Below, one piece after another: positions 1 to 64,000 of a stretch of 64,000 nucleotides of DNA. Source of the stretch: Erysipelotrichaceae bacterium. Lineage in GTDB: Bacteria > Bacillota_I > Bacilli_A > Erysipelotrichales > Coprobacillaceae. A program made the translations under genes and the position numbers. Location of the stretch: NCBI GenBank assembly GCA_021770925.1, contig JAETPY010000004.1, positions 1 through 64,000 on the forward strand, in the 5' to 3' direction. Below the pieces are notes generated by a model. That model ran no database searches. It was given only the letters and a program-made list of their open reading frames with translations, and had not been told where the DNA came from. Numbering within the stretch: the stretch's first letter is position 1; each line of letters starts with the position of its first letter.

Positions 1-3000
1 TTATCACCTTTGATAAATCCTAACATATGAATAGCATTAGCTAAACGATAGAATGCACTGTCAACTGTAGTTTGTTCAGCTCTAATATCAGCTAAAACTG
101 TTGTAGCATTAGCTAATGCACTTTCAAATTCAGTTACTACAGCTGGTACAACATTATCTAAAGCTCCTTGATCTTTTAAAGTATTTGCGGTATCAACAGC
201 GATTTGTAATGCTGTTTTGTTGGCATCAACACTTGGTGCCGTTAATTCTCTTGATAATTCAATAATTCCATCTTTCATACGTACTACATCATTCAATACT
301 GTTTGACGTACTGTACTGTTTGCTGCAACTGCACTTCCATAACTTGTTGTTTGCCTTGGTTTTACTAATGTTCCTACTAATTCATTTACCTTGTCTTTTA
401 ATTCATCTGACTGTTCCATTAGATATTTTGCTTTAGCTACATCACGTACTCCTTTTTTAAACATTTCATAACGTGGTGTGCTATAGAAAGATGCATTGTA
501 ATTTTCATCAATTTCATCTCTTTCCATTGGATAAATGTACCATCCATCTCCAGGTTCCCAATAACGATATGTTACATTTTCATGCATATTGTATACCCAG
601 TTATCCCATGCCCAGCGCATGAATCCATTTGTATTTTGAGTTAATGTATACCACATTACCCAGTTGTTATCAGCTGGATCACTGATTGTAAAGTTACCTG
701 GATAATCTCCAGTACATGTATAGATTGTTGTTGTCAATCCTAATTCTTTTCTATGTGTTGCTAAGGCTTTTGTTGCCTGATTTGTTGATTGATCTACATT
801 TCCTAAATTGATTGAAATATCATCGATTTGATCTGTAAAGTCATAGCTTGAGTTGTTATCAAAATTGAATGCTGATGAAATTTTGAAGCTTTTTCCATTT
901 TCATCTGTCAATCCATTGATTAATTCTACTGCTGGTCTTAACTGACTTAATCCTCTTTCATCCATTGAAATATATGTCATTTCAAACCATCCTTTTTCTT
1001 TTGAATGGTTCATAAAGTCTGTTAAGAATGTTGTCCAGATTTCCTGCCAGTCTGTCGCTCCTGGTGTATATGATTTTTTAACTGTACTTCCAGTTGCTTC
1101 ATCATAATATGCTATTTGATTGTTCCAAGGTACGATACTGTAACATTTGATTTGTCCAACTCCATTTTCTGGATCTAATACTCCACATTCGATTTGGAAA
1201 TTGATCCATGCATCATACCATGTATAATCAAATTCAAATGTTCCATCAGTTTTCTTTGTCCATTTTACCATTGATGGATCGTTATAGTATGACTGATGAT
1301 TCCATGCTTCTTCTACAACATTAGCTACTACATCTTGTCCTCCCATAGATGCATATTCTTTCATAGAAGCACGCATTAAGTTAAAATGTTCTTCTGTGAA
1401 ATAGAAATCTTCTGCAAGTTCGTTTGAGATTCCTCCAGATGGTTTTTCTCCTAATCCTAAATAATAGTTAGCTACAGAGAATGGATGCTGCCAGATTTGA
1501 ACTTGTGTATCTGTTTCACTTATTTCAGGCTGTAATAAATCAAGCACTTCAAATTCATAATTAAATACATATGGTTCTTCTAATTCATCAGCAGTTACTG
1601 TTACTGTTCCTTGATATAATCCAGGTTGAACATCTTTTGGCACATTGATTGTTACCCATCCAAACTTAACTGTACCAGCTTCAATATCAGTTTTACCACC
1701 TTTATAAATTACATCTGGGAATGCTTTTACTGGAGCTGATGAGCTTCCACGACCAACATTAGCCAAAACCTCTTTTAACCATTTAACTTCAACATTACTA
1801 GATGAAATAACTGAATTTCCATTTACAAAATCACTGACAGTTATTTCAGCATTATGAACATCTTTATCTCTTGTACAAAGAACAACCTTAGAACTTAAAA
1901 CATCACCTTTCCAAGCAACATCTTTCCAGCTGTCTGTATAATTTGATAATAAACTATCATAATTTTCTTGAGTTTCTAATACATTTGTTGATCCAACATA
2001 AGCAGATAAAAATTCTACTGCAGGAACAACTTTAACATTTACGCTAGCACTAATGTCTGTTCCTTTTACAGTTGCAGTCACAACTGTATTAGCTTTTTCA
2101 GTACTGATTGCTGTAATAGTACCACTACTATCTACAGTAACAACATTTTCATCAGCGCTTTCCCAAACAATTTGTTTATTAGTTGCTACACTAGGTGCAA
2201 CAGCTGCTGTGATTTGTTTAGTTTGTCCACTTTCTAAAACAATATTTGTATCACTTAAAGTGATTTCTGATGGATTAATAGCTCCATGATAGATTTTAGC
2301 AAAATCTACTTGAATAGCTCCACTTGCATCTTCTGGCAACATTACTTTAATTGTATGTTGTCCATCAGTTAATTCTTCTGATGCAAATATTAATTGCTGA
2401 TGAACACGGCTGCCTGTAGTTGTACCATCAGCTTGACCTGCTGCCACACCATCAATAAATACATCATAAACACCATGACCAGAATCCTTAGTAGCATAAA
2501 TTTCTACTTTAGTTCCAATGAATGTTATTTCAAAAAAGTCACCGGCATGAGCATAATGTTCATCACCATTTGAGAACATATCATAATGCCCTGTTCCTCC
2601 TGTCCATCCACCTGTATATTTAAATTTAAACATTTCGTCACTACTAGTTACGTCACTGTCTTCGATTTTAGAAACATATTGATCAACTGGTTCTTCATCG
2701 ACTCCTAATACTTTAACATAATCAATTTCTCCATCAGTTCCTGATGCAGCAGAATTCTTAGTTTTAGAAAGTTCTACTTCTAAAACATGTTCTCCATATT
2801 CAATTCCTGTTTTTTCATAAATTTTACCAGATGCTACTCTACTTTCACTATAAGCATCTACACTATCAATCTTTTCACCGTCTAAATAAATATTATAAAT
2901 ACCTAAACCAGATTGTTTTTCACCATATAATTCAATTCCAGTACCTTTAAATTTAATTTCATAGCTTGGTAATTCATCACCTTCAGTATAACAGCTATTA

Positions 3001-3218
3001 AAATTATACCAGTGTTCATCCCCATCATAAAAGCGATCAGGATATCCTGTACTTGTTTTCCAGTTACCTTTAAAATTAAATTGATGTAAGTCTTCTCCAG
3101 TTTGAGAGTCATTAATAATCAATTCTGTCTCTTGAGCCTTTGCACTAATTGCTGAAAGCGGTAATAAACTAATTACCATCATTAATGTTAAAAATATGGC
3201 TCCTATTTTAGTCTTCAT
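1..3218 (-). CDS. Secreted multidomain GH123/DUF4091-like glycosidase (C-terminus beyond window)
   Basis: The frame is open from an ATG at 3218 (GGAGGA site just upstream) to the window edge, so the C-terminus is missing. About 1,070 residues are visible. A Sec signal peptide (about 1-28) is followed by two similar beta-sandwich, carbohydrate-binding-like modules (about 35-170 and 190-320), an Ig-like Big_2 domain (about 325-405), and a large catalytic region (about 410-1000) resembling DUF4091/GH123 beta-N-acetylgalactosaminidases. A D-E pair near residues 753-754 (TYISMDER) is the likely catalytic pair; in GH123 a D-E pair supports substrate-assisted hydrolysis. A helical FIVAR-type module starts near 1000. 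The role, trimming host or mucin glycans at the cell surface, is inferred. A wall anchor would lie outside the window. The family call is from motif memory, so the exact substrate is uncertain. Confidence 0.75.
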   Translation of the reverse strand, partial: MKTKIGAIFLTLMMVISLLPLSAISAKAQETELIINDSQTGEDLHQFNFKGNWKTSTGYPDRFYDGDEHWYNFNSCYTEGDELPSYEIKFKGTGIELYGEKQSGLGIYNIYLDGEKIDSVDAYSESRVASGKIYEKTGIEYGEHVLEVELSKTKNSAASGTDGEIDYVKVLGVDEEPVDQYVSKIEDSDVTSSDEMFKFKYTGGWTGGTGHYDMFSNGDEHYAHAGDFFEITFIGTKVEIYATKDSGHGVYDVFIDGVAAGQADGTTTGSRVHQQLIFASEELTDGQHTIKVMLPEDASGAIQVDFAKIYHGAINPSEITLSDTNIVLESGQTKQITAAVAPSVATNKQIVWESADENVVTVDSSGTITAISTEKANTVVTATVKGTDISASVNVKVVPAVEFLSAYVGSTNVLETQENYDSLLSNYTDSWKDVAWKGDVLSSKVVLCTRDKDVHNAEITVSDFVNGNSVISSSNVEVKWLKEVLANVGRGSSSAPVKAFPDVIYKGGKTDIEAGTVKFGWVTINVPKDVQPGLYQGTVTVTADELEEPYVFNYEFEVLDLLQPEISETDTQVQIWQHPFSVANYYLGLGEKPSGGISNELAEDFYFTEEHFNLMRASMKEYASMGGQDVVANVVEEAWNHQSYYNDPSMVKWTKKTDGTFEFDYTWYDAWINFQIECGVLDPENGVGQIKCYSIVPWNNQIAYYDEATGSTVKKSYTPGATDWQEIWTTFLTDFMNHSKEKGWFEMTYISMDERGLSQLRPAVELINGLTDENGKSFKISSAFNFDNNSSYDFTDQIDDISINLGNVDQSTNQATKALATHRKELGLTTTIYTCTGDYPGNFTISDPADNNWVMWYTLTQNTNGFMRWAWDNWVYNMHENVTYRYWEPGDGWYIYPMERDEIDENYNASFYSTPRYEMFKKGVRDVAKAKYLMEQSDELKDKVNELVGTLVKPRQTTSYGSAVAANSTVRQTVLNDVVRMKDGIIELSRELTAPSVDANKTALQIAVDTANTLKDQGALDNVVPAVVTEFESALANATTVLADIRAEQTTVDSAFYRLANAIHMLGFIKGD

Positions 3219-3415
3219 AATTTCTCCTCCTTATATTTTCTTAATATTTGGTTTTTTAATTTAATTGTAGCACTTCCCTTCTTATAAAATGTAACCCCTT
3301 TCTATATAAGAATTTTAATATTGTTATCATTTTTTGTATTTATAAATTTTAAAGATTTATTTATACTTTTTAAAATCAGAGATAAAAGAGCCAGTAAAAA
3401 CAGACCTCTTATAAA

Positions 3416-3832
3416 TCAATTATTTTGCTTATATTCTAAAAAATCACTACATTCAATAACCTTATCTAATAACCCAGCATTTTCTACATTACTAATATTA
3501 TAAACATAAACTGGAATTTGATCGATAACTTTTCCATCAATATCATAAATATCACAAATCACTTTATTATACTCATTATCAGGGTTACTTTCACCAAAAT
3601 AACTTTCTAATTCATCTAAGACATCAATAAATTCAGAATCAACTTCATGAATTTCTCCTAAAACTAAAGCATTTCCCTCTAATAACAATGCTGGATACTT
3701 CTTCCCTTTAAGAGTCATCAATTTACCCCTAACATAACCATATTTCCTAAAACTATCTTTATCTTTTAAATAAAAATCATAATTATACATTCCCTTACGT
3801 AATGTACCATATACAAATATTTTTTCTTTCAT
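3416..3832 (-). CDS. Gamma-glutamylcyclotransferase-like (AIG2/GGCT fold) protein
   Basis: This 138-residue protein starts FVYGTLRKGMYNY, the YGTLRxG signature that forms the substrate loop of the GGCT/AIG2 fold. An acidic stretch around residues 70-80 (VDVLDELESYFGE-type) supplies the usual catalytic glutamate. The family releases 5-oxoproline from gamma-glutamyl amino acids or peptides, although many bacterial members have unknown substrates. The ATG overlaps the stop of the decayed pyroglutamyl-peptidase gene upstream by one base (TAATG), so the two were once translationally coupled. Both enzymes handle 5-oxoproline chemistry, which supports the pairing. Confidence 0.8.
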   Translation of the reverse strand: MKEKIFVYGTLRKGMYNYDFYLKDKDSFRKYGYVRGKLMTLKGKKYPALLLEGNALVLGEIHEVDSEFIDVLDELESYFGESNPDNEYNKVICDIYDIDGKVIDQIPVYVYNISNVENAGLLDKVIECSDFLEYKQNN

Positions 3833-4284
3833 TAATGTGTTGCACCACCTGTAATCTTAAGATTTTCTTTTGTTTCAACAATCGCTGCTGTTAAACCTTC
3901 AACAATTTTTTCCAATGCCATAGACGGCATATTTTTATCAGTTACTTGTCGAGACAAAAATGGAATGTGAATAAATCCACTTCTTTTCCCTGGATATTTA
4001 GTCTCAATAATATATCTTACACCATAAGCAACATGATTACATACAAATGTTCCTGAATCTTAGATACCATTGCCTTAATTGGAACATTAACATAATAGAT
4101 ATCAAGATCATGTTCTTTAATTGCCTCATCAATTACTTTTAATGACCGATGACAAACAGCTGGTATTTCTAACTTAATTATTTTAGCACCTGCAATTTCA
4201 TCTGGTAATTTTTTCTACTGATTCAATTGACGGATTGACTTTTTCATCACCAAAAGAATCAAAACCTGTTACTAATATTTTCAT
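3832..4284 (-). pseudogene. pcp: Decayed pyroglutamyl-peptidase I (pcp)
   Basis: Reading leftward from the ATG at 4284 gives [19 protein letters not shown], the Pcp N-terminus, until a stop after about 28 codons. The next frame continues [17 protein letters not shown] and ends EAIKEHDLDI. About 45 residues that should carry the catalytic Glu are then absent, and VPIKAMVSKIQE follows. A further short deletion and frame change leads to GTFVCNHVAYGVRYIIETKY and the proper C-terminus, with the nucleophile Cys and the catalytic His (FIHIPF) still present. The intact family is about 215 residues; only about 150 codons remain. The enzyme would remove N-terminal pyroglutamate from peptides. At least one frameshift and two deletions make it non-functional. 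Confidence 0.88.
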
Positions 4285-4651
4285 TAACTCCTCCATTTCC
4301 AGCCGTATTTTTCGATCGACCACAAACATGTGATCAAAACCTTAATTTACTATTAATCTAAATAGATTTAGTATATTTCTATGCGATTTGTTTTTATCAT
4401 AAGTAATATCTATAATCTCTCTGTTTCCCTTGATTAATAACAAATTTTATTTTCTCACTTACACCTCAATAAAACTATAGATAACAGTTTTAATTTTATA
4501 ATATTTTAATAAAGTGGACAATAATTTTATACTGTGATTATAGATTTTTATTAAAAGAAATTTAAATTCTTATTGTTTTTCAAGATTTAACTTGATGTCA
4601 GCTTTAAAAAATGGTATTTTTTTATTAAACATTTATGTAAAGGGGAACATT
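4285..4651. other. Divergent intergenic region, nothing recognised
   Basis: This AT-rich spacer lies between the leftward pcp remnant and rightward lysC. I looked for a lysine riboswitch or T-box ahead of aspartokinase and saw neither. A small palindromic stretch (GATCgaccacaaacatgtGATC, about 4303-4335) is the only structure noticed. Confidence 0.4.
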
Positions 4652-5971
4652 ATGAAAAAAATCGTTAAATTTGGAGGTTCATCATTAGCTGATGCAACAC
4701 AATTTAAAAAAGCAGCTAAAATCATTAAAAGTGATGAATCTCGACGCTATGTTGTGCCTTCAGCACCTGGTAAGCGATTCAAAGAAGATATTAAAGTAAC
4801 TGATTTATTATATCAGGCATATAATGCTAAAGACGAAAAAACATTTGAAAAGACATTCAATCAAATTAAAGATCGTTTTCAAAGCATTATTGATGAATTA
4901 AAACTAGATTTATCTTTAGAAAAAGAATTTGTAACCATAAAAAAAGCTTTTCAAAATAAAGTTGGCATCGACTATGCTGCTAGCCGTGGTGAATATTTAA
5001 ACGGTATTGTTTTAGCTAATTATTTAGGATTTGAATTTATTGATGCCAGTGAAGTGATTTTTATTGATAAACATGGAAATTATGATGAAGCTGTAACTGA
5101 TCCAATTTTATCTAAACGTTTAAGTGAGGTTAGCAATGCTGTTATTCCTGGTTTTTATGGTTCCTTGAATGATGGCAGTAAAACTATCAAAACATTTTCA
5201 CGTGGAGGAAGCGATGTCACAGGATCAATCATTGCCCGCAATGGTCATGTAGATCTATATGAAAACTGGACTGACGTATCAGGATTTTTAGTTGCTGATC
5301 CTAGAATCGTTAGAAATCCAGCTACAATTGGAACAATTACATATAAAGAATTACGAGAACTATCATATATGGGGGCTAGTGTTCTTCATGAAAATTCAAT
5401 CTTTCCAATCCGTAATGAAGGAATTCCAATTCAAATCAAAAATACTAATCGTCCTGAAGATGAAGGGACTTTGATTGTAGAAACTACTTGTCATAAACCT
5501 GATCATGTAATTACTGGGATTGCTGGAAAAAAAGGATTTGCTACAATTATGATTGAAAAGGATATGATGAATAGTGAGATTGGTTTTGGACGCAAGGTTC
5601 TACAAGTATTAGAAGATAATAATTTATCTTTTGAACATACACCTTCTGGTATTGATACAATGACAATTGTAGTTGAAACAAAATCTTTTATTGATAAAGA
5701 ACAAGAAATCTTATCTGGAATTCATCGAGCTGTGCATCCTGATTCAATTGAGCTAGAATCTGATTTAGCTTTAATTGCTATTGTTGGTAGAGGAATGAAA
5801 GACGGTCGCGGTACTGCCGCTAAAGTTTTCTCTGCTCTAGCAAATGAAAATATAAATATTAAAATGATCGATCAAGGATCTTCAGAATTAAATATTATTG
5901 TTGGAGTTAAAAATATTCATTTTAATAATGCTATTCGAGCAATTTACAAGATGTTTATTACAGAAGAATAA
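4652..5971 (+). CDS. lysC: Aspartokinase
   Basis: The protein phosphorylates aspartate, the first step towards lysine, threonine, methionine and diaminopimelate for peptidoglycan. It starts MKKIVKFGGSSLADA, the KFGGSS phosphate-binding motif; the ATG at 4652 follows AAAGGGG, so an in-frame ATG 60 bases upstream is not needed. The FSRGGSDVTGS loop (about residue 200) completes the kinase fold. Two ACT domains follow, about 300-360 and 375-439 (the second contains VGRGMKDGRGTAAKV), so allosteric feedback is expected. At 439 residues it is monofunctional, with no homoserine dehydrogenase part. It is a stand-alone gene with its own terminator. Confidence 0.95.
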   Translation: MKKIVKFGGSSLADATQFKKAAKIIKSDESRRYVVPSAPGKRFKEDIKVTDLLYQAYNAKDEKTFEKTFNQIKDRFQSIIDELKLDLSLEKEFVTIKKAFQNKVGIDYAASRGEYLNGIVLANYLGFEFIDASEVIFIDKHGNYDEAVTDPILSKRLSEVSNAVIPGFYGSLNDGSKTIKTFSRGGSDVTGSIIARNGHVDLYENWTDVSGFLVADPRIVRNPATIGTITYKELRELSYMGASVLHENSIFPIRNEGIPIQIKNTNRPEDEGTLIVETTCHKPDHVITGIAGKKGFATIMIEKDMMNSEIGFGRKVLQVLEDNNLSFEHTPSGIDTMTIVVETKSFIDKEQEILSGIHRAVHPDSIELESDLALIAIVGRGMKDGRGTAAKVFSALANENINIKMIDQGSSELNIIVGVKNIHFNNAIRAIYKMFITEE

Positions 5972-5982
5972 TTAAAATTTTT

Positions 5983-6009
5983 AGGGGCTAAAAATCTAGC
6001 CCCTTTTAC
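5983..6009 (+). terminator. Rho-independent terminator after lysC
   Basis: AGGGGCTA pairs with TAGCCCCT around a short A-rich loop, and a T run follows directly, 12 bases after the lysC stop. Confidence 0.85.
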
Positions 6010-6039
6010 TTTCCCATATCTCATATCACGATAAACTTT

Positions 6040-7536
6040 TTATTTAATATCCTTCCACATTAATGTAAAACGTACAGCTTTACTCCAGCCTTTTAATAAC
6101 TCTTCTCGATAATCATCCACAATTCGGGGTTTAAATTCCTGATCAAGCATCCAATTATTTTTTATTTCCTCTTTATTTTTCCAAAATCCAACAGCTAATC
6201 CCGCTAAATAGGCAGCACCTAAAGCTGTAGTCTCAATTATTAACGGACGATGTACTAAACAATTAGAAATATCACTTTGAAACTGCATCAAAAAATCATT
6301 TGCACTAGCACCACCATCAACCTTTAAGCATTTTAAACCAATATTAGTATCTTCCAGCATTGACTGTATCACATCATTTGTTGAATAGGCAATCGATTCC
6401 AATGCTGCTCTAATAAAATGTTCCTTACTAGTCCCTCTAGTAAGACCAACAATCGTACCTTTTGCATAGGGATCCCAATAAGGAGCCCCTAATCCAGTAA
6501 AAGCAGGAACAAAATATACACCACCTGTATCATTCACACTTAAAGCATAATCAATTGATTCAGGAGCACTTTTTATCATTTTCAAACCATCCCGCAGCCA
6601 CTGCATTACCGCCCCTCCTACAAATACACTTCCTTCTAACGCATAATTAACTTCATTTTTATCACTAGCAGTAATTGTAGTAATTAAGCCCTGTTTAGAC
6701 TGACATATTTTACTACCCGTGTTCATCAATAAAAAACATCCTGTTCCATACGTATTTTTAGCTTCCCCTGGCTCAAAACAGCATTGTCCAAATAACGCTG
6801 CCTGTTGATCCCCCGCAGCTCCACAAACAGGAATACTTCCCCCAAGAATTCCCTCTTTACTATATCCATAAATACAGCTGGAAGGTTTTACCTCTGGCAA
6901 CATACTTCCAGGTATTTTAAAATATTCTAATAATTCTTCATCCCAACAAAGATTTTTAATATCATACAGCATTGTTCTTGATGCATTTGTGTAATCTGTT
7001 ACATGAACCTTACCACCAGTTAAATTATAAATCAGCCAGGTGTCAATTGTTCCAAATAACAGCTTATCTTCGTTTGCTAATTTTCTTGCACCTTCAACAT
7101 TTTCTAATATCCAGGCAATCTTAGAAGCTGAAAAATAAGCATCTGGTATTAACCCGGTTGTTTCAATAACCTTTTTTTCAAGTCCATCTTTTTTTAATTT
7201 ATCAATCATCTCTGCACTTCTACGACATTGCCAAACAATTGCATTATAAATCGGTTTACCTGTTTCTTTATTCCAAACAACTGTGGTTTCTCTTTGATTA
7301 GTTATTCCAATTCCAACAAGATCAGCTGCTTTAGTATTGCTCAATGCCTGAGCCTCAATCATTACTGATAACTGTGAAGACCATATTTCTAAAGGATTAT
7401 GTTCAACCCATCCAGGTTTAGGAAATATTTGTTGAAATTCTTTTTGAGCTTTAGCAATTACTCTTCCCCTATGATCAAAAATAATACATCGTGAACTAGT
7501 TGTTCCCTGGTCTAAAGCCATAACATATTTAGACAT
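6040..7536 (-). CDS. glpK: Glycerol kinase
   Basis: The enzyme makes sn-glycerol 3-phosphate from glycerol and ATP. The protein starts [17 protein letters not shown], the FGGY-kinase phosphate-1 motif, and has the C-terminal adenosine motif [14 protein letters not shown] near residue 410. The ATG at 7536 sits behind a clear GGAGG; longer in-frame starts lack a ribosome site. The 498 residues match the usual length. There is no glpF or glpD beside it. It lies between a terminator for lysC and the yibE/F-like gene, so it is probably monocistronic. Confidence 0.95.
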
Positions 7537-7767
7537 TATTTTTTCCTCCTTAAAACTCATTAAAATAATTCTAGCATAAATATTTATTATCAACAGTAAA
7601 AATATTCTAAATATCTTTACAAAAAGCTATCTATTAAATAAAGATAGTAGATTTGTCTGTTAATAAAGAAAAAAGAGGTTTTATCTTGAAATCAAAAATA
7701 AAGATTTATATGATACAGCTACAAAATTGCTTTGTGGTCTTTTATTGAAGCAATAAATTAAAATACT

Positions 7768-8934
7768 TTAATCAATCAGTAACTCTTCGTCTTCATTATT
7801 TCCAACCAAAAATATTGTTGCAACAAAAGAAGCAATTGGTACTGTTAAAACAATTCCTAAAGTTCCTGCAATGCCTTGAGCAAATTCAATAGCAATATAA
7901 TTAGAATTTAATAACTGTAATGTATCTACATTATATGAAAACAATACTAATAATGATATAAAAGCACTTCCTGTAAAAGCTAAAATCAAGGTATTAGTCA
8001 TTGTTCCAATCATATCCTTCCCAATTTCTATTCCTGAATCAAACAGCTCTTTTCTAGTCAAATTAGGCTGATGATAATAGACTTCATATAACGCTGAAAC
8101 AATTGACATTCCTACATCCATGATTGCTCCTAATGATGAAATTAAAATTCCTGCAAATAATATTTCTTTAATTTGTAAATTGGTAGCCCTTGTAATCAAG
8201 ACTAAACTTTCTGCTTCATCACTACTAAAGCCATTAACATTTAAGATAATAGACATTAAATAAAAGCATCCCGCACTTAAAATCACTCCCAATATTGTTG
8301 ATATTATTGCTCCATAAGTTTTTTTAGATTTACCATTTAACAACATTAAAGTAACAATTGTTGAAAGAATTACACAAATTACACTCATGATTACTGGAGC
8401 ATATCCTGAAAATACTGTTGGCAGCAAAAAGAAAATAACTAAATACAAGGTATAAGCTAAACCAATGATTGATTTTATTCCTTTTCCCTTACCAATCGTA
8501 ATAACTGCCATAAATAATATTAATATAAATACGATCATTCCTAAACTACGATCAAAATTATATATTGTATAATATGCATCGATTCCATCAGGTTCATCTG
8601 CGGAAATAATGACTTTAGTTCCCACTTTAACTTCGATATTATGAACAGCTGTTAAGTAGTTATCCATAGATACTATCTTTCCTTTACTTTTTCCTTCCAA
8701 TATTTTAACCTTAACAACCTGTTTACCTAGATTAATCTTTAACTCTTCGTCATATTCAACATCGCTGCTTGTTACTTCAACAACTTCACTACTGACAAAA
8801 TCGGTAGTATCATTATTAACTCTTGAATAATCTTTTTTTAAATAGTTATCAAATAATAATGATGCTATAACTGTCATTAAAATAATAATTATTACAATTT
8901 TATTTTCTTTTAATTCTTTAATAAATTTTTCCAT
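7768..8934 (-). CDS. YibE/F-family membrane protein
   Basis: This 388-residue protein has an N-terminal membrane anchor (about 13-30), an extracytoplasmic OB-like region (about 45-125) and then about seven hydrophobic segments. A glycine-rich SSLGAIMDVGMSIVSALYEV stretch near residue 265 is typical of the YibE/F family. The family is found in many Firmicutes next to secreted or wall proteins, but its transport substrate is unknown. It follows the wall-anchored phosphoesterase gene, separated by a strong hairpin, so it is probably transcribed partly by read-through. Confidence 0.85.
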   Translation of the reverse strand: MEKFIKELKENKIVIIIILMTVIASLLFDNYLKKDYSRVNNDTTDFVSSEVVEVTSSDVEYDEELKINLGKQVVKVKILEGKSKGKIVSMDNYLTAVHNIEVKVGTKVIISADEPDGIDAYYTIYNFDRSLGMIVFILILFMAVITIGKGKGIKSIIGLAYTLYLVIFFLLPTVFSGYAPVIMSVICVILSTIVTLMLLNGKSKKTYGAIISTILGVILSAGCFYLMSIILNVNGFSSDEAESLVLITRATNLQIKEILFAGILISSLGAIMDVGMSIVSALYEVYYHQPNLTRKELFDSGIEIGKDMIGTMTNTLILAFTGSAFISLLVLFSYNVDTLQLLNSNYIAIEFAQGIAGTLGIVLTVPIASFVATIFLVGNNEDEELLID

Positions 8935-8947
8935 GTATTACCTTTAA

Positions 8948-8980
8948 AAATTTAGTGGTAATATCATTACCACTAAATTT
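8948..8980 (-). terminator. Perfect 15-bp hairpin between the phosphoesterase and yibE/F-like genes
   Basis: AAATTTAGTGGTAAT and its exact complement are separated by three bases. It lies 3 bases after the phosphoesterase stop and 14 bases before the next ATG. The T tail is short, so it may act as a partial terminator or an mRNA-stabilising stem. Confidence 0.7.
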
Positions 8981-8982
8981 AT

Positions 8983-11664
8983 CTAACCTTCTTGATTATT
9001 CTTTTTTAATTTAAATGCAATTAGTGAACATCCTAACGCACTAAATAACAATGTTCCATAAGCTAATAAATCATTATTATCACCTGTAGCTACTCGATCA
9101 CCATTTTTAATTGTAGTATTTGCTGATGGTTTTACAACCTTATTAGTTTCATTTGGTTCCATACTCGTAAGTACTTTACTTAATGTTGTTTGAGCATTAC
9201 TAACTTGTTCTTCTGTTGCATTTTCATTTTTCAAAACTTCACGTGCCGAATTTATTGTATTTTGTAATAAACTCCAGCTTGCTTCACTATAATTTTCTCG
9301 TTTAAAGCTTTCAGCTTGTTTAATTAAATCATTTAAAAGATCTTTATTTGGTATCAATCTTAAATCGATATATGCTTTTATTAAAGCTTCTTGAGTTTCA
9401 GTAATCTCATCCTGCATTGCATTTTCATTTGCTAATACTTCTTTTGCTTTTTCAAACACTGGTAACATTGCCTGCCAGGTAATTGTTGTGTATTTGCTTT
9501 CATCTAAACCATCAATTGTTGTTACTAATTTTTGTAAAGCTTCTTTATCACCTTTTTTGAAATCTAAGTAATGCATGATATAAGCTAAACGACTTGCTGC
9601 AGTGTCTACTTGTTCTTGAGTTGCATTAGAATTATTGTAAACCTCTTTAGCATTAGCAAGGGCTGCTGTAAATTCATTAGCAACTACAGGAACTAAAGCA
9701 TCAATATCTTTTTGACTAATTTTATCTGCTTCTTCAATTGCAATTTTTAAGAATGTTTTATTTGTTTCAACTTCAGTTGTTTTATTAATTGTAAAGGTAT
9801 CTAATGTTGCCCAATCATTACTATTAGCATCATATAAATATGTTGTTACTTTAAATTGATTATCATTTACTTCAATATTTGAAATCGAACGTTGTTTAGA
9901 TTGATCCATCTTAGCCACAAATTCTGTACTAATATTTGTTTTAATATTATAATATTTACTTCCAGATGCCGAATTTGCAGTTACATATAGAACTCCATCA
10001 GGATCAGTCACACTGTCCAGCTCGCTTGTATCAGTAACTACCTGCATCCCTTTCATAATATTGCTACGAACATAAACATGATCATGTCCCATTAATACTA
10101 CATCGATTCCTAAATCATCAAATACAGGTGTTAATTCTTCACGACGCTGTAAAATATCACTTTCAACAGCATGATTTGCTACTGAATATACTGAATGATG
10201 GAATACAACAACTTTCCAGCGGATATCAGGGTTAGCATTAACTGCTTCTTCCATAAATTCTCGATGTTGAGCTGTTGACATGTTATTTGTATTAATATCC
10301 ATAAATAAAGTATTGTTGTAAACATACCAGTAATCACTACCAGCTGTGGTTGTTCCTCTATCACTAACATTTGGTAAATTAAAATGTTGTAAGTATGCAT
10401 TCGAGCTTGAATCATGGTTACCAACAGTTGTTGCTTGCGGTACACTTGTAAGTTCTTCATGTTCTAAATAACCGCTGTATTGAGATTCATTACTAGCAGT
10501 ATTTACTTGATCACCTGCTGATAGAATAAAGTTTGGATTAAATTTATTAACTGAATCTTCCAATGTTTTACCCCAGCCTTCGGTATCATTTACAGCATTT
10601 CCACTAGCTCCGATTTGAGGATCCCCAGCAAGAATAAAGTTGTAACTTCCATCAAAATCTTTAGTTGTAAAATCATAAGTTTCACTTACTTTATCTCCAT
10701 TTACAATTCGATATACATATTCAGTATTTTCTTGTAAATTTGTTATTGTTGCCTGATTATAATAGAAGCCATTATCATTTGATTGATTGCTAACTGCGTT
10801 AATTGAAACAAAGTCACTTGGGAATTCATCATTAACCATAGCTCCTGCTTTAGCTAACTGAACTACTCCAGCTTCACTAGTGTTTGCATACCAGGTAAGA
10901 TTCATTTCGGTTTCACTTTCACCAACTGTTAAATTAAGTGCTTTTTGTTCAACTTCTACCTCTGGTTCGTTATAATTCATTTGTAAATTAGCAAAATCCA
11001 AATATATATCCGAGCTGCTGGCTCTTCCTTGGTGAAGTTCTACAGCAACAATATTTTCACCAGTTTTTAAAACATCAGCTAGTTGTCCTTTGGTTAAATT
11101 AATTTCTCCAGCTTTTGGGGTACCGGCATTAGATCCACCATAAGACATATTTGAATCAAAACCACCATCTGGTTCATCAAATGATGCTACTTTAATACCA
11201 TTGATATAAACAATAGCGGCATCATCATAATAAAGATTACCAGTAATTGAAGATACATCATTTAAACTATCAATATTTATTGTAGTTCTAAAAAAGAATG
11301 CAGGGATATCATCACTTGTTCCTTCAATATATTGGTTTAATAATACTGTTGGTGTAAATTCACCACCCAAGCTGGATAATTGACCATTTTTAGCACCAAA
11401 TTTACCAGCTGCGCTTTTCCAGTCGATATCTTGATAATCTGCCTCAGTCCAAGCAGTGCGATCTGTACTGCTTCCAGGATCAACATTGTTATCTAAATAT
11501 TTCCATGTTGTTGAAGCATTGATTAAATTAACTGCTTCAGTTGTCTTTACAGTATCAGCATATACAGGTAATACTTGATAATTGTTTGCCACATATCCTG
11601 TACCCATTAATAATGCTAAAGTTGCCATTGAGACTTTTAATGCTTTATTCTTTTGTTTTTTCAT
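8983..11664 (-). CDS. Wall-anchored metallophosphoesterase with FIVAR repeats
   Basis: The 893-residue protein is read from the second of two close ATGs, which is better spaced from AAGGAG. It has a signal peptide (about 1-35), an N-terminal beta-sandwich (about 50-225), a purple-acid-phosphatase-type fibronectin-like domain (about 235-335) and a calcineurin-like phosphoesterase core (about 340-585). All metal motifs are present: GDPQ, SAGDQVN, GNHD, FHHS and GHDHVY. Three helical FIVAR-type modules follow (about 635-835). The C-terminus carries VATGD, a hydrophobic stretch and a KLKK tail, a variant sortase signal. It probably hydrolyses phosphate esters outside the cell; the substrate cannot be read from sequence. 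The C-terminal layout matches the GH92 protein at 48.8-54.4 kb. Confidence 0.88.
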   Translation of the reverse strand: MKKQKNKALKVSMATLALLMGTGYVANNYQVLPVYADTVKTTEAVNLINASTTWKYLDNNVDPGSSTDRTAWTEADYQDIDWKSAAGKFGAKNGQLSSLGGEFTPTVLLNQYIEGTSDDIPAFFFRTTINIDSLNDVSSITGNLYYDDAAIVYINGIKVASFDEPDGGFDSNMSYGGSNAGTPKAGEINLTKGQLADVLKTGENIVAVELHQGRASSSDIYLDFANLQMNYNEPEVEVEQKALNLTVGESETEMNLTWYANTSEAGVVQLAKAGAMVNDEFPSDFVSINAVSNQSNDNGFYYNQATITNLQENTEYVYRIVNGDKVSETYDFTTKDFDGSYNFILAGDPQIGASGNAVNDTEGWGKTLEDSVNKFNPNFILSAGDQVNTASNESQYSGYLEHEELTSVPQATTVGNHDSSSNAYLQHFNLPNVSDRGTTTAGSDYWYVYNNTLFMDINTNNMSTAQHREFMEEAVNANPDIRWKVVVFHHSVYSVANHAVESDILQRREELTPVFDDLGIDVVLMGHDHVYVRSNIMKGMQVVTDTSELDSVTDPDGVLYVTANSASGSKYYNIKTNISTEFVAKMDQSKQRSISNIEVNDNQFKVTTYLYDANSNDWATLDTFTINKTTEVETNKTFLKIAIEEADKISQKDIDALVPVVANEFTAALANAKEVYNNSNATQEQVDTAASRLAYIMHYLDFKKGDKEALQKLVTTIDGLDESKYTTITWQAMLPVFEKAKEVLANENAMQDEITETQEALIKAYIDLRLIPNKDLLNDLIKQAESFKRENYSEASWSLLQNTINSAREVLKNENATEEQVSNAQTTLSKVLTSMEPNETNKVVKPSANTTIKNGDRVATGDNNDLLAYGTLLFSALGCSLIAFKLKKNNQEG

Positions 11665-11773
11665 TTCCATTTCTCCTTGTAAAATTTTTACAGACACATC
11701 TTAGCATCCAAAATTCAAGCAAACAATAGACTTTACTAACACTTAATTATTTTAACTTAATCTTAAAATAAAG

Positions 11774-11804
11774 AAAAAAATGCTATCTTAAAAATAACAT
11801 TTTT
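11774..11804 (-). terminator. Terminator after the HAD/DUF554 pair
   Basis: On the minus strand AAAATGTTAT pairs with ATAGCATTTT (one G-T) and a T run follows, just beyond the DUF554 stop. Confidence 0.75.
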
Positions 11805-11810
11805 CATAGA

Positions 11811-12491
11811 TTATATAAACATACATATAATAATTGGTAAAAACATCGCTGGCAAATAATTCATCAATTTCAATTTCGTAACCCCCAACAAATTTAACCC
11901 TGTAGCAATAATAACCAAAGAACCTACACAAGTCATCTCATTAATTACAGTCGTACTTAATAACGGAGCTGCTGCTATCGCTAAAAGAGTTAACCCTCCT
12001 TGATAAACTAAAACAAACCCTGCCGATAATAATACACCAATTCCTAAAGTTGATGCAAAAATAATTGATGAACAAAAATCTAAAGTCGATTTAGTAAATA
12101 ACATCGTATTATCACCTAAAAGGCCTGCATTCATTGCCCCCACAATCGTCATGGAACCAATACAAAACAATAAACTAGCTGTAATAAAGCCCTGAGAAAT
12201 ACTATTTCCGCTCTTTTTCTTTGTAAACCTTTTTTCAATCTTTCTAACACCACTATTAACATGTTTATCAATGTCAACAGCTTCACCAATCAAAGTTCCT
12301 AATACCATTGATATAATCATCACTAAAGTATCTTCACCTTTAAAAGCACCGCTAATACCAATAAAAAAACTACATAAACCCAATGCTTTCATCAAAGCAT
12401 CCCCAACTCGTTTGGGAATCCCCTTTTTTATTAATAACCCAATACACGCTCCAATAATAACAGCAGCCGTATTTACAATCGTTCCTAACAT
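11811..12491 (-). CDS. DUF554 family membrane protein
   Basis: The 226-residue, strongly hydrophobic protein has about six to seven membrane segments. It starts MLGTIVNTAAVIIGACIGL, and the glycine-rich GSMTIVGAMNAGL segment near residue 115 is the family signature. The function is unknown; transport is often assumed. Its ATG overlaps the end of the HAD gene by seven bases, so the pair is translationally coupled. Confidence 0.85.
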   Translation of the reverse strand: MLGTIVNTAAVIIGACIGLLIKKGIPKRVGDALMKALGLCSFFIGISGAFKGEDTLVMIISMVLGTLIGEAVDIDKHVNSGVRKIEKRFTKKKSGNSISQGFITASLLFCIGSMTIVGAMNAGLLGDNTMLFTKSTLDFCSSIIFASTLGIGVLLSAGFVLVYQGGLTLLAIAAAPLLSTTVINEMTCVGSLVIIATGLNLLGVTKLKLMNYLPAMFLPIIICMFI

Positions 12492-13156
12492 TTACTATCT
12501 CCTAAAATACTTGCAATCTCGTCTTTAACTTCAAATAAAGACGGTAAAGTTTTATATGTAAGTGCTAAAATTTCTGGTCCATTGACAACTAGATCCGGTA
12601 CACAAATAACTGCTATTCCAGCATTATGACTAGCCATAATACCATTAGTAGAATCTTCTAATACCAATGCTTCATCATTACTAAAATTAAAATATTCCAG
12701 TACTTTTAAAAATAATTCTGGATTAGGTTTACCATGAACTACTGAATCTCCACCAATCACAAAATCAAATTCATTCTGCATTCCTGATATCCTTAAATAT
12801 TCATTAATTAAATCAATCGAAGATGAAGAAGCAACAGCTGCCTTAATCCCCATTTCTTTTAAATAAGCTACTAATTCTTTCAACCCTCGTTTAACCGGTA
12901 AACCATGTTCATAAAAATAATCCATTCTCATCTTCTTAGCTAAATCTCTTATTTTAAATACTGGATAATCATCACCAAACTTAGCCTTAACTTTAAGAAC
13001 ATGATCATGAACATTCATGCCAATCAATCCCATCTGAAATTCATCATCAACTATATATCCATATTCTTTAGCTGCCTTTTTAAAACACTTTGCCCCAATC
13101 GGCTCTGTATCAAACATCAACCCATCCATATCAAATATTACTACTTTTAACTCCAT
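12485..13156 (-). CDS. HAD-superfamily phosphatase (beta-phosphoglucomutase-like)
   Basis: The protein starts MELKVVIFDMDGLMFDTEP, the DxDG nucleophile motif with a C1 cap. The ASSS motif near residue 105 and the GKPNPE and LEDSTNG motifs (about 155-180) complete the HAD active site. The ATG at 13156 is six bases behind GGAGGAAGG. The subfamily acts on small phosphorylated metabolites, often sugar phosphates; the substrate here is not determinable. It is the first gene of a two-gene unit with the DUF554 gene. Confidence 0.85.
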   Translation of the reverse strand: MELKVVIFDMDGLMFDTEPIGAKCFKKAAKEYGYIVDDEFQMGLIGMNVHDHVLKVKAKFGDDYPVFKIRDLAKKMRMDYFYEHGLPVKRGLKELVAYLKEMGIKAAVASSSSIDLINEYLRISGMQNEFDFVIGGDSVVHGKPNPELFLKVLEYFNFSNDEALVLEDSTNGIMASHNAGIAVICVPDLVVNGPEILALTYKTLPSLFEVKDEIASILGDSKC

Positions 13157-13171
13157 TTCCTTCCTCCACAA

Positions 13172-13198
13172 TAAAAGAGCGTTATATACGCTCTTTTA
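13172..13198. terminator. Bidirectional-looking terminator between CRISPR array and HAD gene
   Basis: TAAAAGAGCG and CGCTCTTTTA arms flank a short TATA-rich loop, with A and T runs at both ends. It separates the CRISPR-side transcription from the HAD operon. Confidence 0.75.
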
Positions 13199-13333
13199 TC
13201 TTACTACATTATTTTAAATAAAACAATTATCTAGATTTATCAATCTCTTTATTAATCATGTATAATTTTATATTTTAAATTAATATTTATCGCTACATAT
13301 ATTAATTTTCACTGAAACATTAATTATTTTAGA

Positions 13334-13433
13334 ACAATTCCTCATTAGATAAGGTGCAACTATTACGAAAATAACATCTAAGAAACGCCAGATTGATAAT
13401 AATGTGACAATTCCTCATTAGATAAGGTGCAAC
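13334..13433 (-). CRISPR. Minimal CRISPR array: two repeats, one 46-bp spacer
   Basis: Two identical 27-base copies lie at 13334-13360 and 13407-13433, 73 bases apart. Plus-strand key parts are ACAATTCC at the start and AAGGTGCAAC at the end. On the minus strand each copy begins GTTGCACCTT and ends GGAATTGT. Type III repeats of this style usually end in ...ATTGAAAC (the crRNA 5' handle); here the next bases are TCT and CAC, so the handle end is degenerate or the repeat is unusually short. It sits about 270 bases downstream of cas6 in the direction of transcription. The orientation is inferred from that position and from the GTTGC start. Confidence 0.8.
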
Positions 13434-13704
13434 AACTTATATTTACTAGCTGTTTCTTATATTCTACTACAAATTTACCTATTTTTAAATATTTTACGTG
13501 TATTTTTGCGGTCAATCTCAAAATTAACAATTTGTTTATAACCATTGTGTATCATAGTGTTTGAGCATTTTTTTATATTTTAATAAATCCGTTGAAAAGA
13601 TTGACTGCATTTTAAGCAAATATCAGGTTGTTTTTTAATATTTTTTAATTATAAAATTACTCAAAGTGTATGATCCATAAGGGGTTTAGATTGACCGCAA
13701 AATA
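13434..13704 (-). promoter_or_regulatory. Leader-like AT-rich region between cas6 and the array
   Basis: The region has no open frame. It is AT-rich, lies next to the array on the cas side, and contains an inverted-repeat structure listed separately. A leader function, meaning array promoter and spacer integration site, is inferred from position. Confidence 0.5.
13504..13702. repeat. Long inverted repeat with an internal third copy of its end motif
   Basis: TTTTGCGGTCAATCT at 13504-13518 is exactly inverted at 13688-13702, abutting the cas6 stop. A third, imperfect copy, AGATTGACTGCA, lies at 13598-13609. Inside the arms a weaker inverted pair is seen, TATCATAGTGTTTGAG near 13548-13565 against the complement of CTCAAAGTGTATGATC near 13662-13677. 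The element could be a MITE-like insertion, a long RNA hairpin, or repeated protein-binding sites in the leader. Confidence 0.7.
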
Positions 13705-14436
13705 TTACTCTACAATCTCAAACATACCAAATCCTTGGGAAGTTTTTTCTCCTAAACCAATATAATATAAAAATTCTAAATATTCTTTTTTTCCTTGTAA
13801 CATATATATACCATGCCAGGCTGTTATATACGTATTTTTATAATTAGTTACATATTTATCTTTTGCGCTAATACTTATTAATTTAATTTTAATATTATCA
13901 GGAACTATTCCATAATATGCTTCATATTTCTTTTTAAACAAATTATTTATCCTATCTAAAAAATCTTTTTCTAAAGGATTAAAATAGTGAGTATGTTTTT
14001 TATTTTCTTCAAGAATAGTTTCTCTTACTACTATTGGTGATAAAAGCCTTATTTTTATTTGTTCTTTGTTATTGTAGAGAAATACTTGATATTTATTTAA
14101 AATTATAGTTTGGTTTTGAAGCTTGAAATTAGTGTATTTATTTAAAATATTTAAAAGATGATAATCAAATTTGGTATCTATACCTGCAATGTCTAAAATA
14201 AGTGTATTTTCAAATGTTATTTCATGATTTTTTATTATTTGTTTAGGTGAATATAGTTTGCTAAATGTAAATAATTTATACTTCTTTGTTTTTCCATAAC
14301 CGATGTTGTGAAGAAACTGGGCATATTCTTTATTTTCTTTAGCGAATAAAAGATAGATAAATCTTTGAATATCTTCATGATAATTTAGTTTTAATTTTAA
14401 TGGTTTATTTAGCTTAAAATATAATTTATATCTCAT
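13705..14436 (-). CDS. cas6: CRISPR repeat endoribonuclease Cas6
   Basis: The 243-residue RAMP-fold protein has an N-terminal ferredoxin-like half (about 1-120) and a C-terminal half ending GLGEKTSQGFGMFEIVE, the glycine-rich loop that marks Cas6. It cuts pre-crRNA within repeats to make the crRNA 5' handle. A histidine in the N-terminal part (about residue 20 or 43) could be catalytic but cannot be assigned with certainty. It is the last cas gene, 10 bases after cas2. Unlike some RT-Cas1 systems, Cas6 is a separate protein rather than fused to RT-Cas1. Confidence 0.9.
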   Translation of the reverse strand: MRYKLYFKLNKPLKLKLNYHEDIQRFIYLLFAKENKEYAQFLHNIGYGKTKKYKLFTFSKLYSPKQIIKNHEITFENTLILDIAGIDTKFDYHLLNILNKYTNFKLQNQTIILNKYQVFLYNNKEQIKIRLLSPIVVRETILEENKKHTHYFNPLEKDFLDRINNLFKKKYEAYYGIVPDNIKIKLISISAKDKYVTNYKNTYITAWHGIYMLQGKKEYLEFLYYIGLGEKTSQGFGMFEIVE

Positions 14437-14446
14437 ACAATTCCTT

Positions 14447-14707
14447 TCATATTATATTTGTATTTTTCTTTGTCATTCCTATTTGTTCCTTAGAAATATA
14501 TTTTAATGATTCTAATTCATAAAAACAGATACTATCATAACTAACATCAATAACTTTATCTAAATCTTTTTTCAATTTATTTAACTTACTTTCTGTAATA
14601 TAACCTTCAAATACTGAATTTTGAACTGCAAACAAGTATTTCTTAAATACTTTTCTAACTTTACCTACTCTTTTATGATGGACATCATATACTGCAATAA
14701 TATACAT
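14447..14707 (-). CDS. cas2: CRISPR adaptation protein Cas2
   Basis: The 86-residue protein starts MYIIAVYDVHHKRVGKVRKV, with the conserved Asp after the first beta strand and the basic helix of the Cas2 ferredoxin fold; VFEGYITESKL matches the middle of the family. It dimerises and bridges two Cas1 dimers during spacer integration. It starts 5 bases after the RT-Cas1 stop, so the two products are co-produced. Confidence 0.92.
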   Translation of the reverse strand: MYIIAVYDVHHKRVGKVRKVFKKYLFAVQNSVFEGYITESKLNKLKKDLDKVIDVSYDSICFYELESLKYISKEQIGMTKKNTNII

Positions 14708-14712
14708 AATAA

Positions 14713-16608
14713 TTACATCCTATATTTAAATGGTTCATATTCTTCATTGTATTTGAAATATCTTAAAAGTTTTAATACTTCCTGTTGTAATATTTCTTGA
14801 TAACTTGCTTTTTTATTATTTATTGTTATTGTACTGTTAAGTTTTTTATTTAGCTGTTCAATAAAGATATATTTGCCTTCTTTATTGAGAAATACACCAT
14901 TATTTCTTTTTTCAAAATGAACTTTAGCATCAATAATTCTTTTATTTATTAATGAAAATATTACTTTATCAACAAGAACAGGTTTAATTATTTCTGAGAT
15001 ATCAAGATTTAGATTTTCATATCTCCGTGTTGCTGAATGTAAATAAGAAATTCTGATATCTAATTTTGTTTTATATATTTCATTAGCTATTTTTTGATAT
15101 ATTAAAGTATTCCCAAAACTAATCATTGCATTGAGTGCATCTTTTGGTGGTCTTCTAGTTCTTTTAGTGAATTTAAATTCTTGATTATTGAGAATTATAT
15201 TATAACTACTGTAATATAATTCTCTCATCCTTGCTTCTTGTAATAATAATATTTCTAATGTATTAGCTGTTTTCATTTCTTGTTTACATATCTTTAAATC
15301 ATCAATTATTTTATCTAACTGAATATCATCATTACGTTTATTATAATATTTCAGATTTGTAATAATATTTGCAGTTCCACTATCAATAATTTTTTTAGCT
15401 AATTCTAATCTTTTTGATTTATCAATATAATTTTCAACTTGTTTTATTAAAATTGAAGCTGATTTGTGATGATTGACAGGGATAAAAGAACCAATATAAT
15501 AATCATATTGATCAAATAATGAAACTTTTATATTATTTTGATTTAAAGTATTAAAAAAGTTACTAGAAAAGATTATTTGTGAATATATATTAATATGTTC
15601 TGTTACTTCTGTTGGAATTTCAACTTTTTGATTTTCGTTTTCAAATAAAATTGAATAATCTTTTTTAGTAAGAATTCCATCATTAATAATATGATATTCA
15701 TTATCTTCTTTCCTTATTGCTGATTTATGCCAATAGTTATATTTAACTTTAGTTTCTTGTTTATTCTTCTTAGCTTTAACAATATTATCTTCTTTAATAA
15801 AATTGTATCCTAACATTTGTTTTGTTGAAAAATGAGTAATTGATGTTTTATTTTGATTTATTTCTAATTTATATTTATCTTTTAAACATCTAGATATATT
15901 ATTTATTAAGGTTACACCTTCGTCTTTATTAGTAATAAAAATATAAATATTATCACAGTAGCGAATATAGTTATATTTGATATATTGTTTATCTAAATTC
16001 ATTAAATAAAGATTACTAATTACTGGACTTATTGAAGAACCAGTAATTAGTCCTTTATTTTTTCTTTTAATTTTTCCATCTTTTTGAATCAGACAGCTTT
16101 GGTATTTCATAATTAAAGATACTAAAACTTTATCATCAAGTACATCAAATAATATCTTTGATAAAAGACCATGATCTATATTCTCAAAATATTTTTTAAT
16201 ATCTATTTCAACAATATATTCATGACCTTCCTCAATTAATTCTATTCCTTTTCTAATTACGTCTATCGTCCCTTTTCCTTTACGAAAACTATAATTATTA
16301 TCAATTAATAAACAATCTAATTTATCTTGTAATATTAATGATATTGCTTTTTGAATAAAGTTATCAATAATAGTAAACTTATATATCTCCCTTACCTTTC
16401 CTTTTTTAGAAAGCAGTTCATATATCTGAACAATATTTGGTTCATATGTACCTAAAATAAGCTGATTTTCAATATCATTCCAATTAAGAATTAGATATTC
16501 TTTCAACTGTGATAACATTATTCCATCTATTCCACTAGAATAATTTCGCTTCATTAACTCTAAATAAGCTTTTTCTAAATTATTTTTACTTAATATTTCT
16601 TTTAACAT
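14713..16608 (-). CDS. cas1: Reverse transcriptase-Cas1 fusion (RT box reads YCDN)
   Basis: This is a 631-residue fusion from the ATG at 16608, which lies just after the upstream stop; an in-frame ATG at 16641 would overlap that gene. Residues about 10-290 are a group II intron-type RT: motif A is EIDIKKYFENIDH (Asp about 136), followed by the GSSISPVISN block, then YCDN at about 217-220 where YADD is normal. Residues about 330-631 are Cas1 with all metal ligands: Glu about 458 (LLQEARMRELYY), His about 524 (SYLHSATRR) and Glu about 539 (LDISEIIKPVLVDK). RT-Cas1 proteins let type III systems take spacers from RNA. The second catalytic Asp of the RT is replaced by Asn (codon 15949-15951), so cDNA synthesis may be impaired; the Cas1 part looks active. 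Confidence 0.92.
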   Translation of the reverse strand: MLKEILSKNNLEKAYLELMKRNYSSGIDGIMLSQLKEYLILNWNDIENQLILGTYEPNIVQIYELLSKKGKVREIYKFTIIDNFIQKAISLILQDKLDCLLIDNNYSFRKGKGTIDVIRKGIELIEEGHEYIVEIDIKKYFENIDHGLLSKILFDVLDDKVLVSLIMKYQSCLIQKDGKIKRKNKGLITGSSISPVISNLYLMNLDKQYIKYNYIRYCDNIYIFITNKDEGVTLINNISRCLKDKYKLEINQNKTSITHFSTKQMLGYNFIKEDNIVKAKKNKQETKVKYNYWHKSAIRKEDNEYHIINDGILTKKDYSILFENENQKVEIPTEVTEHINIYSQIIFSSNFFNTLNQNNIKVSLFDQYDYYIGSFIPVNHHKSASILIKQVENYIDKSKRLELAKKIIDSGTANIITNLKYYNKRNDDIQLDKIIDDLKICKQEMKTANTLEILLLQEARMRELYYSSYNIILNNQEFKFTKRTRRPPKDALNAMISFGNTLIYQKIANEIYKTKLDIRISYLHSATRRYENLNLDISEIIKPVLVDKVIFSLINKRIIDAKVHFEKRNNGVFLNKEGKYIFIEQLNKKLNSTITINNKKASYQEILQQEVLKLLRYFKYNEEYEPFKYRM

Positions 16609-16609
16609 G

Positions 16610-18781
16610 CTACCTATTATATTTTCGTTTAATCCAGCCATAAATACACCCGCTAATTATAATTGTGATAATAGTTATTCCTAATGTAAAACCATATTTA
16701 CAAATATCTATTTCAAATATTTTGTCAATTAAACCATTTGCACTACGATCAATTGAAAGTGTATCATAAATATATGTTAAAATTACTATCAATAATGAAA
16801 TAGATGCAAAAATTAAAGCATACATATTGAATTTATTATCCTGATTAGCATTAGTTCCAGTATATAAACCATCTAATTGTTCTTTTAACTCTCTTTTTTC
16901 TTCATCTATATACATTGCTTTTGTAAGCATATTATAAATTTCTACCCCTTGTTCTTGTGGAGTTACTTCAAAAAACAATAATTGATTTTGAAAAGAAATA
17001 TATTTTTCTTGTAAATTCAATAAATTGTTAATTGTCACCTGCTTAATCTTTTTATTATCTTTTTCTAAACCATTTGTAAGTAACGTTGCAAAGTTTTGAA
17101 ATAAAATTATTGAAGCCCTTTGCACCAAAGTAAGAATAGCCATATCAACATATAATGTTAAAAAATAATCTATTAAGTATGGTGGGCAATCATTTGTAGC
17201 AATAGCAACAAATGAATGATGGGTAATACCATAAACAGTTCCCCAATCGATCCATCTTGTATATAAATCACGCTCTAAAAGCCTTTGTACATCATGTATT
17301 GATTGACAGCTGCTGTCTCCAGGATCAATATATATAATTGAATACAAATTTTTAGCCGCTTTGTCATTGATTTGATATTCATATTTATTGTTAGCATAGA
17401 ACTTTTTATCATCAGATAATACAAATTGACCATCTTTTTCTACGTATTTAGTATTGATGCTATTTATAATCTGACTAGAACGGATGAAACTGCATACAAA
17501 CATTCGATCATCTAAAACTGGTTCAATGAAATATATGTCTTCTTTACACTTTTGATAATTTGAAGTTAGTATATTATCATGAGACTTTGGATAAGTTAAT
17601 AAATCTTTAATTGGATTAAGAATCTTTGTAAAACTTATATTACTGGTTTGTTCCTTTTTAATATCATCATATAGTGAACATAAATCATCAAATAAAGGAT
17701 TTAGTTTACTATCATTACCAAAATCAATTTTCCAATAAAATGAGCATGGATTAGATTTCATTGTTAAATTTGGTGCTGAAATTCTTCTTACATATTCGTT
17801 AATTAATTTTATATCTTTAATATCATTATAATCATGATTTTCTAATTCGAAAATCATTACTGCTACATCTGAATTAAATACTTTTAATCGAATTGCATTT
17901 AATATTAAAGAAAATTCTTTTGGTTTACTTTCATCCCCTATCCCAATTTGAATAATTAATTTAGCTTTTTCATGAGTTTCTTTTGGGCTAAATGAATAGT
18001 TAGTAACTATTGGATTGTTTTCTAAATCACAATCATCATCAAAACCATAAATAGCTTGTAAAGGTGCACTATTAAAATATTGCATAGTATTATAATGCAG
18101 CTTAAATTCTTCTAATTTCTTATCTTCATCATCATTAACATATTTATAATTACTTAAATCTTTACTTTTTAAATTTGTATTTTCCCAATATTCAGTATTT
18201 AAAATTCCTTTTTTATCAGCTGTTCCATTAAGAAACTCACTTGTTTTATATTTTTTAAAATAATTTTTCTTATCTTTTTTTAAAGGATTAAAAACAATTC
18301 TAAATGGAAATAAAAATGTATGATAGCTATATACCTCATTATTATTTTTTTTGCTGTTATTACTAGAAACTTCTTTTACACAATACCATTTTGATATTTT
18401 ACCTTCTAAAAATCTTCCTCTTAAATCTATTTCTTCTCTTTTATTTTTATTAATAGATATATTGCATAATTCATTAATATGTGTAAGTTTATCATTTACT
18501 TTAGTAATACTTCCCTTTTTAAATAAACTATCACTAAACGTATTAATCGTATTTAATTTTTCATGATAATATTTGGTAATCTCATTTAAATAATCCTCAT
18601 AACTTTTTACATCGTTTACATATATATTATATTCTATATTGTCTTCACAAATTAAAATATTACATATTTTCTCTAGACTATCATCATCTTTAATAAACGA
18701 TTTATTCTCCCATGTATCATTTTCTATATAATGAAAATAAATATTTATTTTTTCAGTAAATTCTATATACACTTTCTTCAT
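16610..18781 (-). CDS. CorA-like membrane protein, candidate type III CRISPR effector
   Basis: The 723-residue protein has a large soluble part with no motif I can name. A conserved-looking core near residues 520-570 (WGTVYGITHHSFVAI, then LTLVQRASIILF) precedes a long amphipathic helix. Two membrane helices at the C-terminus (about 653-674 and 697-716) flank a short loop, and the tail is basic (WIKRKYNR). The order long helix, two helices and basic tail resembles CorA channels, but the GMN motif is absent. CorA-like proteins are known partners of type III-B systems that signal with cyclic oligoadenylate or SAM-AMP. Its place inside the operon, 8 bases after cmr6 and adjoining RT-cas1, supports an effector role. 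The ligand is unknown. Confidence 0.65.
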   Translation of the reverse strand: MKKVYIEFTEKINIYFHYIENDTWENKSFIKDDDSLEKICNILICEDNIEYNIYVNDVKSYEDYLNEITKYYHEKLNTINTFSDSLFKKGSITKVNDKLTHINELCNISINKNKREEIDLRGRFLEGKISKWYCVKEVSSNNSKKNNNEVYSYHTFLFPFRIVFNPLKKDKKNYFKKYKTSEFLNGTADKKGILNTEYWENTNLKSKDLSNYKYVNDDEDKKLEEFKLHYNTMQYFNSAPLQAIYGFDDDCDLENNPIVTNYSFSPKETHEKAKLIIQIGIGDESKPKEFSLILNAIRLKVFNSDVAVMIFELENHDYNDIKDIKLINEYVRRISAPNLTMKSNPCSFYWKIDFGNDSKLNPLFDDLCSLYDDIKKEQTSNISFTKILNPIKDLLTYPKSHDNILTSNYQKCKEDIYFIEPVLDDRMFVCSFIRSSQIINSINTKYVEKDGQFVLSDDKKFYANNKYEYQINDKAAKNLYSIIYIDPGDSSCQSIHDVQRLLERDLYTRWIDWGTVYGITHHSFVAIATNDCPPYLIDYFLTLYVDMAILTLVQRASIILFQNFATLLTNGLEKDNKKIKQVTINNLLNLQEKYISFQNQLLFFEVTPQEQGVEIYNMLTKAMYIDEEKRELKEQLDGLYTGTNANQDNKFNMYALIFASISLLIVILTYIYDTLSIDRSANGLIDKIFEIDICKYGFTLGITIITIIISGCIYGWIKRKYNR

Positions 18782-18789
18782 AAAATCAC

Positions 18790-19617
18790 CTATTCTACTA
18801 AATATCCATAACCAACATTTGTTTTAGCGCCAATGCCAAAATCTTTTATAATCTCTTTAAACAAATTTATTTTATCATTCTTTTTTATAATATGCGTTTT
18901 TTTACCATCAACTTCTATTATAGAATCATTTAAGATAAAATTAAATTTTATCTTAGTACCTGGAGCTAGTCGTAACATTGTAATAACATTAACTTCACCT
19001 AAAGTTAAAAGTCTTTCATTTTGATGATGGGGTGCTAAATGATCTAATTTTAAGATTTTCTTGTTATTATAATCACTAACAAATGAATCAATAAATATAT
19101 CAGTCCCTGGAGTATCATTATCATTACCAAAAATAGCTGTTTTAATTTTCTTTACAAGTTCTTCTTTTTTATTATTATCAATATCTTTAATATTTAGCTT
19201 ATCTAAAATGTAATCATGATATTTAAAAACACTTGCAAGTTTACCTTTTAATGAAGAACCTGGAATATATGGCAATCCTGTTACATAATCAAAATTGAAC
19301 CCTAGCGATATTTCACCTTTGATATTAGCCTGATGACTATTACCAATTCCAATTAATAAACCTGGATATTCAACTGCCATTTCAAATGATAAAAGTATGT
19401 CTTGAAGAGGTTGTAAAAATGATGACTCATGATATTGGTGATTTGTAATATATATATTATTTTCATCTATTATATCTGTTATTTTTTTGTTTCCAATCTT
19501 AATCTTTTCACTAATTTTTTCTTCATTATTACTTTTTTGAATAGATTTATTATCTATATTTTTCAAAAAATCATAATATGTTTTATTGAAAAAATAGTTC
19601 ATGTTTGAAATAGTCAT
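18790..19617 (-). CDS. cmr6: Type III-B RAMP protein Cmr6 (Cas7 group)
   Basis: The protein carries the Cmr6 signature: LLIGIGNSHQANIKGEISLG, then TGLPYIPGSSLKGKLASVF near residues 115-150, where the GSSLKG loop is typical of Cas7-like subunits. The C-terminus FGIGAKTNVGYGYLVE is the glycine-rich loop. It caps the Cmr backbone at the crRNA 3' side. The ATG at 19617, one base after the cmr5 stop (TAAaATG), is preferred over in-frame starts further upstream because it is correctly spaced from AAGGGA. This gives 275 residues. Confidence 0.88.
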   Translation of the reverse strand: MTISNMNYFFNKTYYDFLKNIDNKSIQKSNNEEKISEKIKIGNKKITDIIDENNIYITNHQYHESSFLQPLQDILLSFEMAVEYPGLLIGIGNSHQANIKGEISLGFNFDYVTGLPYIPGSSLKGKLASVFKYHDYILDKLNIKDIDNNKKEELVKKIKTAIFGNDNDTPGTDIFIDSFVSDYNNKKILKLDHLAPHHQNERLLTLGEVNVITMLRLAPGTKIKFNFILNDSIIEVDGKKTHIIKKNDKINLFKEIIKDFGIGAKTNVGYGYLVE

Positions 19618-19618
19618 T

Positions 19619-20035
19619 TTAATCATTCCCTTCATTTTTAGAAGTTTCGTTCTTAGATATTTCTTCTTCAAACAGATTAAGTGTCAGCTTAATTGCAATC
19701 GCAGCATCTAATACTTCTGGCTTTATATTTCCATTATCTTTTGCATACTCAAATAAAGCATATTTTTTTATTTCATTATATTTTTCTTCACTACCTTTAT
19801 CTTTTTTTATAATATAATAAATCAGTTTCATTAATTCTTGACGCTTTACATCGGAACTGCCCTTATCACTAAAAAAAGCAATCGCTGATAACAAACTTCC
19901 CATACTAACAGCCGCCCCAAAGGAAGTGATTTGTGCTTGATAATTTCCTTGTAATTTATCATCTTTAATAAGTTCAGAATTTTTTACAGCTTCATATGCA
20001 ATCGATAAATATCTATTTATTCTACTTTTTGCCAT
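19619..20035 (-). CDS. cmr5: Type III-B small subunit Cmr5 (Cas11)
   Basis: The 138-residue helical protein (MAKSRINRYLSIAYEAVKN) contains the QAQITSFGAAVSMGSLLSAIAFF stretch in two parts, near residues 35-60, typical of Cmr5. It forms the inner filament of the complex. The start at 20035 is inside the end of cmr4 and is preceded by GGTGGTGAT; earlier ATGs are too close to that site. It has an acidic, Asn-rich tail. Confidence 0.85.
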   Translation of the reverse strand: MAKSRINRYLSIAYEAVKNSELIKDDKLQGNYQAQITSFGAAVSMGSLLSAIAFFSDKGSSDVKRQELMKLIYYIIKKDKGSEEKYNEIKKYALFEYAKDNGNIKPEVLDAAIAIKLTLNLFEEEISKNETSKNEGND

Positions 20036-20849
20036 TATCATCACCACCTTCTTTAAATACTGTTACTTTAGTAAGTCCATAACCAATTGAGGCATTACCA
20101 CCAAACTGAACAATTTTACCATTAACAGCATTATTGAATGTATTAAGTAATTCATCATCTTCTTCACAACTTACACAAACAAAGAAAAGGGAATGATGAG
20201 GAACATATTCTTCATACCAGATATTTTGAGAAATACCATCTTTTAAAACATTTCTTGCAACAACTGGTAATGAAATATCTTTTATTTTATCATGAGGCAT
20301 AATAACGAGGTTATCTGCTGTATTAGAAGTAATTTTCTTAAATAATTTTTTGATTTCATTATCTTCTAAATTATCTTCAATTTTTATTTCTTCTACTATA
20401 ATTTCATTATTAGCAGCTTTATAAGATTTATCTTCGTCTAAGTTATCTATATTTAAACTGTATTTCACTTTCATAACTTCACACATTTCAATAAATCTAT
20501 CCAACATCTTTTTAGTCGTAACCAATGAATATGGTGCATTACCTTTTTCATTACGCATTGTCAAACCTAAACATTCTCCACTATAAAATTTTAATTTACC
20601 AGGTTTCTTTTTTTCATCTTTGTTTTGTTCAATTGGTTCGGAACCAAAAATATCTATTTCAATTTTTTTATCAATTTTATTATTTTGGATGAATTCTCTA
20701 AAAGCTCCTTTTATTCCTGATGAATTAATAATTGGATAATTAGTAAGTGGATCTTTTTCCACCTCATTATCAATAATATTATAATTAATATCTCCATTTC
20801 CTACATGTAAATTAGTAATTGGTTCTAATATGTATACAATATTCTTCAT
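20022..20849 (-). CDS. cmr4: Type III-B backbone protein Cmr4 (Cas7)
   Basis: The 275-residue protein starts MKNIVYILEPITNLHVGNGD, and NYPIINSSGIKGAFREFI near residue 40 is the classical Cmr4 block. The C-terminal IVQFGGNASIGYGLTKV is the glycine-rich loop. Cmr4 repeats along the crRNA and supplies the Asp that cuts target RNA every six bases; Asp 20 or nearby (GNGD) is the candidate. Its ATG overlaps the cmr3 stop by one base. Confidence 0.9.
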   Translation of the reverse strand: MKNIVYILEPITNLHVGNGDINYNIIDNEVEKDPLTNYPIINSSGIKGAFREFIQNNKIDKKIEIDIFGSEPIEQNKDEKKKPGKLKFYSGECLGLTMRNEKGNAPYSLVTTKKMLDRFIEMCEVMKVKYSLNIDNLDEDKSYKAANNEIIVEEIKIEDNLEDNEIKKLFKKITSNTADNLVIMPHDKIKDISLPVVARNVLKDGISQNIWYEEYVPHHSLFFVCVSCEEDDELLNTFNNAVNGKIVQFGGNASIGYGLTKVTVFKEGGDDNGKK

Positions 20850-21955
20850 TACTTATCTCCTCCTATTTTTATAATTTGATTAAAACCGATATTTTTTAAA
20901 TTTTTATTTTCAAACAATTGTTCAAAATCATTCTTTTTTGCTTCATTTACAAAGAAAACACTACCAGCACGAATAAAATTATATAATTCACTTTGCTCTA
21001 ACTTATGATAAAAATTATCTTTATCATAATTAGTTTTTAAACATCTAAAATTTCTTGTTTCTGACCAAATCAGATCACAACATATATTTAATCTATTTGC
21101 ATCTTCACAAGCTAAATCTGATAAAGCATAATAATAGACATTATCATCAAGCTTTAAGGCCTCTTTTATTTTTTCTTCCAACTTATTATTTTCTTGATAC
21201 ATAGTTAATTTAAATGCTGATTTTTCTGCACCCAGATAAACAACATCTGTTATTTCACCATTGAAATTTAAATTTGTATCATCAAGCATCACATAAAAAC
21301 ATAACTTATAATTTTTAAAAAACTTGTATTCTTTTTTAAAGAAACCATCTTCATCTAGAGATCGATTAATTCCTACTTTTACATGTGATTCAAAAATTTT
21401 ACTATTTTTAATAATTTCTAAATCATCTAAAAGTACGTATGAATCTCGATAATCATCTTCATTTTTTAAAACTACTTCATCAATCAATTTAAAATTTCTT
21501 TCACTACTGCCATCCATTATTTTAATCTTGGCAGTATCTTTCTTTAATCCTCTTAACTTAAGTTTATTATTATCAAAACTACCATTGAAAGGTGTTTTGA
21601 CCAATATCTGTCTTGTTTCATTTTTTAAAAACATCGGACTAATCTTTTTAATAACACCATATTCTAAATTATCATTACATGACATTATAAAACTACTTCT
21701 ACCAATAAATTCTTTTTGCTTCTCAATTTGTTGGGCAGTTAATCCCTGATTACTAAAATTTTTGTTTAACAAATTCATTCTTTTTAAAACAAAATATCTC
21801 ATCATCCCTAATAATGTTGTTTGAGTTGGCAAATTTTCTGATATTACAAAATAATTATTATAAATTCCCTTATTATTCCTAGCAAATCCAAAACTTCTTT
21901 CATTTCCCAGGAAATAATCCTCAATTGGCTCTAATTCTACACAATACTCACTCAT
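20849..21955 (-). CDS. cmr3: Type III-B protein Cmr3 (Cas5 group)
   Basis: The 368-residue protein begins YCVELEPIEDYFLGNERSFG, and the following NLPTQTTLLGMMRYFVLKRM matches the P-S-P-T-x-x-G-x-L-R block of Cmr3. It binds the crRNA 5' handle and contacts Cas10. The gene overlaps both neighbours by one base (TAATG), showing tight coupling of Cas10, Cmr3 and Cmr4 synthesis. Confidence 0.85.
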   Translation of the reverse strand: MSEYCVELEPIEDYFLGNERSFGFARNNKGIYNNYFVISENLPTQTTLLGMMRYFVLKRMNLLNKNFSNQGLTAQQIEKQKEFIGRSSFIMSCNDNLEYGVIKKISPMFLKNETRQILVKTPFNGSFDNNKLKLRGLKKDTAKIKIMDGSSERNFKLIDEVVLKNEDDYRDSYVLLDDLEIIKNSKIFESHVKVGINRSLDEDGFFKKEYKFFKNYKLCFYVMLDDTNLNFNGEITDVVYLGAEKSAFKLTMYQENNKLEEKIKEALKLDDNVYYYALSDLACEDANRLNICCDLIWSETRNFRCLKTNYDKDNFYHKLEQSELYNFIRAGSVFFVNEAKKNDFEQLFENKNLKNIGFNQIIKIGGDK

Positions 21956-23520
21956 TACTCCTGTCCCCTTTTTTCAACTAAAAATTTAGCAAATCTTAGT
22001 ATACTCGATAATTCAGTATTTTTATCTTTATAAGAACCGTTTTCAATTATTGATTTAAAACGTTTATTTTCTTTATCACTTTTAATTTTAATAAACAAAT
22101 TAGTAATATCTTTAATAAATTCCTGATAGTTTTCCTGCATCGGATTACTGTACATATTAATAAAGAAATTTTCTATTTCCTTTTCATTTTTATTATTAGC
22201 TGCTATATCATATAAATCACGATAATTATCTATTAAATAAATTACAGAATTCGTACTATCCTTTATTTGTTTAGATTTCTCATTAGAAATATAATACTTA
22301 TTTATAAAATTTTTAAATTCTTTCAAAGTTTCTGTTTCATTACCAAAATTTAAGAATACTGATAAGCCACTTGCTTTAGTCAAATTGATTGCAATACTAT
22401 CTTTTTTCTTATTATCATTATCTAGTTTCTTTGCTTTATTTAACATTTCTCTAGCTTGATTAAATGATTCATATAAAGGAAATTTCTTATGATTAATTGC
22501 AATTCCAAAAGATATACTAGCTCCTTTATGTTCCAGTTTTTCAAATTTTTGTCTAATCTTTTCACATAAATCCAAAATATTTTCATCATTATTTTTACTT
22601 ATTATTGGAGCTAAAAACAATAAATCGTCACCACCAGCATATATTGTTACCCCACCATATTCCTTAATCAAATCAGCTGATTTAGTCGTATAATCAACAC
22701 AGCTTTTAGAAAATTCTTTTACCTCTTTAATGTCATTACCCATATCATTAAATAATTTTGTCATTCCATCACCATCAGCTTGTACTATTGCAAGATAATT
22801 AGATATTTTATAATCTTTTTTGTTTTCTATTACAGCAATATCATCTACTGTTTTAATAGTATTTTTGTAAATAACCTGTGGTTTAACTTGAGTATTATTT
22901 TCTTTATCATCATTTAAAGTTTTAAAGAATTTTTTGATATATATATTTTTAGCATCTGTTCTATCTTTATCATCAACCTTATCACTTTCTTTAATTTTTA
23001 TTCCATTAAATAAAGTTAAAAAATAGTTTTCTTTTTCCTCATATACATAAGAATTAAACTGCTCAACATTATCTAATATTTCACTTATCTCATTCATAAT
23101 ATTATTAATATTCTTTATTTTGATACAATGAATATTAATATATTCATTAACAAATTTTTCAACTTCATTTTTATCAAAACTTCTTGTTAAAAATTGATTA
23201 CCATCTATTCTAATAAAAGTTCTATATAATAAATCTCTTAACTTTTCTTTTGTATCCTTTATAATCTTATTCATATCTAAATCATTATCAGCAATAAAAA
23301 TAATATGATCAGGATAAGACCCTACTTCTTCACTATCTTTTTCTTCAAAACTTGGTATTAATACATCTCCATTATTCCGTTTTATTTCTACAATTAATTG
23401 TTTAGCGATATATGAAAATATATAGCTGGCAAGCCATAACCCCCCAGGTGTTGAAGTCATACATAATGTTTTAACTATTGGTCCGATTGTTATGCCATAA
23501 TACATTTCATTATCTTTCAT
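21955..23520 (-). CDS. cas10: Type III-B large subunit Cas10 (Cmr2), cyclase-type without HD domain
   Basis: The 521-residue protein begins at the first palm-like part: GITIGPIVKTLCMTSTPGG, then LWLASYIFSYIAK (about residues 10-40), as in Cmr2 after its HD domain. No N-terminal HD nuclease domain is present and none is encoded next door. The second palm has QADGDGMTKLF (about 247-257) and GGDD at about 296-299, with YAGGDDLLFLAP intact. It should therefore make a nucleotide second messenger on target-RNA binding, but probably not cut single-stranded DNA. I saw no Cys-rich zinc finger. It is shorter than usual Cmr2 (700-900 residues). Confidence 0.92.
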   Translation of the reverse strand: MKDNEMYYGITIGPIVKTLCMTSTPGGLWLASYIFSYIAKQLIVEIKRNNGDVLIPSFEEKDSEEVGSYPDHIIFIADNDLDMNKIIKDTKEKLRDLLYRTFIRIDGNQFLTRSFDKNEVEKFVNEYINIHCIKIKNINNIMNEISEILDNVEQFNSYVYEEKENYFLTLFNGIKIKESDKVDDKDRTDAKNIYIKKFFKTLNDDKENNTQVKPQVIYKNTIKTVDDIAVIENKKDYKISNYLAIVQADGDGMTKLFNDMGNDIKEVKEFSKSCVDYTTKSADLIKEYGGVTIYAGGDDLLFLAPIISKNNDENILDLCEKIRQKFEKLEHKGASISFGIAINHKKFPLYESFNQAREMLNKAKKLDNDNKKKDSIAINLTKASGLSVFLNFGNETETLKEFKNFINKYYISNEKSKQIKDSTNSVIYLIDNYRDLYDIAANNKNEKEIENFFINMYSNPMQENYQEFIKDITNLFIKIKSDKENKRFKSIIENGSYKDKNTELSSILRFAKFLVEKRGQE

Positions 23521-24925
23521 TTTGATCCTCCTCCAATTTAGTTAAAAAATATTCCCCATCATAATTTATACCTGATTTATTTTTTACATCTAACATATAT
23601 AAAACTTTATTTAATCCAGCAATTTCAAAAAAACTTTCAAAATCAAATTTTTCTGTATCAGGTAATTGTGCTGTAAATTGTATTTTACGTTCTTTTTTTC
23701 TTTTCTTTTCATCTTTATTATATCTTTCGTTAAAAACGATTTTTGGATTAGCATTTTGTAAACTTATTAGAGCATTATTATTTATGATAATATATATTTC
23801 TTTATAATTTTCAGAAACATGGTAATGAAGCGGTGAAGGAAATCTTGATATTTCTTCTTTACCAATTTTACCTTTAACATCAAAGTCTTTCAAAAAAGCT
23901 TTTTTCTCTTTTCCATTTTTATCACGAGGAATAATATCAAATTTATCACGATTTTTTTCGATACATAAACTAAATTGATATAATTGTGCAAATCCTAATA
24001 ATCCTCTTGTATAATAAATTTTATTATCATTTAATGGTTTTTTAAAATCACAATCATCGATAAGTTTTCCATTATCTTTATGTTTCAAATTATTAATATT
24101 ATATCCACTTAATTCTAGCTTTTGTTTCATAGCCTTTTTTTCATTTATAATATTATATCTATTTTGTTTAAAATATTTTTTCATAATTACTGATGGAATA
24201 TATTCATTATTTTGTCTAAGTCCGCTTTTAAGAAAGCGATTATACTCAGCTATTGCATTTAAAGCAACTGCATAATCTGTATTAATCTTATCGTTTTTTT
24301 CTTTATCTAATTCAAGTTTATATACTAAAATATTTTCACTTTTAAAATGATTTATTGCTTTAAGTAAATTATTTTCAATATTATCCTTGTAATCTTGATT
24401 GTTTATTTTACTGACCCTAAAATTTCCATATCCTTTGCTTTGCTGTAAACCAAACGCTGTCAAATCAATTAAAATCGGCAATAATTCCTTAATCCTATTG
24501 GCCAACTCTTGATTAAAGCATGTTATATCAATAATAATTTTAGAATAAAAAGAAGATTTATATTTATATTTATCTTTATTTAAAATATAAACTGCATTCC
24601 CATATCTGAAATCCCTATTCACTTTATTCTCTGCCTTTATTCTCATTTTATAATTCAGTGCATGATATTGGTGTACTTGATCTTGATCAACCAGCCAAGC
24701 TTTATCTTTTAAATCCTTTACAGTCTGTTTCAACATTTTAGCTTCTGAATCTATTTTTTGTTTAGTCCACTTTTTTTCCTCTTTTTCATAAGCAAGCCAA
24801 GATAAAATAAAACGATCTAACTTAGGTTTTAATTCAGTAGCTCTGATTGTTGCTTCATCATCGTCTTGAAAATGAATCATTGGTGTGACTTGCTTTAAAC
24901 TAAATTTTAACTTTATCACATTCAT
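23510..24925 (-). CDS. cmr1: Type III-B RAMP protein, probable Cmr1
   Basis: The 471-residue protein begins LKFSLKQVTPMIHFQ, followed by TIRATELKPKLDRFI, resembling the T-P-x-I and R-x-S/T-x-x-K-x-x-L-R blocks of Cmr1. The GLQQSKGYGNFRVSK loop near residue 168 is a RAMP glycine-rich loop. Cmr1 sits at the 3' end of the crRNA complex. It is the first gene of the operon, behind a strong AGGAGGG site, and overlaps cas10 by 11 bases. The assignment rests on these blocks and gene order; Cmr1 is the least certain of the six Cmr subunits. Confidence 0.75.
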   Translation of the reverse strand: MNVIKLKFSLKQVTPMIHFQDDDEATIRATELKPKLDRFILSWLAYEKEEKKWTKQKIDSEAKMLKQTVKDLKDKAWLVDQDQVHQYHALNYKMRIKAENKVNRDFRYGNAVYILNKDKYKYKSSFYSKIIIDITCFNQELANRIKELLPILIDLTAFGLQQSKGYGNFRVSKINNQDYKDNIENNLLKAINHFKSENILVYKLELDKEKNDKINTDYAVALNAIAEYNRFLKSGLRQNNEYIPSVIMKKYFKQNRYNIINEKKAMKQKLELSGYNINNLKHKDNGKLIDDCDFKKPLNDNKIYYTRGLLGFAQLYQFSLCIEKNRDKFDIIPRDKNGKEKKAFLKDFDVKGKIGKEEISRFPSPLHYHVSENYKEIYIIINNNALISLQNANPKIVFNERYNKDEKKRKKERKIQFTAQLPDTEKFDFESFFEIAGLNKVLYMLDVKNKSGINYDGEYFLTKLEEDQNER

Positions 24926-25039
24926 ATTTATGCCCTCCTATATCTATATTTAACTACATTTTATTTCGTTTTTCGCCCTTTTTATCAAATAAATTTAATT
25001 ATTTTTTTTAACAACAAATATTTGATATATATTTAAAAC
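24926..25039 (-). promoter_or_regulatory. Promoter region of the cas operon
   Basis: The spacer between the RNA terminator and cmr1 is very AT-rich. On the minus strand a TTGTTA box is followed 17 bases later by TATTTG, a weak match to a sigma-A promoter, and then AGGAGGG before ATG. No palindromic operator was seen here. Confidence 0.35.
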
Positions 25040-25082
25040 AAAAAAAGAACCTAAACAATGAGCATTTTCATTATTTAAGTCC
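25040..25082 (-). terminator. Terminator of the structured RNA
   Basis: A 15-position stem (12 pairs) between 25047-25061 and 25068-25082 is followed on the minus strand by seven T. It would isolate the RNA from the cas operon 115 bases downstream. Confidence 0.8.
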
Positions 25083-25404
25083 TTGATAATATTTTATTCA
25101 AAATAAAAAGGGATCTATTAAAATCGCCTTTTTATTGGTTCTCATCGCTTATTTCGTCACCTATGCCTGTTAATAAACTCATAATACTTCGAAAAGTATT
25201 ATTAAACGGAGTTAAATAAACTCCCTTATTAACCTCACCTTATGAATTAAAAATTACGGTTCCATAAACAAAATTGTCTAGTAGTCTATTACAGTCTTTA
25301 AAAATCCAGAGCGATGCTCTAACTTGTGGGGAGGGAAGAGCGTTACCGCTCCCCCTTCGTTTTGTGCGAGAGCACATTTGGGATAAAGTGGTTCAACATT
25401 TGAA
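25040..25404 (-). ncRNA. Probable structured non-coding RNA upstream of the cas operon
   Basis: Both strands lack a credible gene, yet the segment is densely structured. Read leftward: a TGTGC/GCACA stem (25363-25376), a GAGCG/CGCTC stem with G and C runs around it (25331-25355), an AGAGC/GCTCT stem (25308-25320), then GTTAATAA/TTATTAAC (25226-25233 with 25169-25176). The last pair encloses two hairpins, one with 6-bp GGAGTT/AACTCC arms (25208-25224) and one with 8-bp arms around a UUCG tetraloop (25182-25201). A perfect 10-bp stem follows (25102-25136), then a terminator (25040-25082). About 55% G+C at 25305-25380 stands out sharply from its surroundings. The UUCG loop and T tail fix the strand as minus. 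I cannot name the family; it does not resemble RNase P RNA, tmRNA or 6S RNA as I know them. Confidence 0.65.
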
Positions 25405-25415
25405 CCACTATTATA
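25388..25415 (-). promoter_or_regulatory. Promoter -10 box with a 21-bp palindrome at the start site
   Basis: TATAAT on the minus strand (25410-25415) is immediately followed by a perfect inverted repeat, arms GTGGTTCAA and TTGAACCAC with a 3-base centre (25388-25408), overlapping the expected start of transcription. The -35 box is poor. The arrangement suggests repression by a dimeric regulator; alternatively the palindrome is the first hairpin of the RNA. Confidence 0.6.
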
Positions 25416-25510
25416 ATAACATATTTGACAAAAAATGGAAGAGTTTTTTTGAAAATAACACAATATGTGTTTAAAAAAATTAATTTAACACCGAAAAATG
25501 TACTTTAGAG

Positions 25511-26716
25511 CTATCTCCAGCTGCTTCCATCTCTCCTTCTCAAGAACTCACCTATCATATAATCAAGATGATCTTGATTATTACTTCTAACCATAAATAC
25601 ATGATTTCCCATTGCTGCGCTTAATGCTTCAGGTACCTCAACATCTAAAACAATGTCATATCCAAACTGATTTCTTAATTGATCATTGTCATATAAATAA
25701 TCAAAGCCGTCACGACGTCCAATATAAGCCACTAAATATTGTTGTTTTAAATCTAAATAACATTTATCATAAATGACCATATCAGCCCAGACTGTATAAA
25801 CATCACTATCATAGCTGAAGTTCATCATATCTGGCATATATGCTCCAGGAGCACGCATATTTACTTCTAGACCTACTAGATCACCTTTTTTCCCCAATCC
25901 TTCTTTGTCAGCATCTAATCTAAAGAATTCAAAATGGAAAAAACGACTTCTAGTATCAAAGGCCTTGACAACCTTTTGTCCTACTTCTTCAATATCAGTT
26001 CCTTTTACAATACGATTTTGAAATGCAGTGTCACAATGATCATTAACATTATCCATAATTGAATTTAACATAATCGTACTATTAGCAATTAAAACATTCT
26101 TTTTAGAATCTGTAATACCATCATAAGTCTCTACATGACCATTTATATATTCTTCCATAATATAAACACGATCATCTTTCGTCGCAAAAAAGTATTCTAA
26201 TTCTTGCTGGTTATTTAATTTATAAGTTGAAGTTGCTCCAACCCCATTATCAGGTTTAACAACTACAGGATACCCAACTTTTTCAATAAATGCTAATGCA
26301 TTTTCAAAAGTATCTATTAGACAATATCTAGCAACATTTAAACCAACACTTTCATAAACAGCTTTCATCTTTGATTTATACTTCATCACAGCTAAATTTT
26401 CAAATTTAGTACCACTATTAACATTAAAATCACTTCTAAGTCTAGCATCAGTTTCTAACCAGTACTCATTTTGACTTTCAATAAAATCAATTCTACCATA
26501 CTTACTAATAAAATAAGCAACCGCTTTATAAACCTCATCATAGTTTTCTAAACTATTGACACGATAATATTCGCTTAAACTATCTTTAGTTTCTTTGCTA
26601 ATCTCGTGATAATTAGCATCACCAATTCCTAAAACATTTACACCACGAATTTTTAATCGTGAACAAAAATTATGAAAATATAATGGAAAATGCGGTGAAA
26701 TAAACACTACATTCAT
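25511..26716 (-). CDS. ATP-grasp ligase, copy 2
   Basis: This 401-residue ATP-grasp protein has an N-terminal Rossmann-like domain (FISPHFPLYFHNFCSRL), a nucleotide-binding part with GYPVVVKPDNGVGAT near residue 148 and IMEEYINGHVETYDG near 190, and the metal motif LEVNMRAPGAYMPDMMN near 285. Such enzymes join a carboxylate, activated as acyl phosphate, to an amine or thiol. It is a close paralogue of the ligase two genes upstream in the operon. The substrate is unknown. It could make a small peptide or modified amino acid with the esterase encoded between the two. Confidence 0.85.
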   Translation of the reverse strand: MNVVFISPHFPLYFHNFCSRLKIRGVNVLGIGDANYHEISKETKDSLSEYYRVNSLENYDEVYKAVAYFISKYGRIDFIESQNEYWLETDARLRSDFNVNSGTKFENLAVMKYKSKMKAVYESVGLNVARYCLIDTFENALAFIEKVGYPVVVKPDNGVGATSTYKLNNQQELEYFFATKDDRVYIMEEYINGHVETYDGITDSKKNVLIANSTIMLNSIMDNVNDHCDTAFQNRIVKGTDIEEVGQKVVKAFDTRSRFFHFEFFRLDADKEGLGKKGDLVGLEVNMRAPGAYMPDMMNFSYDSDVYTVWADMVIYDKCYLDLKQQYLVAYIGRRDGFDYLYDNDQLRNQFGYDIVLDVEVPEALSAAMGNHVFMVRSNNQDHLDYMIGEFLRRRDGSSWR

Positions 26717-26729
26717 TTGATATCCCCCT

Positions 26730-27470
26730 TTATAAAATATGATTTAAAAAATATGGTAATTGAATTTGCCACCAGTCCCAATCATGGTTAACATCATTTC
26801 CCCAAAAATCTATCCATGCAGGAATATCTTTATAATCCAATAATTCTTTCATTCTAGTTGTAGAATAAATCATTTCGTCTTCCCAAGCCCCTTGACCGCA
26901 GCATAAAATAATATCGCGATGACGATACATTTCAACATATGGATGATCGTATGACATACCATTTAAAAACTGGATTGGACTATTATTATATAGAATTTCA
27001 TCATGATAATCACCAAAGAACAAGTCGCTGTCATAATAACCGCTTAAACAGATACAGCCTTGAAATAAATCAGGTCTTCTAAACATATAATTTGCTGCAT
27101 GAGTTGCTCCCATTGAACATCCTGCCGTATAAATAAGCTTACCTGTTCCATTGATATCAAAAATTCTTGGCACTAATTCATCAACTACATAATAATACCA
27201 TTGTTCCATCATATAAGTACGATGCTGATTATCGCCACCTTCATCAGACCAGCATTCTCCATCAATACTGTCTAAACAAAACACCTGAATTTGTCCTGAT
27301 TCGATTTTATCAGCAATAACATTAATCATGCCAAAATTTTCAAAATCATAAAAACGCCCATCTTGAGCCGGAAATACTAACAAAGGAATCCCAGTATGAC
27401 CATAAATTTTAAATTCCATATCACGATTCAAACATTTACTATATTCTTTAAAATATTCAACTTTCATCAT
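26730..27470 (-). CDS. Alpha/beta-hydrolase, esterase family
   Basis: The 246-residue protein has the nucleophile elbow GCSMGATHAAN near residue 126, with Ser about 128. The likely catalytic His is in VNHDWDWWQIQLPYFL at the C-terminus, with an acid in the WGNDVNHDW region or upstream. It resembles the putative esterase (Esterase D/Fes-like) family. No signal peptide is present, so it is cytoplasmic. The ATG overlaps the stop of the upstream ATP-grasp gene by one base, and the next ATP-grasp gene starts 13 bases downstream, so all three products are made together. Confidence 0.85.
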   Translation of the reverse strand: MMKVEYFKEYSKCLNRDMEFKIYGHTGIPLLVFPAQDGRFYDFENFGMINVIADKIESGQIQVFCLDSIDGECWSDEGGDNQHRTYMMEQWYYYVVDELVPRIFDINGTGKLIYTAGCSMGATHAANYMFRRPDLFQGCICLSGYYDSDLFFGDYHDEILYNNSPIQFLNGMSYDHPYVEMYRHRDIILCCGQGAWEDEMIYSTTRMKELLDYKDIPAWIDFWGNDVNHDWDWWQIQLPYFLNHIL

Positions 27471-28657
27471 TATGCCTCCTGCAATACCTTATCAATAAAA
27501 TCATTCACTTCTTCTAGAGTCTCAAAACGTGCAGTATATGTATAATTTCCCATTGCTCCTGATAAAATATCCGGCATTCTTTCATTCATCACAAGATGAT
27601 TACCATACATAGCTAAAAGGGCATCATTATTATAATAATACGCTTTACCATCTCGACGTCCACAATACACACAGTGGTAAGGCCTATTTGTATAATAGTC
27701 ACTATGATCATAAACAACCATATCACTATAGATTTTATAAACATCGATATCATTAGCCCAGTTCATCATATCAGGGGTATATCCTCCTGGTGGTCTCATA
27801 TTAACCTCCAAACCAATAAAATCACCTTTATTCCCTAACCCTGGACGATCTTCTAATAATTGGAAAAATTCACAATGGAAAAATCTGCCATTAACAGGAA
27901 ACTCTTTAACAACACTTCTTCCTAATTTTACTAATTCTTCAGGAATTTTTCTCAAAGAATAATAATGCATATCACTATTATCATTTACAACATCCATGAT
28001 TGAATTAGGGAAAACATGTGATGTTTCAAATAATACTTCATGCTCTCTATTAGCTATACCATCATAAGAAATAATCAAACCATTAACAAATTCTTCCATG
28101 ATATATTGAGTTATATGATCAATCTTATAGAAATCCTCTAATTCCTGATCATTATTTAACTTATATGTAGCAGCTGCCCCAACTCCATTATCCGGCTTAA
28201 CTACTACTGGATAGCCTACCTCTGCAATAAATTTTTTCCCATTTTCGATTGTATCCACAAGATGATAACGGGCTGTTTTAACCCCAGCTTTTTGATAATA
28301 AGCTTTCATTCCTGATTTAGTCTTAAATATCTTCGTTACATCTTCTTTCATTCCTGTATTGATATTAAAATCAGTTCTAAGCCTTGCATCTAATTCTAGC
28401 CAATATTCATTATTTGATTCTAACCAATCAATTCTCCCATACTTACTAGCTAAGTATGCTACACAGCGATATACATTTTCATAATTCTCCATATTGTTTA
28501 CATAACAATATTCAGTTACTGAATTTTTTAATTCGTCGCTTATACTTTCCATTGGCATGTCCCCAATTGCCAATACATTTACACCATGGTTCTTCATTCG
28601 ATCACAAAAGTGCCAATATGATTTAGGAAACATTGGTGATATAAATAAAAAGTTCAT
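27470..28657 (-). CDS. ATP-grasp ligase, copy 1
   Basis: The 395-residue protein has the same layout and roughly half identical residues by eye to copy 2: FISPMFPKSYWHFCDRM at the start, GYPVVVKPDNGVGAAAT (about 147), IMEEFVNGLIISYDG (about 187) and LEVNMRPPGGYTPDMMNW (about 282). The Glu-x-Asn-x-Arg metal/ATP motif is intact in both copies, so both should be active. It is the first gene of the operon, behind AAGGAGGGGG and a palindrome-controlled promoter. Retaining two copies around one esterase suggests two successive or alternative ligations. Confidence 0.85.
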   Translation of the reverse strand: MNFLFISPMFPKSYWHFCDRMKNHGVNVLAIGDMPMESISDELKNSVTEYCYVNNMENYENVYRCVAYLASKYGRIDWLESNNEYWLELDARLRTDFNINTGMKEDVTKIFKTKSGMKAYYQKAGVKTARYHLVDTIENGKKFIAEVGYPVVVKPDNGVGAAATYKLNNDQELEDFYKIDHITQYIMEEFVNGLIISYDGIANREHEVLFETSHVFPNSIMDVVNDNSDMHYYSLRKIPEELVKLGRSVVKEFPVNGRFFHCEFFQLLEDRPGLGNKGDFIGLEVNMRPPGGYTPDMMNWANDIDVYKIYSDMVVYDHSDYYTNRPYHCVYCGRRDGKAYYYNNDALLAMYGNHLVMNERMPDILSGAMGNYTYTARFETLEEVNDFIDKVLQEA

Positions 28658-28680
28658 AAGCCCCCTCCTTTTCTATTTTT

Positions 28681-28735
28681 CAATGGTTATACCATTGCAT
28701 AGTCTAATTATAACATATGTGAAAAATATAGTAAA
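28681..28735 (-). promoter_or_regulatory. Promoter with palindromic operator for the ATP-grasp operon
   Basis: On the minus strand TTTACT (28730-28735), a 17-base spacer and TATAAT (28707-28712) precede a perfect inverted repeat with CAATGGT and ACCATTG arms around 3 bases (28681-28697). The repeat overlaps the first transcribed bases, a position suited to repression. Confidence 0.6.
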
Positions 28736-28955
28736 AACAAAACATAATAAACTCATTTATATTGATTATTTTATTACTATTAAAAAAACAATGATTTAGT
28801 TAATCCAGCTGTCATTGTCATTTTTAATAATTAGACAAATCTAATCACATAACTCAATTCAAATAACTTTACTAATAAATATTAAAACAGTCTCTACTTA
28901 TCGATTCATACAACTGCAATATATATTTATAACTAACATAACAAAATCAAAAATA

Positions 28956-28988
28956 CAAAAAAACAACAGCTAACTCGTTAGTTGTTGT
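28956..28988 (-). terminator. Rho-independent terminator in the gene-poor region
   Basis: ACAACAACTAAC and GTTAGCTGTTGT arms (minus strand) around a two- to three-base loop are followed by seven T. It has no intact gene in front of it, which supports a lost gene at 29.0-29.7 kb. Confidence 0.7.
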
Positions 28989-29302
28989 CTCTTTTATCAT
29001 TAATATTGTCAAAAGAACTATATAAATAATGACATCGTAGCCCAAAGAAAATAAGCTGTATCAATCCTCAGTGCATTCTTTACTTCAATGACCAGTTCAA
29101 CTTATTAACAAATACAAACATGTATCCAATATAAAAACTACTAATATCTATTCCATTAGAAAAAGCAAAGAGACAAATATTTCATATTACTGTCTTGATC
29201 AACAATAGAATTAATATTTATATAAATGATTTGAATAAGAATTTTCTAAATTATTACTGTTAAACCGCATTTTCTACACACTAAACAATAAAATAAAATA
29301 AT

Positions 29303-29352
29303 AAACAGATGGAAAATTTGCATTTTTTAACGGCATAATCTTCCATCTGTTT
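29303..29352. repeat. 12-bp inverted repeat with 26-base loop
   Basis: AAACAGATGGAA (29303-29314) is exactly inverted at 29341-29352. The plus strand continues with a T run. It could be an old terminator or the ends of a small mobile remnant. Confidence 0.5.
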
Positions 29353-29715
29353 TTCTTTACGATTTTTAGTATTATTTAAGTATAACTATTAGAGAGGAAA
29401 AAGAAAAGAAACAGCCAGTTAAAGATTCTCACCCTCTAACACTGTTCCTTTTCAATCGTCAGTTGATACTGATGATACAAGATTTTTCACTAAATATCGA
29501 GACAACTTTTAATACGTTAGATTTTAACTTTTTTAATGAACCTGTATTCTCCCAAATTGAGAAAATCGAGCATCATTGCCTTAATAATATAAATGCTTCT
29601 TCACTTCATACTGCCTGTATAACCAAAATAACCACCAACTTTATCTTACCTTTATATCTGGAATTTTTAGGCGGTTCTTTACTATATTCAAAAAATCTTA
29701 TCTTTGTTATCTTCA

Positions 29716-29742
29716 TAAAAAAACACGGTAATTTTACCGTGT
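29716..29742 (-). terminator. Terminator of the RloB-like gene
   Basis: ACACGGTAA and TTACCGTGT arms around 2 bases (29723-29742) are followed on the minus strand by seven T, 16 bases after the stop codon. Almost the same palindrome recurs in front of the gene. Confidence 0.8.
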
Positions 29743-29758
29743 AAAAATTTCTTCCTTT

Positions 29759-30223
29759 CTATATTAAATTGCAGTCTTTTAATATTTTTTCAACAACTTC
29801 CCATACCATCAAAGAAGGATTTTCCCTATAAAAACTATAACCTTTATATCTTTGCAACTGATATCCATTAGCCTGATTAGATTGCATAATACGTTTTGAT
29901 CGTTCTATAGCTTTTTTTACATTATCAATGCTTAACTGTTCCAAACAGCGCTTAAAATGATCATAATACTTATAGTCATCCATGCTTAGAAAATGTTTGT
30001 TATAGGCTCTATTGATTGAATTGATATATTGCTTCCTATCAGTTTTTGAACCATTACAATCCATTTTATGTAATATGATCCACAAATCAAATGTAAAGTT
30101 ACTATAGCCAAATTTATAAACTATGTTCTTTCCAATAGCAGAAGCCTTTTTCAAATTATCGATAGTCTGCTTAAATTGCTGAACATGAAATTCATCATTA
30201 CTCTGGCTATATAATTCCATCAT
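29759..30223 (-). CDS. RloB-like protein, C-terminal half
   Basis: The 154-residue frame from the first ATG contains YSNFTFDLWIILHKMDC near residue 40, like the S-N-P-x-F-E-L-W-x-L-L-H motif of RloB, and ENPSLMVWEVVEKIL at the end. RloB genes accompany restriction and abortive-infection systems. The usual N-terminal half, with the VVFDxDDF-type motif, is absent. The frame is open 40 codons further upstream to 30343, where an AAGGAGG site stands seven bases before an ATC codon. Either the start is a rare ATC, a former ATG has mutated, or translation starts at 30223 without a clear ribosome site. Confidence 0.55.
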   Translation of the reverse strand: MMELYSQSNDEFHVQQFKQTIDNLKKASAIGKNIVYKFGYSNFTFDLWIILHKMDCNGSKTDRKQYINSINRAYNKHFLSMDDYKYYDHFKRCLEQLSIDNVKKAIERSKRIMQSNQANGYQLQRYKGYSFYRENPSLMVWEVVEKILKDCNLI

Positions 30224-30355
30224 CTGATCCAGAATCTTACTTTGCGTATATTGAAGATCAAGTTCTTTATCAAAATAATTTTGAAAATACTGTAGCTTTT
30301 GATCAAAATCATAACTTACCCTATAGCTTCTTTTAACTGTGATACTAACACCTCC

Positions 30356-30386
30356 TTAATCACACGGTAAAATTACTGTGTGATTA
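30356..30386 (-). promoter_or_regulatory. Hairpin masking region before the RloB-like gene
   Basis: On the minus strand AATCACACAGTAA pairs with TTACCGTGTGATT (12 of 13 pairs, 2-base loop), directly before AAGGAGG. Its core is the same 20-base palindrome as the terminator at 29723-29742, with one base changed. Confidence 0.6.
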
Positions 30387-30643
30387 ATGTCTTTCATCTT
30401 TATAAAATATCTTAAAATTTCATTCAGTATATCTTTTAATTCTTTGATGTCATTATTATTTTCTTTAATAAAAATATTTATATCAATGATCTGTTTATTA
30501 ATTTCCTGTAATGTGATATATGCCTTGATCATCAGTTCAAAAAGATTACTTTTAGAAAACTGTGGATTTTCTTTCGCAATAGTATTAAATAAAGTTTTAG
30601 TTTCTTCACTGCATCTGATTGTTATATTTGTTTCTTTAACCAA
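30356..30643 (-). CDS. Small ribbon-helix-helix-like protein
   Basis: The 95-residue protein starts with a strand and helix pattern, NITIRCSEETKTLFNTIAKE, typical of CopG/MetJ-type DNA-binding folds. It continues as a long helix rich in Ile, Asn and Lys (about 45-80), probably a coiled coil. Its last codons form one arm of a hairpin in front of the RloB-like gene, which follows after 8-12 bases with a shared AAGGAGG. It may autoregulate the pair, in the manner of toxin-antitoxin or mobile-element regulators; this is inference. Confidence 0.55.
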   Translation of the reverse strand: MVKETNITIRCSEETKTLFNTIAKENPQFSKSNLFELMIKAYITLQEINKQIIDINIFIKENNNDIKELKDILNEILRYFIKMKDINHTVILPCD

Positions 30644-30701
30644 TCTGTATACTCACCTCTTTTCTAGCAGGATTACAAAAACATAAACTTTAATTCTATA
30701 A

Positions 30702-31853
30702 TTACTTTTCTATAATTTTTTCATATATATTTTCAATAAAATCGTTATCATTTACTTTGTTTTCTACATATTTGTCAAAATTATATTCATTTACTTTTTT
30801 ATCATCTATAACTTTTAAGTAATCTGGATAATTCTCTTTTACTAATCTTCTAGTAGTTTTATAAGAACTACCACAAAAATTATACTGTATATACTCTACA
30901 TTTTCTATTAAAGTAAAAATTGAGACAGAATTATATATCAAACTTTTTTGTATATACAAATTTTCATTATTATACCAGTCTGTCGTGCCATAATTTATGG
31001 TTAACCCCAAATTTTTAGAATCTATTTCAAACACATATCCATACTCTGCAAGCGGTAAATTTCCAACTAGATTACCAATATTACTATTATTTCCTACATA
31101 TTTACTTTGATATTTTATAATATTTCCAATCCCATTTTTATTTCTATTAAATATAGACTTTGGTACTGTTTCATTTGTATATTGTTTTTGGGTATCTATA
31201 ATGTAATACTCGTTTTTTGTATTTGCATTTATTCTATATACATTATAAAAAAAGGATTTGTAGGTAATTATATCGGTAGTTTCTGTCATATATCTATAAA
31301 TCGGTGGTCTTTTATATGTTATTACTCCTATATAATCAATTACAAAAAAAGCTGCCAATATTCCAATAAATACACTTATGGAAATAATTATTTTCTTCCA
31401 TATATTTTTGTTCTTTATTTCTCTAAATATACCAATTATAAATATTATTATTCCTAATATAGAAGATATTGAACACCAGCTGCTCTCTACATCAAATATT
31501 GTAAATGCAGCAAAACTTAAAATAATTCCTAGTCCCATCAATACTATTGATATTTTTTTATGTTCATTATCAATTTGGTGTTTAGTATAATCGATCGTAT
31601 TTATTAAACTCTTTTCTGTTGTTTTTATTATATTCTCTGTTTCAATTTTTTCTCCACTCAATAGTTCATTTAAAGTTATTCCTAATTCTTCACTTAACGG
31701 TTTTAACAATGATAAATCCGGCATGTAATTTCCATTTTCCCAGCGGGATATTGTTTTATTGCTAACCCCTAAACGCTCTCCTAACTGCTCTTGTGTTAAT
31801 CCTTTATTTTTACGATTATAGGCAATAAATCTCCCTATCTTTTTTACATCCAT
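30702..31853 (-). CDS. XRE-family regulator with membrane and extracytoplasmic domain
   Basis: The 383-residue protein has an N-terminal HTH (about 8-62: NKGLTQEQLGERLGVSNKT, then ISRWENGNYMPDLSLLKPL), three hydrophobic segments (about 100-170) and a large C-terminal domain of about 200 residues without recognised motifs. Such membrane-tethered XRE proteins sense wall or envelope signals or are part of accessory modules. It stands alone, upstream of the ribbon-helix-helix/RloB-like pair. Confidence 0.8.
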   Translation of the reverse strand: MDVKKIGRFIAYNRKNKGLTQEQLGERLGVSNKTISRWENGNYMPDLSLLKPLSEELGITLNELLSGEKIETENIIKTTEKSLINTIDYTKHQIDNEHKKISIVLMGLGIILSFAAFTIFDVESSWCSISSILGIIIFIIGIFREIKNKNIWKKIIISISVFIGILAAFFVIDYIGVITYKRPPIYRYMTETTDIITYKSFFYNVYRINANTKNEYYIIDTQKQYTNETVPKSIFNRNKNGIGNIIKYQSKYVGNNSNIGNLVGNLPLAEYGYVFEIDSKNLGLTINYGTTDWYNNENLYIQKSLIYNSVSIFTLIENVEYIQYNFCGSSYKTTRRLVKENYPDYLKVIDDKKVNEYNFDKYVENKVNDNDFIENIYEKIIEK

Positions 31854-32373
31854 AATTTCTTTTGCTCCTTTCGTAAAAACTATAGCACTTTATTCTCAAA
31901 AAATAACACCCCACAAATAGCGAATTGTTTATTTATCTATAATTAAACATAATAAAAAATTAATTATCTGTCCTGCTTATTGTAATTTATCTTTCATTCA
32001 AAGATTTTGTATCTATTTTTATATTTTCAAAATTTCTTCTTATATTATCATTTATATTATTTTTATCTCTATTAATAATAAGTTTGTTAATTGCAATAAT
32101 GTATTGCTTGAATCATTTACCTTAAAATCATCATGATAATAGTCAAGTAATATTTCAATTCTATTTTCCATTATTTTTTGGCTTTTTAAAAAATCTTTCC
32201 TTTTAAAAATAAATTACTATCGTCAGTTTTGATTATAACATAAAAGACAGATTATTTTTAAACGCTTCTTACTTGATAACAGATAATTAAAAATAAGAGA
32301 TTTCAAAAGTCGCTGTATTTATCAGCACAATAAGAAATCTCTTTTTTATGTTTATCTAAAAACTATCTGTTCT
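31854..32373. other. Intergenic region with a small frame and a terminator
   Basis: A leftward 39-codon frame (32052-32171, MENRIEILLDYYHDDFKV) has an amino-acid content like real protein but no ribosome site; it may be the start of a lost gene. Otherwise only the terminator at 32295-32345 was seen. Confidence 0.35.
32295..32345 (-). terminator. Terminator of the AraC-type gene
   Basis: AAGAGATTTC and GAAATCTCTT arms are separated by 29 bases that contain a small inner stem, with T runs on both sides. It lies about 30 bases beyond the stop of the regulator gene. Confidence 0.75.
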
Positions 32374-33228
32374 CTACTTTTTCTTAATTGGAATCCAAAT
32401 TTCACTATAATATTTTTCATCATCAATTCCTTTTTCATAATCTTTTGGATTTGAATACATTTCAATATTATACCCTGCTGCTATTTCATAATCATTTGAA
32501 TTAGGTAACCACTCTTTAAATATTCTTTCATTTGTTTCTTGCATTTTCATATTTGCGGGACCTATACAAGAGAAAACTACCCAAGTAAATTTTGGAATTT
32601 CTATAATTTCAAAGTCTTTAGGAACCTTTAATTCAGAATTATAATCATCTCCAATAATATAATCAAATAAATCTCCCTTCATATTAGTATCAATATTAAC
32701 AGCATATTTAGATTTTATTTTATTAAATGTATTTTTCATAAAAAATCTTTTCCATATTTTTGGTATTTCTTGATATGCAGTTTCATATTTAAAACTATCC
32801 TTTAAACCAACAACTTTAAAAGCTTCTCTTTCTTCAATTTTATACTCCATAGTATAACCACCTTTCAATATTAAATTTATTTTTAAAGGTGCAAATTCTT
32901 TTATTTTTCCACCTTTACGAACCTCTGTTGGAGTAGAACCATGAAATCTTGTAAACGCTTTTGTAAAACTATCTGGCGAATCATATCCATATTTTAAAGC
33001 TATATCAATTACCTTATGATTAGTATGCACTAGTCCATATCCTGCAAGTGATAATTTTCTGTTTCTAATATATTCACTTATCGAATAACCACATAACATA
33101 GAAAATCCTTTTTGAAAATAAAATGATGATACATACAAATGTTCTGCAATATCTTGTATAGTTATATCATTTGTTAGATTATTTTCTATATATTCAATAG
33201 CTCTACTAATAGATTCACTCCAATTCAT
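32374..33228 (-). CDS. AraC-family regulator with GyrI-like ligand domain
   Basis: The 284-residue protein has an N-terminal AraC double HTH (about 5-105: DITIQDIAEHLYVSSFYFQK, then GYDSPDSFTKAFTRFHG) and a C-terminal GyrI/effector-binding domain (about 125-284: EYKIEEREAFKVVGLKDSF, ending YYSEIWIPIKK). This Rob/SoxS-like plan responds to small, often cationic or drug-like molecules. It has no operon partner in the same direction except possibly the FlaR-like gene 87 bases upstream. Confidence 0.88.
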   Translation of the reverse strand: MNWSESISRAIEYIENNLTNDITIQDIAEHLYVSSFYFQKGFSMLCGYSISEYIRNRKLSLAGYGLVHTNHKVIDIALKYGYDSPDSFTKAFTRFHGSTPTEVRKGGKIKEFAPLKINLILKGGYTMEYKIEEREAFKVVGLKDSFKYETAYQEIPKIWKRFFMKNTFNKIKSKYAVNIDTNMKGDLFDYIIGDDYNSELKVPKDFEIIEIPKFTWVVFSCIGPANMKMQETNERIFKEWLPNSNDYEIAAGYNIEMYSNPKDYEKGIDDEKYYSEIWIPIKKK

Positions 33229-33315
33229 CGTTTTTCTCCTTTTAGTTCATAAATAAATTTTAACTTAAAAAGATTTATTATACCCGATATATCTTGTTAA
33301 TATTTGTCTATATAA

Positions 33316-33813
33316 TTACTTATTTTTCAATGATTTTAAAAATTTATCTGCTTCTTCCCTTGTTTTAAAAACAATTATATTTTTGTTGGTTCTATACTTT
33401 TTAAGTAATTTATATATTTGAGGTAAATTTTTCTTTGGAAAATCAATAATAGATTGTTTAAACTCTTCATCAAATTCTTCTTCTATCCATGGCAAATCTT
33501 CTCTTTTCTTCCCTATACGAGCTTTAGCTCCTGAAAGACATTCTTCTAAAGAAAAATCCAGTAGAAATACAGTATCACATACCTTTAAACGCTTTTTTAA
33601 AGTACGTTGATAATTACCATCTATGATCCATTCATCACTTTTTAATATTTCTTTTAATTTTTCATCAAATTCTACTTCAGTGATATTTGTTTTATCTGAT
33701 TTATGCCATATCATATCTAAATGATATAATGGTAAATCAATGATATTTTTCAATTTTTGTGAAAATACACTTTTCCCTGCTCCAGGGCTTCCAATAACAA
33801 CAACTTTTAACAT
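33316..33813 (-). CDS. FlaR-like small P-loop kinase (DNA topology modulation family)
   Basis: The 165-residue protein starts MLKVVVIGSPGAGKSVFSQK, a Walker A loop, followed by LYHLDMIWHKSD and the DEWIIDGNYQRTL segment (about 75-90) typical of the adenylate-kinase-like FlaR family. The name comes from early genetics; the real role is probably nucleotide or small-molecule phosphorylation. Lid residues RIGKKREDLPW are near 118. It stands alone, with no regulatory feature visible. Confidence 0.8.
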   Translation of the reverse strand: MLKVVVIGSPGAGKSVFSQKLKNIIDLPLYHLDMIWHKSDKTNITEVEFDEKLKEILKSDEWIIDGNYQRTLKKRLKVCDTVFLLDFSLEECLSGAKARIGKKREDLPWIEEEFDEEFKQSIIDFPKKNLPQIYKLLKKYRTNKNIIVFKTREEADKFLKSLKNK

Positions 33814-33853
33814 TTCTATTCTCCAACAATAACTATAAATTTCAATTTATTTA

Positions 33854-34293
33854 TTATTCCAACATTTTTAATAGTTCGTCAGCATTTTTTTATTAATGGT
33901 GCTATGCTGTCTTTATAGCGTGTCAAATCGACATTCTTCACTGCATTGCATATTTCATCTGACAACTCCGGTCTAAACAAAATCACTTCATGCAATGCTG
34001 ATAGGTCATGTCTAATTACAGTTAGTTTCTCATCATAAAGTAATTTAACCATAACAGGAAGTGCATTTTGTAATTTTCTTCTTTCATCCCATCTTGCCTG
34101 TGCACAACATAAAATAAATGCACATGTTCTAACATAAGAACTTTCCGCTGTTAAAAGACTTACAAAATCTTCAAAGTACAAATAATATTCATCAGATAAA
34201 GCTGATTTTGCACTGATTTTCTTTGAAAAAGCATATGCTTTTTTTGTTATTTTTATCTTGAAGTATATCCAGCATTACAATTCTATTTATCAT
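33854..34293 (-). pseudogene. HEAT-like repeat protein broken at two A7 tracts
   Basis: Behind AAGGG an ATG at 34293 opens MINRIVMLDILQDKNNKK, then runs out of frame after an A7 tract (34239-34245). The next frame continues KKAYAFSKKISAKSALSDE into a helical part (33879-34181: FEDFVSLLTAESSYVRT, HDLSALHEVILFRPE). At a second A7 tract (33885-33891) the frame stops early at LIKKC, whereas removing one A gives LIKNADELLKMLE and a stop at 33854. Both breaks are repaired by A7 to A6. The repaired product, about 146 residues, has the helical HEAT pattern seen in small DNA-repair-like or scaffold proteins. Decay, phase variation, polymerase slippage and sequencing error are all possible. Confidence 0.7.
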
Positions 34294-34553
34294 TCAATCA
34301 CACCCTTAAATTTCAATTTATAGAAACATTATATATTTACCCATCAGGACAATCAACTAAATGCATTTATCTTATTTCTTATCTTTAAAAGTTTTATTTT
34401 AGCAGCAATCAGCTTAACAAACTATATCATTATAATCAAATTCCTTTAATGATATAGTTCAATACTAAAGTATCAATAATCAGTAATTCAAAAAAAGCTG
34501 AACGAATTTAACACAATTTAAAAGTTTAATTCATTACAGCTTCTATAATACAA

Positions 34554-35345
34554 TTATTCTTCTACTTCCTGTTTCTTTTTTTGACGATGTTTAAAATAAT
34601 TCACTAAAGCATAATAAACTGGAATTGTTAAAAATACTAACCATGTTGGTGACCAAATATTGTGGTAAAATCCTTCATATAAAAAATATAGGATTAATAA
34701 TATCGGATAAGGAAAATGATTTAAATCACGATATTTAATCGTTCCAATAGCTCCTTCGATAATTGGTATGATCAGCAGCATTATCCATAAAGGATGAAAA
34801 TTTCCAGTATAAAAAGCCATAGTTAAATAAACAACAATAATAATTAGTGCAAATGGAAACCTGGTATAGTTTTCATAATAATGATACCAGTTGTTCTCTT
34901 TATGCAACTTTTCCCATTCATCATGACTATATGTTTTTTCATTAACTTTGATTCCTGTCCCATCAATATGAACACTTTGATTTTTAGCTGCTTCTTCGAT
35001 ATGAATTCCATCCCAGCCAATATGGACTTCATCACCATTTTTATCACTAACATGAATTCCACGTTTTAAACTTATATGCACTTTATCCTTTTCTGGGATT
35101 TCTGTCTGTTCATTTTTACTTTTGCCACTTTCAAATTCTTTTTGATCTGTTTTTAATAATTCATCCAATGAAATCCCATAAAGTTCAGATAACAAAATAA
35201 GATTATCAGTATCTGGGGATGCCTCAGCTCGTTCCCATTTGCTTACAGCTTGACGACTAATTCCTAACTTATTTGCTAAAGCTTCTTGAGAAAGATTATT
35301 TTCTTTTCTTAATTTTACCAGACGATTTGCTATTTCTATATTCAA
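34554..35345 (-). CDS. XRE-family regulator with membrane C-terminus
   Basis: The 263-residue protein has an HTH at about 6-60 (NLSQEALANKLGISRQAVSK), a middle region with regular beta-type pieces (VHISLKRGIHVSDKNGDEVHI and similar, about 87-130) and four membrane segments (about 160-255). It is the membrane-tethered XRE class common in Firmicutes, possibly sensing envelope or drug stress. A stop-free upstream region of about 290 bases separates it from the DUF1846 gene. Confidence 0.82.
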   Translation of the reverse strand: MNIEIANRLVKLRKENNLSQEALANKLGISRQAVSKWERAEASPDTDNLILLSELYGISLDELLKTDQKEFESGKSKNEQTEIPEKDKVHISLKRGIHVSDKNGDEVHIGWDGIHIEEAAKNQSVHIDGTGIKVNEKTYSHDEWEKLHKENNWYHYYENYTRFPFALIIIVVYLTMAFYTGNFHPLWIMLLIIPIIEGAIGTIKYRDLNHFPYPILLILYFLYEGFYHNIWSPTWLVFLTIPVYYALVNYFKHRQKKKQEVEE

Positions 35346-35566
35346 TACTTATACCCCCTTAAACACTTTTATTATGACAAAAAGTATATAGTTGCTCCAG
35401 ATATTCTAGTTATCATTTATGCAACCACTGGTTGCAATTTAGATTATTATAATACAATTTATATATCTAAAACAATAAATTATTATATTTATTGAACTTT
35501 TTTTAATAAGCTTATATTATAAAGATAGATGATATATTTGTATGGTGTAATACACCTCCTTACTGA

Positions 35567-35602
35567 AAAAGGACTGTTTCTTATTTGAAACAGTCCTTTA
35601 TA
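35567..35602. terminator. Strong bidirectional hairpin terminator
   Basis: AAAGGACTGTTTC and GAAACAGTCCTTT arms (13 pairs) surround a 6-base loop, with A and T runs outside. It lies between the DUF1846 gene and the XRE gene and ends DUF1846 transcription. Confidence 0.88.
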
Positions 35603-35637
35603 TTAAATACATTCCTTTTAAATATGTATTATACCGC

Positions 35638-37098
35638 TTATTGTTTTTTAGCATCATAAGTTACTTCTATACCAAGGTTGCCAAAAACCTTAGCATCCAT
35701 CGGACCTATCGTTGAAGTAATATGAGCCTGAGTTCCTTTTAATTTGGGTAGTTGAGATAATGCCAGCTTAGCATTTTCATTATTTACCGCACTCAACGAT
35801 AAAGCAATCAATACCTCATCACTATGTAAACGAGGATTAACACTGCCCAAATATTCGGTTTTTAAATGCTGAATTGGTCCAAAAGCATTTGGTGAAATTA
35901 AATGCACATCATTAGGAATTTTTGCTAAATACTTAATTGCATTAATTAAGATTGCTGAACATGACCCCATAAAATCCGTCGTTCTTCCCGTAATAATCGT
36001 ACCATCATCTAATTCAATTGCACCTGCATAACAATTTGCCTGTTTTGCTTTTTCATTAGCTGCTGCCACACATTTACGATCTTCAACAACAACCTTAGCC
36101 TGATTCATAACTAATTCTTGTTTATTAAATTCATCTAAAGAACACTCTTCTTTAACATAACGATTTCTAGTATTATAATATCGACGAATTATTTCCTGAC
36201 GACTGGCCTCTTTGCAAATTTCATCATCACTAATACAGAATCCTGCCATATTTACTCCCATATCAGTTGGTGAATTATAAGGACTAATGCCATAAATTTC
36301 TTCAAACATATTTTTTAAAACTGGGAAAATCTCAATATCTCGATTATAATTTACCGTAACTTCATTATACGCATCCAAATGAAATGGATCAATCATATTT
36401 ACATCATTCAAATCTGCTGTTGCTGCTTCATAGGCTAAATTAACCGGATGATTTAAAGGAATGCTCCAAATTGGAAATGTTTCAAACTTAGCATAACCCG
36501 CTTTTATTCCTCTAATATGTTCATGATATAACTGTGAAAGACATGTAGCCATTTTTCCACTCCCTGGCCCTGGAGCAGTCACAACAACTAAAGGTTTTGT
36601 TGTTTCAATATAATCATTTTTACCAAAACCATCTCTACTAATAATTTTTTTTGTATTAGTTGGATATCCATCAATTAAATAATGTAAGTATACATTAATA
36701 TTTCTCTTTTCTAAACGGCTTTTAAAAACATCTGCTGCTTTTTGACCATCATATTGAGTAATAACTACACTTCCAACATCCAATCCTTTACTTCGATAAA
36801 CCTCAATTAATCGTAAAACATCATTATCATAAGTAATTCCTAAATCCCCTCGAACTTTATTACGCTCTATATCACTAGCAGAAATCGCTATAACAACCTC
36901 AGCCTGATCTTTTAACTGTAATAACATTTGCAATTTACTATCTGGTGCAAACCCAGGCAATACTCTAGAAGCATGATAATCATCAAATAATTTACCACCA
37001 AATTCTAGATATAATTTATCACCAAATTGAGCAATTCTTTCTTTTATATGAGTAGACTGCATTGCTAAATATTTATCATTATCAAATCCAATTTTCAT
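35638..37098 (-). CDS. DUF1846 family protein
   Basis: The 486-residue cytosolic protein starts MKIGFDNDKYLAMQSTHIKE, the conserved opening of DUF1846, with VVTAPGPGSGKMATCLSQLYH near residue 172, a P-loop-like glycine stretch. Members are long known in streptococci and clostridia and are structurally characterised, but their reaction is not settled; nucleotide or folate-linked roles have been proposed. It is monocistronic. Confidence 0.88.
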   Translation of the reverse strand: MKIGFDNDKYLAMQSTHIKERIAQFGDKLYLEFGGKLFDDYHASRVLPGFAPDSKLQMLLQLKDQAEVVIAISASDIERNKVRGDLGITYDNDVLRLIEVYRSKGLDVGSVVITQYDGQKAADVFKSRLEKRNINVYLHYLIDGYPTNTKKIISRDGFGKNDYIETTKPLVVVTAPGPGSGKMATCLSQLYHEHIRGIKAGYAKFETFPIWSIPLNHPVNLAYEAATADLNDVNMIDPFHLDAYNEVTVNYNRDIEIFPVLKNMFEEIYGISPYNSPTDMGVNMAGFCISDDEICKEASRQEIIRRYYNTRNRYVKEECSLDEFNKQELVMNQAKVVVEDRKCVAAANEKAKQANCYAGAIELDDGTIITGRTTDFMGSCSAILINAIKYLAKIPNDVHLISPNAFGPIQHLKTEYLGSVNPRLHSDEVLIALSLSAVNNENAKLALSQLPKLKGTQAHITSTIGPMDAKVFGNLGIEVTYDAKKQ

Positions 37099-37284
37099 AT
37101 GCTGCTTGCATGAAACCTATATTGTAAATTTAAGCTTCATACTTCTCCTTTCTTAAAATTCTTTTATAATAAAGTATACATTTTATATTTTATCTTTAAA
37201 TATAACTTTTATCTTTTGTATTCTACTTTATTTATGATATTATTGCACGAGTTTGCATTAAAATTTACTTAAAAATAAAAAATT

Positions 37285-37321
37285 ATTATAAAACAACATC
37301 TTTACAATGTTGTTTTATAAT
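37285..37321 (-). terminator. Terminator of treC
   Basis: A perfect 15-bp stem (37285-37299 with 37307-37321) includes the last codons of treC, and a T-rich run follows on the minus strand. Confidence 0.85.
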
Positions 37322-38933
37322 AGACAATACTTTGATAAGGTTTTAAGCATGAATTGCAAATATCATTATAGTTACTAATCAAAATTTGATAATCTTTTAA
37401 ATCTAAATCAAAAAATACTTCTTGATCATAAAAATTATTTAATACAATTAATTCTTGATTATCTAAAATGCGTTTATAAGCAAATATTTGGGGATGATCT
37501 TTTAACATGCAGACATATTTACCTTCACTAATAATCTTATGCTCTTTTCTTAATCTAATTAATTTTTGATAATATTTATAAATTGAATCCTCATCCTGTA
37601 AATCTTTTTTAACATTGATTTCATGATAATTCTCATTTGACTGCAACCATGGTTCTACATCAGAAAAGCCACCATTGACACTATCATCCCACTGCATTGG
37701 TGTTCTTGCATTATCACGAGATTTTTCTTGTAAAATCTTATGAATTTGTTTTTCATCAACACCTTCTCTTTTTAAAATATGATACGCATTGATACTTTCA
37801 ACATCTTTATATTGTTTTATATCTGTAAAATAATGATTTGTCATTCCTATTTCTTCACCCTGATAAATATACGGTGTTCCCTGCATCATGTGAATCGTTG
37901 TAGCTAACATTTTTGCAGATAATTTACGATATTTTTTATCATTACCAAATCGAGAGACACTTCGAGGCTGATCATGACAGTTCCAAAACAAAGCATTCCA
38001 CCCGTTACCTTCCTGCATTTTTACTTGCCAGGTATTTAATAATTCTTTCAATTCTTGAAAATCAAATGGCATAGAAGTCCATTTTTCTTTATTGAGATAA
38101 TCAACTTTTAAATGATGAAAACTAAACACCATATCAAGTTCCTGATTATCCGGATTTGTATAGCCAATACAATTTTCTACACTTGTGGCAGACATTTCAC
38201 CAACTGTAATACAATTATCTACTTTACCAAATGACTGTATATTTAATTCATGAAGATAATCATGAACTTTAGGCTGATCACAGTAGAACTGTTTGCCAAT
38301 ACCTTGAGGACAATCTTCAAACGTACGTTTATCAATGTTATTGATAACATCAAAACGAAAGCCTCGTATCCCTTTTTTTAACCAAAAATTAATAATTTTA
38401 ATTAATTCATTTCTAACATCTTCATTTTCCCAATTTAAATCAGCTTGTTTTTCATCATAAAGATGTAAATAATATTCATTATGTTCAGGAATATATTTCC
38501 AGGCTTTTCCACCAAATTTGCAATCCCAATTAGTAGGTAATTTTCCATTCTTCCCTTTTTTAAAGAAATAATAGTTTTTATATTTTTGATTACCTTTTAA
38601 CGCCTCTTTAAACCACTGATGCTCTGTAGAAGTATGATTAAATACCATATCAAACATCAAATAAATGCCTCGCATTTTTGCTTTGACAATTAATTCCTCT
38701 AAATCTTCCATTGTTCCAAAAATAGGATCTATACAATAATAATCTTTAATATCATAACCACTATCTCTTTGTGGTGAAGAAAAGATTGGACACATCCAAA
38801 TCATATCTATCCCTAATTCTTTTAAATAATCTAACTTCTCAATAATACCCTTAAGATCACCAATTCCATCATGATTTGTATCTTTAAATGATTTTGGATA
38901 AATTTGATAAATCACTTTATCTCCATAATGCAT
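37302..38933 (-). CDS. treC: Trehalose-6-phosphate hydrolase
   Basis: The GH13 enzyme has 543 residues. It starts VIYQIYPKSFKDTNHDGIGD; the nucleophile is in GFRFDVINN (about 195), the acid in TVGEMS (about 245), and the third acid in WNCHDQPRS (about 315). DLNWENEDVRNEL is typical of this subfamily. It splits trehalose 6-phosphate to glucose and glucose 6-phosphate. The PTS gene lies 13 bases upstream, which fixes the substrate. Oligo-1,6-glucosidase is the alternative, but the PTS and TreR context favour trehalose. Confidence 0.9.
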   Translation of the reverse strand: MHYGDKVIYQIYPKSFKDTNHDGIGDLKGIIEKLDYLKELGIDMIWMCPIFSSPQRDSGYDIKDYYCIDPIFGTMEDLEELIVKAKMRGIYLMFDMVFNHTSTEHQWFKEALKGNQKYKNYYFFKKGKNGKLPTNWDCKFGGKAWKYIPEHNEYYLHLYDEKQADLNWENEDVRNELIKIINFWLKKGIRGFRFDVINNIDKRTFEDCPQGIGKQFYCDQPKVHDYLHELNIQSFGKVDNCITVGEMSATSVENCIGYTNPDNQELDMVFSFHHLKVDYLNKEKWTSMPFDFQELKELLNTWQVKMQEGNGWNALFWNCHDQPRSVSRFGNDKKYRKLSAKMLATTIHMMQGTPYIYQGEEIGMTNHYFTDIKQYKDVESINAYHILKREGVDEKQIHKILQEKSRDNARTPMQWDDSVNGGFSDVEPWLQSNENYHEINVKKDLQDEDSIYKYYQKLIRLRKEHKIISEGKYVCMLKDHPQIFAYKRILDNQELIVLNNFYDQEVFFDLDLKDYQILISNYNDICNSCLKPYQSIVYYKTTL

Positions 38934-38946
38934 ATTCGTTATCTCC

Positions 38947-40554
38947 TTATTTATTAATTTTCACGATTTCTTCTTCTAAAGCATCAATATTTTGGTGTGC
39001 TTTACATACCTCAATCCTTTGACCACTAGTAAAAATGACTGGCGAAACTACAGATTTTTGATTAGCCTTAATAGTTTCCAAATCAACTTTACATATCACA
39101 TCTCCTACTTTTATTTCCTGTCCATCTTTCACATAACTTTCGAATCCTTCACCTTTTAACTCAACTGTATCCATCCCGATATGAAGTAAAACTTCAATCC
39201 CATCATGACGTCTTAAACCATAAGCATGTTTAGTTGGAAATGTCATAATTACTTTTCCATTAAACGGTGCTAGTACATTGCCATCACTTAATTCCACTGC
39301 AAAACCATCACCCATTAAACCTTCTGAAAAAACTTTATCTTCGACCTCACTTAATACCATCATTTTTCCTTGAAAAGGTGAAACAAAAACTGATTCTTTA
39401 TTTCCATTAATTTCAAGATTGGTTAGTTTTTTCTTTCCAACAAGATAGGTTAAAGAAAATGAGATAATTACAGCCACAGCTATAGCTGCCAAAAAAATCA
39501 ACCAGTATTGAGATTTGATTGAAATTATTCCTGGTAACCCACCTACTCCAATACTAAATGCCTGGACTCCAAAACTTACTGAGATTACTGAAGCAGCCGC
39601 GGAACCAATCATCCCGCAAATGAGTGGAAAAATATATTTTAAATTTACTCCAAATAAGGCTGGTTCAGTAACCCCTAAATAACAAGAAATACATGCTGGA
39701 ACATTTATCTGTTGAGCTTTTTCATTCTTTTTTTGGAGAACAGACATCGCTAAAACACTTGAGCCCTGAGCAATATTGGATAAAGCAATCATGGGCCAAA
39801 GAATCGTTCCCCCAAACATACTAGTAAGTGTTGTATCAATTGCATTAGTCATATGATGAAGACCAGTCATAACGATAGGTGCATAAACTAAGCCAAACAG
39901 TGCTGCAAATAAAACACCAAACGATGAAGTTAAACCACTATAAACCATGTTTGCAATTCCATTACCAATTGCCCAGCCAATTGGACCAACAATTGTATGG
40001 GCAATGATTACTGCTGGTACTAACGAACAAAATGGCACTATGATCATGCTGACAATAGCAGGTGTAATCTTTCTAAAAAACTTTTCTAAATATACTAATA
40101 CAAATCCTGCCATTATAGCGGCAATAACCTGTCCCTGATATCCAATCATTTGAATTTGAGCAAACCCAAAATCCCAGACTGGAATATCCTTAGCTGCTGT
40201 AGAAGCAACTGAAAAACCATTTAACAATTGCGGTGATACTAACGTCAATCCTAATATGATTCCTAGAATTTGAGTTGTTCCCATCTTCTTTGTAATCGAC
40301 CAAACGATCCCAACTGGTAATAAATGAAATACTGCCTCACCTATCAACCATAAAAAATTGTATGTTCCTTCCCAAAACTGAGAAATATCCGCTAAACTCT
40401 GACTACCGTTATTAAAAAAATTAATTTCTCCAATAATATTTCTTAATCCCAAAATTAAACCTCCACAAATAAGTGCTGGGATCAATGGAGCGAAGATTTC
40501 TCCTAAATTTCCCATAATCCTTTGTGGTTTCTTTACTAACACGCTCAATTCCAC
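38947..40554 (-). CDS. treP: Trehalose PTS permease, IIC and IIA part of frameshifted treP
   Basis: The 535-codon frame opens at a GTG inside the IIB reading frame. About ten membrane segments form EIIC (about 15-370; IFAPLIPALICGGLILGL and TGLHHMTNAID are the family blocks). A EIIA-glucose-type domain follows (about 390-520), with its phosphorylated His in EVLLHIGMDTVEL. In intact TreP proteins the IIB domain is fused in front, but here a +1 shift near 40480-40515 separates the parts. Without IIB phosphotransfer fused in place, transport may fail unless the separate IIB is made and works in trans. Confidence 0.85.
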   Translation of the reverse strand: MELSVLVKKPQRIMGNLGEIFAPLIPALICGGLILGLRNIIGEINFFNNGSQSLADISQFWEGTYNFLWLIGEAVFHLLPVGIVWSITKKMGTTQILGIILGLTLVSPQLLNGFSVASTAAKDIPVWDFGFAQIQMIGYQGQVIAAIMAGFVLVYLEKFFRKITPAIVSMIIVPFCSLVPAVIIAHTIVGPIGWAIGNGIANMVYSGLTSSFGVLFAALFGLVYAPIVMTGLHHMTNAIDTTLTSMFGGTILWPMIALSNIAQGSSVLAMSVLQKKNEKAQQINVPACISCYLGVTEPALFGVNLKYIFPLICGMIGSAAASVISVSFGVQAFSIGVGGLPGIISIKSQYWLIFLAAIAVAVIISFSLTYLVGKKKLTNLEINGNKESVFVSPFQGKMMVLSEVEDKVFSEGLMGDGFAVELSDGNVLAPFNGKVIMTFPTKHAYGLRRHDGIEVLLHIGMDTVELKGEGFESYVKDGQEIKVGDVICKVDLETIKANQKSVVSPVIFTSGQRIEVCKAHQNIDALEEEIVKINK

Positions 40555-40795
40555 TTATTTCAACAAAATCCTGATAAAACATTTGAACTTCATTACCAAT
40601 AATAACTTGAAATTGTCCAGATTGGGTGAATGTTCCTTTTGCCACACTAAGTGATTCAATCTTATCAATATCTGCTTTATCATAATCAACTAATACAAAA
40701 CGCATTCTTGTCACACAGTGACTAACAGCCTTAATATTTTCCTTTCCACCAACATATTCTAATAATTTCTTAGCATCACTACTAAATTTTCCCAT
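40421..40795 (-). CDS. treP: Trehalose PTS IIB domain, split from IIC by a frameshift
   Basis: From an ATG behind AAGGAG, residues 1-90 are a typical EIIB with its phosphorylated Cys (KAVSHCVTRMRFVL, Cys about 27). After EISGIERVSKETTKD the frame runs on for about 40 non-homologous residues, while the +1 frame carries QRIMGNLGEIFAPLIP, the proper continuation. The two frames overlap by 134 bases. The IIB domain itself looks intact. Confidence 0.8.
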   Translation of the reverse strand: MGKFSSDAKKLLEYVGGKENIKAVSHCVTRMRFVLVDYDKADIDKIESLSVAKGTFTQSGQFQVIIGNEVQMFYQDFVEISGIERVSKETTKDYGKFRRNLRSIDPSTYLWRFNFGIKKYYWRN

Positions 40796-40816
40796 CTAAT
40801 TTACTCCTTTTTACCT

Positions 40817-40871
40817 TGTACGTACATCTTTTACAAAAGTGATTATAACCTGTACGTATATGTTTTGTCAA
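40817..40871 (-). promoter_or_regulatory. treP promoter with two TreR-like operators
   Basis: On the minus strand a consensus TTGACA (40866-40871) and TATAAT (40842-40847) are 18 bases apart. TATACGTACA lies inside the spacer (40851-40860) and the palindrome TGTACGTACA lies downstream (40817-40826), 34 bases away on the same face. These resemble the short palindromic operators of GntR-type TreR, so repression without trehalose 6-phosphate is inferred. Confidence 0.8.
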
Positions 40872-40880
40872 TATATTAAT

Positions 40881-40903
40881 AAAAAAAGCTGAATTAATCA
40901 GCT
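40881..40903 (-). terminator. Terminator of the MutS-like gene
   Basis: AGCTGA and TCAGCT arms with a 4-base loop overlap the stop codon, and seven T follow on the minus strand, immediately before the treP promoter. Confidence 0.85.
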
Positions 40904-42674
40904 ATTTCGTTATTCCAACCATATGTAATAAATATTTAGCATTAGTCGTTTTACAACGACCCTTTTTTATTAAATAATCAAACATGATCTTATTATCTTG
41001 ATAGTATTCTTTAAAATGGTAGTTAATACATGGGACTTGATTTTCTAACTCACATAATTCAAAATCATGAGTCGTAATAAAAGTAAAAATATTATTCGAA
41101 GCTAATTGTTTAACTGTTTCTATCGCTCCATAGATTCGATCATTTGAATTAGTTCCCTTAAAAATCTCATCTATTAAAGCTATCATTCTTTCGCCTTTGT
41201 TATTAGCTTCAACAATTTCTTTGATTCGTAATAATTCTGCATAAAATGTTGAAATACCGCTTAAATCATCTTCCAAACGCATTGAAGTGTAGATTTTCAT
41301 CAATGAACATTTAAAAGATCTTGCCATCACCGGCCCTCCAGCATATGCTAATACTAAATTTACCCCTATCGTCCTTAAAAAAGTTGTTTTCCCAGACATA
41401 TTAGAACCAGTAATAACACAAACATGTTTATCCATTGTAAATGAATTAGCTACTGCTCGTTTATCATCAATTAATGGGTGATAAGCTTCATCAAACTCCA
41501 GATGCATATTATCATTAAATTTAGCAAATGTAGTTAAATGCTTAGTTTTTAATAATACCTGCAAACTAATCAAACTTTCCAATTCTCCTATTGTATCAAT
41601 CCAATCGTTTACTTGATTACTATATTTACTAACCCACAATTCATAACGTTCCCGACAATTTACATCCCAAAGCAATATTCCATTTAATAATAAAGCTGCT
41701 AATAAGTTATTACGCTGTTTAATTGAAGAACTGATTGCCTTTAATTCATTAAATGCCTGACTAGAATTATGGAGTTTATTTTTTAATTTGTTTAAATGCA
41801 AAGATGAAAAATTAGTATTTTCAACTAATTCGCAAAGATTTTGATAACTGGTTAAACACTTAGACAATTCACTAATCTGCTTAAATAAAATATTATTTTT
41901 ATTAAAGTTTATAATCATGATAATCCATTGTCCAAAAATTAAAACAGGGAAAATTATTACTGCAAATTTAAAAACGATCTCAAATAAAAACATTATTAAA
42001 GCTATAATTGTTAAAACAGGAATAATATATCTAGCTGCTTTCCAGCTTTTAACTTTTTGATTATTTTTAATATTAACAATAAATTCTTCAATTACTTTTT
42101 CGACCGTTTTAGGTTTCAACAATATCTTGCCATAAGTTTCAAAATCAATTACAAATTTATCCTTATTTCCTAATTCTTTTACTGCTTCCTGTTCTTGAAC
42201 AATTAAATCACCATCAAACTTTGTTCTTGTTAATTTATCTAATAACCTTTTCTTTCCCCTTAAAGTAACCGCAATATTCAAATACTGGAATAAAGAATTC
42301 TTGCCAACAATATCAAGATCTTTCATGACTCCAGTCACACTTTCTAAATAGTCGACTCCCGTTTCCGTAAAATCTTTCCATTTATCACCATAACGTGCTA
42401 TATAATTTTCAACTACTACTAATCTTGCTTTTAAATAAATTAAACGATCCATCAGTTTAGTATGCCAAAAAACTAAAATAACAAAAAATATTAACATTAT
42501 AAAAGCAAATATATAAAGATACTCGCGATTAAAAAAATAGCCACTTAATAAAAATAGTATCATTCCAACCCCATCAATAAAACGAAAAATAGACATTTTT
42601 AACGATCTGCCTTCTAATTCATTAATATCTTTAATTATTTTATTTTGTAACATTAAATAATCATTATAGTTCAT
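40902..42674 (-). CDS. Membrane-associated MutS-like ATPase
   Basis: The 590-residue protein has two membrane segments near the N-terminus (about 28-70) and another pair near 205-255. A helical lever region follows, then a MutS-type ATPase domain (about 390-590): Walker A TGSNMSGKTTFLRTIG, then the EDDLSGISTFYAELLRI block and Walker B MIALIDEIFKGTN. It has no mismatch-recognition or connector domain, so it is not a repair MutS. Members are common in Firmicutes; their role is unknown. The gene lies between treR and treP, the same direction as both, 19 bases after treR. Confidence 0.85.
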   Translation of the reverse strand: MNYNDYLMLQNKIIKDINELEGRSLKMSIFRFIDGVGMILFLLSGYFFNREYLYIFAFIMLIFFVILVFWHTKLMDRLIYLKARLVVVENYIARYGDKWKDFTETGVDYLESVTGVMKDLDIVGKNSLFQYLNIAVTLRGKKRLLDKLTRTKFDGDLIVQEQEAVKELGNKDKFVIDFETYGKILLKPKTVEKVIEEFIVNIKNNQKVKSWKAARYIIPVLTIIALIMFLFEIVFKFAVIIFPVLIFGQWIIMIINFNKNNILFKQISELSKCLTSYQNLCELVENTNFSSLHLNKLKNKLHNSSQAFNELKAISSSIKQRNNLLAALLLNGILLWDVNCRERYELWVSKYSNQVNDWIDTIGELESLISLQVLLKTKHLTTFAKFNDNMHLEFDEAYHPLIDDKRAVANSFTMDKHVCVITGSNMSGKTTFLRTIGVNLVLAYAGGPVMARSFKCSLMKIYTSMRLEDDLSGISTFYAELLRIKEIVEANNKGERMIALIDEIFKGTNSNDRIYGAIETVKQLASNNIFTFITTHDFELCELENQVPCINYHFKEYYQDNKIMFDYLIKKGRCKTTNAKYLLHMVGITK

Positions 42675-42693
42675 AATTTCCTCACTTTAAAAA

Positions 42694-43407
42694 TTATAAT
42701 TGAGTCCTTCTTGCAAAATCAACAAACCGAAATTTATCAGGACGGTGTTTTGAAATAGTGTATTGAAATAAAGTAGCATCTTCTAAATATGTATACGATT
42801 TAACACAAACCAGCAAATCAAAGTCATGCATATCTAAAAGCTTCTTTTCTTCTTCACTAGCTTTAATAACTGTAAATTCTTTTCTTGCAAAACTAATTTT
42901 TAATTTTAGATCATTTTCAATATAACTATATAACGAGTCTTGAACGATCTCTTTAGTAAGATTAGAGACAATATTAGAATTTAAATAATCCGTATCTAAA
43001 ATTACACGTTCACCATTAACCAAACGAACTCGTCTAACCTTATAATAATCACCATCTTCCATATACAGCTCTCGTTTCATCAATTCATCAACTGGATTAA
43101 GCGATAATTCAATTACCTCAGTAGTTACCTTTCCATTAATTGTCTTAGCTAATTCTTTAAAACTTGTTACTCCCGAAACTGGAAAAGCTATTTTATCTAC
43201 ATCTAATACCAGTGATCCCTTACCTTTATTTTTTTGAATATAACCATTTTTAAGCAAAATATCTAATGCTTTTCTAACTGTATCACGTGAAGAACCATAC
43301 ATTTTCATTAATTCATTTTCACTTGGTAAATATGTATGTTCTCTAATTTCATGATTTTTAATTTTATTGATTAAATCCTGTGATATTTTTTGATATTTAC
43401 TTAACAT
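42694..43407 (-). CDS. treR: Trehalose operon repressor (GntR family)
   Basis: The protein has 237 residues from the Met at 43407. The winged HTH (about 5-70) includes YLPSENELMKMYGSSRDTVR and KNKGKGS. The UTRA ligand domain (about 85-235) ends in SKHRPDKFRFVDFARR, a TreR hallmark. Trehalose 6-phosphate is the expected inducer. The strongest AGGAGG lies 26 bases before this ATG, with a small CGAG/CTCG hairpin between them, so the start may be less simple than shown; a TTG at 43458 has no site. Confidence 0.88.
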   Translation of the reverse strand: MLSKYQKISQDLINKIKNHEIREHTYLPSENELMKMYGSSRDTVRKALDILLKNGYIQKNKGKGSLVLDVDKIAFPVSGVTSFKELAKTINGKVTTEVIELSLNPVDELMKRELYMEDGDYYKVRRVRLVNGERVILDTDYLNSNIVSNLTKEIVQDSLYSYIENDLKLKISFARKEFTVIKASEEEKKLLDMHDFDLLVCVKSYTYLEDATLFQYTISKHRPDKFRFVDFARRTQL

Positions 43408-43552
43408 CCAAAGCAGCCGAGTAAACTCGACATCCTCCTTTCTAAAATTATTTAACAAAATCTATTGTTATTACTAATTTTACTGTTAATAATCACTTAA
43501 ACATTATAACAAATATTCCGTTTTCTTCCACCTATTAACTATAAAAACATAA

Positions 43553-43577
43553 AAAACTAAGCTAAGCTTAGTTTTTG
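43553..43577 (-). terminator. Terminator of the bactofilin gene
   Basis: AAAAACTAAGC and GCTTAGTTTTT (minus strand) form 11 pairs with a 3-base loop and a T run, overlapping the gene's last codons. Confidence 0.85.
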
Positions 43578-44239
43578 TTCTTATCATTCTTTCTATTTGA
43601 AACAGTTTGAATACTGCCAATAATTGTAGATCCTTCTTCAACCATGATTTTAGCAGAAGTTGTATTACCGTCTAAAACAGATGTACCTTTTAACGATACT
43701 CTATTTTCAGCAACGATATTACCTTTGATTTCACCTTCTAATACAACATCACTACTATTAACATCTCCCTGTAAATTAGTTTTACCCAGGATATTGGCAA
43801 TTCCCTTACAAATTACATTTCCAACAATTGCAGCATCGATCGTAGTTAAAGAATCAGCTTTAATATTTCCTTTTACTTTGCCTTTAATAGTTACAGATTT
43901 ATCACAGATAATATTTCCTTCAATTATACCCTCAACCTGCAAATCAGCTTTACAAGTAATGTCTCCAGAAATCTTTGTCCCATAAGAAATAACAGATGCA
44001 GCATATTCTGGTTGTACTTTTTGAGGTTTTGAATAAACAGGTTCTTCTTTAGGAACATTAACAGTTTTATTTTCTACTTTCTTTTCAAATTTAGGTTCTA
44101 CCTTTTTTGGTTCTGCTTTTCTTTGTTCTATTTTCTTTTCAGCTGACGATTTTTCTTTTCTTTCTATTACTTCTTCCTCTTCCTCTACAAAAACTGCTTT
44201 ATTAATTATATCCATTATATTTCTTTTCTTGTTACTCAT
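43568..44239 (-). CDS. Bactofilin-type polymer-forming protein
   Basis: The 223-residue protein has a Lys/Glu/Pro-rich, probably disordered N-terminus (about 1-85) and a right-handed beta-helix core of repeated short strands (about 90-205: ISGDITCKADLQVEGIIEGN, then further G-N-I-x-x and K-G-x-V pieces). Bactofilins form stable filaments at the membrane and affect shape, often beside wall hydrolases or transpeptidases. The next gene upstream is an L,D-transpeptidase, supporting a wall role. The ATG at 44239 is best spaced from AAAGGAG. Confidence 0.88.
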   Translation of the reverse strand: MSNKKRNIMDIINKAVFVEEEEEVIERKEKSSAEKKIEQRKAEPKKVEPKFEKKVENKTVNVPKEEPVYSKPQKVQPEYAASVISYGTKISGDITCKADLQVEGIIEGNIICDKSVTIKGKVKGNIKADSLTTIDAAIVGNVICKGIANILGKTNLQGDVNSSDVVLEGEIKGNIVAENRVSLKGTSVLDGNTTSAKIMVEEGSTIIGSIQTVSNRKNDKNKN

Positions 44240-44457
44240 CTCACAATTCTCCTTTATCATAAACTTACTCATATAACAACTAACCAACCATATTTCTTAA
44301 AAACAGACACCAGCAATATATACGAATACTAACAAAATACCCTTATGATGTCAATGTCACTACATAATTATACCATACAATTCAGGACTATTCACTAAAA
44401 GATTGACAAAATATTTTAATATAAGCACAAATAGGACACCTAAATCATAATTAAACA

Positions 44458-45909
44458 TTAATAATAACAAACTATAGGACAATTGATCTCAATACTATCA
44501 TATAATTTTGCTGCAATATTAGTTGGAAGATTAATACAGCCATGGGAACCATTATTCATATAAATCGTTCCACCCCATTTACTTCGCCACGAAGACGAGT
44601 CATGTAATCCTATTCCCTTATTGAATGGCAGCCAGTACGATACCGGTGTTTCATATGGCCAAGTACCATCAGGTAACTTTGTTCCCCTTAAAACACGATT
44701 ACGCTCTTTATTATAAAGATAATATGCTCCTGCAGGTGTTCTTCGGTCAGGATCGTTATAAGTTCCTGAAACAATATCTGATTCTAAGATTATTTGACCA
44801 TCTTTATGGTACCACATATGCTGTGCCTTTAAATCAACTTCAACAAAGGTATTACCTAAACCGCCATTATCAGTAGAACTTTCTCTACCAGTTGTCACAG
44901 GAATTCGTACTCCAACCTTATTAGCATAAATATCTTCTAATAAACCACTAATCTCTTTTGAATTTTGTAATCGTAAGCCATAATTACCGCCACTTACTGT
45001 AATTGTCCGGTTATTAGCACCAACAAATGTTCTTGTACCGCCAACACTATTTATCTTTTTTGCTAGTGAATTAACAAAAGCTGCAGCTTTTTCTTTGAAT
45101 ACATCATCATCACGATAATAATTACCACTTTCATCAACCGAAAGCCAGGTTATTAAAGTATTTCCATCTAAAACAACATCACCAGAATTTGTTTTATATG
45201 TAATTACAGCAGAAGCGTATTGTTTAGCCGCTTCATATAATTGCTGGATCTTAGCATCATTTGTTTTTACAGACGGCTCTACATAACATTTTTGTTCTTG
45301 CAAATCAATACTTATCTTTCCTTCACTAAAGGCTAATCTTATTGCTTCTAACATTTTTTCCTGATCAACAGTCGAACCTGTGACTTCATTTATAATTGTA
45401 AATTCATTATTAACATATTCTACTTTAGCATCTTCAGGAGGTATTTGTGCTCCAGCTTGTAGATGATTTAGTGATAATACTTTATCTTTTAAAACCACTT
45501 CATCAAGTAATGCTAAATTATTAACCGTATTATTTCTTTTAGTAAAAAAAGCTTGAATCCAGCCAAATGAATTTTGTTTTTTTAAAACTTCTTTAACATC
45601 ATTGTTTTTATTATATTTAACCCCCAAATCTTTACCCGATACAAATTCTGATGTACCATCATTAAACTTTAATTCTAAAGAATAATCATCGATTGTTTTG
45701 GAAAGCTTTTCATTAACTTCATCGATAGTTAAGCCGCTTACATTTACATCATTGATATAAGTACCGTTTAAAAACTTTTTATTAAAATAAATAGTTCCTA
45801 CAAAATATACAATAATAATTCCAGCTATTAAAGCCAGAATAATAATAAACTCTTTACGAACTTTTCGCTTTTTTTTATTTAACCCTACATCACTACCCAT
45901 ACTATTCAT
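44458..45909 (-). CDS. L,D-transpeptidase (YkuD) with PG-binding repeats
   Basis: The 483-residue protein has a basic N-terminus and one membrane anchor (about 20-42), two PG-binding-4-like modules (about 60-330), and a C-terminal YkuD domain (about 355-483) with the active-site cysteine in GSHGCINLP and the HDSSSWRSKWGG block. It cross-links or attaches proteins to peptidoglycan outside the membrane and resists beta-lactams of the D,D type. Expression with bactofilin is likely from shared direction and a 170-base spacing. Confidence 0.9.
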   Translation of the reverse strand: MNSMGSDVGLNKKKRKVRKEFIIILALIAGIIIVYFVGTIYFNKKFLNGTYINDVNVSGLTIDEVNEKLSKTIDDYSLELKFNDGTSEFVSGKDLGVKYNKNNDVKEVLKKQNSFGWIQAFFTKRNNTVNNLALLDEVVLKDKVLSLNHLQAGAQIPPEDAKVEYVNNEFTIINEVTGSTVDQEKMLEAIRLAFSEGKISIDLQEQKCYVEPSVKTNDAKIQQLYEAAKQYASAVITYKTNSGDVVLDGNTLITWLSVDESGNYYRDDDVFKEKAAAFVNSLAKKINSVGGTRTFVGANNRTITVSGGNYGLRLQNSKEISGLLEDIYANKVGVRIPVTTGRESSTDNGGLGNTFVEVDLKAQHMWYHKDGQIILESDIVSGTYNDPDRRTPAGAYYLYNKERNRVLRGTKLPDGTWPYETPVSYWLPFNKGIGLHDSSSWRSKWGGTIYMNNGSHGCINLPTNIAAKLYDSIEINCPIVCYY

Positions 45910-46036
45910 AATTCCCTCTTGTCTTTTCTAAAATTTGCCAATATACCACATTTCTTTCTATATGCATTCTAGCATTTTAACTCTAATTGTCAACCAAAAC
46001 CGCCTATAAGATGGTATTTTTAAGAATTATTAATAC

Positions 46037-46636
46037 TTAGATATTTTGTTTAAGAAACAATCGTAATTTATTTATATTTCCATCATAGCAATATGCCTGA
46101 ATCTTAGCCTTTTTTGCTCCCTCTACATTTTTTAAGACATCATCAATAAAAATGCATTCATCAGCATTCAAATTAAAATTTATTAAAAAATGCTCATAAA
46201 TTTTCAAATCAGGTTTTAACATTTGATAGCGAGCCGAAATATAAAAATCATCAAAATATTTAAATGCAGGTACTTTTTGATAATAATCATTAAATTGTAA
46301 ACTACAATTAGATAACAAATACAGCTTAAAACCTTGTTGTTTTAATTCCTTTACCAAAGGAACCATTTCATCAAATGGTTCAAAATAATCATACCAGTGA
46401 TATAAAGCATATTTTAATATAGCATGATCCTGTTTATCAGTTTGTCTATAAATTTGCTCTAATGCTTCATCATTGCTGATTAACCCCTGATCCAGCATTT
46501 GCCATTGGCGACTATCAAAAAGCTCCTTTCTAATTACATCTCGTTCATGTAGATCATCACTTAACTTACTAGCAATATATTCCGGATCCCATTTTAAAAT
46601 TACATTTCCCATATCAAAAACAATATTTTTAATCAT
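46037..46636 (-). CDS. HAD-superfamily phosphatase (YihX-like)
   Basis: The 199-residue protein starts MIKNIVFDMGNVILKWDPEY, an FDxGNV HAD nucleophile motif, with LLSNCS near residue 105 and KPDLKIYEHFL and FIDDVLKNVEGAKKA near 145-165. This subclass acts on sugar phosphates such as alpha-glucose 1-phosphate; the substrate here is unknown. It overlaps the aminotransferase gene by eight bases. Confidence 0.88.
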   Translation of the reverse strand: MIKNIVFDMGNVILKWDPEYIASKLSDDLHERDVIRKELFDSRQWQMLDQGLISNDEALEQIYRQTDKQDHAILKYALYHWYDYFEPFDEMVPLVKELKQQGFKLYLLSNCSLQFNDYYQKVPAFKYFDDFYISARYQMLKPDLKIYEHFLINFNLNADECIFIDDVLKNVEGAKKAKIQAYCYDGNINKLRLFLKQNI

Positions 46637-47810
46637 TTGTTAAAGCTCCTAAAACAGCTGTTCCTTTTATGATCTGCTCATTAGTCGGCATTGAAAAATT
46701 CATTCTAAAAGACTGACAGTGTTTACTGTCATCATCATAAAAAGCATTTCCGGGAACAACTGCCACTTTATGAGCCAAAGCTTTTTGTACAAAAGTAGTC
46801 ATATCAATTCTTTCTGGTAAAGTTACCCAAATAAACATTCCTCCATCAGGAATAGTCCATTTACAATCTTTACTAAAATGTTTTTCCATTTCCCTTAACA
46901 TTAAATTACATTTTTTATCATATACTGCTTGTAATTTAGTCAAATACTGTTCCATATCAGTTTCATGTAAAAAACGCGCCATCACTTTTTGAGCCCAGGC
47001 ATTTGTATGAACATCATTTGTTTGTTTAGCGATCGTACATTTTGCCAGTAACTCATGATGACCAATCATAACAGCTACCCGCATTCCTGGAGCAATTATC
47101 TTTGAAAAACTGGCAGCATATACTACTAATCCTTCATCATCTAATGATTTTATCGAAGGAACTGCCTCATTTCTAAATCTTAGATCCCCATATGGATTAT
47201 CTTCTAAAATTAAAACTTGATATTTTTTAGCCAAAGCATAAACTGCTTTACGTTTTTCTAATGAAGTTGTAATTCCTGTTGGATTTTGAAAATTTGGAAT
47301 TAAATAAATAAACTTTGGTTTTTTAGAGCCACTTAAAACTTCTTCTAATTTGGTAATATTAATGCCATCATCTTCCATATCGATTCCAACTAATTTTGCA
47401 CCATTACTTTTAAAAGAATTTAAAGCACCCAAAAAGCTAGGATTTTCACAAACAACAAGATCACCTTCATCACATAAGCACTTAGCCATAAAATCCATGA
47501 TTTGCTGTGACCCTGAAGTCACCATCACTTCATCATAATCTTTAACAACAGTTTCATGCCGTGATAAAAACTTAACCGCCTCTTCTTTAAAATCACTATC
47601 CCCTTCAGTAATCCCATATTCTAAAATTGAATTAGGTTTACTATTAAAAATATCATCACTAATTTCTTTTAGCTTAGCAGCTGGAAAAGTCTCACTAGCA
47701 GGATTTCCTCCTCCAAAACTAATAATTTCTGGATCTTTCATCATTTTTAAGATTTCTCTAACAGCTGATGCCTTAACACCACTAATACGTTTTGAAAATT
47801 CAATTTTCAT
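46629..47810 (-). CDS. PLP-dependent aminotransferase, class I/II (aminoadipate/MocR catalytic type)
   Basis: The 394-residue protein has the PLP lysine in ASFSKIIAPGMRVAVM (about 232) and the conserved IPNFQNPTG block (about 170). Like LysN/ARO8-type enzymes it lacks an HTH, so it is an enzyme rather than a MocR regulator. It is likely to transaminate 2-aminoadipate, aromatic or branched amino acids; the donor cannot be read. The ATG pair at 47813/47810 follows AAGGGGG; the second is slightly better spaced. It overlaps the downstream HAD gene. Confidence 0.88.
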   Translation of the reverse strand: MKIEFSKRISGVKASAVREILKMMKDPEIISFGGGNPASETFPAAKLKEISDDIFNSKPNSILEYGITEGDSDFKEEAVKFLSRHETVVKDYDEVMVTSGSQQIMDFMAKCLCDEGDLVVCENPSFLGALNSFKSNGAKLVGIDMEDDGINITKLEEVLSGSKKPKFIYLIPNFQNPTGITTSLEKRKAVYALAKKYQVLILEDNPYGDLRFRNEAVPSIKSLDDEGLVVYAASFSKIIAPGMRVAVMIGHHELLAKCTIAKQTNDVHTNAWAQKVMARFLHETDMEQYLTKLQAVYDKKCNLMLREMEKHFSKDCKWTIPDGGMFIWVTLPERIDMTTFVQKALAHKVAVVPGNAFYDDDSKHCQSFRMNFSMPTNEQIIKGTAVLGALTND

Positions 47811-47908
47811 CATTTTACCCCCTTGATTTATAAGACTATTATAAACCAGATATTTAGTAATGCAAAGAATAATAGTTTGGTTTATAATGATTAAAAGGAG
47901 TGATTTAT

Positions 47909-48241
47909 ATGCAGGCATTATTTCTGGTTTTACATAAAATTGAAAAATTAGATGACTTATTAGCAGCCTTACAAAATAATGGTATAACTGGTGGAACGAT
48001 TATTGACAGTAAAGGAATGATCAACACTCTAAAAAACAGCGATAATTTTATTATCGAATCATTACGAATTATTCTCGAAGATCCTCGTGAATCCAGTAAA
48101 ACATTATTTTTCATCTTAAAAAACGAAGAAGTAGCAAATGTTAGAAAAATTATCGATGAAACCTTGGGAGGAATCAATAATCCCAATACTGGTATTATGT
48201 TTGGAATCGACTTAACTTTTGTTGACGGTTTAAGCAAATAA
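47909..48241 (+). CDS. Small PII-like protein
   Basis: The 110-residue protein (MQALFLVLHKIEKLDDLLAAL) has the beta-alpha-beta pattern of a ferredoxin-like PII fold, with strands at about 1-10, 60-75 and 95-105. It lacks the exact T-loop of GlnB, so it is a PII-like protein rather than a classical nitrogen regulator. It diverges from the aminotransferase gene across a short shared promoter region. The ATG at 47909 is seven to eight bases after AAGGAG. Confidence 0.6.
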   Translation: MQALFLVLHKIEKLDDLLAALQNNGITGGTIIDSKGMINTLKNSDNFIIESLRIILEDPRESSKTLFFILKNEEVANVRKIIDETLGGINNPNTGIMFGIDLTFVDGLSK

Positions 48242-48262
48242 TATTTATAAACCAGCTTACTT

Positions 48263-48288
48263 TGACCTATATAGTTAGGTCATTTTTT
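48263..48288 (+). terminator. Terminator of the PII-like gene
   Basis: TGACCTA and TAGGTCA arms around 6 bases are followed by TTTTTT. Confidence 0.85.
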
Positions 48289-48725
48289 GTTTTTTCCATA
48301 ATCTTTTATATTTTAAAATAATTTGATTCCATTACTTTTTATTATATATTGCTTTTTTACTGATAAAATTACGTTATCAATTTATTTAAAATCTTTAGAA
48401 AGAAAAAAGAATATTTATCTGTTCAATCAAAGTTTGATATATTATCCTGTTTCAGATAATAATCCACATAAAATCAATATCAATCTGTTAATTTCCAATA
48501 GATTATTATTCTATTTTTAGAAATTTAATTACATATCCTAAACTAATTTTAGTAATCTTCTATAACACATAAAAAATCTGCTCTCATTTTTCAACTGTTA
48601 CATTAAATATGTTTATACTTATTTTTTTGAAATCACATCCATTAATATTTTTAACAAAATTCATTCCAAACAGTTACTCATAAGCTGTATAAGCTGCCAT
48701 TACATTTTATTTTTCTTTATGATCC
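48289..48725. other. Intergenic region, no supported gene
   Basis: A rightward 65-codon frame (48323-48520) is rich in Ile, Leu, Tyr and Asn, has no ribosome site, and follows a terminator. I see nothing else. Confidence 0.4.
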
Positions 48726-48756
48726 AAAAAAGAAGAAAGATTTTCATCTTCCTTCC
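48726..48756 (-). terminator. Terminator of the GH92 gene
   Basis: On the minus strand AAGGAAGAT pairs with ATCTTTCTT (one G-T) around GAAA, and CTTTTTT follows. It lies 10 bases beyond the GH92 stop. Confidence 0.8.
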
Positions 48757-48765
48757 TGTTGTTCA

Positions 48766-51700
48766 TTAATCTTCTCTTTTTCTTTTGATAAAGGAAGCTG
48801 ATAATAATGACAGCATTCCTATTCCAATATAGAATTCAATTACGTTTTGATCTCCTGTACTAACAGATCTATTATTTGATTCTCCATTTCCCGGTTGATT
48901 TGGTTCTTCAGGTTTTGGATCTTCTGGAGTATCATCTTTGATTTTCAATCCATTGCATGCTTCTTGTAATAACTTAAAAGCTTCGTCTACTTCTTCTTGG
49001 GTTACATTTTCGTTATCAAGAACATTTTGAGCATTCTTCAATTGACTTTCCAATACTGTCCAGGTTTCTTTTGTATAATTATCCTCATCTAACCTTTTTA
49101 CTAAATCTACTAAATCTTTTAATTCATCTTTTGAAACAGTTTCTGGAATTCTTTCTAAGGCATTTATAGCATCATCTAATACTTTTATAGCTTCATCCAC
49201 TTCTTTTTGTGTTAAGGAGATCCTGCTTAAAACATTCTTTGCATTTTCCAATGCTTTTATAAATGTTTCTTTGCCTTGATCTAAGTATTGATCTAAATCA
49301 ACAGCTTCTGCTTTTTCAATTATTGCAATTAAGTGTGTTCTATCTAATACAGTTAATTGACTATGAGCTTCTACGACAGCATTATAAGCTTCTTCATATA
49401 CTGCATATTCGCTACCATCTTCAATAGCTTTTGCATTATCAATAACTTTTACTAATTTTACATAGCTGTCTTTTGTATAATCAACTTCTTTTATACTTTC
49501 CATATCAATAATTAAATCATTTAAATCGAAGATAATTTGATATTGAAGTGTTTGTAATGCATTATTGATATTTTTTATTGCAACTCTAACATCGTTTTCT
49601 GTTGCTTTTTCGTTATCTAAAACATTTCCGGCACCCAACATTGCATCTTTGAAGATATTGAATCCAATATAATGATATGTCTTTGATTGTTGTAATAAAG
49701 CTTTATTAGCATCATATAATGCTTGTAATTCTGTTTTATCTACTCCTTCATCAGCACCTAAATCACCAAATTCGATCCAATCAAGATTAGCAATATATGG
49801 ATTTGATCCTTGACTTCCTCTCATAACAACATATAAATCATGAGTTCCACTTAATTCAGTCTTGGTTGATTCCAAAATAACTTTATAAGCATTCCAGTTA
49901 TTTCCTGTTGATGGAATAGCCACTGTAAATACAGGTTGACCTTCCATATTATCAAGATAGAATTCTAACTTACCATCAGGTTTACATCTTCCAGAATTGT
50001 TGACATAACGTATACTAATATCTTTTGTATCAAACTCATCAAAATTAATTTGATTATATTTTAACCAGCAGTTTGGTGTTGTTCCACCTATGTTAACTAA
50101 ACTGTTTCCATCAGCATCAGTACTTGTTTCCGTCTTTAATCCATTACCTGACCAGTTATCTTTCGCTTCTTCAGCTTCGATATGTTTTGTAATGACTGAT
50201 TTTTCGAATTCCATATAATCAATATTAGCAATATATGGTCTGCCATTACCTGTTGTTCCTCTTAAAACAAAACATAATGTATGAGTACCACTTAATGATG
50301 TATCTAATCTTGTAGTTACAATTTGATAATCGCTCCATCCATCTGTTAATGGTAAATCAATAGTTCCTAATAATTGACCGTCCTTATTGCCTTCCCTAAT
50401 TTCAATTCTAGAATCTAAAGCACATGCATCAACACGTGTTGAATAACGTACATGAATTGTATTCGCTTTTAATTTACTAAAATCAACATTATTATATTGA
50501 ATCCAGGCATTATCATATGTTCCACCAAGATTAATAGATTCATTCTTTAAACTTCCTCCAGACCATGCATTGCTCTTTTCAGCCTCTAATTTTACTGATG
50601 TGATTTCTTCAACTTCTGTTGATTCTTTAAATTGCATATAATCAATATTACCAATAAATGGACGTGTATCTGTTGTTGAACCTTTCATAACAAAGTATAC
50701 ATCATGAATTCCATCAAGTTTTGCTAATTTGTCTTCATCAATAACTTGACTTACAATTCCAAATACTCCCCATGAAGATCCTGTTGATGGCATATTAACA
50801 GTTGTAATCAATTCACCATCAAAAGCATCTAATCTTACTTCTAGTTTCGCATCTTCAGGGCAACGTCCACTATTATTGCAATATCTCACATCAATTGATT
50901 TGATATTTAATCCTGAAAAATCAATGCTGTCATAACGGATCCAGGCCCCATCAAAAGTTCCACCAATTACATCTCCCTCATTTTTTAATACCGCATCATT
51001 TGGAGCATGGGGGTTTCTTGCATCAGTCCAAGCATCGCTCTTCTCTGCTTCAATACGTGTTAATGCATCAACACTCATTTTTAATTTTTCCATTGCACTT
51101 ATAATTTTATTGCATGCAACCGTAATTTCTTTACGAGAAAGATCTCCTTTTTCTAATAATTCTTTACCTTCTGCAATTGCAGCTTGTAAAGATTCATATG
51201 ATGAAATTGTATATTCTTCTGGTTTGATTAATTCTGCTTCAGCAATAGTTTTCATTAAGTTAGATGCAGCATCATAACTAAAATCTAACAATAATGCCGT
51301 CATACCTCCACATGCACTCTTTTCAACTTCTGCTGCTTTTGCTCCTGCAAATGCTTCATCTGTGAATGATAATTCAAATTCAACATCTGATTGATGTGCT
51401 TTTGCTTTTCCTTCAAAGCTTAAGATAACTCTCTTATCTCCTGTTTTGATGACTTTTGCCGTCAATCCTTCAGGTATATTTGTTAATTGTACTTTTCCTG
51501 TTTCTACGAAGTTTTCATTGTCTTTTCCAGCAAATGTTGAATCTCCACTTAATGTGATTATTGCTGTATCTACAATTGCTCCATCATCATTTTGGCTTTC
51601 TTTTAGTTCTGTTGTTGAATATGTTAATCTGTCATCTATAAACATCACTTTGATGTTATCTTTTGTTTTTCTGATACTTCCTGTTATTGGTATTTTTGTT

Positions 51701-54387
51701 GCTGTATCTGTTATTTCAATTGTTAAATCACCAATACTATCATTAAGTTTATGGTGTTTGGCTTTTCCATCTAACGATATTTCTACTTTGTTATCAGCCA
51801 CCTTCACTGCTGATGCCTTTAAACCTTCAGGTACATTTGTGATTTTGATCTTTCCTAAGGTTGTCAAATCTTCATTGATATCACCTGTGAATTCATTTGT
51901 TTTTAATGTGATTTCTATCTTTTGATCAAATGATCCATCATTTGATTTTGATTCCTCTAACATTGCTGTTGAGTATGCGATTTCATCGTCATCATAAATG
52001 GCTGTATTAGCTGCATCACTGCTTGATTTTGCCGGTACTCCATTTTGTGCCCATGTAGATGGTGTGCTTCCCATTTCTAATGATAAGACACCACCACGTG
52101 TGATTTCTGAATAATCTAACCATGTACGTTCAAATGTTTGCCCATTAAATGCAGCTGATTGAATATAGAAGTTATCTTCTGATACATTCTTTGCTTCTAT
52201 TGTAAATGTTTTACCATTTCCTACATCTAATGTAACCTTTTCAAAGAATGGTGATCCAATCTGGAATGTTGTATCACCTGGTGTCATTGGAAAAATTCCC
52301 ATTGCAGCAGACACAAACATCATCGCCATTGTTCCAGCATCGTCATCCATTGTTTCTAGATATCCCTTTGGACTTAATTTATACATTTTTTCTTTAACTG
52401 CTCCACTTGCATATCCTGTATTCCATGTCTCTTTTGTATAAATTTGTCTTACCCAGTATTGTGTCTTATCTGGTCTTCCTGCAAAGTTAAATAAATATGG
52501 TAAATGTAATTCAACTTCATTTGCTGCATTGTGCAGCATTGCACTTCCTTCATCTGGAGCATGTTCTCCAAACATATATTGCAATGCTTCTAATAAATAT
52601 TCTTTACCGCCCATTAAATCCATTAATCCATTGACATCATTTGAACAATACCAGCTGTATTGCCACATTGATCCTTGATATAATCCATCAGCACCTATTT
52701 TTGTAGGACTGCTCGTACTCCAATTTCCATTTTTCTTATTCCAGATCAACCCTAATTTCTTTTCACTGAATGGTGATTGAACTGCATTTGGTCTGTATAA
52801 ATTCTTGTACATGAATGAACGATTCAAGAAATATTCTGCTTCGTCTGCTTTTGCTAATGCATCAGCTATTAATGATAAAGCCCAGTCATCATATCCGTAT
52901 TCCATTGTACGGTCCATTCTTCCATCAACATATCCTAATTCTTCGACTGATTGTGTAATTACCTTATTAGCAATCTTCTTTGCTTCTTCATATGCTTCCT
53001 CTAGATTGTCTATATCTGTGAACCCTTTTGCTACTCCATCTGCCAATAATGCCACTGCATGTTCTGTTCTTACATTTGGTACTGGCTGTTTGTCATGTGA
53101 CCATGTCACTATTCCATGTTCCAATGCATCAGCAATTGATCGAACCATGTCTTTATATATATCCGGCATTACCAATCCAATCATTGGGTATTTACGATAA
53201 TCATCCCATAATGTCCATGAATCATAATGTGTGTAATCATCTGCTTCATATACATTACCGTCTGTTCCTCTGTATGTTCCACTTGTACTTGTTGCATTAA
53301 CTGGTGTCATGAACATATGATACAAGTGTGTATAAAATAATTGTTTAAGTTCTCCTGTTGGATCACTTTTTTGTGATGTTTCAATTTTGATTTTACTTAA
53401 AACATCATCCCATTGTTGATCAGCTCTTTGATACGCTGCATTAAAATCCCAATTTGAAATTTCGTTATGCATATCTATCTTTGCTTGTTCAACACTGATT
53501 GGTGAAATACTAACTTTTAATTGTAATACTTCTCCTGCTTTGACATCAAAATTCAAGATAGCCCCTAAATCATTTCCTTTTTGATTCAATTTGTTAGAAA
53601 GAATGTTACCATTCCATGTCTTAACATCTTTTGTTGGCTTGCTTGTTTCCATGTAGAAATACATTGTATATTTTCCATTTCCACCAACATTTCTTCCACT
53701 GAATCTTCCACCTAATGCTGTTGTTTTATCACTTTGTTCTAAAACATCTAAAATCGCATCACGTACATCAGTTCCATGATAAGTATAGTTTAAGTCTACC
53801 AGTACATTGACATTTCCTGCTGCCGGGAATGTATACTGATGGAATCCTGTACGCTGATCTGTTGTCAATTCGGCTTTAATCTTTCCATCAACTGTTCCTT
53901 CAATTTTATCAGTTCCTTTATTTGGGATCAGTTCTACACTGTAATAACCTGGTTTTGCACTTTCATTGTCCTTTGAATATGACATTGCACGTGTTGCAGC
54001 ATTTGGTCTGGCTGTATATTGAACATATGTAGGTGTTACCAGAACATCACCACCTGCACCTTGTCCACCTACACCTTCAATACGTGTATGTGAAAAACCT
54101 GAAATTTGTAGTTTACTATAATCATATCCAGCATGATCCAGAGTATTATGCGGATATGTATCCGGACTGAGTTTAACAAGTCCATTAGGTACTACACTAC
54201 CTGGAAATAGTTGTCCATAGTCGACATCTGTACAAACAAATGGATCAACATATTGTGTATAACTCTCTTCTGATTCAATAGCACTTACATCATTTATTGA
54301 TGAATATCCGACCAAAGATAAGCTGGATATCGCCATGCTTGAGGCAAGTATGCTTTTAAAAAATCGTTTTACACTTTTCGTATTCAT
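48766..54387 (-). CDS. Giant wall-anchored GH92 alpha-mannosidase
   Basis: The 1,873-residue protein has a signal peptide (about 1-35) and a GH92 catalytic region (about 40-785) starting YVDPFVCTDVDYGQLFPGS, with FSHTRIEGVGGQGAGGD and the DSWTLWDDYRKYPMIGLVMP block. GH92 enzymes are calcium-dependent alpha-mannosidases, many acting on host N-glycans or yeast mannan. Two repeats of about 105 residues follow (about 796-1010; NIPEGLTAKVIK and NVPEGLKASAVK), then a FIVAR-like helix pair, three CBM6-like modules (about 1112-1245, 1265-1390, 1399-1535; each begins I/L-E-A-E) and several FIVAR-type modules (about 1540-1810). The end carries VSTGD, a hydrophobic segment and KRKRED, a sortase-like anchor. 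The surface location is firm; the exact linkage cut is not. Confidence 0.93.
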   Translation of the reverse strand: MNTKSVKRFFKSILASSMAISSLSLVGYSSINDVSAIESEESYTQYVDPFVCTDVDYGQLFPGSVVPNGLVKLSPDTYPHNTLDHAGYDYSKLQISGFSHTRIEGVGGQGAGGDVLVTPTYVQYTARPNAATRAMSYSKDNESAKPGYYSVELIPNKGTDKIEGTVDGKIKAELTTDQRTGFHQYTFPAAGNVNVLVDLNYTYHGTDVRDAILDVLEQSDKTTALGGRFSGRNVGGNGKYTMYFYMETSKPTKDVKTWNGNILSNKLNQKGNDLGAILNFDVKAGEVLQLKVSISPISVEQAKIDMHNEISNWDFNAAYQRADQQWDDVLSKIKIETSQKSDPTGELKQLFYTHLYHMFMTPVNATSTSGTYRGTDGNVYEADDYTHYDSWTLWDDYRKYPMIGLVMPDIYKDMVRSIADALEHGIVTWSHDKQPVPNVRTEHAVALLADGVAKGFTDIDNLEEAYEEAKKIANKVITQSVEELGYVDGRMDRTMEYGYDDWALSLIADALAKADEAEYFLNRSFMYKNLYRPNAVQSPFSEKKLGLIWNKKNGNWSTSSPTKIGADGLYQGSMWQYSWYCSNDVNGLMDLMGGKEYLLEALQYMFGEHAPDEGSAMLHNAANEVELHLPYLFNFAGRPDKTQYWVRQIYTKETWNTGYASGAVKEKMYKLSPKGYLETMDDDAGTMAMMFVSAAMGIFPMTPGDTTFQIGSPFFEKVTLDVGNGKTFTIEAKNVSEDNFYIQSAAFNGQTFERTWLDYSEITRGGVLSLEMGSTPSTWAQNGVPAKSSSDAANTAIYDDDEIAYSTAMLEESKSNDGSFDQKIEITLKTNEFTGDINEDLTTLGKIKITNVPEGLKASAVKVADNKVEISLDGKAKHHKLNDSIGDLTIEITDTATKIPITGSIRKTKDNIKVMFIDDRLTYSTTELKESQNDDGAIVDTAIITLSGDSTFAGKDNENFVETGKVQLTNIPEGLTAKVIKTGDKRVILSFEGKAKAHQSDVEFELSFTDEAFAGAKAAEVEKSACGGMTALLLDFSYDAASNLMKTIAEAELIKPEEYTISSYESLQAAIAEGKELLEKGDLSRKEITVACNKIISAMEKLKMSVDALTRIEAEKSDAWTDARNPHAPNDAVLKNEGDVIGGTFDGAWIRYDSIDFSGLNIKSIDVRYCNNSGRCPEDAKLEVRLDAFDGELITTVNMPSTGSSWGVFGIVSQVIDEDKLAKLDGIHDVYFVMKGSTTDTRPFIGNIDYMQFKESTEVEEITSVKLEAEKSNAWSGGSLKNESINLGGTYDNAWIQYNNVDFSKLKANTIHVRYSTRVDACALDSRIEIREGNKDGQLLGTIDLPLTDGWSDYQIVTTRLDTSLSGTHTLCFVLRGTTGNGRPYIANIDYMEFEKSVITKHIEAEEAKDNWSGNGLKTETSTDADGNSLVNIGGTTPNCWLKYNQINFDEFDTKDISIRYVNNSGRCKPDGKLEFYLDNMEGQPVFTVAIPSTGNNWNAYKVILESTKTELSGTHDLYVVMRGSQGSNPYIANLDWIEFGDLGADEGVDKTELQALYDANKALLQQSKTYHYIGFNIFKDAMLGAGNVLDNEKATENDVRVAIKNINNALQTLQYQIIFDLNDLIIDMESIKEVDYTKDSYVKLVKVIDNAKAIEDGSEYAVYEEAYNAVVEAHSQLTVLDRTHLIAIIEKAEAVDLDQYLDQGKETFIKALENAKNVLSRISLTQKEVDEAIKVLDDAINALERIPETVSKDELKDLVDLVKRLDEDNYTKETWTVLESQLKNAQNVLDNENVTQEEVDEAFKLLQEACNGLKIKDDTPEDPKPEEPNQPGNGESNNRSVSTGDQNVIEFYIGIGMLSLLSASFIKRKRED

Positions 54388-54768
54388 TGCAAATTCCTCC
54401 CTTTCTCTTTCATTTGATTTAATGATATTACAATACTAAAAAAATTCGAACTTATAACTTTTGTAAAAACTTTTTACATTTTTTGTGGATAGACTGTCAA
54501 AATAATTTAGCTGAAGGTGTTTTAGAAGATAAATATTTTTATTATATCGTTAATTCTTTCGTCCATAATAAACTATCACGTCTCATATGTCTGCTGGGCA
54601 TTTGCAACAGAATATAAAAAAACTTTATGATTATAATTTTAATAGCAGTTGTTCGTAAAAGTCCTTTTTGCCTTGATTCCTCACACATTCTTTTCTTATC
54701 TTCTCATTACAAAACAAGAAAAAATAGAAATATCCAAACATTATTATGTATTAAAAAAATTTCATTGA

Positions 54769-54981
54769 ATATTCTTCTCCAGCGACAACAAAATATTTGA
54801 TTCCAACCTAAAAGACGATACAACCCCGTACTTCAGGGACTATAACATACTGGATTATATGATCAAAATTGATCCAGACTCAAATCCGGCTTATGACTTA
54901 AACTACCATCTTGATGAATTCTATAAAAAATCGTCTGTTAACAGTGTTAAAAATAGAATAGATGCAGAAATAAATCAATAA
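54769..54981 (+). pseudogene. Coding remnant, possibly the end of a transposase
   Basis: About 70 codons are open on the plus strand without a start: NLKDDTTPYFRDYNILDYM, then DPDSNPAYDLNYHLDEFYKK, ending KNRIDAEINQ and a stop. The pattern R-D-Y-N-x-x-D-Y-M ... A-Y-x-L-x-x-x-L-x-x-F-Y recalls the late part of ISL3-type transposases, but the match is weak. No inverted-repeat ends were found. Confidence 0.4.
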
Positions 54982-55124
54982 AATTATTGAAACACAGCCC
55001 AAATGAATTCCTCAATTAGAGTAGATTTAAAAACTGGATTATGTACTGTCTAAATGCTGACACTGCATATCACATGTATCTGATCAAATAATTTTAGATA
55101 AAATCTTGATCCTAACAGATCAAT

Positions 55125-55160
55125 ACGAAAAAACGGGGTGTATTTTTTACCCCGTTTTAA
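55125..55160. terminator. Bidirectional terminator in the GH92 upstream region
   Basis: AAACGGGGT and ACCCCGTTT arms (55131-55139 and 55149-55157) with A and T runs outside. It can end transcripts of the secreted-protein gene to its right on the minus strand. Confidence 0.85.
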
Positions 55161-55363
55161 TTTAGGAGCTAAAACCTCAAATTATTTTAAATTAATTTTT
55201 TGGTCTTGCCTATTAAAATTAAAAAACTACTTTTATTTATTAATAATGTATCATAATTAATATTCCTTATCAAAAATACTTATTAAACTGTACTCTCTAA
55301 TACATGTCTATAATAAAAAACATCTTATCAGCAAATAAACATAATTATTATCTTTTTCTACAA

Positions 55364-55978
55364 TTACCATTGTAACATTGACATATATTCATTTATATTA
55401 GATAAAGCACTTTTATACTCATCTATCTTAACCATTTTTTCTTTTTTTCCATCAATCGAAACAATATAAACGCTATCATAATCACTTTCTAATAACAATG
55501 ATTGTTTATAATAATCCAATCGAGCATTGACAATTCGATAGATATCCTCACCTTGATTATTTTTATATTGTGCTATATCACCTGTTAAAACCAATACATA
55601 TGCTTCATGGGTTGGCATTTCACTATTATTATTTAATAATGGTGATTGTTCTCCAGGTGGTAACAGTTGCATAACTTTGTTAAACACCTGATCTGCTTTT
55701 ATTTTATAACCTAATATTTCTTCACCAGCTTTAATATCCATGGAAACTTCCTGATACTTATCATCATGATTTTTAGTTGAAACGAAATCTAATAATTCTA
55801 CTTTTAAAACCTGATTCTCAGCTACTAGTGAACTCAATGTTTCTTTATTTTTTACAACTGGCTTAATATCATCATTTTCTTTACCAAAATTTAAAACAAC
55901 AAAAACCATTAGTATCAATCCAGCTGTTCCAATTAACATTAAAGCATTTTTTGTTAACTTAAGGGGTTTTTTTACCAT
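55364..55978 (-). CDS. Membrane-anchored extracytoplasmic protein of unknown function
   Basis: The 204-residue protein has a basic N-terminus and one membrane segment (about 13-30), then a Lys/Asp-rich exported part without Cys. I do not recognise the family. The exported domain alternates short strands and helices (for example EAYVLVLTGDIAQYK near 125 and DSVYIVSIDGKKEKM near 170). It follows thioredoxin by about 70 bases across that gene's terminator, so it may be transcribed separately. Confidence 0.7.
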   Translation of the reverse strand: MVKKPLKLTKNALMLIGTAGLILMVFVVLNFGKENDDIKPVVKNKETLSSLVAENQVLKVELLDFVSTKNHDDKYQEVSMDIKAGEEILGYKIKADQVFNKVMQLLPPGEQSPLLNNNSEMPTHEAYVLVLTGDIAQYKNNQGEDIYRIVNARLDYYKQSLLLESDYDSVYIVSIDGKKEKMVKIDEYKSALSNINEYMSMLQW

Positions 55979-56027
55979 TCATCACACCTCCTAACATCTT
56001 CATTATATCACTATAAACATATAAATA

Positions 56028-56051
56028 AAACCATGGAAAACTCCATGGTTT
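56028..56051 (-). terminator. Terminator of the thioredoxin gene
   Basis: AAACCATGGA and TCCATGGTTT arms with a 4-base loop overlap the stop codon; a T-rich run follows on the minus strand. Confidence 0.82.
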
Positions 56052-56355
56052 AAAGTAATTTTTCTAAATGACTAACAATTTCACCTTCAGGAACAAAACC
56101 AGTAATTTGATCTACAGCCTTACCATCTTTAAAAATGATTAAATTAGGTATCGCCTGAACGCCATAACGACCAGCAACATCTGATGAAGCATCAACATTC
56201 AATTTATAAAAATCAACCTGATCCATTTTATTAGCTAGTTCTTCTAGCACTGGTGCTAACATTTTACAAGGACCACACCAGTCAGCATAAAAATCAACTA
56301 ACACGATTCCTTTAGCGATAGCACTATCAAATTCATTACTATTTAATATTTTCAT
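56050..56355 (-). CDS. trxA: Thioredoxin
   Basis: The 101-residue protein has the redox motif WCGPCK in VDFYADWCGPCKMLAP (about 20-35) and the cis-Pro loop VQAIPNLIIF near 70. It reduces disulfides in the cytoplasm with thioredoxin reductase, which is not in the window. The ATG at 56355 follows GAGGTGA; a longer frame from 56376 begins inside that ribosome-site region. Confidence 0.93.
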   Translation of the reverse strand: MKILNSNEFDSAIAKGIVLVDFYADWCGPCKMLAPVLEELANKMDQVDFYKLNVDASSDVAGRYGVQAIPNLIIFKDGKAVDQITGFVPEGEIVSHLEKLL

Positions 56356-56402
56356 TATTATCACCTCACCTAACATTATGCCTGAAATTAAAATAATTAC
56401 AA

Positions 56403-57923
56403 CTAATTTGCTTTTATTTTATAAAAATCTTCTAATGTTAAAAATAAAGGATCATTGATATTATAACTATACGATCTTGTCGTATTTTTTAAAATAACAT
56501 CACAGCTATTCCCCTCATTATAAGTAACCTTTTCAAGTAAATCCGGCTTATTTTCAAAATCAGTTAATTTACGTTCTAAAATAGTTTTAAATAACTGTAA
56601 ATCATCTTTTGATTTTATTGTGTAACTATCTCCTTCAATATAAAACACAAGTTCCTGACATTTATCAATTTGTTTTAATAACTGATAATATTCACCATTC
56701 CAGCTTTTAATCAAATCACCATCAATTTCTTTAACTATTTTTTTATATTCATAAGCACTAATAAAATACCGGCGAACCACTTTGCTTCCATTTGAACGAT
56801 AATAAGTAATATCTATTATTCTTTGGGCATCATTATAATCATTAGCAGCAATTAACTGTTTATGAATTTTTATTATTTTATCAATTTCCTGGTCATCAGT
56901 GATGCGAATATTTGATTGAGCATTTCCAACATCACGTTCAATCGCCGCTGAAGTAATTGAACCAGGAATATAATTTTCTAAATAATTTTTAGAAAACACA
57001 AATATAAGCACAGTTGCAAGAATAATCAACGCTGATTGAATAATGCATAACTGATACCTAATTTTTCTAAAATAAATAAATTGAATAATAAAAGTCACAA
57101 TTACAGTAGCAATAACATTAACCATGATAAATGTTTTTATTGAAGATGATGAGACTCCCAAAACAGAAGTCAAACACCAGGATCCACTAATAATAATAAC
57201 CATTTTAATAATCTGAGCTACCGTCTTATAAGTAAAACCATTATAACTATCACTACAGTGGCGATGTATGCATACATATACCGCTAAACCAAAAATAACA
57301 ACTAAATATCCTAAATAAATTAAATAATACTTTCCTTCCAGGCCTATACTGCCAGTTATTATCAATTTTACAAACGGCATTAAATAACTAATCACATCTA
57401 ATGAAAACCCACTAGAAACAACTCCTTTAATAAACGAAGCATAAACTGCAAATAGACTAAAATAAAACGCTAATGGGGCTACTATTATAACTGCCTGCAA
57501 AACTATGTTCATAAAAAATGATGTTGTTAGATAAGCTGATAAATTAGCTAAAGTATAGTATATAAAAATCATTAATAAAAGAACTAAGCTGTTTTTTAAA
57601 ACTGTTCCTTGAATTAAAACACAGTATATTATGGCTGGAATGATCAAACATATAATCCCACTTAAATAATGGATCAAAAAACTTTGAATCCGTGTAAATG
57701 GTAATGAATTAAAGTGTGTCTGCCTGGCAGCATTAAATAAATATTTTAAATTGATTATTGGAATGATCAAAGTAAACACAAAAACAATCAAATAAAAGGT
57801 AATTACTGGTATACTTTCATGATATGATAAAATACTGATAATGAAATTTAAGATTAAACAACCAAGGTAAATAACGACAAAATCTTTTAATTGTTTTAAA
57901 TCATTTTTAAATAAACTTAACAT
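56403..57923 (-). CDS. ABC transporter permease of the YtrA-controlled operon, second
   Basis: The 506-residue protein has six membrane segments in its first half (about 15-235), two more near 260-315, and a C-terminal extracytoplasmic region (about 320-506) of alternating strands. It lacks a classical permease EAA motif, as is usual for ABC-2/YtrC-type proteins. The gene begins 2 bases after the upstream permease stop and closes the four-gene operon. The substrate is unknown; a peptide antibiotic or envelope lipid is typical for the class. Confidence 0.8.
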   Translation of the reverse strand: MLSLFKNDLKQLKDFVVIYLGCLILNFIISILSYHESIPVITFYLIVFVFTLIIPIINLKYLFNAARQTHFNSLPFTRIQSFLIHYLSGIICLIIPAIIYCVLIQGTVLKNSLVLLLMIFIYYTLANLSAYLTTSFFMNIVLQAVIIVAPLAFYFSLFAVYASFIKGVVSSGFSLDVISYLMPFVKLIITGSIGLEGKYYLIYLGYLVVIFGLAVYVCIHRHCSDSYNGFTYKTVAQIIKMVIIISGSWCLTSVLGVSSSSIKTFIMVNVIATVIVTFIIQFIYFRKIRYQLCIIQSALIILATVLIFVFSKNYLENYIPGSITSAAIERDVGNAQSNIRITDDQEIDKIIKIHKQLIAANDYNDAQRIIDITYYRSNGSKVVRRYFISAYEYKKIVKEIDGDLIKSWNGEYYQLLKQIDKCQELVFYIEGDSYTIKSKDDLQLFKTILERKLTDFENKPDLLEKVTYNEGNSCDVILKNTTRSYSYNINDPLFLTLEDFYKIKAN

Positions 57924-57925
57924 AC

Positions 57926-59803
57926 TTATTTACCAGCCTTTCTAATTGAACCAATAATAATTTTATCATTAACTTTTTCAAGTCTTAATTCCAAAACAAT
58001 ATCCTCGCTAACATCATCATTCAAAGCCATTAAACTCACCTGATAAATAGCATAATCATCATTAAATTCAACCAATCTAATTTCATCATCATATAAAGAA
58101 GTCAAATTACTCATCCTTAATTCATCTTTTACAACTTTAGCTACCTCTTTATCAACATCAGTTAACAAATTATTATCATAGATGTAATCATAACAATTTT
58201 TAATAAATTCAGACTGCTCAACCAATGCTGCTGAATTTAAAAACGCTTTAACCTGATCATTGAGTTTAACTAGATATTCTTGCTGGTCTACACCATACAT
58301 ATTAATCATATTTCCATTAAACAAATCATCAGCAGCAATTTTTTGATCTTTCACTATTTGATAAAGCTGCTCTACCCTCTTTGAATTCAGATATAAACTT
58401 TTTTCTTCATAATAACAATTTAAATACTTTTCATCTTTAAAATCTTTACCAAGATTAGTTAAATAACCATTATCTAACTGATTAAAAAAATCAACCACAA
58501 ATTCTTGATCAAGACAATATTCCAATATATACTCATGATAATTATCATTTGAAATATCATATAGACTAAAAGTTATCATATCATCATTATCATCAATTCG
58601 TCGATAATGAATATTATCTCGATTATCATTAAGATAATCAATTAAATTTAACGCATTTTCATAATCCAGATTCATCATAAAATTATAATCTGTTTGTAAA
58701 CTATATCTTCGCAGTTCTCCACCAATTTTCTGTTTTTCAAAAATATTAGAAGTCATCTGATAATACTGATTATTTGCAAATATATAATTAATTCCAAAAA
58801 AGATTAATAAAATTGGAATATATATTAATAACTTTCGATAAACATATTTACTTTTAAAAATAATTTCCACAAAAACTGCTATAACTGTCCCAGTTACTAT
58901 ATATAGTAATAACAGTGTCAAAATCCCTTTCATCCCAAATGTTATATCTATTTCACTAAATAGTAATATTAAACAAAGTAATACTGCTGTTACAATTAAA
59001 ATAATTCCAGCTTTGAAAATAATTCCCATTTTATGAAAAACAAGTGGTTCACCGATATATTCATCATCTCGATTTACATAAATATAATAACTTATCACTA
59101 AAAGTATCAATGCAATAAAACAATGAATAAAAATCATTAAATCCCCTGTATTAATATACTCTAAACCAGCCATGAGCGGAAACACTAAACCAGCATAATA
59201 ATTTTCAATCGGATCTATCTGACCAGGTACTAAATAATTTGTAAACAAAGCAAAACTTAACATTAATCCAACCGGCAGAGTATATGCTGCAATACTAAAA
59301 CCAATTTGCCCCAAACGATTGCCAGCCATACTGGCAGCTAAAAAAGTAATCGTATAATAAATAAACAATAAAATAAAAATCATTAAAATAAATCGACTTA
59401 AATAATCATGCGTAAAAATAGATTCATATGATCTAAAACTATCAATAAAGATAACTCCTATACCTTCAATTAAAAGAACAGCTAAAACAATTAAATATCC
59501 AGCTAAATAATTTGTAAACCAAATGCTCTTTGAACTTAATGGAAGCGCCTTAACCATTGATGCCTTTGTCTTATCAATTAAACAATTATGAATAAAACTA
59601 GGATAAACAGTTGTCAAAACAACTGCACTTAATGCAAAAACTGCAACACATAATCCGCCTATACCAGTACCATCATTAGATATTGATGCCAAGATAAAAA
59701 ATCCTGCAAAAATAATCAATGAAACTTTAGCTGGGAAAAGATTATTTTTTATAATACTTTTTAATAATGGCCTATTAATCCAAGATTCCTTTAAATTCAT
59801 CAT
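57926..59803 (-). CDS. ABC transporter permease of the YtrA-controlled operon, first
   Basis: The 625-residue protein has about eight membrane segments (six at about 25-255 and two at about 260-345) and a 280-residue extracytoplasmic C-terminal part. It resembles its downstream neighbour in plan, so the two probably form a heterodimer. The ATG follows GGAGGAAAAT and overlaps the end of the ATPase gene by 29 bases. Confidence 0.8.
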   Translation of the reverse strand: MMNLKESWINRPLLKSIIKNNLFPAKVSLIIFAGFFILASISNDGTGIGGLCVAVFALSAVVLTTVYPSFIHNCLIDKTKASMVKALPLSSKSIWFTNYLAGYLIVLAVLLIEGIGVIFIDSFRSYESIFTHDYLSRFILMIFILLFIYYTITFLAASMAGNRLGQIGFSIAAYTLPVGLMLSFALFTNYLVPGQIDPIENYYAGLVFPLMAGLEYINTGDLMIFIHCFIALILLVISYYIYVNRDDEYIGEPLVFHKMGIIFKAGIILIVTAVLLCLILLFSEIDITFGMKGILTLLLLYIVTGTVIAVFVEIIFKSKYVYRKLLIYIPILLIFFGINYIFANNQYYQMTSNIFEKQKIGGELRRYSLQTDYNFMMNLDYENALNLIDYLNDNRDNIHYRRIDDNDDMITFSLYDISNDNYHEYILEYCLDQEFVVDFFNQLDNGYLTNLGKDFKDEKYLNCYYEEKSLYLNSKRVEQLYQIVKDQKIAADDLFNGNMINMYGVDQQEYLVKLNDQVKAFLNSAALVEQSEFIKNCYDYIYDNNLLTDVDKEVAKVVKDELRMSNLTSLYDDEIRLVEFNDDYAIYQVSLMALNDDVSEDIVLELRLEKVNDKIIIGSIRKAGK

Positions 59804-60680
59804 ATTTTCCTCCCAGTGTAAACAAGAAAATTTCCTCCAGTGTTAGTGATAATGTTTCATTAATGACTGGATGATACTTAGCTACTATGGCATCTATCGT
59901 TTCAAAATTTCCCTTAACGATCAGAGTATGAACCCGTCCCATCATCTGATGCGCTAAAACATCTAATTCCTTTTCTAATGCATACATTTCATCACCAGAT
60001 TCTAAAACAATCTGCAATTTATGGTATCCATCTTTTAAATGGTCTAAAGCTTCTTCAAAAATAATTTTCCCTTCACTAATTAAAGCAATATGATCACACA
60101 TACTGTCTAATTCGTTTAAATGATGACTCGAAATGAAGATTGTCATTTGTCGTTCGCTTACATCTTGAATTAAAATATCCCAAATAATTTTACGGATATG
60201 TGGATCTAACCCATCAAAAGGTTCATCCATAATTAAATATTCTGGCATAACAGAAAGAGCTAAAATAAACATTACCTGCTTTTTCATTCCTTTAGAAAAT
60301 TTATTAAAATTTTCTAAACTATCATGTTTAAATAATTTCATTAGCTTAATATAACGTTCTTCATCAAAAGTTGGATAAATCCCTTGATAAAGTTCCTTGA
60401 TATCTTTAATATTGTGACCAAAAGTATCTAAAAATTCATCAGGGATATACACTAATTTAGCTTTAGCTTCTATATTTTCATAAACTCTCATTCCTTCTAA
60501 TTCTACAAATCCGCGATCACCTTGATATGCTCCAACTAAATGACGAATCAAAGTAGTTTTACCTGCTCCATTTTCTCCAATTATGCCATAAATCGATCCT
60601 TTAGGTATATTTAAATTAATATTGTCTAAAATCTGTTTGTTATCTATTTTCTTTGAAAGCTCTTTTACTATTAACATCAT
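59775..60680 (-). CDS. ABC transporter ATP-binding protein
   Basis: The 301-residue protein has Walker A GIIGENGAGKTTLIRH (about 34-48), a signature variant FSKGMKKQ (about 126), Walker B YLIMDEPFDGLD (about 148) and the switch His in IFISSHHLNEL. Its C-terminal 75 residues form the extra domain of BcrA/YtrB-type ATPases. Its ATG overlaps the GntR stop (ATGA), so regulator and transporter are coupled. Confidence 0.92.
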   Translation of the reverse strand: MMLIVKELSKKIDNKQILDNINLNIPKGSIYGIIGENGAGKTTLIRHLVGAYQGDRGFVELEGMRVYENIEAKAKLVYIPDEFLDTFGHNIKDIKELYQGIYPTFDEERYIKLMKLFKHDSLENFNKFSKGMKKQVMFILALSVMPEYLIMDEPFDGLDPHIRKIIWDILIQDVSERQMTIFISSHHLNELDSMCDHIALISEGKIIFEEALDHLKDGYHKLQIVLESGDEMYALEKELDVLAHQMMGRVHTLIVKGNFETIDAIVAKYHPVINETLSLTLEEIFLFTLGGKYDEFKGILD

Positions 60681-61042
60681 CTATCCTCCCATTTTTGTTC
60701 TAATAATTGACACAGTTCCTCAAAAGTCATTCCAATATACTTACTTTTAGTTACTATCTCCCTTGTTAGTTCATTGATCTGCTGTAAAAATAATTTTGTT
60801 TGAAGATTTTGTTTAGAACTAACAAAACTTCCTTTCCCTGGTAATGAATATATAAACCCTTGTTCTTCTAAAAGTCGATAAGCTTTAACTACAGTATTGG
60901 GATTAATGTGGATCGATGAAGATAATTCCCGTACTGAAGGTAATTTATCATCTGTCTGCATCAATCCTGTAGTTATATATTCTAACAGCTGATTATAAAT
61001 TTGTTCATAAATCGGCGTTGCGCTATTATTATCTATTTTCAT
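60677..61042 (-). CDS. GntR-family regulator, YtrA subfamily
   Basis: The 121-residue protein has a winged HTH (about 8-75: PIYEQIYNQLLEYITTG, LPSVRELSSSIHINPNTVV, GFIYSLPGKGSFV) and only a short helical tail for dimerisation, the hallmark of the YtrA subfamily. Such repressors control the ABC exporter genes behind them and are relieved by wall antibiotics in Bacillus. The operator is visible just upstream. Confidence 0.92.
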   Translation of the reverse strand: MKIDNNSATPIYEQIYNQLLEYITTGLMQTDDKLPSVRELSSSIHINPNTVVKAYRLLEEQGFIYSLPGKGSFVSSKQNLQTKLFLQQINELTREIVTKSKYIGMTFEELCQLLEQKWEDR

Positions 61043-61077
61043 AGTGGCTCCTTTCCAAACTTATTCTTACACTTAGT

Positions 61078-61120
61078 AGTATACCAAACCTTAAACTGTA
61101 TTACAACAAATAATACAGTT
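61078..61120 (-). promoter_or_regulatory. GntR/ABC operon promoter with YtrA-like operator
   Basis: On the minus strand TTGTAA (61101-61106) and TATACT (61078-61083) are 17 bases apart. ACTGTA-N13-TACAGT (61095-61119, with one further A-T pair outside) covers the -35 box. The layout matches the AGTGTA-N13-TACACT operators of YtrA proteins, with altered outer bases. Confidence 0.8.
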
Positions 61121-61226
61121 AATGTTTTGTTATTGCTTACATAGAAATATTTTATTAATAATACTTAAATAGTTTGCATTTTTTATTATTTTAAGTAAAA
61201 TATGTTTTAGAGATAGGAGGTTTTTT

Positions 61227-62093
61227 ATGAGTAAAGTAGCAATTATCACTGATAGTAATTCTGGAATTAGACAAGATGAAGGTAAAAAGTTAGGCATTAA
61301 TGTATTGCCAATGCCCTTTACTATTGATGGTCAGACCTTCTATGAAGATATCAATTTAACACATAGTGAATTTTTTGATAAGCTGATAAATGGAGCAGAA
61401 GTATTTACAAGTCAGCCTCTAGCTGGTGATGTTGGTAAACTATGGGATGAAGTATTAAAAGAATATGATGAAATAGTATATATTCCAATGTCAAGCGGTT
61501 TAAGCGGATCTTGTCAAACTGCATTAATGTTGGCAAGTGAATATGATGGAAAAGTTCAGGTAGTTGATTCCCAAAGAATCTCAGTTACTCAAAAATGTGA
61601 TGTACTTGATGCCATTGAATTTGCTAAACAAGGAAAATCAGCTAAAGAAATTAAAGAAATTCTTGAAGCTAATAAATTAAATGCTTCTATCTATATTACA
61701 GTCAATACATTAGAATATCTTCGTAAAGGCGGAAGAATTACCCCTGCTGTTGCAATCCTTGGCGGAATGATGAAAATCAAACCAATCCTACAGATCCAGG
61801 GGGAAAAACTTGACACTTTCAGTAAATCAAGAACAATGTCAAAAGCAACAAAAATAATGATTGAAGCAATAAAAAAAGACATTGAAGAACGCATTGATCC
61901 TGATGAAAAAGGGAAAAATGTACATGTCTGTGTAGCTTATACATATGATGAGCAGCCAGCATTAGAATTAAAAAAAGAATTAGAAGCACTCTATCCTAAT
62001 TCTACAATAATATGCGACCCATTATCATTAAGTGTTTCATGTCATATTGGACCACATGCATTAGCAATTGCTGCATGTAAAAAAATTATCTAG
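61227..62093 (+). CDS. DegV-family fatty-acid-binding protein
   Basis: The 288-residue protein has an N-terminal domain starting KVAIITDSNSGI and the DegV blocks FTSQPLAG (about 69), PMSSGLSGSCQTA (about 91) and LEYLRKGGRI (about 165). DegV/FakB proteins bind a fatty acid and hand it to FakA kinase for phosphorylation and lipid synthesis; no fakA is nearby. RBS GATAGGAGG. A terminator and then RNase J follow. Confidence 0.9.
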   Translation: MSKVAIITDSNSGIRQDEGKKLGINVLPMPFTIDGQTFYEDINLTHSEFFDKLINGAEVFTSQPLAGDVGKLWDEVLKEYDEIVYIPMSSGLSGSCQTALMLASEYDGKVQVVDSQRISVTQKCDVLDAIEFAKQGKSAKEIKEILEANKLNASIYITVNTLEYLRKGGRITPAVAILGGMMKIKPILQIQGEKLDTFSKSRTMSKATKIMIEAIKKDIEERIDPDEKGKNVHVCVAYTYDEQPALELKKELEALYPNSTIICDPLSLSVSCHIGPHALAIAACKKII

Positions 62094-62120
62094 GCAAGAA
62101 ACTTCGGTTCTTGCCTTTTT
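62093..62120 (+). terminator. Terminator after degV
   Basis: GGCAAGAAC and GTTCTTGCC arms pair around a short loop and TTTTT follows. The left arm starts in the stop codon. Confidence 0.88.
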
Positions 62121-62169
62121 ATGTGTTATAATAATTAAAAGAAGACAAAATATAAATAAGGAGGAAATT

Positions 62170-63942
62170 ATGCAAGAAAAGCCATATACAAATAATAAAA
62201 GAACTGGCAAAAACAATCAAAGAAATTATAATAAACCTAGAAATTTAACCACAAGAAAAACAGTCAGCAAAAAACATAACAGTATCGATACCAAGGTATT
62301 TGCACTAGGAGGGCTTAATGAAATTGGTAAAAATATGTACTGTATAGAACATGATAATGAACTATTTATCATTGATGCTGGAGTTAAATTTGCAGAAGAA
62401 GGACTACCAGGAATAGATTATGTAATTCCTGACTATTCATACTTAAAAAGAAATGAGAAAAAAATTCGTGGATTAATGATTACCCACGGTCATGAAGACC
62501 ATATTGGTGGCATCCCATTTTTATTACAGATCGTTAAAATACCATTTATTTATGCTACTCCATTAGCTAGTGCTATGATCAAAAGAAAATTGGATGAAAA
62601 AAGATTAACTAATACAACTAAAATCATTCAAATAAATGATGAGTATCAAATTAAATCTAAATATTTTAATATCGGATTTTTTAAAACAAATCATTCAATA
62701 CCTGAGTCAATGGGAATCATTATTAATACCCCTAATGGAAGAATTGTTGAAACTGGTGATTTTAAATTTGATTTATCCCCAGTTGGAGATGCTGCCGATT
62801 ATCAAAAGATGTCCTTTTTAGGAGAAACTGGGGTTACTTTATTAATGAGTGACTCAACTAACTCTGAAGTACCTACTTTTTCAATTAGCGAAAAGAAAGT
62901 TGCTAACAGTGTTCAGGAAGAATTTAGAAAAACTGAAGGTCGTTTGATTGTTGCCACTTTCGCTTCTAATGTTCACCGAGTGCAGCAGATTGTTGAAGCA
63001 GCTGTTAAATTTAATCGTAAGATTCTTGTTTATGGTCGATCAATGGAAAATAATATCCAGGTATCTAGAGCAATGGGATATATTAAGTGTCCCGATAAAT
63101 TTTTTATTAAAAATGATCAGGCAAAAAGACTGCCAGATAATGAAATTTTAATTTTATGTACTGGCTCTCAAGGCGAAGCATTAGCTGCTTTAAGCAGGAT
63201 TGCTAACGGAACACATAAATATGTAAAAATCAAACCTGGTGATACAGTTGTATTTTCATCAAACCCAATTCCTGGAAATGCATACAGTGTCAATGTAGTA
63301 GTAAATAAATTGTTTAGAGCTGGAGCAAAAGTTTTAACAAATACCGCTTTTAACAATTTACATACTTCTGGTCATGCTTCCCAGGAAGAACAAAAATTAA
63401 TGTTGCTGCTTACTAAACCAAAGTATTTCTTCCCAGTTCATGGTGAATATCGCATGTTAAAAATTCATGCTGCCCTGTCTCAGGAAGTTGGAGTACCAGC
63501 TGAAAATACTTTTGTTCTTTCTAACGGTGATACGATCTTATTAAATAATGGTGAAGCTCGTTTGGGTTCAAGAATTCATGTTGAAGATATTTATGTTGAT
63601 GGAAATGATATTAGTGGTTTATCTACTGCCGTACTTCGTGATCGCCAAATTCTTTCAGAAGATGGTATGGTTTCAATTTTAATTAGTATGGATTCAAGAG
63701 CTGGAAAACTATTAACTCATCCAGTAATTATTTCTCGAGGTTTTGTTTATATGAAAGATAGTTTTCTAATGATTCGAGAAGCGGAACGATTAGTTGAAAA
63801 TTCTTTATCTAAATTATTACAAGGTAAAACCACTTTTGGAGAAATAAAGAATACGACTCGAGATATCTTATCTTCATATTTTTATCGTAAAACGAAGCGA
63901 AATCCAATGATTATTCCGGTTATTATGAATAAGAAGCTATGA
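62170..63942 (+). CDS. rnj: Ribonuclease J
   Basis: The 590-residue protein has a basic N-terminal extension (about 1-45), then the metallo-beta-lactamase core with the HxHxDH motif in ITHGHEDHIGGIP (about 107-119), ETGDFKFD (about 200) and the beta-CASP part with GSQGEALAALSRI (about 340) and PVHGEYRML. It degrades and matures RNA by 5'-3' exo- and endonuclease action, the main 5' turnover enzyme of Firmicutes. The ATG at 62170 follows AAGGAGG; upstream frames run through the degV terminator. Whether it is J1 or J2 is not decided. Confidence 0.95.
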   Translation: MQEKPYTNNKRTGKNNQRNYNKPRNLTTRKTVSKKHNSIDTKVFALGGLNEIGKNMYCIEHDNELFIIDAGVKFAEEGLPGIDYVIPDYSYLKRNEKKIRGLMITHGHEDHIGGIPFLLQIVKIPFIYATPLASAMIKRKLDEKRLTNTTKIIQINDEYQIKSKYFNIGFFKTNHSIPESMGIIINTPNGRIVETGDFKFDLSPVGDAADYQKMSFLGETGVTLLMSDSTNSEVPTFSISEKKVANSVQEEFRKTEGRLIVATFASNVHRVQQIVEAAVKFNRKILVYGRSMENNIQVSRAMGYIKCPDKFFIKNDQAKRLPDNEILILCTGSQGEALAALSRIANGTHKYVKIKPGDTVVFSSNPIPGNAYSVNVVVNKLFRAGAKVLTNTAFNNLHTSGHASQEEQKLMLLLTKPKYFFPVHGEYRMLKIHAALSQEVGVPAENTFVLSNGDTILLNNGEARLGSRIHVEDIYVDGNDISGLSTAVLRDRQILSEDGMVSILISMDSRAGKLLTHPVIISRGFVYMKDSFLMIREAERLVENSLSKLLQGKTTFGEIKNTTRDILSSYFYRKTKRNPMIIPVIMNKKL

Positions 63943-64000
63943 GAAAAAAAATAAGAACAATTAAACTTCTTTTATTAGTAATTATAATCATCGGGGGTGG
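63939..64000 (+). CDS. Start of a membrane protein (partial)
   Basis: An ATG overlaps the RNase J stop by four bases (ATGA) and opens MRKKIRTIKLLLLVIIIIGGG, basic then hydrophobic, running off the window. It is translationally coupled to RNase J. Only a membrane anchor or signal peptide can be seen; FtsK-type DNA translocases or small membrane proteins are possible. Confidence 0.6.
   Translation, partial: MRKKIRTIKLLLLVIIIIGG

What the first reader, a model, noticed from the sequence alone, without database searches (positions are those of the whole stretch)
13334..24925. Complete type III-B operon joining HD-less Cas10, CorA-like protein and RT-Cas1
All ten genes are in one strand with overlaps or gaps of at most about 10 bases. 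The GGDD of Cas10 is intact while the HD nuclease is missing, and no Csm6, Can or Csx1 nuclease is present. The only candidate effector is a membrane protein. This implies immunity by second messenger acting on the membrane, combined with RNA-capable spacer acquisition, a combination I do not know as described in this lineage. No ring nuclease, NrN-type or SAM-AMP lyase off-switch was seen nearby.
Basis: partly seen in the sequence, partly recalled or inferred. Interest (0 to 1): 0.85.

Follow-up and report, generated by a model that had tools for sequence, protein, structure and literature searches.

The report
CRISPR membrane-alarm operon lacking known off-switch
A gut bacterium carries a known kind of CRISPR immune system that probably raises a chemical alarm (SAM-AMP) acting on the cell membrane, but no recognised enzyme to clear that alarm was found with it, and its reverse transcriptase has an altered active site.

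Summary
Ten minus-strand genes (13705-24925) encode Cmr1, Cas10, Cmr3-6, a CorA-like membrane protein, RT-Cas1, Cas2 and Cas6, followed by a leader and a two-repeat array. Cas10 has GGDD and no HD domain. The genome is a Thomasclavelia species. The combination is known in other lineages: type III-B CorA loci with fused RT-Cas1 are in the Fig. 1 legend of PMC10600005, and one lies on an Arcobacter plasmid. What is new: (1) Cas10 carries both residues that mark SAM-AMP synthases (D71, E153 = B. fragilis D70, E151), so SAM-AMP is the likely messenger. (2) No NrN, DEDD or lyase degrader is in the operon; NrN and T3-type lyase profiles find none in the 89%-complete genome; five of eight III-B corA loci compared lack one. 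(3) The RT has YCDN for YADD and TG for QG in three of three Thomasclavelia copies, yet dN/dS is about 0.15, so 'RNA-capable acquisition' cannot be assumed. (4) CorA has a fast-evolving N-terminal extension where two plasmid CorAs carry fused NrN. Verdict: a new variant of a known kind, useful because SAM-AMP degradation was required for immunity in the reconstituted B. fragilis system.

The parts
23510..24925 (-). cmr1 (471 aa)
   Evidence: PADLOC Cmr1 3.7e-57; no Pfam or NCBIfam match
21955..23520 (-). cas10/cmr2 (521 aa), no HD domain, GGDD intact
   Evidence: PF22335 2.8e-30, PF12469 from residue 8; TIGR02577 above cut-off; GGDD 296-299
23308..23310 (-). Cas10 D71, equivalent to B. fragilis Cas10 D70 (SAM acceptor site)
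   Evidence: invariant in 8 of 8 rows; numbering checked on PDB 9lq5_B
23062..23064 (-). Cas10 E153, equivalent to B. fragilis Cas10 E151
   Evidence: invariant in 8 of 8 rows
20849..21955 (-). cmr3 (368 aa)
   Evidence: PADLOC Cmr3 9e-31; PF09700 above cut-off
20022..20849 (-). cmr4 (275 aa)
   Evidence: TIGR02580 3.4e-37, above cut-off
19619..20047 (-). cmr5 (142 aa)
   Evidence: PADLOC Cmr5 5.4e-46; PF09701 above cut-off
18790..19671 (-). cmr6 (293 aa by the first start; the true start is probably later, which would remove the 53-nt overlap)
   Evidence: TIGR01898 8.7e-26, above cut-off
16610..18781 (-). corA: CRISPR CorA-like membrane effector (723 aa), hydrophobic segments near the C terminus at 653-671 and 699-717 (a weaker one at 535-561)
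   Evidence: PADLOC CorA 6.2e-71 over residues 148-720; hydropathy
18341..18781 (-). CorA N-terminal extension (residues 1-147), no family found, fast-evolving
   Evidence: no PADLOC match, no Pfam match above cut-off; dN/dS 0.57 against 0.14 for the core; best of five models pLDDT 76.6, the others 43-57; weak fold matches only
14713..16641 (-). RT-cas1 fusion (642 aa)
   Evidence: PF00078 1.7e-24 at 79-280 and PF01867 1.7e-75 at 317-598
15949..15960 (-). RT motif C, YCDN (residues 228-231) in place of YADD
   Evidence: 3 of 3 Thomasclavelia copies; Arcobacter YADD, Pseudanabaena YGDD
16039..16047 (-). RT motif B, ITG (residues 199-201) where Arcobacter and Pseudanabaena have QG
14447..14707 (-). 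cas2 (86 aa)
   Evidence: PF09827 8.6e-20
13705..14436 (-). cas6 (243 aa)
   Evidence: PF01881 1.1e-32; TIGR01877 above cut-off
13434..13704 (-). leader between cas6 and the array
   Evidence: similar to the leader of strain VE202-01 (part of an 82% identical stretch)
13404..13433 (-). first CRISPR repeat (30 nt)
13361..13403 (-). single spacer (43 nt); no match in 50,697 phage records (E 0.5), and no exact 26-mer match in IMG/VR
13331..13360 (-). terminal CRISPR repeat, last bases degenerate

Best explanation
This is a type III-B CRISPR-Cas system of the CorA-1 / SAM-AMP signalling group. The Cmr complex with crRNA binds foreign RNA; Cas10, which has no HD nuclease, joins ATP to S-adenosyl methionine to make SAM-AMP; SAM-AMP opens or destabilises the CorA-like membrane protein, and the cell stops growing or dies before the phage spreads. 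Shown here from sequence: gene content, absence of HD, GGDD, the SAM-type acceptor residues D71/E153, the conserved RR and DD pairs of CorA, purifying selection. Inferred from the B. fragilis work: SAM-AMP synthesis, CorA gating, membrane damage. It differs from the described systems in three ways: no recognised SAM-AMP degrader in the operon; a CorA with an N-terminal extension seen only in Thomasclavelia here; and an RT-Cas1 whose RT active site is altered but under selection. I think the signal is cleared by an enzyme encoded elsewhere or of an unrecognised type, and that the adaptation module still integrates spacers, with the RT's own chemistry uncertain.
For: Complete cmr1-6, cas6, RT-cas1, cas2, corA. 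Cas10 D71 and E153 invariant in 8 of 8 Cas10s from corA loci, two of which (Eggerthia, Peptoniphilus) are near-copies; the alignment to PDB 9lq5_B puts them on D70 and E151, and the same chain has its GGDD aspartates at 328/329, the numbers given for B. fragilis Cas10 in PMC10600005. The solved cOA-type Cmr2 (3w2v; P. furiosus by recall) has N in the D70 column ('LPNKAL'; that part of the alignment is weak, i-Evalue 0.64), in agreement with the paper's N300. CorA RR pair kept in 8 of 9 and DD pair in 7 of 9 aligned CorAs, fitting the R152/R153 and D219/D220 pairs needed for immunity (correspondence inferred from order, B. fragilis CorA was not at hand). No HD, HEPN or effector nuclease match in the operon proteins. 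dN/dS against T. saccharogumia: Cas10 0.22, CorA core 0.14, RT 0.15, Cas1 0.07, Cas6 0.05.
Against: No SAM-AMP degrader was found, although immunity in the reconstituted B. fragilis system needed one (PMC10600005, PMC12255297). The array holds a single spacer with no known target. In the related strain VE202-01 corA is split by a frameshift. The AlphaFold model of CorA is weak (pLDDT 62.9) and matches solved CorA channels only poorly (Foldseek E 0.41; Z 3.5-4.5). Cas2 has a weak match to a CARF3 model (E 0.002, 15.8 bits), which I take for chance. I found no biochemistry for this lineage.
Confidence: 0.77

Rival explanations
1. Cas10 makes a cyclic oligoadenylate (or another product) and this CorA branch senses that, as has been proposed for the Actinomyces CorA clade and left open for III-D CorA. 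The lack of a SAM-AMP degrader would then need no explanation.
For: CorA clades without degraders have been read this way (PMC11229360, section read; PMC12669027, passages); PMC12669027 adds that exceptions to the messenger-degrader pairing might point to Cas10s with different messengers. Five of eight III-B corA loci compared here lack a recognised degrader.
Against: D71/E153, the residues linked to SAM over ATP, are kept in all 8 Cas10s aligned, including those next to fused NrN. No ring nuclease or Csm6-2 match among the ten operon proteins; the only CARF match is a weak one on Cas2.
Confidence: 0.12
2. The SAM-AMP degrader is encoded in trans: a housekeeping phosphodiesterase, for example the DEDD-SWIM exonuclease next to the second CRISPR array on contig C6, or an unrecognised enzyme.
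For: The genome has a 263-aa DEDD exonuclease with a SWIM zinc motif beside a second CRISPR array. In a Clostridia MAG a DEDD-like protein follows cmr6 in the corA operon (PADLOC DEDDh 1e-4; Pfam does not recognise it as RNase_T).
Against: Full-length homologues of the DEDD-SWIM protein occur in 7 of 8 other Thomasclavelia genomes, of which only 2 have corA, so it is not tied to this system. The DEDDh profile rings in all 6 genomes searched and 13 of 14 control genomes, so a match to it says little either way. The MAG's DEDD-like protein has no relative in this genome.
Confidence: 0.3
3. The N-terminal extension of CorA is a fused module that replaces NrN: it degrades, sequesters or gates SAM-AMP.
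For: It sits where the Arcobacter and Haliscomenobacter CorAs carry a fused NrN. Its best model (pLDDT 76.6) is beta-beta-beta-alpha-beta followed by helices, and the weak fold matches include several ribonuclease-H-like proteins, the superfold of DEDD enzymes. E10, just past the first strand, is the same in all three copies.
Against: dN/dS 0.57 and 60% identity to T. saccharogumia against 0.14 and 86% for the core, which is unlike an enzyme; no acidic residue within the first strand is shared by the three copies; four of five models are poor; best Foldseek E 0.05, best Z 5.5, and the top Z rows align mainly its helices. The Eggerthia CorA has neither the extension nor a degrader.
Confidence: 0.1
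4. A decaying or idle locus: one spacer, an RT without its canonical active site, a frameshifted effector in a sister strain.
For: Two-repeat array with degenerate last repeat; YCDN and TG motifs; corA split in VE202-01; corA there is a 47%-identical allele while cas10 stays 92% identical to T. saccharogumia.
Against: All ten frames are open in the window; the seven genes tested are under purifying selection (dN/dS 0.05-0.25 against T. saccharogumia); the leader is conserved and VE202-01 has nine repeats with eight different spacers, so spacers were acquired in that lineage at some time.
Confidence: 0.13

Closest known systems
Bacteroides fragilis type III-B Cmr / CorA / NrN SAM-AMP system (PMC10600005, PMC11346440; passages read)
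   Same: Cas10 with GGDD and D70/E151 and no N-terminal HD (9lq5_B aligns from residue 2), cmr1-6, CorA effector, cas6, adaptation genes in one locus
   Different: B. fragilis has NrN and NYN in the locus; neither was found here, CorA has a 147-aa N-terminal extension, and the RT motif is YCDN
Clostridium botulinum type III-B CorA / SAM-AMP lyase system (PMC10600005, PMC12255297; passages read)
   Same: type III-B, CorA effector, Bacillota host
   Different: lyase gene beside corA in place of NrN; none found here (outside the window tested only by a Pfam profile that phage T3's SAM lyase matches)
Arcobacter sp. AZ-2023 plasmid p82_LEO_62 type III-B locus (L020)
   Same: 453-aa Cas10 with both SAM-site residues, CorA, cmr4-6, RT-Cas1, Cas2 on one strand (cmr1 and cmr3 positions annotated as hypothetical)
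   Different: NrN fused to the N terminus of CorA; RT keeps YADD and QG; corA stands before the cmr genes; WYL and NERD genes directly before corA and a DUF1887 CARF gene about 6 kb away
Eggerthia catenaformis / Peptoniphilus mikwangii type III-B corA loci (L011/L019, L018)
   Same: III-B with corA and no recognised degrader
   Different: no RT-cas1, cas2 or cas6 among the listed ORFs; corA without the N-terminal extension (542 aa)

Membership tests
Type III-B CorA-1 / SAM-AMP signalling systems | Complete Cmr effector module (Cas10, Cmr1, 3-6) | tested here: met
Type III-B CorA-1 / SAM-AMP signalling systems | Cas10 with GGDD cyclase motif and acidic acceptor-site residues (B. fragilis D70, E151) | tested here: met
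   D71, E153, GGDD 296-299
Type III-B CorA-1 / SAM-AMP signalling systems | CRISPR CorA-like membrane effector in the locus | tested here: met
   PADLOC CorA 6.2e-71; RR and DD pairs kept; C-terminal hydrophobic segments
Type III-B CorA-1 / SAM-AMP signalling systems | NrN, DEDD or SAM-AMP lyase beside or fused to corA (typical per PMC12669027; 'seem to be obligately associated' per PMC10600005) | tested here: not met
   none in the operon; DHH_CorA profile 0 in this genome, found in both control plasmids; PF23780 0 in this genome; DEDDh only in a 1444-aa frame (PolC by its length) and a genus-wide DEDD-SWIM protein. Because PMC12669027 says 'typically' for the enzymes and calls CorA the signature, I file this as a variant
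Type III-B CorA-1 / SAM-AMP signalling systems | SAM-AMP made on target RNA binding, CorA bound by it | not testable with these tools
   needs biochemistry
RT-Cas1 adaptation modules that take spacers from RNA | RT of the group II intron kind fused to Cas1, with Cas2 | tested here: met
   RVT_1 and Cas1 domains; group II RT model 4.9e-52, below its whole-protein cut-off; cas2 adjacent
RT-Cas1 adaptation modules that take spacers from RNA | Three RT active-site aspartates (motif A D; motif C xDD), as described in PMC8102632 (passages) | tested here: not met
   D147 and D230 present, third is N231 in 3 of 3 Thomasclavelia copies
RT-Cas1 adaptation modules that take spacers from RNA | Cas1 catalytic E, H, E | tested here: met
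   E469, H535, E550 align with the Arcobacter and Pseudanabaena proteins; residue roles recalled
RT-Cas1 adaptation modules that take spacers from RNA | Spacer acquisition from RNA shown | not testable with these tools
   no target found for the window's spacer, three VE202-01 spacer pieces or a stretch with five VE202-01 spacers
cOA-signalling type III systems | CARF/SAVED effector or ring nuclease in the locus | tested here: not met
   none convincing in the ten operon proteins (one weak CARF3 match on Cas2, E 0.002) nor in ten neighbours, whose PADLOC matches were AbiLii, HTH regulators and PDC-M56A

The most novel reading that the evidence does not exclude
Two lineages (Thomasclavelia, and Eggerthia/Peptoniphilus) run SAM-AMP immunity without any of the known degraders: the alarm is terminated by a new class of enzyme or by CorA itself, in Thomasclavelia perhaps through the N-terminal extension that takes the place of the fused NrN. 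In the same operon the RT of RT-Cas1 has swapped its catalytic YxDD/QG for YCDN/TG and does altered or purely structural work in spacer acquisition.
Probability: 0.3. Interest if true: 0.75.

Novelty: new variant of a known kind. Interest (0 to 1): 0.5.

Why it matters
Why immunity through CorA should need an enzyme that destroys its own activator is stated as unsolved in the SAM-AMP papers (PMC10600005, PMC12255297; passages). The 2025 classification (PMC12669027; passages) says that studying exceptions to the pairing of messenger and degrader might lead to new messengers, sensors and nucleases. This operon, its two sister copies and the Eggerthia-type loci are natural III-B exceptions with intact SAM-site residues in Cas10, so the question becomes a direct test: does this CorA work without a degrader, and if not, what supplies it? 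The RT variant gives a second clean test, whether an RT-Cas1 with xDN in motif C still copies RNA.

Tried and rejected
The combination as a general novelty: rejected, because RT-Cas1 with corA in III-B loci is in the Fig. 1 legend of PMC10600005 and was seen on an Arcobacter plasmid; RT-Cas1 in Firmicutes is also in print (clade 12, PMC6013744, passages). A full-text search for RT-Cas1 + CorA + type III-B found only PMC11346440 (passages). Thomasclavelia + CRISPR + type III listed two papers whose titles and abstracts are on other subjects (listing only); Eggerthia catenaformis + CRISPR gave none. I claim only that I found no paper on this operon in that library.

NrN hidden in the N terminus of CorA: rejected. 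The DHH_CorA profile matches the two plasmid CorAs and not this one.

N-terminal extension as a DEDD enzyme: not supported. Best Foldseek E 0.05; best Z 5.5, to residues 158-263 of Campylobacter CorA; for the whole CorA model the best Z is 7.1, to a helix stretch of TrmK. The tool calls such values common. No absence of a fold family is claimed.

DEDD-SWIM exonuclease as the dedicated degrader: rejected as dedicated, because it is in 7 of 8 other Thomasclavelia genomes.

Limits of the degrader search: the genome is 89.4% complete. The Clostridium-type SAM-AMP lyase itself was not available as a query. PF23780, which phage T3's lyase matches at 143 bits, found nothing in the genome; the T3 protein, two NrN domains and the MAG's DEDD protein were run over 1,509 frames of 40 aa or more from the window and seven fetched loci, and only the DEDD protein found itself (the two NrN queries had plasmid controls that rang, the lyase had none). 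The single-protein NrN search had no positive control; one search did. Degraders in comparison loci were looked for by reading ORF lists as well as by these searches.

Spacer targets: none for the window's spacer, for three VE202-01 spacer pieces (exact matches only), or for an array stretch with five VE202-01 spacers. CorA and RT-Cas1 scans of IMG/VR found no relative. Rfam at gathering thresholds: nothing in the window. Promoter-like sites 101 against a shuffle mean of 113, terminator-like 2 against 1.5. A search for SAM-AMP with cryo-EM, Cmr and Cas10 found no paper, so the origin of PDB 9lq5 was not read.

Rows dropped: the Peptoniphilus CorA (L018) was left out of alignment A8 as a 96% copy of the Eggerthia locus. 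Seven of the ten operon genes were used for dN/dS.

Full report
What is there. The minus strand from 24925 to 13705 carries cmr1, cas10, cmr3, cmr4, cmr5, cmr6, corA, RT-cas1, cas2 and cas6. Pfam, PADLOC and NCBIfam together identify all of them, Cmr1 and CorA by PADLOC only. Junctions run from a 10-nt gap to a 53-nt overlap with mechanical starts. G+C is 23.8% in the operon and 30.0% in the window outside it. After cas6 come a leader and two 30-nt repeats around one 43-nt spacer; no other copy of the repeat core was found in the draft genome at up to 3 mismatches.

Whose genome. Both are given as of the window's genus, so the window is a Thomasclavelia species (Erysipelotrichia), species not known.

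Messenger. PMC10600005 (passages read) reports that Cas10s of the CorA-1 cluster keep D70 and E151 near the methionine of SAM, where P. furiosus Cas10 has N300 and R436. In eight Cas10s from corA loci (three Thomasclavelia, Eggerthia, Peptoniphilus, a Clostridia MAG, and the Arcobacter and Haliscomenobacter plasmids) the equivalents of both residues are invariant; the Eggerthia and Peptoniphilus loci are 96% identical and count as one. The profile aligns to PDB 9lq5_B over nearly its whole length; counted on that chain the two columns are D70 and E151 and the GGDD aspartates are D328 and D329, the numbers given for B. fragilis. That 9lq5_B is the B. fragilis protein is my inference from this numbering. 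SAM-AMP is therefore the likely product; it has not been measured.

Effector. CorA matches PADLOC's CRISPR CorA models from residue 148 on. RR (332-333) and DD (424-425) pairs occur in 8 of 9 and 7 of 9 aligned CorAs, in the order of the pairs R152-R153 and D219-D220 whose loss abolishes immunity in B. fragilis. Two hydrophobic segments lie near the C terminus. Residues 1-147 are an extension that, among the nine CorAs aligned, only the three Thomasclavelia proteins have; it is under weak constraint (dN/dS 0.57 against 0.14 for the core). The two plasmid CorAs have an NrN of the DHH_CorA family before their CorA part.

Off-switch. Among eight type III-B corA loci examined, three carry a recognised degrader: NrN fused to CorA in Arcobacter and Haliscomenobacter, and a DEDD-like protein overlapping the end of cmr6 in a Clostridia MAG (L016; PADLOC DEDDh 1e-4; no RNase_T match in Pfam). 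In five none was found: the window, T. saccharogumia, VE202-01, Eggerthia and Peptoniphilus; these are two lineages. Whole-genome searches found no DHH_CorA in this genome or five comparison genomes while finding both plasmid controls, no PF23780 lyase in this genome, and no relative of the MAG's DEDD-like protein in this genome or four others of the set. The broad DEDDh profile rings in all six genomes, as in 13 of 14 controls, so a generic DEDD enzyme acting in trans cannot be excluded. Two further corA genes, in L017 and in the 'phage' record MT836912, have no cmr gene among the ORFs listed near them and were not counted. This breaks the described pairing without showing what takes its place.

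Reverse transcriptase. Motif C is YCDN and motif B ITG in the three Thomasclavelia RT-Cas1 proteins; Arcobacter has YADD and QG, Pseudanabaena YGDD and QG. These five are all the RT-Cas1 proteins compared. dN/dS of the RT part is 0.14-0.15 and of Cas1 0.07, so the domain is kept. In a CRISPR-associated RT the metal was bound by D73, I74 and D154, and mutants of both motif C aspartates were inactive (PMC10415136, passages read); the passages do not give the effect of losing only the second. From recall, negative-strand RNA virus polymerases use GDN, so an active xDN enzyme is possible. Activity is open.

History. The VE202-01 copy lies near the same ATP-grasp gene as the window's, so the locus is probably shared by descent. 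There corA has been replaced over most of its length: 47% identity to T. saccharogumia CorA while cas10 is 92% and RT-cas1 98.9% identical, and the gene is split by a frameshift into 566 and 111 aa. VE202-01 has nine repeats and eight spacers of 35-51 nt, so spacers were acquired in that lineage at some time, whatever the RT does.

Judgement. What it works like: the B. fragilis SAM-AMP / CorA system. Membership: yes for effector and messenger features, with one usual companion, the degrader, tested and not found. It is a new variant of a known kind.

Noticed in passing
L028 (G000 contig C6) 13814-20000: The same genome has a second CRISPR-Cas locus with genes read by eye as cas3, cas4, cas1, cas2 and a three-repeat array (type I-B-like), with a DEDD-SWIM exonuclease just beyond the array; homologues of the exonuclease are in 7 of 8 other Thomasclavelia genomes.
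   Followed up: partly
L010 10360-12482 (VE202-01): corA is a divergent allele (47% to T. saccharogumia) in an otherwise similar operon and is split by a frameshift into 566 and 111 aa; suggests exchange of the effector gene.
   Followed up: partly
L022 (MT836912.1, 'Bacteriophage sp.', human faeces): A CRISPR-type CorA (511 aa) next to a 774-aa protein of unknown family and a TIR-domain protein, no cmr gene seen in the 8.3-kb record: possibly a CorA effector in a non-CRISPR defence setting.
   Followed up: no
L017 9995-12280: A CRISPR-type corA in a Clostridia MAG with a metallo-beta-lactamase-fold hydrolase about 10 bp downstream and no cmr gene seen in the listed ORFs; the hydrolase could be a degrader candidate.
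   Followed up: no
L018 and L011: Peptoniphilus mikwangii and Eggerthia catenaformis share the type III-B corA locus at 96% DNA identity over about 10.8 kb, suggesting recent transfer or contamination.
   Followed up: partly
L016 11608-12180: A 190-aa protein of unknown family, coiled-coil by appearance, sits between corA and cmr1 in the Clostridia MAG locus.
   Followed up: no
window 29759-30223: RloB-like fragment (154 aa; weak AbiLii match), perhaps a remnant of another defence gene upstream of the operon; a RloB-like gene beside an AAA ATPase, read by eye, lies downstream of the operon in VE202-01 (L010 17060-18980).
   Followed up: no
L010 about 19050-19422: A second stretch similar to the window's array leader, on the opposite strand to the first, suggesting a second array in VE202-01.
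   Followed up: no

Follow-up and report, generated by a model that had tools for sequence, protein, structure and literature searches.

A conserved C-rich small RNA, probably a trans-acting regulator, beside a type III-B cas operon in Thomasclavelia

Unpaired UCCC motifs that pair with the Shine-Dalgarno sequence have been described as a signature of the trans-acting small RNAs of S. aureus, Listeria and B. subtilis (PMC3861533), and RNAIII acts on one mRNA through two C-rich loops (PMC2837412). In the literature searched, no small RNA described for Thomasclavelia, a genus of gut commensals of interest, was found. The window analysed here (the whole stretch of 64,000 nucleotides) contains an intergenic segment which, with a probability of about two in three, encodes a trans-acting C-rich (UCCC) small RNA of about 109 nt that has its own promoter and terminator and blocks the Shine-Dalgarno sequences of its target mRNAs. 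Judged from its sequence, the gene is real, uncatalogued, genus-specific and of a known functional kind, and it is presumably transcribed. As a genus-wide RNA with two invariant anti-Shine-Dalgarno motifs, it would offer a first, tractable example of post-transcriptional regulation in Thomasclavelia, with one concrete predicted target.

The original prediction had described a single RNA of about 365 nt (positions 25040-25408) on the strand of the adjacent cas operon. The dense structure attributed to it is evident: the minus strand of this segment has a folding energy of -107.9 kcal/mol (z -8.0), which was matched by none of 100 shuffles, and the plus strand gives a z of -4.9. The G+C-rich part is likewise present, with 49% G+C at 25300-25408, compared to mostly 20-35% in the surrounding 200-base windows. 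The length, however, was overestimated. Cross-genome alignment places the segment common to all eight homologous loci at 25408-25300, an independent unit of about 109 nt with its own terminator. This unit (25300..25408, minus strand, as are all features of the RNA given below) is composed of four hairpins, the last of which is an intrinsic terminator.

A covariance model of the small RNA finds one copy per genome in eight of the nine members of Thomasclavelia; the exception, G006, lacks the RNA and does keep the ATP-grasp gene. No homologues were detected outside the genus among 316 genomes of the order, and strong blastn matches of the segment in 148 related genomes were confined to the same genus. 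Two weak matches were treated as chance, one (G027) being devoid of the C-rich motifs when read and the other (L067) of the exact motif strings. Phage and plasmid records contained no homologues; a 16-mer of the small RNA occurs in ten viral contigs, none of which fits the covariance model. In line with the original prediction, the RNA matches no Rfam family: a search of the whole window against Rfam (release 15) produced zero matches at the gathering score, and relaxed thresholds gave no credible match at the locus or in seven homologous loci.

Directly upstream of the small RNA stands an extended -10 promoter element, TGTTATTAT (25413..25421), which conforms to TGYTATNAT in all eight genomes and always stands the same short distance before hairpin 1. 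This element may be the promoter proposed for the RNA; a consensus promoter scan of the minus strand found none, and a clear -35 was not recognised. The terminator scan identified two candidates on the minus strand, at 25322-25306 and 25084-25045, where 0.2 would be expected on shuffled sequences. The small RNA ends in the former, hairpin 4 with its T-run (25300..25322); the final one is assigned to the cas side. Sequence comparison shows the conserved unit with its structure, -10 element and terminator, as well as the independence of this unit from cas.

Hairpin 1 (GTGGTTCA..TGAACCAC, 25388..25408) is invariant in sequence apart from its loop, the length of which differs between species; its interpretation as a DNA operator palindrome is disfavoured, as the spacing between the arms varies. 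Hairpin 2 (UGUGC..GCACA, 25363..25376) contains one compensated pair, hairpin 3 (GAAGGGGGAGC..GCUCUUCCCUC, 25331..25358) has one pair that is changed on both sides in four of the eight sequences, and both are paired in 100% of cells. The stem of hairpin 4 differs in sequence between species while its pairing is kept. Compensatory changes in a cross-genome alignment, to which the original prediction had pointed as a check, were indeed found: in the model-fitted alignment of the eight sequences 97.8% of cells pair, and both-side changes occur at four pairs (10 cells), compared to an average of 3.7 on shuffles (0 of 500 as high) and to only 0 to 3 such cells when the pairing partners are slid. 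Given that the structure itself guided the fitting of the alignment, a bias in its favour, and that only eight sequences exist, we consider this covariation to be moderate support. Folds of single sequences are in agreement, with z -5.2 for the small RNA of the window and -6.4 to -7.5 for five relatives; for the 109 nt of the window, hairpins 2 and 4 are rearranged in the fold of minimum energy, whereas the centroid retains all four hairpins.

The longest invariant runs of the RNA, ACUUUAUCCC and UCUUCCCUCCCCACA, are C-rich, partly or wholly unpaired, and identical in eight of eight genomes. They belong to two C-rich motifs, CUUUAUCCC and CUUCCCUCCCCACA, which are invariant across the homologues. 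In the window, motif 1 (ACUUUAUCCCAAA, 25377..25389) is unpaired except for its first base. Motif 2 (UCUUCCCUCCCCACAA, 25324..25339) contributes its 5' half to the 3' arm of hairpin 3, and this partial pairing counts against the proposed function; its CCCACAA is unpaired. A conserved, unpaired UCCC-type motif is therefore present, UUUAUCCC being both unpaired and invariant, and CUCCCCACA is invariant as well. Such invariant C-rich stretches suggest that target genes are switched off by pairing with their ribosome-binding sites.

Invariance of the motifs and of hairpin 1 is also what would be expected of a protein site, and the antisense targets of this RNA are predicted only, such that the C-rich motifs might serve as protein sites rather than as antisense seeds. 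We regard action by protein binding as improbable, however, since no known protein-binding RNA family is matched and the anti-Shine-Dalgarno content of the motifs suits antisense pairing. A short-peptide gene starting at AUGAACCACUUUAUCCC can practically be dismissed: six of the eight sequences share an ATG and the letters MNHFIP, but a ribosome-binding site is absent, the window and G001 have no ATG at this place, and the frames and lengths diverge immediately afterwards. No conserved reading frame was found in the eight sequences of the small RNA.

Upstream of the small RNA in the genus is an ATP-grasp gene (25511..26716, minus strand), the stop codon of which lies about 100 nt before the start of the RNA in the window. 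This gene is part of an operon (25511-28657, minus strand) in which two related ATP-grasp proteins, 51% identical, flank a putative esterase; Halanaerobium and numerous gut Firmicutes have close relatives of the ATP-grasp protein. The small RNA sits behind the esterase/ATP-grasp operon in the relatives checked, even where cas genes are absent. This position raises the alternative that the element is no independent gene and acts in cis only: it would provide the esterase/ATP-grasp operon with its 3' untranslated region and terminator, and might yield a processed 3' fragment. We consider this unlikely, given that the extended -10 element occupies a fixed place before hairpin 1 in eight of eight genomes, that conservation is highest in the unpaired C-rich motifs, for which a terminator has no need, and that the ATP-grasp gene is retained in other genera where the small RNA is missing. 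A separately transcribed small RNA remains the preferred reading.

The remainder of the segment originally assigned to the RNA (25299-25040) is, from the alignment, intergenic spacer outside the conserved unit. The enclosed two-hairpin junction with its UUCG helix (25169..25233, minus strand) does exist in the sequence, as do the other hairpins originally named, but it is not conserved: the nearest relative keeps 13 of its 24 pairs, and the alignment shows mostly gaps in two others. A second conserved block with a terminator-like hairpin at its end (25092..25166, minus strand) is found in only four of the nine genomes. It measures about 65-75 nt (GCATAGGTGACGAAATAAGC..GAACCAATAAAAAGG) and follows the small RNA in these four genomes (the window, L024, L025 and L026) before different genes. 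The block was considered as a repeated element and rejected as such, as the other matches of its terminator, in L031 and L032, represent an ordinary terminator that follows a gene of another kind. The final terminator (25045..25084, minus strand) was identified by the terminator scan and is not part of the small RNA. In L025 and L026 its counterpart, with a similar hairpin, lies directly before cmr1 and about 3.3 kb from the RNA; hence its assignment to the cas side.

Downstream of the small RNA, the window contains a type III-B cas operon (13705-24925, minus strand), beginning with cmr1 (23510..24925, minus strand); in other species, other genes occupy this position. The operon codes for Cmr1-6, Cas10, a CorA-like protein (16610-18781) and a fusion of reverse transcriptase with Cas1 (14713-16641). 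The CRISPR repeat was seen in just two copies (13319-13433), and it (...ACAATTCCTCATTAGATAAGGTGCAAC) forms no repeat family with the small RNA. In two relatives, G003 and G007, the small RNA is separated from cas by genes for a LytTR response regulator and a sensor kinase and by a small gene of 153 aa (147 aa), at 9740-12080 of L025 and the corresponding position of L026; the segment after the small RNA is therefore variable.

Location on the same strand, directly upstream of cmr1, is the argument for one transcript of about 365 nt that would serve as a regulator or accessory RNA of the type III-B operon. The genus-wide distribution makes this very improbable: the small RNA is present in eight of the nine genomes and the type III-B Cas10 in three, and the RNA stays in place where there is no cas. 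Moreover, in two of the three Cas10 genomes the cas operon is about 3.5 kb away, behind other genes; the small RNA has its own terminator; and the portion nearest to cas is not conserved. A cas-specific role is therefore unlikely, and neither regulation of cas nor a defence function, as originally suggested for the RNA, finds support in the co-occurrence. Of the three options then proposed, an unrelated housekeeping RNA fits best inasmuch as the RNA is unrelated to cas, but its features are those of a regulatory rather than a housekeeping RNA. As this case shows, the proximity of an RNA to cas genes says little about its function: the content after the conserved gene changes between species.

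In the mechanism that we propose, transcription of the small RNA would start at an extended -10 promoter of its own and stop at its own terminator, with hairpin 1 capping the 5' end, hairpin 4 terminating, and hairpins 2 and 3 separating the C-rich motifs UUUAUCCC and CUCCCCAC. The motifs would pair with G-rich Shine-Dalgarno regions of target mRNAs and thereby block ribosome binding. We infer translational repression because of the UCCC-motif signature of small RNAs and the two-loop precedent of RNAIII in the literature; the targets are likewise predicted by analysis. The candidate target is an agr-type LytTR response regulator, the leader of which (AGUGGGGAUGGGGAUAAUUAUG) may pair with both motifs simultaneously.

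Targets were sought with sequence patterns, supplemented by binding energies at LytTR genes. Motif 1 alone gave no pattern among targets. The complement of motif 2 occurs near the start codons of rpoA, four LytTR response regulators, one AgrD-like peptide, an aldo/keto reductase and a few others. The rpoA leader is uninformative, since the same motif 2 match is found in G006, which has no small RNA; six genomes of the genus have the same rpoA ribosome-binding site, GTGAGGAGGGA (loci L182, L188, L197, L202, L205 and L253), whether or not the small RNA is present. At L174 (G005:C1:3231700-3232700), a short possible gene, VQLYSFFEWIIEWLYGKK, is followed by an exact 15-nt complement of motif 2, TTGTGGGGAGGGAAG. 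This complement, in a presumed 3' region, was rejected as a target, as it is not conserved in the other genomes of the genus.

Binding energies at ribosome-binding sites were compared between 71 LytTR genes of the genomes with the small RNA and 150 background genes, the latter drawn from ten loci only. As a class, the LytTR genes differ only slightly from the background (p 0.03, or 0.15 once corrected for Shine-Dalgarno strength). The tail of the distribution stands out: with motif 2, seven of the 71 LytTR sites reach -20 kcal/mol or lower, compared to none of the 150 background genes. Three of the seven form one orthologue group (L332 in G000, L334 in G003 and L328 in G007). For the leader of this group, AGUGGGGAUGGGGAUAAUUAUG, simultaneous pairing with both motifs is predicted, with hairpins 2 and 3 still folded; in the three species this two-motif site scores from -15.7 to -18.8 kcal/mol, and none of the 150 background genes is as strong. 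The LytTR hypothesis arose from the same data that were used to score it. The three orthologues are from close relatives, a related T. cocleata gene (L329) is without the site, and the strong predicted LytTR leader sites are not conserved across the whole genus. The excess of the two-part pattern over its reversed form was dismissed as evidence, as the pattern also appears in coding DNA and in G006. We thus present the modelled two-motif pairing as a lead and not as a result. That the small RNA is a dual-motif regulator in Thomasclavelia, clamping one agr-type LytTR leader over the Shine-Dalgarno region with both motifs, is a speculative and rather doubtful extension of the main reading; if true, a single small RNA would set the level of several quorum-sensing systems.

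Among known RNAs, the small RNA most resembles the UCCC-motif small RNAs of Gram-positive bacteria, namely the Rsa family of S. aureus, RsaE/RoxS and Listeria LhrC, with which it shares its small size, intergenic location, terminator hairpin, and unpaired C-rich motifs complementary to the Shine-Dalgarno sequence. It differs from them in its own motifs, four-hairpin layout and genus, its pairing is predicted only, and it matches no Rfam family by sequence or covariance. Like RNAIII of the staphylococcal agr system, it has several C-rich motifs; in RNAIII, two of them can act on a single mRNA (PMC2837412). Unlike RNAIII, it is much shorter, encodes no peptide and, in the window, lies outside any agr locus; its link to agr-type genes is as predicted targets only. 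Dense intergenic structure is shared with raiA, ROOL, 6S and OLE, of which none gave a covariance match; compared to ROOL or OLE the conserved unit is far smaller, and the apparent length of the RNA is due to added spacer.
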